A stretch of 28,132 nucleotides of DNA from a virus. This document shows, piece after piece, positions 1 to 28,132 of the stretch (position 1 is its first letter; each line of letters begins with the position of its first letter). The stretch lies in IMG/VR virus record IMGVR_UViG_3300022074_000287, positions 1 through 28,132 of that record; one strand, given 5' to 3'. Position numbers and translations under genes: made by a program. The notes below the pieces were generated by a model that was given only the letters and a program-made list of their open reading frames with translations, ran no database searches and had not been told where the DNA came from.

Positions 1-2
1 AA

Positions 3-929
3 GTAAAAGATGCTTTAGAAAAAGCTGTAGCTAATATAGGTAAAGGTCAACAATTAGCAGAAGTAAGTGAAGATGAAGTTCATGATGCTATTCAAGAATT
101 AAGAGATTTGATTGATGAAATCGAGGCTAAAGGAGAAGAAGCTAGAGAAGTAGTAAGACAAGTATTTCCAAACTCATTATCAAGACTAGATGCTTACGGT
201 GCTTTTAGTAATATGTATTCAGCTAACAGATATGATGTTACTTTAGGTGGATTTGTAGATAGATTAGAAGAAGAAGGATTTGAAATAGAAGACGGAGAAG
301 TCTATACTAACGAAGGAAAGTTAAAAGAAATGGTAAGAGATAGTGTTATAGCAAAACATGATGGTTATCAATTAGTAAAAAAATCCAATACCCCTGAGTT
401 AACAATAGCTAAAAATGGCAAATCAGTTGGTAATTTTAAAACCTCAGGAAACGATAAGGATGATATCAAGCAATTCCAAAAAATGGTTAAAAGCGGTGAA
501 GTAAAACAAGAAGGTAAGTATAAATCAGATGCTCAAAGAAAAGCAATCTATGCTACAAAAGCTGAAAAGAATGAAGCTGAATTATCTAAAGCTGAAAAAA
601 GCAAATTAAAAGATATGAGCAAGTCTCTAAAGAAATCTTCTAAAGGACATGCCGGTCAAGCAAAATATATTGATAATCTTACTAAAGAAGCTGCTCCTGG
701 TTATAAACACGATTGTGCTGCTAAAGTAGTTCACGAAACTTACGGAGAAGGTATTTGTATTCCAGAGAAACATACTTTAATCAAAGAAGGAAATAAATAT
801 GTTGTTACTCATTATGACGTACTATTTAAAGAAGGTAAAAAAGTAGTAGAAGATATACCTGTTGAAGAATTGCAGATAGTTACTCAAAAAGAACACTGGC
901 ATAAAGGCTACAAAAAGAAAAAGAAATAA
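3..929 (+). CDS. Modular phage protein of unknown function, 5' partial
   Basis: The reading frame is open from the first bases of the window and has no ATG near the left edge, so the gene starts upstream; a TTG at 108 is only an internal Leu codon. The 308 visible residues fall into an acidic helical N-terminal part (with a stretch around SLSRLDAYGAFSNMYSANRY), a Lys-rich central linker with many KAEK-like units, and a compact C-terminal part with HETYGEG, THYDV and VEDIPVEEL, ending in a His/Lys-rich tail. From memory, the C-terminal part resembles a small beta-barrel-like module that recurs in marine phage proteins; this was not searched. The next gene starts 1 base after the stop, so it belongs to the same transcription unit. 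Its position upstream of terminase and the low-complexity linker suggest a virion or head-associated protein, but no function can be assigned. Confidence 0.8.
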   Translation, partial: VKDALEKAVANIGKGQQLAEVSEDEVHDAIQELRDLIDEIEAKGEEAREVVRQVFPNSLSRLDAYGAFSNMYSANRYDVTLGGFVDRLEEEGFEIEDGEVYTNEGKLKEMVRDSVIAKHDGYQLVKKSNTPELTIAKNGKSVGNFKTSGNDKDDIKQFQKMVKSGEVKQEGKYKSDAQRKAIYATKAEKNEAELSKAEKSKLKDMSKSLKKSSKGHAGQAKYIDNLTKEAAPGYKHDCAAKVVHETYGEGICIPEKHTLIKEGNKYVVTHYDVLFKEGKKVVEDIPVEELQIVTQKEHWHKGYKKKKK

Positions 930-930
930 T

Positions 931-3312
931 ATGCATAAATTAGAAAAGCTCATATTAGAATCATACGTATCGCTACTCAACGAAATGGATGGCGGACTGC
1001 TATTCGATTACTTTAATAATAGAGGATACGACATAACTGAACGTAGCTCAGATGGCGGTAAACCTGGATTTGAAGGGTATATGGTCAGTAAAGGTGAAAG
1101 TAGATCTCCTCAAGCAGTAATATTTCAACATAATAAAGATACTGACGAATTTACAATCAGTAGAATGAGCGGTTATAGAATTGATCAAAAAGATGCTATT
1201 GAAGCAGGAATGAGACAAGCAGGTCGTTCAAGTGTTGCTGGTATGGATTCATATATGACAGATGGAAACTATACACCAGTAAGTATTTCAACTGAAGGTT
1301 TAAAAGATATAGTTGACCATGTTATGACTGGTTTAGATAGAGAAGCTGAAGCACAGCGTGACTTTTATGCTAGAAGAGGACCTGTATCTGGTACTATAGA
1401 TGAAGATGATGAAAGTTTTGATTTAGAAAAAGAATTTGAAGATAATCCTAAATTAACTAAATTTAAAGATCTTCCTGCAGATATGCAAAAAAAGTTTTCT
1501 AAAGAAATAAAAGTATTTGGAAAAAATGCACCTGGAGATCCTAATAGAGATTACGTAGACGCTGATTACGAAACATACTACTTTACTACAAGTTACAATA
1601 AAGAAACAGGTTCAGTAGGACATAGACTAGTTAGACTTCCTTCTTATTCTAAACTTTATAATTCATTCGTTAAAATAATCAAAGATATAAGAACTTTAAT
1701 GGGTGTTGATGCAGTTAAGAACGATGCTGCAGCAAAAGAAATATTTGAAAATATCAAAACTTTATTTAGACAACTTCAAAGATATTTAAGAACTAATCAT
1801 CCCAAGCAGTATGATCTTATGAAAATGAGAAGAATGGCTGAAGGATTAAAAAAAGCAAAAACTATATTAGAAAAATTAGATTATAACGATCCTGTTATGA
1901 TTAAATCTAGAGTTGCAAAGATGAGAGCTGATGATTTAAAAAAATTAGATGCATATAAAAAATCTCCTGAAGGTAAAGCTGCTGCAAGAGCACAAGCTAG
2001 TGCAGAAAGAAAAGAAGAAAAAGCAAGAGAAATAGTTCGTAAGTTAAAGATCAAGAGAGCTCAAGTAGAAAGAGAAATGGAAAACGATCCAGATATCGAA
2101 CCACAAGGAGGACCTGTAGCTGATATGTATGGTGATCAGTTAAATAAGATTGATAATGCTATTGAAAAAGCAGCATCTGTATATAACAGACCTATGGATT
2201 ATGATACCGCAGTAGGTAAAGTTGACGAAGTAAAAGTTGGAGATATACTTACTAAAGACGGCAAAAAAGGCAAAGTAGTCAAAGTAATGGACGATATGGC
2301 TAACGTTGATTTTGGTAATGGAGATGTTTATGGAATTACTTTCCGTAGAATAAAAGGAAAAGAAATAGTTAACGAAGAAGAAGGACACTTAGTTACCTTT
2401 GGATACGATTTAGATGCTATTCAAGATGTAGTTGATCATTTACAGTCTAAGTATAAAGAAGGTCAAGATTTTGTACTCCACATAGGTAGAGGAGATGACT
2501 TACCTAACGCAATAACTTTAAAAAATCCTGCATTAGAAAAAGATTACGATTTAAATGATATGCTAAATGCAGCACAAAGCGATCAAGATAGATACGATGC
2601 TTACACCGACTACGATCAACGTAGGAGAGAAGAAGATGATTACTACGAAGATCCTGACTATTATAAAGAAAGTAAACTTAGTTTAGCAGAAAGTTTATTA
2701 GATGAATTAAAAGAAGAAGAAGAACCAGAACCAGAAGAAGAAGGAGATGATGAAGCTCCTAAAGATACTGTTTTAGAAGATGCTACTGATCAAATTTTAT
2801 CTAAGTTTCCTACATTAAAAGCAGCTATTATAAAATTACAGACAGAAGACTTTAAAGAGTTTGTAGATAAAATAGATTGGATATCTCCAAGACCTACTGA
2901 GTTTAGAATCAATCTAAAGAACGGTCAAGACTATATTATGAAATGGACCGGTAATGGATTCGAAGCTCAAATTATGGGTAAAAGATTCTACATAAATAAA
3001 ATTAACGATTATCAACAAGCGTTAGATAAATTAGCTATACTATATAAAGAAGGCCCGATGGGCGGTGCTGGCGAAGGAGAACCTGCTGATACTGACACAG
3101 GAGGTTCTGCCGGAGGCGGTGGAGGAGATTTTCCTGGAGATGATGCTGGAGGTGGCGGAGGCGGCTTAGGAGATGATGATGCCGGTGGTGGACTAGGAGA
3201 TGATACCGGAGGTGGTGGATTAGGAGATGATGCTGGTGGAGATGCAGGAGGAGCTGATTTAACAGGTGAACCAGTCGATTTCGAGGAACCAGCTGAAGAC
3301 CCAGCAGCATAA
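931..3312 (+). CDS. Large modular protein with Gly/Asp-rich tail, putative head-associated protein
   Basis: This 793-residue protein is not recognised as a named family. The first 18 residues are an amphipathic helix with ILE and LNE, matching the [LIV]-x-E pattern cut by T4-type prohead proteases. Residues about 290-390 are Lys/Arg-rich and helical. Residues about 430-478 (VGDILTKDGKKGKVVKVMDD and following) look like an SH3/KOW-type beta barrel. A further compact domain spans about 481-550, then an acidic linker, then a domain at about 655-705 with NLKNGQDYIMKWTGNGFEAQ. From about 707 the sequence is almost only Gly, Asp, Ala and Glu. The ATG lies 1 base after the previous stop and has no Shine-Dalgarno. 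Multi-domain beads with a disordered tail and a protease-like N-terminus suggest a packaged or core protein, but that is inference; the gene call itself is secure. Confidence 0.85.
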   Translation: MHKLEKLILESYVSLLNEMDGGLLFDYFNNRGYDITERSSDGGKPGFEGYMVSKGESRSPQAVIFQHNKDTDEFTISRMSGYRIDQKDAIEAGMRQAGRSSVAGMDSYMTDGNYTPVSISTEGLKDIVDHVMTGLDREAEAQRDFYARRGPVSGTIDEDDESFDLEKEFEDNPKLTKFKDLPADMQKKFSKEIKVFGKNAPGDPNRDYVDADYETYYFTTSYNKETGSVGHRLVRLPSYSKLYNSFVKIIKDIRTLMGVDAVKNDAAAKEIFENIKTLFRQLQRYLRTNHPKQYDLMKMRRMAEGLKKAKTILEKLDYNDPVMIKSRVAKMRADDLKKLDAYKKSPEGKAAARAQASAERKEEKAREIVRKLKIKRAQVEREMENDPDIEPQGGPVADMYGDQLNKIDNAIEKAASVYNRPMDYDTAVGKVDEVKVGDILTKDGKKGKVVKVMDDMANVDFGNGDVYGITFRRIKGKEIVNEEEGHLVTFGYDLDAIQDVVDHLQSKYKEGQDFVLHIGRGDDLPNAITLKNPALEKDYDLNDMLNAAQSDQDRYDAYTDYDQRRREEDDYYEDPDYYKESKLSLAESLLDELKEEEEPEPEEEGDDEAPKDTVLEDATDQILSKFPTLKAAIIKLQTEDFKEFVDKIDWISPRPTEFRINLKNGQDYIMKWTGNGFEAQIMGKRFYINKINDYQQALDKLAILYKEGPMGGAGEGEPADTDTGGSAGGGGGDFPGDDAGGGGGGLGDDDAGGGLGDDTGGGGLGDDAGGDAGGADLTGEPVDFEEPAEDPAA

Positions 3313-3321
3313 TTTAACGTT

Positions 3322-4569
3322 ATGAATCTTATAGATAAAGTCATATTAGAATGGTCGTTTAGAACCAAGAAAGGATATCCTGATATCAGTAATAAAGAGG
3401 ATATAAACATATTCGAATCCTTGTTTGGTTATAATCCTTTAGTAGCTGAATTAGTAAAATTAGAATACGATGTACTTACCCCTGCAGCTAAAAAATTAGC
3501 TGAAAAAATAATAGAAGAGTTTGAAATAACAAAAGATCAAATAAAACCAGCCTCAAAAACACATATAGTAATTTATACTGATGATAGACCAAGTTTATTA
3601 AGTAGTTTTGAAAACTCTGGTAACTATGGACCTAATTTATTAAATAAAAAAGGTAAGTTTAAAGTAGACGGTATAAGTATTACCTTAAAACCAACAGGAG
3701 TAAAAGCAGGAGAATTTTTTGAACTTAAACCTCAACAATTAGGATTAACTTTAGATAAAAAGATTAGTCTTCAAACTTTACAAAGTGAATTAATTAACGG
3801 TATAAAAAATAATAAAGTATTAAATGATATACAGAGAAAAGCTCTTCTTTTAGCTATTACCGGTAAAGGATCTTTATCTGCTGAAGAAAAAGAGCAGTTA
3901 CCTAGAGGGTTTTTTAACGAAGTAAATAAAAATTTCGGAGAACCTCACGGTGCTCTGTTATACGGATTACAGATAGGATGCGATTCAGTAGAATTTCCAG
4001 GAGCTGGTAATTATAGGTTATTAGACTATATACTATATAAAGGAGAAGATAGGGTACAAGTAAGCGCTAAATCTGGATCTTCAGTCGGTAATACAGTAAA
4101 ATATATTGACGTCATAAAATTAGTAGATTTGTTAGACGGAGAAGTTTCCGATAAAATAAGAAACTTTACTAATATAATTAATAATAATTCAGTTTATGAA
4201 GGTGCTTTTAAAGCTATAGAGTTATTTGGAAGTAATACTTTAAAAAACCAAGTAAAAGAATATAAAAAAATATATCCACATTTTCCTAAACTAGGTAAAA
4301 AACCTGAAGATGAACAATCTCATAGAGATAGAATTATAATAGAAAAAGCGTTTGTAAAAGAAATAAATAACGATCCTGATTTAAACTTTAACGATATATT
4401 TAATAATTACGTTGAAGTAAAATATGTTAAATACTTTTTAAATCCTGGTAGCTTACAGGGCGAAGTTAAAGTTATAGAATCAGGTAATTTTAAAGTTAGT
4501 CATTTATCTAAAAATAGCCCTAACCATGATTCTGATAAATTAGGATTAAAGGTTAGTAAAAGTAAATAG
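3322..4569 (+). CDS. Unknown protein with possible PD-(D/E)XK nuclease-like signature
   Basis: The protein has 415 residues. The N-terminus MNLIDKVILEW resembles the start of the preceding protein and contains an ILE protease-type site. Residues about 198-252 include NEVNKNFGEPHGALLYG, then a Cys-Asp pair, then GNYRLLDYILYK and VQVSAKSG. The spacing of Glu207, Asp235 and a Ser-Ala-Lys250 triplet resembles an alpha-beta-beta PD-(D/E)XK nuclease core in which the usual Glu before Lys is replaced. The rest is mixed alpha/beta and Lys-rich, with no membrane segment. It ends 2 bases before the terminase ATG, so the two are probably co-expressed. It could be a packaging-associated nuclease, a virion cargo enzyme, or a structural protein with a dead nuclease fold. 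The function is unproven. Confidence 0.8.
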   Translation: MNLIDKVILEWSFRTKKGYPDISNKEDINIFESLFGYNPLVAELVKLEYDVLTPAAKKLAEKIIEEFEITKDQIKPASKTHIVIYTDDRPSLLSSFENSGNYGPNLLNKKGKFKVDGISITLKPTGVKAGEFFELKPQQLGLTLDKKISLQTLQSELINGIKNNKVLNDIQRKALLLAITGKGSLSAEEKEQLPRGFFNEVNKNFGEPHGALLYGLQIGCDSVEFPGAGNYRLLDYILYKGEDRVQVSAKSGSSVGNTVKYIDVIKLVDLLDGEVSDKIRNFTNIINNNSVYEGAFKAIELFGSNTLKNQVKEYKKIYPHFPKLGKKPEDEQSHRDRIIIEKAFVKEINNDPDLNFNDIFNNYVEVKYVKYFLNPGSLQGEVKVIESGNFKVSHLSKNSPNHDSDKLGLKVSKSK

Positions 4570-4571
4570 TT

Positions 4572-6143
4572 ATGTCACAGAATATCAAAAAGATAATCGC
4601 ACAAGAGTACATCAAGTGCGCTAAAGATCCGGCGTACTTTATGAAGAAGTATTGCTATATTCAGCATCCTACTCGTGGTAGAATACTATTTAGCCTTTAT
4701 CCTTTTCAATCTAAAGTATTACATTTATTTAGAGATAATCAATATATTATTACTTTAAAATCAAGACAGTTAGGTATATCAACTTTATCTGCTGCATATG
4801 CTTTGTGGATGATGTTATTTCATAAAGATAAAAACGTATTAGCTCTGGCAACTACTCAAGCAACTGCTCGTAACTTAGTTTCTAAAACTATGTTTATGTA
4901 TGATCAGCTACCTAAATGGTTAAGATTACCAGCTCTAGAAAAAAATAAATTATCTTTAAGACTTAAAAACGGTTCTAAAATTACAGCAAAATCTTCTAAT
5001 ACTGATGCAGCTAGATCCGAAGCAGTATCTTTATTACTTATAGATGAGGCAGCATTTATAGATAATATTGACGAAACATTTACAGCAGCACAACAAACAT
5101 TAGCTACCGGAGGTCAATGTATGGCTTTATCAACTCCTAATGGTATTGGTAACTGGTTTCATCAAACTTGGGAAAAAGCTGAAAGTGGTGAAAATTCATT
5201 TTTACCTATTAAACTACCTTGGACAGTACATCCTGAAAGAAATGAAGAATGGAGAGAACAACAAGACTCTGATTTAGGACCTAGAATGGCGGGACAAGAA
5301 TGTGATTGTGATTTCTTAGCTTCCGGTGATACTGTATTTGAACCTGATGATATGTTATTTTATGAACAAACATATTTAAAGGAACCTTTAGAAAAAAGGG
5401 GAGTTGATACTAATTTATGGATTTGGGAAGGTGTAGACTATACTAAATCTTATATGGTAGTAGCTGACGTTGCGAGAGGTGATTCTGCTGATTATTCCGC
5501 ATTTCATATATTTGATATAGAATCTTGCACTCAAGTAGGAGAATATAAAGGTAAATTATCACCTAAAGATTTTGGTAACGTTCTAGTAGGTATAGCTACT
5601 GAATATAATCAAGCGTTATTAGTAGTTGAAAACGCTAATATAGGATGGGCTACTATAGAACAGATAATGGAAAGACAGTATAGCAATTTATATTACAGTT
5701 CTACTTCTCAAATGGAAACTGTAGAATCATATATGTCAAAATATGAAAGAGATAAACTTGTACCCGGGTTTACTATGTCAGTTAGAACTAGACCTCTAGT
5801 AGTTGCTAAAATGATAGAATATATTAGAGAAAGAGGAGTTACTATACAATCGAAGAGGTTAATAGGAGAAATGAGAGTTTTTGTATGGAAAAATGGTAAA
5901 CCTCAAGCACAAGTTAATTATAATGATGATTTACTAATATCCTGTGCTACAGCATTATACGTAAGAGATACTGCTTTAAGATTAAGACAACAAGGTATGG
6001 ACTTAGCTAGAGCACAACTTTCATCATTCCAGAATTTAAATGCTAAAAACAAAGGAGTAATGAAATCAGTTGGAAATCAGCAAAATAATCCTTATCTTAT
6101 AGATAATGGCTACGGGCAAGAAGATATATCTTGGTTGTTATAA
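4572..6143 (+). CDS. 17: Terminase large subunit (gp17-like)
   Basis: This is the ATP-driven DNA-packaging motor and headful nuclease, which docks on the portal. The 523 residues show the expected order. A helical N-terminus contains YPFQSKVL, the adenine-binding region. A Walker A variant SRQLGIST lies at 64-71, typical of T4-type terminases. Walker B LLLIDEAA is at 154-161, and the coupling motif STPNG at 187-191. The C-terminal RNase H-like nuclease has acidic residues in VVADVARGD (Asp299), LVVENANIG (Glu353) and NYNDDLLIS (Asp452/453). The T4 protein is somewhat longer (about 610 residues), so this one is compact. The start follows the previous gene by 2 bases and no Shine-Dalgarno is present. 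No small terminase gene is recognised next to it; the upstream genes are far too large to be gp16. Confidence 0.97.
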   Translation: MSQNIKKIIAQEYIKCAKDPAYFMKKYCYIQHPTRGRILFSLYPFQSKVLHLFRDNQYIITLKSRQLGISTLSAAYALWMMLFHKDKNVLALATTQATARNLVSKTMFMYDQLPKWLRLPALEKNKLSLRLKNGSKITAKSSNTDAARSEAVSLLLIDEAAFIDNIDETFTAAQQTLATGGQCMALSTPNGIGNWFHQTWEKAESGENSFLPIKLPWTVHPERNEEWREQQDSDLGPRMAGQECDCDFLASGDTVFEPDDMLFYEQTYLKEPLEKRGVDTNLWIWEGVDYTKSYMVVADVARGDSADYSAFHIFDIESCTQVGEYKGKLSPKDFGNVLVGIATEYNQALLVVENANIGWATIEQIMERQYSNLYYSSTSQMETVESYMSKYERDKLVPGFTMSVRTRPLVVAKMIEYIRERGVTIQSKRLIGEMRVFVWKNGKPQAQVNYNDDLLISCATALYVRDTALRLRQQGMDLARAQLSSFQNLNAKNKGVMKSVGNQQNNPYLIDNGYGQEDISWLL

Positions 6144-6149
6144 CGTAGC

Positions 6150-6157
6150 TATTTATA
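6150..6157 (+). promoter_or_regulatory. Putative late-promoter core TATTTATA before portal gene
   Basis: The octamer lies in the 42-base gap between terminase and portal, 28 bases before the portal ATG, and is followed by a further AT-rich stretch. The same octamer recurs in other intergenic gaps of this window at similar distances from start codons. The promoter role is inferred from that recurrence. Confidence 0.5.
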
Positions 6158-6185
6158 ATATATACTGAATCTAAATATTCATTGA

Positions 6186-8075
6186 ATGGCCGATAAATCA
6201 CTATTTGGAAGACTGCAAAGACTTTTTTCTTCGGATGTAATTATAAGAAACGTAGGAGGTACCGAACTTAAGGTAGCCGACATAAATCGTATTCAATCTA
6301 CTGGTAACTTTGAAACTAATGCACTTATCGATAGGTTTTCAAGATTACACATATATAATAATAAAAACTTATTTAACCCCACTCTTAATTATCAAACATT
6401 AAGAATACAGCTATATTCTGATTATGAGGCAATGGATACTGATCCTATTATAGCTTCTGCGTTAGATATATTAGCTGACGAAGCTACTTTGAAAAACGAT
6501 TTAGGAGAAGTACTATCAGTTAAATCTTCAGACGAAAATTTACAAAGAGTTTTATACAATTTATTTTATGATGTATTAAATATTGAATTTAATTTATGGT
6601 CGTGGACAAGAGGTATGCTTAAGTATGGAGATTACTTCTTAAAGTTAGAAATAGCTGAAAAGTTTGGTGTCTATAATATTCTTCCATACACAGTCTATAA
6701 TATGTCTAGACACGAAGGTGCCAATGCAGAGAAACCTTCTGAAGTGCAGTTTACTATAGATCCAGCAGGTCTGGCATCAACAGCAGATCCAAATTATATA
6801 CCTAAAAGAGATTCAAACGTAATTAAACTAGATAATTACGAAGTAGCTCATTTTAGATTACTTTCTGATCATGCTTATTTACCTTACGGTAGGTCCTATA
6901 TCGAACCGGCTAGAAAAATATTTAAACAATTAACGTTAATGGAAGATGCGATGTTAATTCATCGTATTATGAGAGCTCCTGAAAAGAGAACTTTCTTTGT
7001 TAATGTTGGTTCTATTCCTCCTGCAGAAGTTGATCAGTTTATGCAAAAGACTATCAACACTATGAAAAAGACTCCTTATGTTGATCCTAAAACTGGTCAA
7101 TATAACTTGAAGTTTAATATGCAGAACATGATGGAGGATTTCTATGTTCCTGTAAGAGGAGGAGATGCTTCTACTAGAATCGAAACTACTAAAGGTTTAG
7201 ATTACGACGGTACTAATGATATTCAATATCTACAAGCTAAGATGTTTGCTGCTCTTAAGATTCCAAAAGCATATTTCGGGTACGAAGGAGACTTACAAGG
7301 TAAAGCGACATTAGCAGCAGAAGATATAAGATTTGCAAGAACTGTAGAAAGAATACAAAAGATCTTAGAATCAGAGTTAACTAAAATTGCTTTGGTCCAT
7401 TTATATACTCAAGGATTCACTGGAGAGAGTTTAACTAATTTTGAAATTAAACTTACCAATCCTTCTGTTATATACGAACAAGAGAAAGTAGCTCTACTAA
7501 AAGAAAAAGTTGATCTAGCTAATCAAATGAAAGATTCTAAATTATTCTCCTCAGATTACATTTATGAGAACATATTTGATATGTCAGAAGATACTTATAA
7601 TGAAATGAGAGATTTAGTTAGAGAAGATGGTAAGAGAGCCTTCAGACATGCTCAAATAGAAGCTGAAGGTAATGATCCTGCTAAATCAGGTAGATCATAC
7701 GGTACTCCACACGATTTAGCTTCAATGTATGGTAGGAGAGCAACAGCTACTGAAAAAGGAGCTGGATTTGGTGATGTGCCATCAGGTTATAATGAAGTAG
7801 GACCTGAAGGCGGTAGACCAAGAGATAAAATGTCGGTGTACGGTACTAACGACGATCCTATGGGTGGAAGAGATAGATTAGGTGTCCATGGAATGCATGG
7901 CGGATTCCCGTCTGATAATGATAATGTCATGGAAACTAATACTACAAAAGCAGAAACAGTTTATCAACAAATTAAAGATTCTTTTGAAGAAAAGAAAGAA
8001 TTAATATTTGAAGATAAAAAAGAAGATGATTCTAAACTACTTGATGAAACACAATTAAGAGATTTAGAGGACTAA
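6186..8075 (+). CDS. 20: Portal protein (gp20-like)
   Basis: The portal is the dodecameric ring at the special vertex; it nucleates the prohead and is the docking site for terminase and neck. The 629-residue protein has the conserved T4-type N-terminal block around YSDYEAMDTDPIIASALDIL (residues 77-96), the central MLIHRIMRAPEKRTFFVNVG stretch, and the AYFGYEGDLQGKATLAAEDI block at about 360-380 with the following long helix (crown/stem region). The C-terminal 130 residues are low complexity (Gly, Asp, Arg, then Glu/Lys) and longer than needed for the core fold, an extension worth noting. The first ATG after the putative promoter is used. Length is close to that of T4 gp20 (about 524) plus this tail. 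Confidence 0.95.
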   Translation: MADKSLFGRLQRLFSSDVIIRNVGGTELKVADINRIQSTGNFETNALIDRFSRLHIYNNKNLFNPTLNYQTLRIQLYSDYEAMDTDPIIASALDILADEATLKNDLGEVLSVKSSDENLQRVLYNLFYDVLNIEFNLWSWTRGMLKYGDYFLKLEIAEKFGVYNILPYTVYNMSRHEGANAEKPSEVQFTIDPAGLASTADPNYIPKRDSNVIKLDNYEVAHFRLLSDHAYLPYGRSYIEPARKIFKQLTLMEDAMLIHRIMRAPEKRTFFVNVGSIPPAEVDQFMQKTINTMKKTPYVDPKTGQYNLKFNMQNMMEDFYVPVRGGDASTRIETTKGLDYDGTNDIQYLQAKMFAALKIPKAYFGYEGDLQGKATLAAEDIRFARTVERIQKILESELTKIALVHLYTQGFTGESLTNFEIKLTNPSVIYEQEKVALLKEKVDLANQMKDSKLFSSDYIYENIFDMSEDTYNEMRDLVREDGKRAFRHAQIEAEGNDPAKSGRSYGTPHDLASMYGRRATATEKGAGFGDVPSGYNEVGPEGGRPRDKMSVYGTNDDPMGGRDRLGVHGMHGGFPSDNDNVMETNTTKAETVYQQIKDSFEEKKELIFEDKKEDDSKLLDETQLRDLED

Positions 8076-8079
8076 CCCA

Positions 8080-8087
8080 TATTTATA
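8080..8087 (+). promoter_or_regulatory. Putative late-promoter core TATTTATA before 8105 gene
   Basis: The octamer sits in the 29-base gap after the portal gene, 17 bases before the next ATG. The gap has no Shine-Dalgarno. It is one of seven near-identical intergenic motifs; the function is inferred from their recurrence. Confidence 0.45.
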
Positions 8088-8104
8088 TATAGTAACCGTA
8101 TATT

Positions 8105-8959
8105 ATGAAGATAAAACACTCAAAGTTTAAAAATACCGGTTTAATCTACGAACTGTTAGTTAAACAAATTGCTGCTGACACACTTTCTAAAAGTGACTCA
8201 GCTGCTGTAGGTATATTAAAGAAATACTTCGGCGGTAAAGCTGTACTTGCTAAAGAACTTAAATTATATGAGTATATACTTAAAAATAATAATTTAAGCG
8301 AAGCAAAAGCTGAAACAGTTATATCTACTATTACCGAAATTTCTAGGAAATTTAGTCAAAAGACTTTAAAAGAGTCTAAATATAAATTGATAGCTGAATT
8401 AAAAGAAAACTATAATATAGAAGAATTTTTCGCTATCCAAGTAAGAGACTATAAACCTCTTGCAGCTTTATACTGTTTATTAGAAGCTCAAAATAATAAC
8501 ACATTAGTTAACCCAGAGTTTTTAGTTAATAATAAATTAACTGTATTAGAGCATTTAACCTCTACTACCATAGATAAAGAAGCAGTTAAAGATACATTAA
8601 TAGAAGAGTATTCTAAATATGATAAAGATTTAAGATTACTTACATTCAAAATTCTGTTAGAAAAGTTTAATAGTAACTATAAAAACTTACTACCAGAGCA
8701 AAAAAATATTTTAAAAGAATTTATTACTTCAGTTAATTCTACTACTAGACTTAGAAATTTAGTCAACGAAGAAGTAGAGAAGATTAAAAAAGAAATAGAA
8801 GATCTTAGTACAAGAATAAAAGATGAAGTAGTAAAAATAAAATTACAGGAAGTATTTAAAGGAATAGTTCCTTTGAAGAAGACTGAAAAAATTACTGATA
8901 ATCACCTTATTAATTTAATGCAATATTACGATCTAGTTAACGAAATGCGTAAACTATGA
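8105..8959 (+). CDS. Conserved phage protein of unknown function, head cassette
   Basis: The 284 residues are Lys/Glu/Leu-rich and almost entirely helical. The N-terminus contains HSKFKNTGLIYELLVKQIAA, which I associate from memory with a conserved protein next to portal genes in marine T4-like phages, without a known function. Residues about 220-262 form a likely coiled coil (VEKIKKEIEDLSTRIKDEVV). There is no membrane segment and no catalytic motif that I recognise. The gene lies between portal and protease, where T4 carries the prohead core genes 67 and 68, so a core or assembly role is plausible by position only. Its stop overlaps the next start as ATGA, indicating translational coupling. 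Confidence 0.8.
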   Translation: MKIKHSKFKNTGLIYELLVKQIAADTLSKSDSAAVGILKKYFGGKAVLAKELKLYEYILKNNNLSEAKAETVISTITEISRKFSQKTLKESKYKLIAELKENYNIEEFFAIQVRDYKPLAALYCLLEAQNNNTLVNPEFLVNNKLTVLEHLTSTTIDKEAVKDTLIEEYSKYDKDLRLLTFKILLEKFNSNYKNLLPEQKNILKEFITSVNSTTRLRNLVNEEVEKIKKEIEDLSTRIKDEVVKIKLQEVFKGIVPLKKTEKITDNHLINLMQYYDLVNEMRKL

Positions 8960-9177
8960 AACGAAGCCAAGTAATTAAAGCAGTAAGAGAAGTATTAGAA
9001 GAAATGAGCACGACAGCAGGAGTAGGTGGTTACCAAACTCCTTATGCGTTTAGTAAAGGTAATAAAAAAAATAGAGCCACTAAACATGCTGAAAAGCTAG
9101 GTTACAAAGTAGTAAAGCAAAAAAAAAGACCTTATAACACTAAAATGTTTGATTATTTAGATGAAAACGTTAACTGA
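8956..9177 (+). CDS. Small basic protein, possible prohead core component
   Basis: This 73-residue protein starts in an ATGA overlap with the previous gene and runs 17 bases into the next. The N-terminal 16 residues form an amphipathic helix ending in VLEE, a prohead-protease-type site. It is followed by MSTTAGVGGYQTPYAF and then a Lys/Arg-rich segment with many basic residues between 35 and 65. A small, basic, possibly processed peptide encoded in the head cassette resembles in general character T4 core or internal proteins that bind DNA or scaffold, but there is no direct homology I can claim. A run of nine A residues at 9119-9127 encodes part of the basic segment. Confidence 0.75.
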   Translation: MKRSQVIKAVREVLEEMSTTAGVGGYQTPYAFSKGNKKNRATKHAEKLGYKVVKQKKRPYNTKMFDYLDENVN

Positions 9178-11938
9178 AAAATATAGAGGGGTACTAAACG
9201 AAAGTTTTTCCAAAAACCAATTCGTTAGAGATGCTCGTATTGCACATCCCCACCTTATCACTCAATTCAATGGATTTAGTGATACTGTATCAATACTTAA
9301 AAGCAAAGGCATGATATCTGAAGAAGATAAATTACCTGAATATGCTGAATTTGATAATATATCTGACGAAGCCATAAGAAGAGGTATCGATGCAGAATTA
9401 GAAGGAATGGGGCTAATGTCTCATGACAAGGTATCTGAGGAAGATCAAGCCAAAGCAAAAGATAAAGCTATAAAAAATCTTAAAAAAGATCCTTTACATT
9501 ATATAAATCTACTATCAGGCGAGTCTAGTAAGGTCGATAAGCATGATAAACCAGTAGAGTTTAAGAAAGGAAAAGAAGTAGATACTTTTAACGGTATGAA
9601 AAAAGCTACTTTAAAAGAAGAAGTAGGTTTGGAACAATTAAAAAAATCTATATCTAAACAATTACCATCAAAATTAGATGCACACGCAGTAGACGGAGTT
9701 ATTCATGATATATTCACAGATGCTGAGGTCTTACAAGACGAGCAACCAGGCACATCAGCAATAGTTGCACTATATAACACTTCCGAAATGTACGAAGAGG
9801 AATATGAAGACGAAGGACAAGACGAAGAATTAGCAATCGCACAAAAAATTACTAAAATTTTAGAGCCTGCTTATATGAAGTCTGAAAATGTAGACGAGGG
9901 AGTAGCAAAGAAACTTGATATGATTAGACAACATCTACATAAAAAGTTTACTGATCCTAATAACCCTAAGAATAAAGTTATTGATGATAAGATGATAGAC
10001 GGATTCTTTTCAGTGGCTCCAGACAATCTTTTAGATATGGATATGGACGAAGTTGAAAACGAGTACGATCTTTATGTCGATGCTAATTACGATAGAGTTG
10101 ACGAAAAAATAGCTAAATCAGTCGATGATGTTATTGATCCTGCTGACTACGGAGATATAGGTAGAGGGTATTTAAAAGGATTCAATAAACCTCATTCCCT
10201 TAACGATGATGATTTAGAAACTCTTGGCCGTAAAGTAGTAAAGTCTTTATATAAAGGAGACTTTGATGCTGCTAAAGCTAAGTTTGTAGGAGAAGTAATG
10301 GGTATTGATAGAAAAGGAAATAAAAAACCTGGTGATAGTCCAAGTAATTATACAAAAGCAAATGAGCAAATGACTGACCAACAAATGGCAGACATTGCTA
10401 AATACGGTAGAGAAGATAAACCAGTAAAAGCATTTAAACCTGGAGATAATTGGTCCAACGATTTCGATTACGAAGGTATGCTAGAGTTTGGTATGAAAAT
10501 TAGATTGAATACTCCTATATCAACATTAAAAGCATTATATAGTTCTTTTGAAGATGTAAACTACCATACTGAAAATAGTCACTTAGGTATGGCTATTGAT
10601 GCTATAGAAGCAAGAGATAAATCAGAAGCTTTAGATCATATCAGAAACTTTAAAAAAGCAATTAAGCAAACTTTAGTACAGTTTAACGAAGGAGCTAATC
10701 CTAATAGAAGAGAGTTAGAAGAAGCTGGGGTAGTAATCAGTGAAAGAGTAGGCGGATTACAAGAATTTATTTCATTAATAGAAGATAGAGCAGATGATAC
10801 TGGTTTCGAACCAAGAGAAGAAGCTGCTGAAGTAATCGAAGCATTAGCAGATCATTATAAACTAAATCTTAAGATGATTCAAGATTATATTGATTCTGAC
10901 GATCCAGTTAATCCATTTGCAGATCCTGATGCTCCTAAGATGAATGAAGGTATTAAACAAGCGGTAAAAGAAGGCTTATTTGATAGAATAGGAGCTAAAC
11001 TTAAAGGAGGAATGGCTTCATTAGGTCAAAAAGGTAAAAACTTTATGGCGTATATGAAAGGAGATAAAGATGCTATTAAAGACCCAGCAATTGCAAAAGC
11101 ATATGCTCAAGTTGCTAGTGTATCTAAAGAGTTTGAAAAATCATCTACAGAAACTATTAATGATTTAAAAAAATTATTTCCTAGCTCTGTAATGAGTAAA
11201 CTTCCTGAAGAGGCACAAGAAATGCTTAAACAGTATTTTAATGGAGTTACTTCGGTACAGCAGCTCAGCAGCCAATTTGCTAACTTAAATGTTAACACAG
11301 CATCAGGTCCAAAAGATCAAGGTATTGCGTCTGAAGGAGATGTTAATGAAGAGCCAAACGAAGGAAATAAATTTGAAGCTGAAAGATTAAAAGCTATCAA
11401 AGCAGGTGCTGATCATTTTGAAGTAGACGGCAAAAAGTTTCCGGTAAAAGGAGTAGGAGCTGATGATAAGAAAAGAGCTGCTATGGCTAAAGAAAGTATC
11501 AAAGCTATAATAACTAAGATACTTGAAGAAGGTGTAGTTAATGAAGCAGCTACTCAAGAATTAGCTAAAATGGCCGATAGCTATGCTGGATTTGATGGAA
11601 TGAAAGCAGTAGTGATGACATTACAGGATATAGTAACAGATATTGAAAGATATTACGAAAATACTAGAGGTAAAATCCAAAAAGCTTTTGACTCTATGGG
11701 TGAAGTAAGAAATGAAGAAGGATTAAAAGTAGGAGGCTTTTTATCCCCAGCAGTTGAATCAGCGTTTAATAAGGATTTAAGACCTGCTATCAAGCACGGC
11801 TTTACTAAAGGTTTAGAACAACCTAGGGTAAAAGTACTTTCGCAGGCAGATTTAGACGCAGCTAGGATGGGAGGATCCGTAGCTGAAGCAGAACCAAAAC
11901 AAACTGTTTACTCCCCAGTAAACGAAAAAAAGAAATAA
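9161..11938 (+). CDS. Large modular head-region protein of unknown function
   Basis: The protein has 925 residues and overlaps the end of the preceding gene by 17 bases in another frame. It begins MKTLTEKYRGVLNESFSKNQ, an amphipathic helix with an LNE site, followed by a compact block with ARIAHPHLITQFNGFSDTVS. Acidic linkers separate further blocks: about 440-510 (with NDFDYEGMLEFGMKIRL), 660-715 (PEEAQEMLKQYFNG), a short module at about 745-770 (FEAERLKAIKAGADHFEVDG), and a C-terminal helical domain at about 800-900. It has no membrane segment and no enzyme motif that I recognise. Several blocks recall segments that recur in other marine phage head-region proteins (memory only). Position before the protease and the N-terminal site suggest a prohead core or injected protein. 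Confidence 0.85.
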   Translation: MKTLTEKYRGVLNESFSKNQFVRDARIAHPHLITQFNGFSDTVSILKSKGMISEEDKLPEYAEFDNISDEAIRRGIDAELEGMGLMSHDKVSEEDQAKAKDKAIKNLKKDPLHYINLLSGESSKVDKHDKPVEFKKGKEVDTFNGMKKATLKEEVGLEQLKKSISKQLPSKLDAHAVDGVIHDIFTDAEVLQDEQPGTSAIVALYNTSEMYEEEYEDEGQDEELAIAQKITKILEPAYMKSENVDEGVAKKLDMIRQHLHKKFTDPNNPKNKVIDDKMIDGFFSVAPDNLLDMDMDEVENEYDLYVDANYDRVDEKIAKSVDDVIDPADYGDIGRGYLKGFNKPHSLNDDDLETLGRKVVKSLYKGDFDAAKAKFVGEVMGIDRKGNKKPGDSPSNYTKANEQMTDQQMADIAKYGREDKPVKAFKPGDNWSNDFDYEGMLEFGMKIRLNTPISTLKALYSSFEDVNYHTENSHLGMAIDAIEARDKSEALDHIRNFKKAIKQTLVQFNEGANPNRRELEEAGVVISERVGGLQEFISLIEDRADDTGFEPREEAAEVIEALADHYKLNLKMIQDYIDSDDPVNPFADPDAPKMNEGIKQAVKEGLFDRIGAKLKGGMASLGQKGKNFMAYMKGDKDAIKDPAIAKAYAQVASVSKEFEKSSTETINDLKKLFPSSVMSKLPEEAQEMLKQYFNGVTSVQQLSSQFANLNVNTASGPKDQGIASEGDVNEEPNEGNKFEAERLKAIKAGADHFEVDGKKFPVKGVGADDKKRAAMAKESIKAIITKILEEGVVNEAATQELAKMADSYAGFDGMKAVVMTLQDIVTDIERYYENTRGKIQKAFDSMGEVRNEEGLKVGGFLSPAVESAFNKDLRPAIKHGFTKGLEQPRVKVLSQADLDAARMGGSVAEAEPKQTVYSPVNEKKK

Positions 11939-11939
11939 T

Positions 11940-12296
11940 ATGTTTAAAGATAAAGAATTAAGAGGGTATATAGGAGCCGCTACAGTATTTTTATTAGTAA
12001 TGGGTCTTTTATTATTTTTAGCCTTTTTTGAAATACCAGATACTAACAACGATATATTTAAAGTAATCGTCGGTATGTTAGTTGGTAGCTTATCAGTAGT
12101 TATTTATACTTTCATAGGTAAGAATCCTGAAGAAGTAGAAGCATTAAAAGCTAAAAATGAAGCATTAGAAGATAAAGTATCTGGTATGGTTGTTGAAAAA
12201 GACAAGTTAGAAAAGCTATTAAGAGATCTTCAAACTGAAGTAATAGATAAGTTATCTATAACAGGAGAAAAGTTTGAATTTAAAAAGACTAAATAA
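11940..12296 (+). CDS. Two-helix membrane protein with cytoplasmic coiled coil
   Basis: The 118-residue protein has two clear hydrophobic segments, residues about 10-31 (IGAATVFLLVMGLLLFLAFF) and about 40-60 (FKVIVGMLVGSLSVVIYTFI), joined by a short acidic loop. The Lys/Arg-rich N-terminus and the Lys after helix two predict both ends in the cytoplasm. Residues 62-104 form a heptad-like coiled coil (VEALKAKNEALEDKVSGMV). It lies 1 base after the preceding stop and 6 bases before the protease gene. Two readings compete: a holin with N-in/C-in topology, or a membrane anchor for prohead initiation comparable in role to T4 gp40. The location inside the head cassette favours the second slightly; neither is shown. 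Confidence 0.8.
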   Translation: MFKDKELRGYIGAATVFLLVMGLLLFLAFFEIPDTNNDIFKVIVGMLVGSLSVVIYTFIGKNPEEVEALKAKNEALEDKVSGMVVEKDKLEKLLRDLQTEVIDKLSITGEKFEFKKTK

Positions 12297-12302
12297 TAAA
12301 AA

Positions 12303-12881
12303 ATGGCACAATTATTAGTAGAAGTATCAACATTTAGACCTATAATCACCGAGTCAAAAACTAAACCTGGTGTATTTGAAGTTGAAGGTGTTATGCAAAG
12401 AGCAACAGCTAAGAATCAAAACGGTAGAGTTTATTCTAAAGCTATACTAGAAAGAGAAACTAAAAAATATATGGATGAATTCGTCAAAAACGGAAACGCT
12501 TACGGTGAATTAGATCATCCTGAATCTCCTGTTGTATCTTTAAAAAATGCTTCTCATATTGTAAAAGACCTTTGGTGGAATGGTAATGACTTAATGGGTA
12601 AAGTTGAGTTATTAAATACACCAGCAGGTAATATTGTAAAAGAAATAATCAAAGCAGGACATACTATCGGTATCAGTTCTAGAGGTACCGGATCAGTTCA
12701 ACAAACTAACGAAGGTAATTTAGAAGTACAACCAGACTTTGAATTAGTATGTTGGGACTTTGTCTCTAATCCATCTACTCACGGTGCATTTATGAACCCT
12801 ATATCGTTAAACGAAGCTAAAAAGAAAGTTTCTAAATATATGAATTTAGATTCTATTATTAACGATATATTAAGAGCATAG
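12303..12881 (+). CDS. 21: Prohead core protease (gp21-like)
   Basis: This serine protease acts inside the prohead, cleaving scaffold, core and capsid proteins after [LI]-x-E type sites and then itself, making room for DNA. The 192-residue sequence has the hallmark GELDHP with His72, a central strand region NGNDLMGKVELL, and ISSRG with Ser125/126 as candidate nucleophile. WDFVSNPS follows, where Asp152 may be the third member of the triad. The size is close to T4 gp21 (about 212). The N-terminus also contains LVE and ITE, potential self-processing sites. It is flanked by the membrane protein gene and a hydrophobic protein gene, and its stop overlaps the GTG of the latter (TAGTG). Confidence 0.95.
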   Translation: MAQLLVEVSTFRPIITESKTKPGVFEVEGVMQRATAKNQNGRVYSKAILERETKKYMDEFVKNGNAYGELDHPESPVVSLKNASHIVKDLWWNGNDLMGKVELLNTPAGNIVKEIIKAGHTIGISSRGTGSVQQTNEGNLEVQPDFELVCWDFVSNPSTHGAFMNPISLNEAKKKVSKYMNLDSIINDILRA

Positions 12882-13384
12882 TGAAACTTCACGATATTTT
12901 ATTAGAAAGCGACGAAACCGTACTCGGTCAAGAGTTGAAAGCAGCTTTCGATCAAGAAATGGAAGACGGTAAGTTAGATGAAGCTCTAACTGCTGTCGGC
13001 ATTTTAGGTTGGGCACTAGCTTCTAATACAGTATTAGATATCTTAGGTAAATATTCTGCTAAAGCACTAAGAAAAATGAACTTAGATAAAGCAGCAGATA
13101 AAGCAGAAGCTATACACGACTGGGCTCATAAAAATGAAAAAGCAGTAGTTAACGTTATTGCACAAGTTATATCACCTTTCGTAAAAGACGAAAATAAAAG
13201 AGCAAATATAGCAAAAGGGCTATTTATAGCAGTATTAGCTGCATTAGGATTAAAAGCAGGTATCGGAGCTCTAAATGCAATCAGAGGAGCAAACGTAGGT
13301 ACCGCAGCATTAGGACTTACAAAATCAGCACTCAAAGGTAGGGATATCGCTAACGTAGGAAAAGAAATTTTAGCTGCTGTCTAA
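12881..13384 (+). CDS. Hydrophobic head-cassette protein of unknown function, GTG start
   Basis: Translation begins at a GTG sharing one base with the protease stop, the only start giving the N-terminus MKLHDILLESDE. That start has an LLE site resembling those of neighbouring head proteins. The 167 residues then include hydrophobic stretches at about 36-55 (ALTAVGILGWALASNTVLDI), 88-100 and 112-130 (KGLFIAVLAALGLKAGIGAL), separated by basic amphipathic helices. The rest is Ala/Lys-rich with no Cys. It may be an internal head protein that interacts with membrane during ejection, or a core component. From memory, similar short hydrophobic proteins accompany gp21/gp22 in marine T4-like phages, with unknown roles. 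It is the last gene before a 119-base gap with regulatory signals. Confidence 0.75.
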   Translation: MKLHDILLESDETVLGQELKAAFDQEMEDGKLDEALTAVGILGWALASNTVLDILGKYSAKALRKMNLDKAADKAEAIHDWAHKNEKAVVNVIAQVISPFVKDENKRANIAKGLFIAVLAALGLKAGIGALNAIRGANVGTAALGLTKSALKGRDIANVGKEILAAV

Positions 13385-13403
13385 GTTTTCCGGAATAAGT
13401 ATA

Positions 13404-13411
13404 TATTTATA
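13404..13411 (+). promoter_or_regulatory. Putative late-promoter core TATTTATA upstream of scaffold gene
   Basis: The octamer lies in the longest gap of the head region, 92 bases before the gp22 ATG, farther than in the other gaps. A start here would give a leader of about 85 bases containing the palindrome and stem-loop listed separately. The promoter role is inferred. Confidence 0.45.
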
Positions 13412-13425
13412 TAAGAATATACAGT

Positions 13426-13437
13426 CAGTATATACTG
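13426..13437. repeat. 12-base perfect palindrome in scaffold leader
   Basis: CAGTATATACTG equals its own reverse complement. It lies just downstream of the putative promoter at 13404. It could be an operator or a second TATA-like element; AT-rich palindromes of this size can also be chance. Confidence 0.4.
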
Positions 13438-13462
13438 TATTAAATTTAACGAACTTTCCTAT

Positions 13463-13481
13463 TACGATTTAAATAATCGTA
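13463..13481 (+). promoter_or_regulatory. Stem-loop in scaffold gene leader
   Basis: TACGATT and AATCGTA form a seven-pair stem around the loop TAAAT, 22 bases before the gp22 ATG. The T-run comes nine bases after the stem, so it is a poor intrinsic terminator and is more likely a leader structure affecting translation or mRNA stability. Its function is not shown. Confidence 0.35.
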
Positions 13482-13503
13482 GAAATCAAAAATTTTTTTA
13501 AAA

Positions 13504-14583
13504 ATGGCAAATAAAGATTTATTCAAGCAAGCTATTGCTGAAGCTAAATCTGTGAGAGAAGCCGCTATCGCTAACGCTAAAGAAGCTTTAGAAGAGTCAT
13601 TAACACCTCACCTAAAGGACATGTTAGCTGCTAAACTTCAAGAAATGGACAACGAACATATTGAAGAAGAAGTAGTAAACGAAGCTGAAGTAGAAGAAAC
13701 TATCGACGAAGCTCCTGCAAAGGAGAAAGAGATGGAGGAAGCTATGAAAGACGACGACATGGACGAAGGTATGAAGGATGATGACATGGACGAAGCACAC
13801 CACGATGACGATATGGAAGAAGCTCACGGAGACGAAGACGAAGCAATGGAAGAAGCTGAGGATGACTCAGAAGAATCTGAGGACGAAGCCGAAGGCGACG
13901 AAGAAGCTGAAGAAGCCGAGGAAGAAGATGTAGAGGTAAAAGACATGGAAGTCGAAGACCTTAAAGATCTTATCCGCGACATCATTGCTCAAGAAATGGG
14001 TGACGGTGGCGAAGAAGAAATAGACGATCCTGATATGGATGCAGGTGCAGAAATGGAGCCAGCGATGGACGGCATGGACGCAGGTGCAGAAGAGGAAGAA
14101 ATCGATCTAGACGAATTGTTAGCCGAGTTAGAAGCAGCTACTAACGAGGAAGTAACCGAAGAAGAAGTAACAGAAGAAGTTGAAGAAGAAATTGTTGCTG
14201 AAGAAAAAGTTAAGGAAGAAGATAATTCTGAATTAAACGAAGCTTTAGAAACAATCCAAAATTTACAATCTCAACTATCAGAAGTTAATCTTCTTAACGC
14301 AAAATTAATGTATGTTAACAAAGTATTCAAAGCTAATAACCTTAGTGAGAGTCAAAAAGTTAATATCATCGCTGCTTTCGATAAAGCAGAAACTGTTAAA
14401 GAAGTAAAATTAGTATTCGAAACAGTATCTGATAGCGTAGTAAATAAAAAAGCTACTAAAGTTAACGAAAGTAAATTAGGTATGGCTTCTAAGCCAACTG
14501 GAACTACTGCTACTAAACCAGAAGTAATTTCAGAAGTATCTGATGCGGTTAGAAGAATGCAAAAATTAGCTGGTATTATTTAA
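13504..14583 (+). CDS. 22: Prohead core scaffold protein (gp22-like)
   Basis: This is the main internal scaffold on which the capsid protein assembles; in T4 it is destroyed by gp21 during maturation. The 359 residues begin with a helix containing IAE at 11-13, an ideal protease site. Residues about 55-240 are extremely acidic, with imperfect repeats of DDDMDE and MDAGAE. The C-terminal third has a coiled coil and NLLNAKLMYVNKVFKANNL, a segment typical of T4-type scaffold, and ends in SDAVRRMQKLAGII. The RMQKLAGI tail is the family's hallmark, likely contacting the capsid protein. Codon use in the acidic part is richer in GAC/GAA than that of neighbours. It stands directly before the capsid gene, as in T4. 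Confidence 0.93.
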   Translation: MANKDLFKQAIAEAKSVREAAIANAKEALEESLTPHLKDMLAAKLQEMDNEHIEEEVVNEAEVEETIDEAPAKEKEMEEAMKDDDMDEGMKDDDMDEAHHDDDMEEAHGDEDEAMEEAEDDSEESEDEAEGDEEAEEAEEEDVEVKDMEVEDLKDLIRDIIAQEMGDGGEEEIDDPDMDAGAEMEPAMDGMDAGAEEEEIDLDELLAELEAATNEEVTEEEVTEEVEEEIVAEEKVKEEDNSELNEALETIQNLQSQLSEVNLLNAKLMYVNKVFKANNLSESQKVNIIAAFDKAETVKEVKLVFETVSDSVVNKKATKVNESKLGMASKPTGTTATKPEVISEVSDAVRRMQKLAGII

Positions 14584-14614
14584 ATTTTAATAACGAAATT
14601 AATTCATTTTAATC

Positions 14615-16180
14615 ATGGAAATTAACAACCTTTTAGAAAGCGCAAACGGCTACAAAGCTTTAAAAGCTGATGCAGCACGTTTGGCTGAGAAATGGTCTGC
14701 TTCTGGATTGCTTGAAGGATTGGAAGGTAAAGAAAAAGACACTATGTCTATCATGCTAGAAAATCAAGCAAAGCAAATCGTAGCAGAGCAATCATCTACA
14801 GGGACAGGCGCTATTAGCGCTACAAATGCTGGAAATGAGCAATGGGCTGGTGTTGCCTTACCGTTGGTAAGAAAAGTATTCGCTCAAATCTCATCTAAAG
14901 ATTTTGTCTCTGTACAACCAATGAACTTGCCTTCAGGGCTAGTATTCTACTTAGATTTCAAATATGGCAATGCTGTAAGTGGAAAATCATCTGGTGGAAA
15001 TATGTACGGTAACGTATCTACAGCTGGAGACAAAATGACAATTGCTGATGGAGACGCTTCTGGCGGTCTTTATGGTGCAGGTCAGTTTGGATACTCTATC
15101 AAAGAGAAAACTTCAGGTAACCTAGCCTTTACTGGCGGTACTGTTGATGCATCTCACGTTAATTATAGCGGTGCAGATATAAGTGGAAAGAAAGTTTATT
15201 CTTTCACTCCTCCTTCTGATGCTGATTTAACAGGTGTTAGAGCATTTAGAACTTCTTTAGCTGGTGAGTTATCAGAATTCAACCAAGTTTTAGCTGACGG
15301 CAAGATTCAAGTCGTTGCTGATTCTGTTGCTAACGGTAACTTAACTTTAAAGTATCACATTGCTCCAGCTGATAATTCAAGAGGTGACTTTGAAGATTCT
15401 TCTGCACCATCTGCAGGAAATGTTTCTTCTTTAGTTATCCCAGAAATCAACGTAGAGTTAAAATCTGAAGCAGTTGTTGCTAAGACTAGAAAGTTAAAAG
15501 CACAATGGACTCCAGAATTTGCTCAAGATCTTAACGCATACCACAGCATCGACGCTGAGGCTGAGTTAACGTCTTTATTGAGTGAGTACATCTCTATGGA
15601 GATTGACCTAGAAATTTTAGATATGTTAATAGCAGACGCAGCAACTGAAGAGTTCTGGTCAGCTGAGAACAATAAAGTATGGAACGGATCTGCGTTCGTT
15701 ACTTCATCTGCAGATTTCTATAATACTCAAGGACAGTGGTTCCAGACTTTAGGAACTAAAATCCAAAAAGTATCTAACAAAATTCACCAGAAAACTTTAA
15801 GAGGTGGAGCAAACTTCCTAGTATGTTCTCCATCTGTAGCTACTATCCTAGAATCAATTCCAGGATATGCAGCTAATACTGACGGAGATCAGGCTGAATT
15901 TGCGATGGGTGTACAAAGAGTTGGTCAACTTAACAGTAGATTTAAAGTATACAAAAACCCTTATATGACTGAAAACAGAATCCTTATGGGCTTCAGAGGT
16001 GGACAGTTCTTAGAAAGTGGTGCTGTATATGCTCCATATGTACCGCTAATCATGACTCCATTAGTATACGATCCTGCTTCCTTCACTCCAAGAAAAGGAA
16101 TCATGACTAGATATGCTAAGAAGATGATTAGACCAGAATTCTACGGAAGAATTAATATAGCAGACTTAGCTACTGTATAA
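14615..16180 (+). CDS. 23: Major capsid protein (gp23-like)
   Basis: The 521-residue shell protein has the HK97-type fold of T4 gp23. The N-terminal propeptide contains TMSIMLENQAKQIVAEQ; cleavage after Glu58 (VAE) would parallel the known gp23 processing site and leave about 463 residues. Downstream are the conserved LVRKVFAQISSKDFVSVQPM (residues 84-103) and a variable insertion region at about 125-275. The strongly conserved blocks KTRKLKAQWTPEFAQDLNAY and SLLSEYISMEIDLEILDML follow at about 290-345, then a C-terminal P-domain-like end with PRKGIMTRYAKKMIRPEFYG. It lies 31 bases after scaffold without its own promoter motif, so it is probably co-transcribed with it. More C-ending codons than neighbours fit high expression. 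A strong terminator follows. Confidence 0.96.
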   Translation: MEINNLLESANGYKALKADAARLAEKWSASGLLEGLEGKEKDTMSIMLENQAKQIVAEQSSTGTGAISATNAGNEQWAGVALPLVRKVFAQISSKDFVSVQPMNLPSGLVFYLDFKYGNAVSGKSSGGNMYGNVSTAGDKMTIADGDASGGLYGAGQFGYSIKEKTSGNLAFTGGTVDASHVNYSGADISGKKVYSFTPPSDADLTGVRAFRTSLAGELSEFNQVLADGKIQVVADSVANGNLTLKYHIAPADNSRGDFEDSSAPSAGNVSSLVIPEINVELKSEAVVAKTRKLKAQWTPEFAQDLNAYHSIDAEAELTSLLSEYISMEIDLEILDMLIADAATEEFWSAENNKVWNGSAFVTSSADFYNTQGQWFQTLGTKIQKVSNKIHQKTLRGGANFLVCSPSVATILESIPGYAANTDGDQAEFAMGVQRVGQLNSRFKVYKNPYMTENRILMGFRGGQFLESGAVYAPYVPLIMTPLVYDPASFTPRKGIMTRYAKKMIRPEFYGRINIADLATV

Positions 16181-16209
16181 TTCTAGATAGAAATCTAAAT
16201 TCTTAAGAT

Positions 16210-16236
16210 AGGGGCTTTTTTAGCCCCTTTCTTTTT
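16210..16236 (+). terminator. Rho-independent terminator after major capsid gene
   Basis: AGGGGCT and AGCCCCT form a perfect seven-pair GC-rich stem around five T residues, followed by TTCTTTTT. It lies 30 bases after the capsid stop and separates the head operon from phoH. It is one of very few GC-rich spots in the window. Confidence 0.9.
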
Positions 16237-16256
16237 GGACTTTAGCATCAATTCAC

Positions 16257-16264
16257 TATTTATT
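16257..16264 (+). promoter_or_regulatory. Putative promoter core TATTTATT before phoH
   Basis: This one-base variant of the intergenic octamer lies between the terminator and the phoH ATG, 25 bases upstream of the ATG. A gene isolated by a terminator needs its own promoter, which supports the call. Confidence 0.45.
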
Positions 16265-16289
16265 AGTATATAAATAATGTTGTTTGCTT

Positions 16290-16976
16290 ATGTCATCAAA
16301 CCATCATACAGACGAGGTCTTTGTCTTAAAAAGAAGACCAAAAGGTCCAATAAAGTTTAACGTTACTCTCAACGAAGAACAAAAAGAAGCTAAAGCATTA
16401 ATTCTCAGCTCTCCAATCACAGTACTTAAAGGTATGGCAGGTAGTGGTAAAACACTAGTTGCTACACAAGTAGGATTAGATTTACTTTTCAGAAAAGAAG
16501 TAGATAAAATTATAATTACTAGACCTACTGTATCTAAAGAAAGTATAGGCTTTCTTCCCGGAGATATCAGAGAAAAAATGGATCCTTGGTTAGCACCTAT
16601 ATATCATAATCTTTATATGCTTTATAATAAGGATAAAGTAGATAAAGAGATAGAAAAAGGTACTATAGAGATAGTTCCATTTGCTTTTATGAGAGGAAGA
16701 ACTTTTGTAGATTCATTTGTTATAGTAGATGAAGCTCAAAATGTTACTCATACTCAAATGGAAACTGTAATAGGAAGGCTTGGAAGAGGGAGTAAAATGG
16801 TAATATGTGGCGATATAGCTCAAATAGATTTGAAAGATAAAAGAGATACTGGATTTTCATTTTTAGCTAGGTTAGAAGAACAAGTTCAAGGGTTTGTAAC
16901 TCATTCTTTACAACAGAATCATAGACATGATATAGTAGCACCGATATTAGAAGTATATAAAACATTTAGAGATTAG
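16290..16976 (+). CDS. phoH: PhoH-like P-loop ATPase
   Basis: PhoH-like proteins are P-loop ATPases widespread in marine phages; a role in phosphate starvation or RNA metabolism has been proposed but is not settled. I place the start at ATG 16290, giving 228 residues, rather than an in-frame TTG two codons upstream. The sequence shows a Q-motif-like LNEEQKEAKALI, Walker A GMAGSGKT at 48-55, ITRPTVSKESIGFLPGD (76-92), FAFMRGRTF, Walker B FVIVDEAQN at 143-151, the sensor-like ICGDIAQIDL, and a C-terminal QNHRHDIV with basic residues. This is the ATPase core alone, without KH or PIN domains seen in longer members. It stands alone between a terminator and the neck genes. Confidence 0.94.
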   Translation: MSSNHHTDEVFVLKRRPKGPIKFNVTLNEEQKEAKALILSSPITVLKGMAGSGKTLVATQVGLDLLFRKEVDKIIITRPTVSKESIGFLPGDIREKMDPWLAPIYHNLYMLYNKDKVDKEIEKGTIEIVPFAFMRGRTFVDSFVIVDEAQNVTHTQMETVIGRLGRGSKMVICGDIAQIDLKDKRDTGFSFLARLEEQVQGFVTHSLQQNHRHDIVAPILEVYKTFRD

Positions 16977-17007
16977 TAAATACACTTCTCTTATTACAAT
17001 ACGTTAC

Positions 17008-17015
17008 TATTTATA
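17008..17015 (+). promoter_or_regulatory. Putative late-promoter core TATTTATA before neck operon
   Basis: The octamer (in the context ACTATTTATAATA) lies 15 bases before the ATG of the first neck gene and heads the run of tightly coupled genes to 23709. It is inferred from the repeated motif. Confidence 0.5.
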
Positions 17016-17030
17016 ATAAAACTATACTCG

Positions 17031-18173
17031 ATGGCTAATATAAGTATTTGGAACGGAACTAGTACCTTTGCTTCCGGTCAAACTCCTTTCGGGTTTTACG
17101 ATAGTGATGCTGAATTTGCAATAGATGCAGATAAAGTAGCATCCTTTTGTGCAACTAGATTAGGATACCCTTTGATGGATGTAGAACTTCAATCAGGATC
17201 ATTCTATGCTTGCTTTGAAGAAGCAATAACTACATACGGAAACGAAGTATTTCAATATAAAATTAGAGAAAACTACCTTAATTTAGAAGGTGCTGCTACA
17301 AGTAGTGCAGTAAATAACCAGTTGATAGAATCTAATATTAATAGATTTGTGCAAATTGGTAAAAATTACGGAACTGAAGCTGGTGTTGGAGGTAATGTAA
17401 CTAAATATTCTGGATCGTTAGATATTACAGGATCAGTACAGAACTATGATATGAACGCTTGGGCAACTTCTAATAGCATAAATGGAGGTATAGAGATAAG
17501 AAAAATATTTTACGAGTCTCCTCCTGCTATTCAAAGGTATTTTGATCCATATGCTGGTACAGGTACAGGTATACAGTCATTGATGGATGCTTTTGAATTT
17601 GGTAGATTTAGTCCCGGAGTTAATTTCTTATTAATGCCTGCTTCATATGATGTTTTAAAGACTCAAGCTATAGAATTTAATGATCAAATAAGAAAATCGA
17701 CTTTTAGTTTTGAGTTAGTTAATAATCAACTAAAAATATTCCCTATACCTGCTGAAACTGGTAGTTTAATATTTGAATATTATAAATTAGATGATAAATC
17801 AGCTATAAACTTTAATAGTAACACAGGATTGATTACCAATGTTGCCGAAGTACCTTATAATAATCCAACTTATACTCATATTAATAGTGTAGGACGTCAA
17901 TGGATATTCCAATATACTCTAGCTTTAGCAAAAGAACTACTAGGATATATAAGAGGGAAGTACCAAACAGTACCGGTACCTGGAGCTGAAGCTACTTTAA
18001 ATCAATCAGACTTATTAAGTGCGGCAACTACGGAAAAAGATGCATTGATTACTAATTTAAGAGAAATGTTAAACGAAACTTCGAGAGGAGCACAAATGGA
18101 AGCACAGTCTCAAGAAGCTGACTTCCTTAGATCTACTCTTTCTCAAGTACCAATGACTATACATGTAGGTTAA
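17031..18173 (+). CDS. Neck / head-completion protein, gp13-like (tentative)
   Basis: The protein has 380 residues. It contains an N-terminal helical block (DKVASFCATRLGYPLMDVEL), a Gly/Ser/Asn-rich insertion at about 110-160, a central block with EIRKIFYESPPAIQRYFDPY, and a beta segment FSFELVNNQLKIFPIPAETG. It ends with HINSVGRQWIFQYTLALAKE, then LLGYIRGKYQTVPVPG and a helical tail. This C-terminal arrangement is what I associate with neck or head-tail joining proteins placed after the capsid gene in marine T4-like phages. The gp13 label rests on position and general resemblance, not on a clear motif; T4 gp13 is somewhat shorter (about 309). It is the first gene of a coupled run, and its stop overlaps the next ATG. 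Confidence 0.6.
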   Translation: MANISIWNGTSTFASGQTPFGFYDSDAEFAIDADKVASFCATRLGYPLMDVELQSGSFYACFEEAITTYGNEVFQYKIRENYLNLEGAATSSAVNNQLIESNINRFVQIGKNYGTEAGVGGNVTKYSGSLDITGSVQNYDMNAWATSNSINGGIEIRKIFYESPPAIQRYFDPYAGTGTGIQSLMDAFEFGRFSPGVNFLLMPASYDVLKTQAIEFNDQIRKSTFSFELVNNQLKIFPIPAETGSLIFEYYKLDDKSAINFNSNTGLITNVAEVPYNNPTYTHINSVGRQWIFQYTLALAKELLGYIRGKYQTVPVPGAEATLNQSDLLSAATTEKDALITNLREMLNETSRGAQMEAQSQEADFLRSTLSQVPMTIHVG

Positions 18174-18472
18174 TGAAATTATTTACTATCATAGAACAGA
18201 TAATCTTTACTACCTACGAAGGTATGGTAAGAGTACGCTATAAAGAAGGCGAAAGCGAGAATATGGCTGAACTTTTACGTGCTTTACCAGGAGTAACTAC
18301 TGTTACTAATGCAGGAGCATCATCTGAGATGGGGACTATGACATTTAAAATTAAATTAATTACTCAAAAAACAGCAGAAGAAGCTTTTGAAGCATTTAAA
18401 TCTAATGCTAAAGGTAAGTATACAGGAATTATAGAAATAGAAATAGCTAACGAAACAATAGAAGAGAAGTAA
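18173..18472 (+). CDS. Small neck-region protein, possible ferredoxin-like fold
   Basis: The 99-residue protein is joined to both neighbours by TAATG overlaps. The pattern beta (18-24, GMVRVRY), helix (29-38), the turn ALPGV, strand (42-46), strand (54-62, GTMTFKIKL), helix (67-78) and strand (85-91) suggests a beta-alpha-beta ferredoxin-like fold. No catalytic residues are evident. Position between two neck-type genes suggests a small connector or assembly factor. I do not recognise a named family. Confidence 0.7.
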   Translation: MKLFTIIEQIIFTTYEGMVRVRYKEGESENMAELLRALPGVTTVTNAGASSEMGTMTFKIKLITQKTAEEAFEAFKSNAKGKYTGIIEIEIANETIEEK

Positions 18473-18957
18473 TGATATTTGGTAGCAGTAGAGACTTTGA
18501 TTTATTGGTTAATATTAACAGAGAACTGTTAAAAGATATAGTAGAACAAGAAATTCTTTTATATAAGTTTAATATTACTGATACTTCTACTAATTTATAT
18601 GGTGAAGCATTAGAAAAGACCTTTTTAGAACCGGTTAAGCTTAATTGTTTGATTACTAGAGGGGATCAAGTAATAAACATTGACGAATTCGGGCCTGATT
18701 TAGGTAGAGAAGCATCATTTGCATTATTGAAAAGGGATTTAGAAGATATACAACTTGTACCTGAGGTAGGGGACATAGTAATGTGGCATGAAGACTATTA
18801 TGAAGTAGATACCGTTAAAGAGAACCAGTTATTTTACGGTAGAAACAAAGATTATAACATAGAACGCACTGCAGGATACGGATCATCTATTTCTTTAGTA
18901 CTAGATTGTCACTTAACAAGAGCAGATAGAGTAGGAATTGCAAGACAAAGATTATAA
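18472..18957 (+). CDS. Neck protein, gp14-like (tentative)
   Basis: The protein has 161 residues. An N-terminal helix (FDLLVNINRELLKDIVEQEI) is followed by YKFNITDTSTNLYGEALEK and a beta-rich body containing VKLNCLITRGDQV and LVPEVGDIVMWHEDYYEVDT. It ends with LFYGRNKDYN and a short strand. The phrase pattern of a barrel-like body with GDIV-W/H-(D)YYEV is what I would expect of a head-tail joining or neck protein lying between the capsid and gp15-like genes. It is shorter than T4 gp14 (about 256), so it may be a compact version or a different completion protein. It is coupled to the previous gene by a one-base overlap and lies 3 bases before the next. Confidence 0.55.
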   Translation: MIFGSSRDFDLLVNINRELLKDIVEQEILLYKFNITDTSTNLYGEALEKTFLEPVKLNCLITRGDQVINIDEFGPDLGREASFALLKRDLEDIQLVPEVGDIVMWHEDYYEVDTVKENQLFYGRNKDYNIERTAGYGSSISLVLDCHLTRADRVGIARQRL

Positions 18958-18960
18958 AAC

Positions 18961-20175
18961 ATGGCTAAAAGAAAAAAACCAGTACCTAAAACTCAAGCAG
19001 AGCTTTTACAGAAAGAAATAGCTCCGATACTCGGTACGGGCAAGCCTATTATACCTGATTCTAAAAAAAGAGAGAATCAAAGAACAGTTAAAGGGGACGA
19101 TGTTAAAAGATTTACTATAGGTTTAAGAGATATTGATGAAACTATAATATATTACTTCGAAAATGTTATTAAACCCTCAGTAATACAGAATGGCTCTAAA
19201 ATAAACGTACCTGTTTTATACGGTTCTCCAGAAAGATGGAAATCTGTACAGAAAGACGGTTTTTACCGAGATAAAAACGGTAAAATACAAGCTCCTCTAA
19301 TAATGTTTAGAAGAGATTCAGTGGATAAAAATAGATCTCTTGGTAATAAGGTAGATGCAAGGAATCCAATCAATGTAGGTATATATAAAAAACGATTTTC
19401 AAAGAAAAATGTTTATGATAGATTTAGTGTTATTAACAATCGTAATCCTATAGATGAATTTTATGGAGTAATAGTACCTGAATATGTAACTTTAACTTAT
19501 TCTTGTATAATATTTACTGATTATATAGAACAAATGAATAAGCTAGTAGAGAGTATCAATTATGCTTCTGATTCTTACTGGGGAGACCCTGAAAGATTTA
19601 GTTTTAGAGCAAAGATTGACTCATATTCTACAGCAGTAGAACTTAGCCAAGGATCAGATAGAGCAGCTAAGACTAATTTTAATTTAACTATGAATGGACA
19701 TATCATACCAGATACTATTAACGCACAGTTAGCTGGTATGAATAAGTTTTATTCTAAATCATCTGTAACTTTTGGTTTAGAATTAGCTGGAGACATAGAA
19801 ACGTTAGCAGCAAAAGCAAGAACACCTGAAAAAGATAATGACTATAGATTCTTTGATGAAGGTACTTTAGGAGTTCAAAGCTTTGGTATGACTCAAGAAC
19901 AAATTTCTTACGTAGGTTTAAATACTACATTAATAGCTGATTTCGTTTCGGTCAATACAGCATTATTTAACAACAGAACTATAATTGATTCACCTGCTGG
20001 ATTTACTGCTGGTGGTGATAGATTCCAATTATACATTAACGGTATAGTTATACCAGCAACTTTTTATACGGTATCACAAGTAGGTAGTGATATCTCAGTA
20101 GTTTTACAGACTAATCAAACTGAATATAGTTTAGATTCAGGAGATGAAGTAGTATTAAGTGGTAAAATAAGATAA
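18961..20175 (+). CDS. 15: Tail sheath stabiliser/completion protein (gp15-like) with C-terminal beta extension
   Basis: T4 gp15 caps the tail sheath and tube and connects the tail to the neck. The match is in the order of blocks. An N-terminal basic tail is followed by RFTIGLRDIDETIIYYFENV, then KINVPVLYGSPERWKSVQ, then PLIMFRRDSVD. Next come EYVTLTYSCIIFTDYIEQMN, GDPERFSFRAKIDSYSTAVE and NFNLTMNGHIIPD, mirroring T4 gp15 strands and helices. The T4 protein is about 272 residues; this one has 404. Part of the excess is a separate C-terminal beta module at about 343-404 (FQLYINGIVIPATFYTV onward), resembling fibre-type beta repeats. It is contiguous with the neck genes upstream (3 bases) and the fibre gene downstream (1 base). 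Confidence 0.8.
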   Translation: MAKRKKPVPKTQAELLQKEIAPILGTGKPIIPDSKKRENQRTVKGDDVKRFTIGLRDIDETIIYYFENVIKPSVIQNGSKINVPVLYGSPERWKSVQKDGFYRDKNGKIQAPLIMFRRDSVDKNRSLGNKVDARNPINVGIYKKRFSKKNVYDRFSVINNRNPIDEFYGVIVPEYVTLTYSCIIFTDYIEQMNKLVESINYASDSYWGDPERFSFRAKIDSYSTAVELSQGSDRAAKTNFNLTMNGHIIPDTINAQLAGMNKFYSKSSVTFGLELAGDIETLAAKARTPEKDNDYRFFDEGTLGVQSFGMTQEQISYVGLNTTLIADFVSVNTALFNNRTIIDSPAGFTAGGDRFQLYINGIVIPATFYTVSQVGSDISVVLQTNQTEYSLDSGDEVVLSGKIR

Positions 20176-20176
20176 G

Positions 20177-22864
20177 ATGGCATTAATACAATGGAAACAA
20201 ATAGATGGTGATTTAACTGGCTCTAGAGTCCTTACAGGAAGTCTTATAGTCTCTGGTACAGTTCAAGCAGATACATTTATTGGTATTGACCCTACAGCTA
20301 TTTTTAAAACTGATGGTACTAACACAGTAAGTGCTTCAGTTAATACTGACGGTACTATCTTCTCTGTTACTAGAGACGGTACCGATAAAATGACGTTAGA
20401 TGAAAATGGTAACTTAGTTCTACAAGGTAGCCTTACAGCCCAAGAATTTAAATCAGAATTAATTAGTGCATCTATATTATTTGAATCTGGTTCATCACAA
20501 TTTGGTAATAGTTTAGATGATTCTCATAAGTTTACAGGTAGTTTATTTATAAGCGGTGCCGGTGGACACAATATATCAGGCTCTCTAAGAGTAAGTACTA
20601 CTAGCACAGGTTCAACAGCTATAACTTCTAATAATACCACAGTTGGTTACCCTAGTTCTAATCAATGGAAAAATAATTTAGATGGATCTTTCTTTAATAA
20701 CTTTGATCACACTACTCATATATCTGAAATATTAAGATTTATGGCTGGAGTTATAAGTTCATCATTAGATGTTGCTGATGCTACACCAAATACTAAAACT
20801 TGGGGAAGTATTTCTCAAACTTATACTAACGGAGGTACTACTTCTAAAAATAGTTTATTTAATGGAGTGTTAGGTAGTACATATCAAAATGCTAAGTTAT
20901 CTAATAATTGGAATACTTCTACATTTATTAATTCTTCTTTAACTGGCTCTATATACGATGCTCAAAATTACTTAATTAATAAAGGATTTTTATTAAATTC
21001 TGAAACTGGTTCTAATAATGCAGGAACTAATCCTTTTTCAGATAATTATGGTACTAGAATACCTACAACTATTCTAACTGAAGGAGGTTTTAGCACTAAT
21101 TCATTTACAATTACTGCAAACGCAGCAGGATCTACAGATGTTTCAGGAAGTGCTAATAATTTTGGTTTAGGTCCTTTGACTAACGGTGGAGCTACTCCAT
21201 ATACAGTAAGAATAGAAGCTACTCAATCATATAGTGATAGCTATAGTGACGCTACTCCCGGTGCCTCCTCTACTTTCAGTTCATCTTCGCTTAAAGATTA
21301 TACTATTTCAAGCTTTGGTACTTCAAATGGGTTAGTACTTACTAAAATACTTACCTCTCAACCAGCAGTTATACCTTCTAATTTTCAAGATGGAGATTTT
21401 AACAACGTAGCAGGACCTGTTAACAGTAGAAAGTATACTTCTGGGGCTACAACAGCTAATAGTATTTCAGCTAGTGGTTATTATAGGACTCATGACGTAA
21501 TAGTTGGCTTAAAATCAGGTTCTCAAGCAACTTTTACAGAAAAAACAGCTACTAATGAATCTTCTAGATTTTATTTATATACCGGAGATATATCTACCGA
21601 TATTACTTCAGGTACTAGAGCTGCAACCGTATCAAATGTTAATTTAACAAGAACAGCATTTAGTGCTACATCAAGATCCTTATCAGGAGCTCCTTACATA
21701 TTAAGTACATCGTATAGTTTTCAATTTAGAGGAGAAGTAAGTGGAAGTTTTGACCCTGCTTACGGATATAGCACTAACCCTATAACAATTACTAGACCTA
21801 CAAACCAATGGCCTAATATTGGATCAACATCTATTAGTAATGCTACTGTATCAGTTACGTCAAATGGAGTACAGCACGATACAGCTAATGTTAAAGGTAT
21901 ATTATCAGCTGATAAAAATACTCAGAGAAGTACTAATACAGTACCTTTTATTGATGATATTGCTTATACTACTTCTTCTTTTAGTTTTTCTTTAAATAGT
22001 AATGCAAGTAATACTTTACAAACAAGAGCAGCTCAAGAAGCTAAAACTTATGGATTAAAATTTAGATTTAACGGTAGAAACTGGAAAGGAACAGTAGTAA
22101 CATCAGATTCAGCTCTTCAAAACTTTTATGATAATACGTTATTTGGTCAAACTAAGAGCACTAAAATGGCGATATATAGTAGAGCTCAAGGATACGATGC
22201 AAGTAGTTTAACCGGTACTTCTGAAAACTTTTCAGGAGAAGACCATAGAATAAAAGTAAATAATAATGTATTAGGATTTAATGGAGATTCTTTTACTACT
22301 AACTCTTTTAAAACTAATGACGCTGGAGATGCAGTATTAACCACCAAAGATTTACAGGTAAAACCAGGATTTTTAGTAGAACCCGGTGGAGATTATGGAT
22401 ACTGGTTCGATAGTGGGTTTGGAAATACTTCTACATACAAATATTATATAAGAAAATTCCAAACTAGTGGAGCTAAAACTTCTATGACAGTAAATGTAGA
22501 AAAAACTTTAGTTAATTGGGATTCTTCTTCTAATGGTATAGCAGCAGTAGTTTTATTTAAATCAAGCGCTAGCGGAAGTGGAGCAAATAGTAGTTTATCT
22601 ACAGCAAGAATTTATGATCCTACTGAAACTAACTCTAACGTAGTTGAATCAGGAGTATCAGCAGATAATTTTAAAAATCCGTTTACAGACGATTTAGATC
22701 TTTACGGTAATATAGGAGGTAGTATAAGTGGAACTACTTATACTATGCCTTTAAGAAACGCAGATGGAATGTTTTTAGATAATAGCGATAATCAATTCTA
22801 TCTAATTATAAGATATAAAGGAGATCCTTCTCCTATAACAGATATAAGTATAAGTACATCATAA
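20177..22864 (+). CDS. Large fibre-like virion protein
   Basis: The 895 residues are rich in Ser, Thr, Gly and Asn with little Cys, as in elongated beta-structured fibres. The N-terminus MALIQWKQIDGDLTGSRVLT is followed by short beta repeats with FSVTRDGTDKMTLDENGNLV. A module at residues 84-123 recurs at 70% identity in the distal fibre gene. A long unique region of about 680 residues contains WKNNLDGSFFNNFDHTTHIS and many short strands, and it ends with a compact domain containing QFYLIIRYKGD. No receptor-binding or enzyme motif is identified. It shares a transcription unit with the gp15-like gene, and its stop overlaps the next ATG as TAATG. A tail or head fibre is likely; the exact site on the virion is unknown. 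Confidence 0.75.
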   Translation: MALIQWKQIDGDLTGSRVLTGSLIVSGTVQADTFIGIDPTAIFKTDGTNTVSASVNTDGTIFSVTRDGTDKMTLDENGNLVLQGSLTAQEFKSELISASILFESGSSQFGNSLDDSHKFTGSLFISGAGGHNISGSLRVSTTSTGSTAITSNNTTVGYPSSNQWKNNLDGSFFNNFDHTTHISEILRFMAGVISSSLDVADATPNTKTWGSISQTYTNGGTTSKNSLFNGVLGSTYQNAKLSNNWNTSTFINSSLTGSIYDAQNYLINKGFLLNSETGSNNAGTNPFSDNYGTRIPTTILTEGGFSTNSFTITANAAGSTDVSGSANNFGLGPLTNGGATPYTVRIEATQSYSDSYSDATPGASSTFSSSSLKDYTISSFGTSNGLVLTKILTSQPAVIPSNFQDGDFNNVAGPVNSRKYTSGATTANSISASGYYRTHDVIVGLKSGSQATFTEKTATNESSRFYLYTGDISTDITSGTRAATVSNVNLTRTAFSATSRSLSGAPYILSTSYSFQFRGEVSGSFDPAYGYSTNPITITRPTNQWPNIGSTSISNATVSVTSNGVQHDTANVKGILSADKNTQRSTNTVPFIDDIAYTTSSFSFSLNSNASNTLQTRAAQEAKTYGLKFRFNGRNWKGTVVTSDSALQNFYDNTLFGQTKSTKMAIYSRAQGYDASSLTGTSENFSGEDHRIKVNNNVLGFNGDSFTTNSFKTNDAGDAVLTTKDLQVKPGFLVEPGGDYGYWFDSGFGNTSTYKYYIRKFQTSGAKTSMTVNVEKTLVNWDSSSNGIAAVVLFKSSASGSGANSSLSTARIYDPTETNSNVVESGVSADNFKNPFTDDLDLYGNIGGSISGTTYTMPLRNADGMFLDNSDNQFYLIIRYKGDPSPITDISISTS
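20426..20545 (+). repeat. 40-residue fibre module, copy 1
   Basis: This segment encodes 40 residues from GSLTAQEFKSEL to HKFTGSL. Aligned by eye without gaps to 27259-27378, 28 of 40 residues are identical. It is a shared module between two fibre-like genes. Confidence 0.85.
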
Positions 22865-23709
22865 TGGGTTTAATAGATAACACAAAAAAAGCATTAAGAT
22901 TATTACTCGGTAGAAGATTTACCAGTGATGATATTTCTATGCAACAAGAAGCATTTACTTCTACGTTAGATATTAGAGGAGCAGATGTATATACTGAAGA
23001 TTATTTAGTACCTACTGAAGGTTTACCTTTTAGCGGTAGTAGTCAAGATGGTAGCACTCAAGGGGTTATTAAGTATTGGTATAGACATAGACTTACTAAA
23101 TCGAATTTAGATAACGATGTTTGGTTTTTCCTCTACCCCACAGGTAGTAATTCCGGAATAACCCCGCAAATAATTAATGCTAATCAAAAAGTTGACTTTT
23201 TATCAAGTAAATACTCAATACCTTCTTTAGCAAATGCTGGTACTGAAGATGCTACTCCTGGGTATAATGTAGTAGTTTATAAATCTACTTCTACTAATAG
23301 CGGTAGTTTATCCAGTAGTGATAAAGTATCAATTAACGATTATCAGTTTGATTATAAAACAGGAATATTACAGTTTGATCAAAATAAACCTTCTAATAAT
23401 CAAAACGTATTTATAACAGTATATCAATATACTGGTAAAACTTTAGCTACCGATCCTAATATAGGTATATTTGCTAAAACAGGTTCTTATTATTCAACAA
23501 CAAATGATTTAAAAATCACTGGTTCTTTTGATATTTCTCTAGACGGTACTAATGATAAAGTAACAGTATCATCTGGAGGAGATTTAAAATTTGAATTTAA
23601 CGAACAAGGCACAGCTCAATTTGCTCCTCAAAATTCTACCCCTACTGCAGTTAGTGGTGGAATGTTTTATAGCGGGTCTGATGAGTTCTTTCTTGGATTT
23701 AATAATTAA
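22864..23709 (+). CDS. Virion structural protein associated with fibres
   Basis: The 281-residue protein starts inside the stop of the preceding fibre gene, so the two are coupled. The N-terminus has a basic helix (IDNTKKALRLLLGRRF). The body is beta-rich, with VIKYWYRHRLTKSNLDNDVW, a KVSINDYQFDYKTGILQF hairpin region at about 158-175, and a C-terminal part typical of phage fibre or fibre-connector proteins (KITGSFDISLDGTNDKVTVS). The last 40 residues resemble the short beta units of the neighbouring fibres. No enzyme motif is visible. It could be a fibre hinge, a fibre tip or a baseplate connector. Confidence 0.7.
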   Translation: MGLIDNTKKALRLLLGRRFTSDDISMQQEAFTSTLDIRGADVYTEDYLVPTEGLPFSGSSQDGSTQGVIKYWYRHRLTKSNLDNDVWFFLYPTGSNSGITPQIINANQKVDFLSSKYSIPSLANAGTEDATPGYNVVVYKSTSTNSGSLSSSDKVSINDYQFDYKTGILQFDQNKPSNNQNVFITVYQYTGKTLATDPNIGIFAKTGSYYSTTNDLKITGSFDISLDGTNDKVTVSSGGDLKFEFNEQGTAQFAPQNSTPTAVSGGMFYSGSDEFFLGFNN

Positions 23710-23713
23710 CCGA

Positions 23714-23721
23714 TATTTATA
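23714..23721 (+). promoter_or_regulatory. Putative late-promoter core TATTTATA before short fibre gene
   Basis: The octamer sits in the 35-base gap after the preceding stop, 23 bases before the ATG, and is followed by ATATATAAA. It is inferred from recurrence. Confidence 0.5.
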
Positions 23722-23744
23722 ATATATAAAACTCACAGTATACC

Positions 23745-24752
23745 ATGGCAAATTGGAAAAAGATAATAGTTAGCGGATCTTCCGCGGTCTTAGGAGGAGT
23801 TAGTTTACCTTCTTTAACAACAAATAACCTTGTAAAAGTAGGAGGAAGTGGAGTACTTTCTGACTCAGGTATAACTATTAACGGTGGTACTTTAGCAATA
23901 GGAACTAACGTTATTACTTCTACCGGTGCTACTTCTATTCTTTCAGGTTCTTTTAGCGGTTCATTTCAAGGTGATGGATCTTTATTAACAGGAATAGCTA
24001 CAAGTCTAGATATTAGCGGTTCTAGTGGCAATACTTCAATAGATTTAAAGACTGAAGATTTTACAATTGCTGCAGGTAACGGTATTAGTACAGCGGCAAC
24101 ATCCAACACTATTACAGTTGCAGTTACTAATGGAGGTATTACAGGAACACAATTAAATGCTTCTGTTGCAGGTACTGGTTTATCAGGCGGTGCTGGTTCA
24201 GCATTATCAGTAGATTATGGTTCTTCAGCAGGTACGGCAGTACAAGGTGATACTACAATTACTATTAATGGTACTTCTGGTGAGATTGGAGTAACCGGAA
24301 CAGCTGCACAAGCATTAGGAGGAGGTCCTTCTTATACACTTACCTTACCAGATACTATTTCAGGTAACAGAACTTTCTCTAATAACGTTGTTATTACAGG
24401 TGATTTAACGGTTAATGGTTCTACCACTACAGTAAGCACTACTAATCTAGAAGTAGAGGATAAATTCTTATTCTTAAATGCAGGTTCAGGATCAGCTTCA
24501 CCAGTAGGAGAAGGTGGTATAATCGTTGAAGCAGGTACAGCAGATTCAGGTTCTGCATTCTATTATGATGGGAATAGTGCTAGATGGTCTTTAGCAGATG
24601 GAATTAAAAAAGATGCTACTTCAGTAACTCCTGAAGCATTTTCAGCAATAGTGGTAGATGTAGCAGGAGGACAATCAGATGCTGCAAAATATAAAAAGAA
24701 TGGTAATATAAAAGTTGATGGCTCTGGAGATATATTTATCTACGTAGAGTAA
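23745..24752 (+). CDS. Fibre-like protein with MxNWKKxIVSGS N-terminus
   Basis: The 335 residues are Gly/Ser/Thr-rich. The N-terminus MANWKKIIVSGSSAVL is nearly the same as that of the large fibre at 25048, suggesting a shared docking peptide. It is followed by SILSGSFSGSFQGDGSLLTG, a repeat type common in phage fibres, then beta repeats with ITGTQLNASVAG and SGEIGVTGTAAQAL. A conserved-looking block follows (FSNNVVITGDLTVNGSTTTV, then NLEVEDKFLFLNAGSG and GGIIVEAGTADSGSAF), and the protein ends with a short compact C-terminus. No enzyme domain is seen. It has its own putative promoter. It is probably a short tail fibre or an adaptor for a longer one. Confidence 0.75.
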   Translation: MANWKKIIVSGSSAVLGGVSLPSLTTNNLVKVGGSGVLSDSGITINGGTLAIGTNVITSTGATSILSGSFSGSFQGDGSLLTGIATSLDISGSSGNTSIDLKTEDFTIAAGNGISTAATSNTITVAVTNGGITGTQLNASVAGTGLSGGAGSALSVDYGSSAGTAVQGDTTITINGTSGEIGVTGTAAQALGGGPSYTLTLPDTISGNRTFSNNVVITGDLTVNGSTTTVSTTNLEVEDKFLFLNAGSGSASPVGEGGIIVEAGTADSGSAFYYDGNSARWSLADGIKKDATSVTPEAFSAIVVDVAGGQSDAAKYKKNGNIKVDGSGDIFIYVE

Positions 24753-24773
24753 TTATAATTTAAAGGTTTTAAA

Positions 24774-24944
24774 ATGGGTATATTGAATAAACAAAAAGCG
24801 AAAGCTTTAGAGGATCTATCTAAAGAAGATATGGAATTTCTTCTCAATAAATTAAGAGATTCTAATTATAGAGGTTACGAGTTCGAACAGTTTTACAGAG
24901 TCTGGACTATTTTATCCTCTTATTTAAAAACATTAAACAAATAA
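24774..24944 (+). CDS. Small helical protein, 56 residues
   Basis: This short frame begins at ATG 24774, 21 bases after the preceding stop, and ends at TAA 24944, directly before a stem-loop. The product begins MGILNKQKAKALEDLSKEDM and continues with a second helix (EFLLNKLRDSNYRGYEFEQF) and a third containing YRVWTILSSYLKTL. It is charged and likely an all-alpha bundle. The pattern of an S-x-E-D-M/I-E-F-L-L helix followed by Y-R/K-G-x-E is familiar from small proteins near fibre genes in marine phages (memory only). A leader with AAAGG seven bases upstream is the closest to a ribosome-binding site in the window. Function is unknown. Confidence 0.75.
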   Translation: MGILNKQKAKALEDLSKEDMEFLLNKLRDSNYRGYEFEQFYRVWTILSSYLKTLNK

Positions 24945-24949
24945 CAGTT

Positions 24950-24969
24950 GGAGCCTTACGGGCTCCTTT
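24950..24969 (+). terminator. Weak stem-loop terminator after small gene
   Basis: GGAGCC and GGCTCC form a perfect six-pair stem around TTACG, followed by only three T residues. It lies 6 bases after the small gene and directly before a TATTTATA motif, so it may separate two transcription units, but the T-tract is short. Confidence 0.6.
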
Positions 24970-24971
24970 GC

Positions 24972-24979
24972 TATTTATA
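24972..24979 (+). promoter_or_regulatory. Putative late-promoter core TATTTATA before long fibre gene
   Basis: The octamer follows the stem-loop within 6 bases and lies 68 bases before the ATG of the long fibre gene. The octamer is flanked by CTTTG and CAAAG, which could pair weakly. It is inferred from recurrence. Confidence 0.45.
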
Positions 24980-25047
24980 TACAAAGCTATTATAGGCCTT
25001 GAAAAAGGAAGTGGGCTCATTGAGTAACCAACCGTAATTGTAAAGAT

Positions 25048-28000
25048 ATGCCAAACTGGAAAAAACTGATAGTTAGCGGGTCAGACGCTACACTAAACTC
25101 TCTTAATGTAATAACGAGCATCTCAGGCTCAAGTATAAGCGGCAGCGGAACTGTATCCGGTATCACAGGTAGTTTTGGATCTACAGGAACACAGGGTTCT
25201 GTAATACTTACTGATACTGGTGCCGAATCTAGAGTAACAGCATTAAATAACCATTTATCATTAAGAACTCAAAGAGATGATGATGATATAAAATTTTACA
25301 CAGGTGATAGCACTTCTTTAAGAGTTACTCTCGAAGGAAATACAGGAAATGTTGGTATCGGAACAGCATCACCTGGAGCAAAATTAGATGTTCACGGTAG
25401 AGTAGACTTTGCAAACGATTTAAGATTAAGAGGAACTGATGCTGCAGCAGATCAAGGTGTAGTAAGATTCTTTGTTGACAGTAGTAATAAACTTTTTATA
25501 GATACTGCTAACGACGGTAGTAATAGATTTGTAATTGATAGCTCTGGTAATGTTGGGATTGGAACAACTTCACCTGCAGCAACCTTAGAAATAGCATCAG
25601 GATCGAGTGCAGCAGGTACAACTTTTAGAATAACAAATGCATTCGGAGAAAGTCCTAAAAAAATCGAATTTGTTTCAACATCTAATAATGCTTCTGGAAA
25701 CGTAATAGCTGATATATTCGGTTTTGGTAGAAGAACAACAGGAAATAATGGACCTTATTTAGCGTTTAGAGTATGGGATCAAGTTAATTCTTCTTTAGAC
25801 GAAGTAGCAAGATTTAGCACCTCAGGAAGTCTCGGTATTGGTGTAACTAATCCTACTGAAAAATTACAGGTAGACGGTAATATACATGCAAGCGGTTCCG
25901 GTAGTGAAATAATTACAGATCAGATATTTAGAGCAGCTCAAGGTACTTTGAGATTTAGAAAAGGTACCAATACTTGGGATGCAATGCGAATGTCTTCTAA
26001 TGGTAAATTAGAATTAGCAGCAGGCGGTGCTAATGACAGAGGTGAATTAGTATTAGTAGCAGATTATGGTGCTACACCTAGAGCAGGTGTTATACAATTT
26101 CAAAACGAATCTCAAGGTAGTTCTTTCTTATTTACCGATACAAATAAAAGATTAAGATTTCATACTTCTGACCCGGGAGAAAACGATTTAGCAGGAGCAA
26201 AAGTAATTTACGAAGGCTTCCCAGACGACTTTACTATTCAAGGTAGTATAATGCTAGATGATAATAGTGGAGATAGTCCGGCAATATCTTTTAGAAATGA
26301 AAGTGAAGTAAGATATAATGTAACTGCTACTAGCGGTGGCGATTTCCAAATTACTAGACAAGGTAATGGAGGTTCAGACTTTTTACTTGTTGGTGATTCT
26401 AGTAACCATACAGGTAGTTATATACAAGTAGGAAATAGTAACCAATTTGGTTATGATACTGTAGTAGCTAATAATATAACAGCAGGAGGAAATATAAAGA
26501 TAAGTACCGGTAATCATCTATTTTTTGACGGTACTGGTAATTCGACTTATATATCTGAAGATATAGCTGATAGATTAAGAATATTTGTAGGTGGATCAGA
26601 ATTTGCAAGATTCACAGAAGATACTTCTGATACTATTAGTTTTTTCCATGATACAACTTTTGGAGGTTCTATAACAATACCTGAATATATATTACATACT
26701 GGAGATGGGAATACTTATTTTGGATTTGGAACTGATGATGATTTTAGAGTTGGTGTAGGTGGTACTAAACGTCTTAATGTAACAACTGCGGGCGTAGAAA
26801 TTGCTGGTAATTTAACAGGTGTTACTGATGCAACTTTTGCAGGAGATATAACTACTGCAGGAAACATAATACTTTCCGGTGCTTCTAATGAAATAATTAA
26901 ATCTAATGGATCTATTAGGTTAAACATAGACTCAGATAATAATCAAACAGATAGAATATTTATAGTGTCTACAGGTGCTAACTCTGAATTATTTAGAGTT
27001 TCAGAAACAGGATACGTAACAGCTCAAAGCACTATTAAATCTCAAAACGGTATATTAGCTCTCGGTAACGATGTTACTATATTTAGAGATGGAGCAAATA
27101 TACTAAGAACCGATGATACTTTTCATGCTAATAATAGTATACATGTAGGAGGAGATGGAAAGATATATGATAGAGCTAATACAAGTAATTATATTGAATT
27201 AGCTGATACGATAAACATATCAACAGATACAAGCGTTACAGGAGATTTAACAGTTACTGGAACAATAACAGCACAAGAATTTAAAACAGAATTAGTTTCA
27301 GCATCAGTAGTATTTGAATCAGGTTCGACTATATTTGGTAATTCTTCTGATGATATACATTCTTTTTCTGGGTCATTAAGAGTATCAGGATCAGGAAATC
27401 ATTATTTCTCTGATGGTAACGTAGGTATTGGAACTACATCTCCTTCTAAAGCATTAGATGTTGTTGGTGGGTCAAGAGTAACAGGAACCTTTACTGTCGA
27501 AACGGGCAACAACCATATTAGATTAGTTGACACAGATCATTCGGGTAATTTCTCAGTAGGAGTTAATACAAATTTCCAGATTAGAGACGTAGCAAATAGT
27601 ACTACACCTTTTGCAGTCCAACAAAGTACTCCTGCTAATACTTTATTTCTCAAATCTGACGGTTATATCGGTATAGGCCATTCAAGTCCACAGACTAGAT
27701 TACATTTAAGTGGATCTTCAGCAGCAGCTGCAGGTATAAGACAATCTAGAGACGGAGTAAAAATATGGACTCAAGAAATAGATTCAAACGGTAAATTACA
27801 ATGGGCGTATAGATCTACCGAAGGAGGATCTGCAACACAACACTTTACACTAAATGATACAGGTCAAGCCATACTTCATAGCTACGGGTCAGGTAACCAT
27901 ACCGGTACATTAGCAAAATCATTAGGAGTTGATTCTTCTGGTAATATAATCGAATTTACAGGTGGTTCAGGAGGCGGAACAGTTTCTTCTATTACATCTG

Positions 28001-28132
28001 GTGCTGATAATAGAATAGCAATCTTTAATGGTACAGATTCTTTAGAAGGAGATGCTGATTTAGTATTTGATGGAAGCAAACTGGGGATAGGACTTTCTAG
28101 CCCGACTCATCATCTTACGGTAATTGGAGATG
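25048..28132 (+). CDS. Long fibre protein with VGIGT-type repeats, 3' partial
   Basis: The frame is open from ATG 25048 to the right edge (1,028 complete codons, no stop), so the gene continues beyond the window. The N-terminus MPNWKKLIVSGSDATL matches that of the short fibre upstream. The body is beta-rich with at least six copies of a 16-residue unit of the form [VIL]-G-I-G-x-x-[ST]-[SN]-P-x-x-x-L-x-[VIL]. A 40-residue block is shared with the large fibre-like gene at 20177. VGIGT units are typical of long trimeric fibres and are often followed at the C-terminus by an intramolecular chaperone (peptidase S74 type), which could lie past the edge. No enzyme motif is seen. It is likely a receptor-binding tail fibre. 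Confidence 0.85.
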   Translation, partial: MPNWKKLIVSGSDATLNSLNVITSISGSSISGSGTVSGITGSFGSTGTQGSVILTDTGAESRVTALNNHLSLRTQRDDDDIKFYTGDSTSLRVTLEGNTGNVGIGTASPGAKLDVHGRVDFANDLRLRGTDAAADQGVVRFFVDSSNKLFIDTANDGSNRFVIDSSGNVGIGTTSPAATLEIASGSSAAGTTFRITNAFGESPKKIEFVSTSNNASGNVIADIFGFGRRTTGNNGPYLAFRVWDQVNSSLDEVARFSTSGSLGIGVTNPTEKLQVDGNIHASGSGSEIITDQIFRAAQGTLRFRKGTNTWDAMRMSSNGKLELAAGGANDRGELVLVADYGATPRAGVIQFQNESQGSSFLFTDTNKRLRFHTSDPGENDLAGAKVIYEGFPDDFTIQGSIMLDDNSGDSPAISFRNESEVRYNVTATSGGDFQITRQGNGGSDFLLVGDSSNHTGSYIQVGNSNQFGYDTVVANNITAGGNIKISTGNHLFFDGTGNSTYISEDIADRLRIFVGGSEFARFTEDTSDTISFFHDTTFGGSITIPEYILHTGDGNTYFGFGTDDDFRVGVGGTKRLNVTTAGVEIAGNLTGVTDATFAGDITTAGNIILSGASNEIIKSNGSIRLNIDSDNNQTDRIFIVSTGANSELFRVSETGYVTAQSTIKSQNGILALGNDVTIFRDGANILRTDDTFHANNSIHVGGDGKIYDRANTSNYIELADTINISTDTSVTGDLTVTGTITAQEFKTELVSASVVFESGSTIFGNSSDDIHSFSGSLRVSGSGNHYFSDGNVGIGTTSPSKALDVVGGSRVTGTFTVETGNNHIRLVDTDHSGNFSVGVNTNFQIRDVANSTTPFAVQQSTPANTLFLKSDGYIGIGHSSPQTRLHLSGSSAAAAGIRQSRDGVKIWTQEIDSNGKLQWAYRSTEGGSATQHFTLNDTGQAILHSYGSGNHTGTLAKSLGVDSSGNIIEFTGGSGGGTVSSITSGADNRIAIFNGTDSLEGDADLVFDGSKLGIGLSSPTHHLTVIGD
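25351..28128 (+). repeat. Six dispersed VGIGT-type 16-residue repeats
   Basis: Copies of 48 bases lie at 25351-25398, 25552-25599, 25831-25878, 27421-27468, 27667-27714 and 28081-28128. Examples are VGIGTASPGAKLDVHG and LGIGVTNPTEKLQVDG. They cluster near both ends of the visible gene, leaving about 1.5 kb between the third and fourth copies without a clear unit. Confidence 0.85.
27259..27378 (+). repeat. 40-residue fibre module, copy 2
   Basis: This segment encodes 40 residues from GTITAQEFKTEL to HSFSGSL and aligns without gaps to 20426-20545 with 28 identical residues. Confidence 0.85.

Follow-up and report, generated by a model that had tools for sequence, protein, structure and literature searches.

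A conserved N-terminal leader with exchangeable nuclease-like domains in the head gene cluster of T4-like phages

In phage T4, several proteins of one genome carry a leader of 10–20 amino acids, and engineers have loaded nucleases artificially with a T4-type leader. Packaging and delivery of foreign nucleases by the T4 leader serve as a precedent for the locus described here. The first ten residues of the internal protein IPIII are enough for packaging, and the protease gp21 cuts after L/I-x-E (PMC9026906); longer propeptides are known in giant phages (PMC5694885). Virion delivery has been proposed for the toxic C-terminal domains of MuF proteins (PMC5576092). Targeting leaders, exchangeable effectors such as the MuF toxins (PMC5576092), and PD-(D/E)XK folds are all known already; a search of open-licence papers found no description, for lytic T4-like phages, of a natural slot that takes exchangeable nucleases and has a head leader of its own.

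Here, we analyze a whole 28,132-base virus record (the window), which carries the head cluster of a T4-like phage. An earlier note on this DNA had pointed to a protein beside the terminase with a capsid-targeting-like N-terminus and residues in a context resembling a degenerate PD-(D/E)XK core, which could be a nuclease packaged in the capsid and delivered with the DNA, or a packaging accessory. The explanation we favor, with a probability of roughly 0.55, is a packaged and probably injected nuclease occupying a polymorphic cargo slot of T4-like phages, in the manner of the T-even internal proteins. The data directly show that the leader is conserved, that close relatives have exchanged C-terminal domains, and that a nuclease signature with a predicted core is present.

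The leader gene and its head cluster

The leader-nuclease gene is a real gene that opens with an ATG and ends 2 nt upstream of the TerL ATG at 4572 (Table 1). Its product matched nothing in Pfam, PHROGs or PDB sequences, leaving it without a family, and a promoter and terminator scan around the gene gave nothing above chance. Elsewhere in the window, the ORF at 108–929 has matches over its C-terminal 70 residues to phrog_22379 and phrog_11470 (E ~1e-8), two domains of unknown function that belong to larger phage proteins. The repetitive ORF at 25048–28131, open at the window end and 1028 amino acids long so far, resembles tail-fibre or structural repeat proteins, and its start resembles 23745–24752 and immuto_215/218 (MxxWKKxxxSGS). 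These last belong to phage immuto, the only cultured relative, which infects Flavobacterium. Its immuto_203 (L211:25582–26823) is annotated 'DNA polymerase phi-like', yet lies in the scaffold position and has an N-terminus resembling that of the acidic scaffold-like protein of the window.

Table 1. Features of the head cluster in the window
Feature	Position	Strand	Basis
Leader-nuclease gene, 415 aa, type A cargo	3322..4569	+	ORF; 27 viral relatives
Conserved leader, residues 1–43, common to otherwise unrelated proteins	3322..3450	+	Profile alignment E=1.8e-14, leader searches, model
I-L-E10, candidate prohead-protease site (hydrophobic-x-Glu)	3343..3351	+	72/72 unique leaders; gp21 motif L/I-x-E in PMC9026906
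V-A-E43, second candidate prohead-protease site, flexible linker	3442..3450	+	68/72 leaders; pLDDT <50 at residues 36–45
Middle domain, about residues 46–125, common to type H cargo	3457..3696	+	hhalign A vs H E=8.5e-9; blastp links
Nuclease-like core, residues 195–270	3904..4131	+	AlphaFold2 secondary structure; invariance
Glu207 codon	3940..3942	+	Invariant 28/28
Asp235 codon	4024..4026	+	Invariant
Ser248-Ala249-Lys250 codons	4063..4071	+	Invariant
Terminase large subunit (TerL), conserved slot neighbour	4572..6143	+	Pfam PF03237, phrog_2; synteny
gp21-type prohead serine protease, candidate leader-cutting enzyme	12303..12881	+	Pfam PF03420 E=2.6e-35; phrog_207
793-aa Gly/Asp-rich protein, L/I-x-E N-terminus, left flank of slot, upstream	931..3312	+	ORF, synteny, N-terminal motif
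Portal-like protein	6186–8075		Synteny with annotated immuto genes
Scaffold-like acidic protein	13504–14583		Position and composition
Protein in major capsid protein position	14615–16180		Synteny with annotated immuto genes

At the equivalent place in immuto, immuto_192 has only its N-terminus in common with the window protein. A profile comparison aligns residues 1–43 exactly, with 42% identity (E=1.8e-14), and nothing beyond; since the leader alone is common to both, immuto_192 was rejected as a plain orthologue. The leader is modeled as two helices (residues 3–14 and 25–35) followed by a stretch, residues 36–45, with pLDDT below 50. Leader-only searches in two scans with overlapping sets retrieved 312 and 264 related stretches from environmental T4-like contigs, and a scan of 84,980 species genomes found no relatives, hence neither a host assignment nor a prophage. 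Nine records each carry a single copy of the leader, and the idea of a general multi-protein tag was rejected because these genomes hold no leader paralogues. A second leader-like N-terminus with an L-x-E site (NFxLRSFLTENKLTKNAQLLKE / NFDLKKFLVENKLTTNSKILKE) is common to the adjacent immuto_193 and immuto_194 (L001:9101–10401); the annotation of immuto_193 as a cob(I)alamin adenosyltransferase looks doubtful.

All 72 unique leaders contain hydrophobic-x-E-W/F at about residues 8–11, and 68 of them a hydrophobic-x-E ending at 39–45, disordered in the model, a count weakened by the acidic linkers that follow in several types. The N-terminal Ile-Leu-Glu that the earlier note likened to other head proteins is real: within the window, hydrophobic-x-Glu falls in the first ~20 residues of 9/9 head-core ORFs versus 1/10 others. 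The immuto head-core group (191 to 204 minus TerL, portal and one tiny ORF) has the motif, with E at residue 7–19, in 11/11 proteins versus 22/105 other genes (Fisher p=2.5e-7, for a post hoc grouping of adjacent, non-independent genes). As in a T4-type internal protein, candidate L/I-x-E sites (E10, E43) and a gp21-type protease gene are both present, and the leader precedes otherwise unrelated proteins, but across genomes, not within one. Conservation of the leader extends across 43 residues and takes in the additional site at residue 10, compared with a leader of 10–20 residues in T4. Residues 1–43 are probably a head-targeting leader. Support for the capsid-targeting-like N-terminus is indirect: otherwise unrelated proteins carry one leader, this leader has L/I/V-x-E sites, the cluster encodes a gp21-type protease, and the annotation of a cyanophage relative is that of a virion protein.

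Cargo types and their exchange

The leader-bearing set of 166 ORFs (some contigs were fetched twice) reduces to 108 unique complete proteins, which form 12 C-terminal clusters by BLAST. In an all-against-all profile comparison, most cargo types have no detectable homology to one another; the exceptions are the cores of types B and D and the middle domain of types A and H (hhalign E=8.5e-9, about residues 46–125). Searches of Pfam, PHROGs and PDB sequences place most of the other types in no family, while G and L match unknown-function PHROGs. Nearly all clusters bear a D...(E/S)xK nuclease signature. In the informative clusters, the invariant residues include E207/D235/S248/K250 in type A, E94/D119/S128/K130 in type C, E123/D142/E151/K153 in type D, E222/D246/E255/K257 in type E, E142/D194/S208/K210 in type H and D258/S297/K299 in type I. 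Type G has invariant E138/S224/K226, with D211 present in the reference, not strictly invariant; in types J, F, K and L, represented by one or near-identical sequences, the motif was identified by inspection only. Among the 31 type B proteins, no charged or polar residues of the C-terminal part other than E172/D195/E204/K206 are near-invariant, and column conservation is far higher in the leader (0.79) than in the cargo (0.39).

Phages with different cargoes can have TerL proteins that are 98–99.6% identical; in such swaps, DNA identity breaks off at codon 35–42 and returns at the stop codon. At the DNA level, L090 (type D) and L113 (type H) are 95.3% identical over 1.4 kb upstream through nt 103 of the gene, have no similarity over its remainder, and regain identity ~12 nt before the stop codon, at 89–95% into TerL. 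The pattern recurs in other different-type pairs, whose left breakpoints mostly fall between codons 35 and 50 and whose right breakpoints lie no more than ~12 nt from the stop codon. Because the breakpoints fall at the leader end and the stop codon, the unit of exchange is the cargo domain alone. No co-swapped immunity gene lies at the junction in the compared different-type pairs, and the return of identity within ~12 nt of the stop codon leaves no room for one. In most loci TerL follows the gene downstream, either next to it or no more than ~3 kb away, and in L122 and L132 it is ~5 kb off; none was detected in the fetched flanks of the divergent type B carriers (L119–L121, L123–L127, L129 and L133). 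These carriers are a marine phage group, one of which (L126:8001–9146) has its type B leader gene preceded by a 135-aa acidic structural-looking ORF (MTIEELNKIIQEELKAYLNEE).

The nuclease part is an exchangeable cassette behind a fixed leader. Such sharp replacement between conserved flanks in close relatives, together with the nuclease signatures of the cargoes, could also arise from homing-type selfish endonucleases, in which the cargo cuts the rival allele of a phage infecting the same cell and is copied across during repair, giving a sharp single-site exchange. We regard homing as very unlikely, since a fixed leader and one-per-genome occupancy are atypical of homing genes and the locus is never empty in the sampled set, which was gathered by leader search and is blind to empty loci. 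The roughly dozen swapped nuclease parts suggest a stock of enzymes that can replace one another and that travel to the host inside the virus head.

Residues and predicted fold of the nuclease-like core

Scanning 2.9 million viral contigs yielded 27 relatives, which together with the window protein make up the 28 first-pass sequences. The positions that the earlier note assigned to the core, Glu207, Asp235 and Ser-Ala-Lys250, are correct, and E207, D235, S248, A249 and K250 are invariant in 28/28 sequences. D235, S248, A249 and K250 show no substitutions across a 20-row set with identity down to 38%, in which conservation of E207 is 90% or higher. Two distant cyanophage homologues, S-SZBM1_142 and S-WAM1_164, retain the E, D and S-x-K positions as well; the first aligns by profile (E=9.6e-10) with F-S-E, L-V-D and S-V-K at the matching positions.

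An AlphaFold2 model of the window protein, built from 20 aligned sequences (mean pLDDT 83.5), predicts a helix (residues 195–217) that bears E207, three strands (222–224, 236–240 and 243–251) and a second helix (261–270). D235 immediately precedes or opens one strand, and K250 lies within the strand that follows. This helix-strand-strand-strand-helix order fits the PD-(D/E)XK core, with Ser at the acid position of the third motif. Judged from the order of the model elements, the predicted alpha-beta-beta-beta-alpha arrangement carries these residues as the family does; the acid...acid...(D/E)xK residues are present in type A, but Ser replaces Asp/Glu in the third motif, which reads E-x-K in types B, D and E.

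A Foldseek search of the window model against the PDB returned no significant match to a solved structure. The best plausible matches are several chains of Hjc resolvases, which are PD-(D/E)XK enzymes, with E of 1.5 or worse and TM of 0.31–0.37 by target length. Nine predicted viral structures match at E<1e-3, every one unnamed or uncharacterised, including S-PM2 Q5GQJ7 and Atu_ph07 A0A2L0UZH6, and the type B model, with a confidence of only 70, gave chance matches only. A nuclease-like core is thus supported by conservation and predicted topology, without a statistically firm fold match. For the degenerate PD-(D/E)XK core proposed in the earlier note, residue conservation and the predicted alpha-beta-beta order bear the proposal out, and the fold search gave significant matches to viral predicted models and to no solved PD-(D/E)XK member; conservation and the AlphaFold2 element order speak against both a missing core and unconserved residues.

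A nuclease fold might also persist in injected proteins that are not catalytic and that, for example, inhibit host restriction enzymes or act as decoys for them. The internal proteins of T-even phages, which have the leader alone in common, inhibit restriction after injection (PMC12373910), and the swapping pattern suits an arms race. We consider such a role quite unlikely for these cargoes: their conservation is highest at the catalytic-type residues, and type B cargoes have no other near-invariant charged or polar positions, a pattern that argues for catalysis.

A proposed packaged nuclease and described systems

The gene lies immediately before TerL in most loci, all long genomes tested have one copy of it, and nearly all its cargoes look like nucleases. 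It could therefore encode a DNA-processing nuclease of packaging, acting in branch resolution, end trimming or as a terminase helper. The leader would then dock it to the portal, core or motor, and unrelated nucleases would interchange because any serves. In T4, gp49 is such a packaging-related nuclease. This is the main rival, though we judge it rather unlikely, and it is weakened by the separate resolvase-like genes of immuto, which has a Holliday-junction-resolvase-like gene and another PD-(D/E)XK gene. Moreover, swaps between phages with near-identical terminases are fast for housekeeping, and the homologous domains of cyanophages lie away from the terminase, one of them being annotated as a virion protein.

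For the packaged and probably injected nuclease, we infer packaging, cleavage, injection, catalytic activity and targets as follows. Residues 1–43 would act as a propeptide that binds the prohead core and draws the protein into the head, where a gp21-type protease may cut the leader at L/I/V-x-E (E10 and/or E43). The released PD-(D/E)XK-type nuclease would stay in the head with the DNA, enter the host at infection and cut unprotected DNA, be it the host chromosome, plasmids, prophages or rival phages. The conserved flanks would recombine, replacing the nuclease while the leader and neighbouring terminase stay. The nuclease may target DNA that does not carry the phage's own modification; immuto carries 7-deazaguanine genes including DpdA. 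A search with Pfam PF01702 (TGT/DpdA) found nothing, even in immuto with its annotated DpdA, and is therefore the wrong probe. QueC, used in its place as a proxy for DNA self-protection, is present in 7/9 long leader-bearing records, so that with two lacking it 7-deazaguanine self-protection cannot be general. The diversity of cargoes without immunity genes suits an arms race against host inhibitors or rival phages.

Homologues of three cargo types occur in cyanophages: type A in S-SZBM1_142 and S-WAM1_164, type L in S-BM1_80, Syn1_159 (T4-GC 533), MED4-213_181 and S-SCSM1_90, and type G in Sf-CH11_152, S-CAM1_182 and S-RSM4_065. They occupy one locus, away from the terminase, where in most cases mazG immediately precedes them and the GC71 and cytidylyltransferase genes follow. 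Their N-termini are different and lack the 43-aa leader. In these cyanophages (L002, L213–L220), the locus forms a second exchangeable slot in which three unrelated nuclease-like families alternate at one position. S-SCSM1_90 is a virion protein by annotation; for phage S-SCSM1 as a whole, 45 virion proteins have been reported by mass spectrometry (PMC9602691).

Against the packaged nuclease stand the 43-aa length of the leader and its single occurrence per genome, along with the leaderless cyanophage homologues, the two records of nine that lack QueC and the absence of a significant fold match to a solved nuclease. More broadly, and with odds somewhat short of even, lytic T4-like phages may keep a polymorphic virion-effector locus, in which a dedicated head leader serves an open-ended set of packaged DNA-cutting enzymes. 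These would be exchanged in the manner of toxin tips, with no immunity genes, and the phage would tolerate them through protection of its own DNA, 7-deazaguanine genes being present in most long records; cyanophages would have a parallel locus. If true, this would suggest candidate functions for numerous orphan proteins of marine phages, those encoded at the cyanophage locus among them, and supply ready-made leader/cargo pairs; the cultured phage immuto on Flavobacterium sp. LMO8 makes the reading testable.

Compared with the cyanophage mazG-GC71 locus (S-SZBM1_142, Syn1_159/T4-GC 533, S-CAM1_182), the slot has homologous A, G and L cargoes that there alternate at one locus, but the cyanophage proteins lack the 43-aa leader, are not beside the terminase and have no annotated function. 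With PD-(D/E)XK nucleases such as Hjc resolvase and restriction enzymes, the cargoes share the E, D and (E/S)xK residues and the predicted element order; they differ in the Ser that replaces the third-motif acid in type A, and no solved member gives a significant sequence or structure match. The MuF polymorphic toxins of temperate phages (PMC5576092) likewise combine a packaging-module protein, a constant N-terminal part and exchangeable C-terminal domains. The slot shares the exchangeable domains behind a constant part, whereas an immunity gene linked to each domain was not found at the junctions of the compared different-type pairs; its phages are lytic and T4-like, and neither the window protein nor the other cargo types match a MuF domain in Pfam. 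Closest are the T-even internal proteins (IPI-III, Alt), which have a conserved leader with an L/I-x-E site before unrelated, fast-changing C-terminal parts, a gp21-type protease and a head-gene neighbourhood. Here, by contrast, the leader spans 43 amino acids, occurs in a single copy per genome and belongs to a gene beside the terminase. T-even IP1-3 are restriction enzyme inhibitors, whereas the cargoes here look like nucleases, and a natural slot with about a dozen nuclease types would, if true, extend the theme of injected inhibitors to offensive enzymes.
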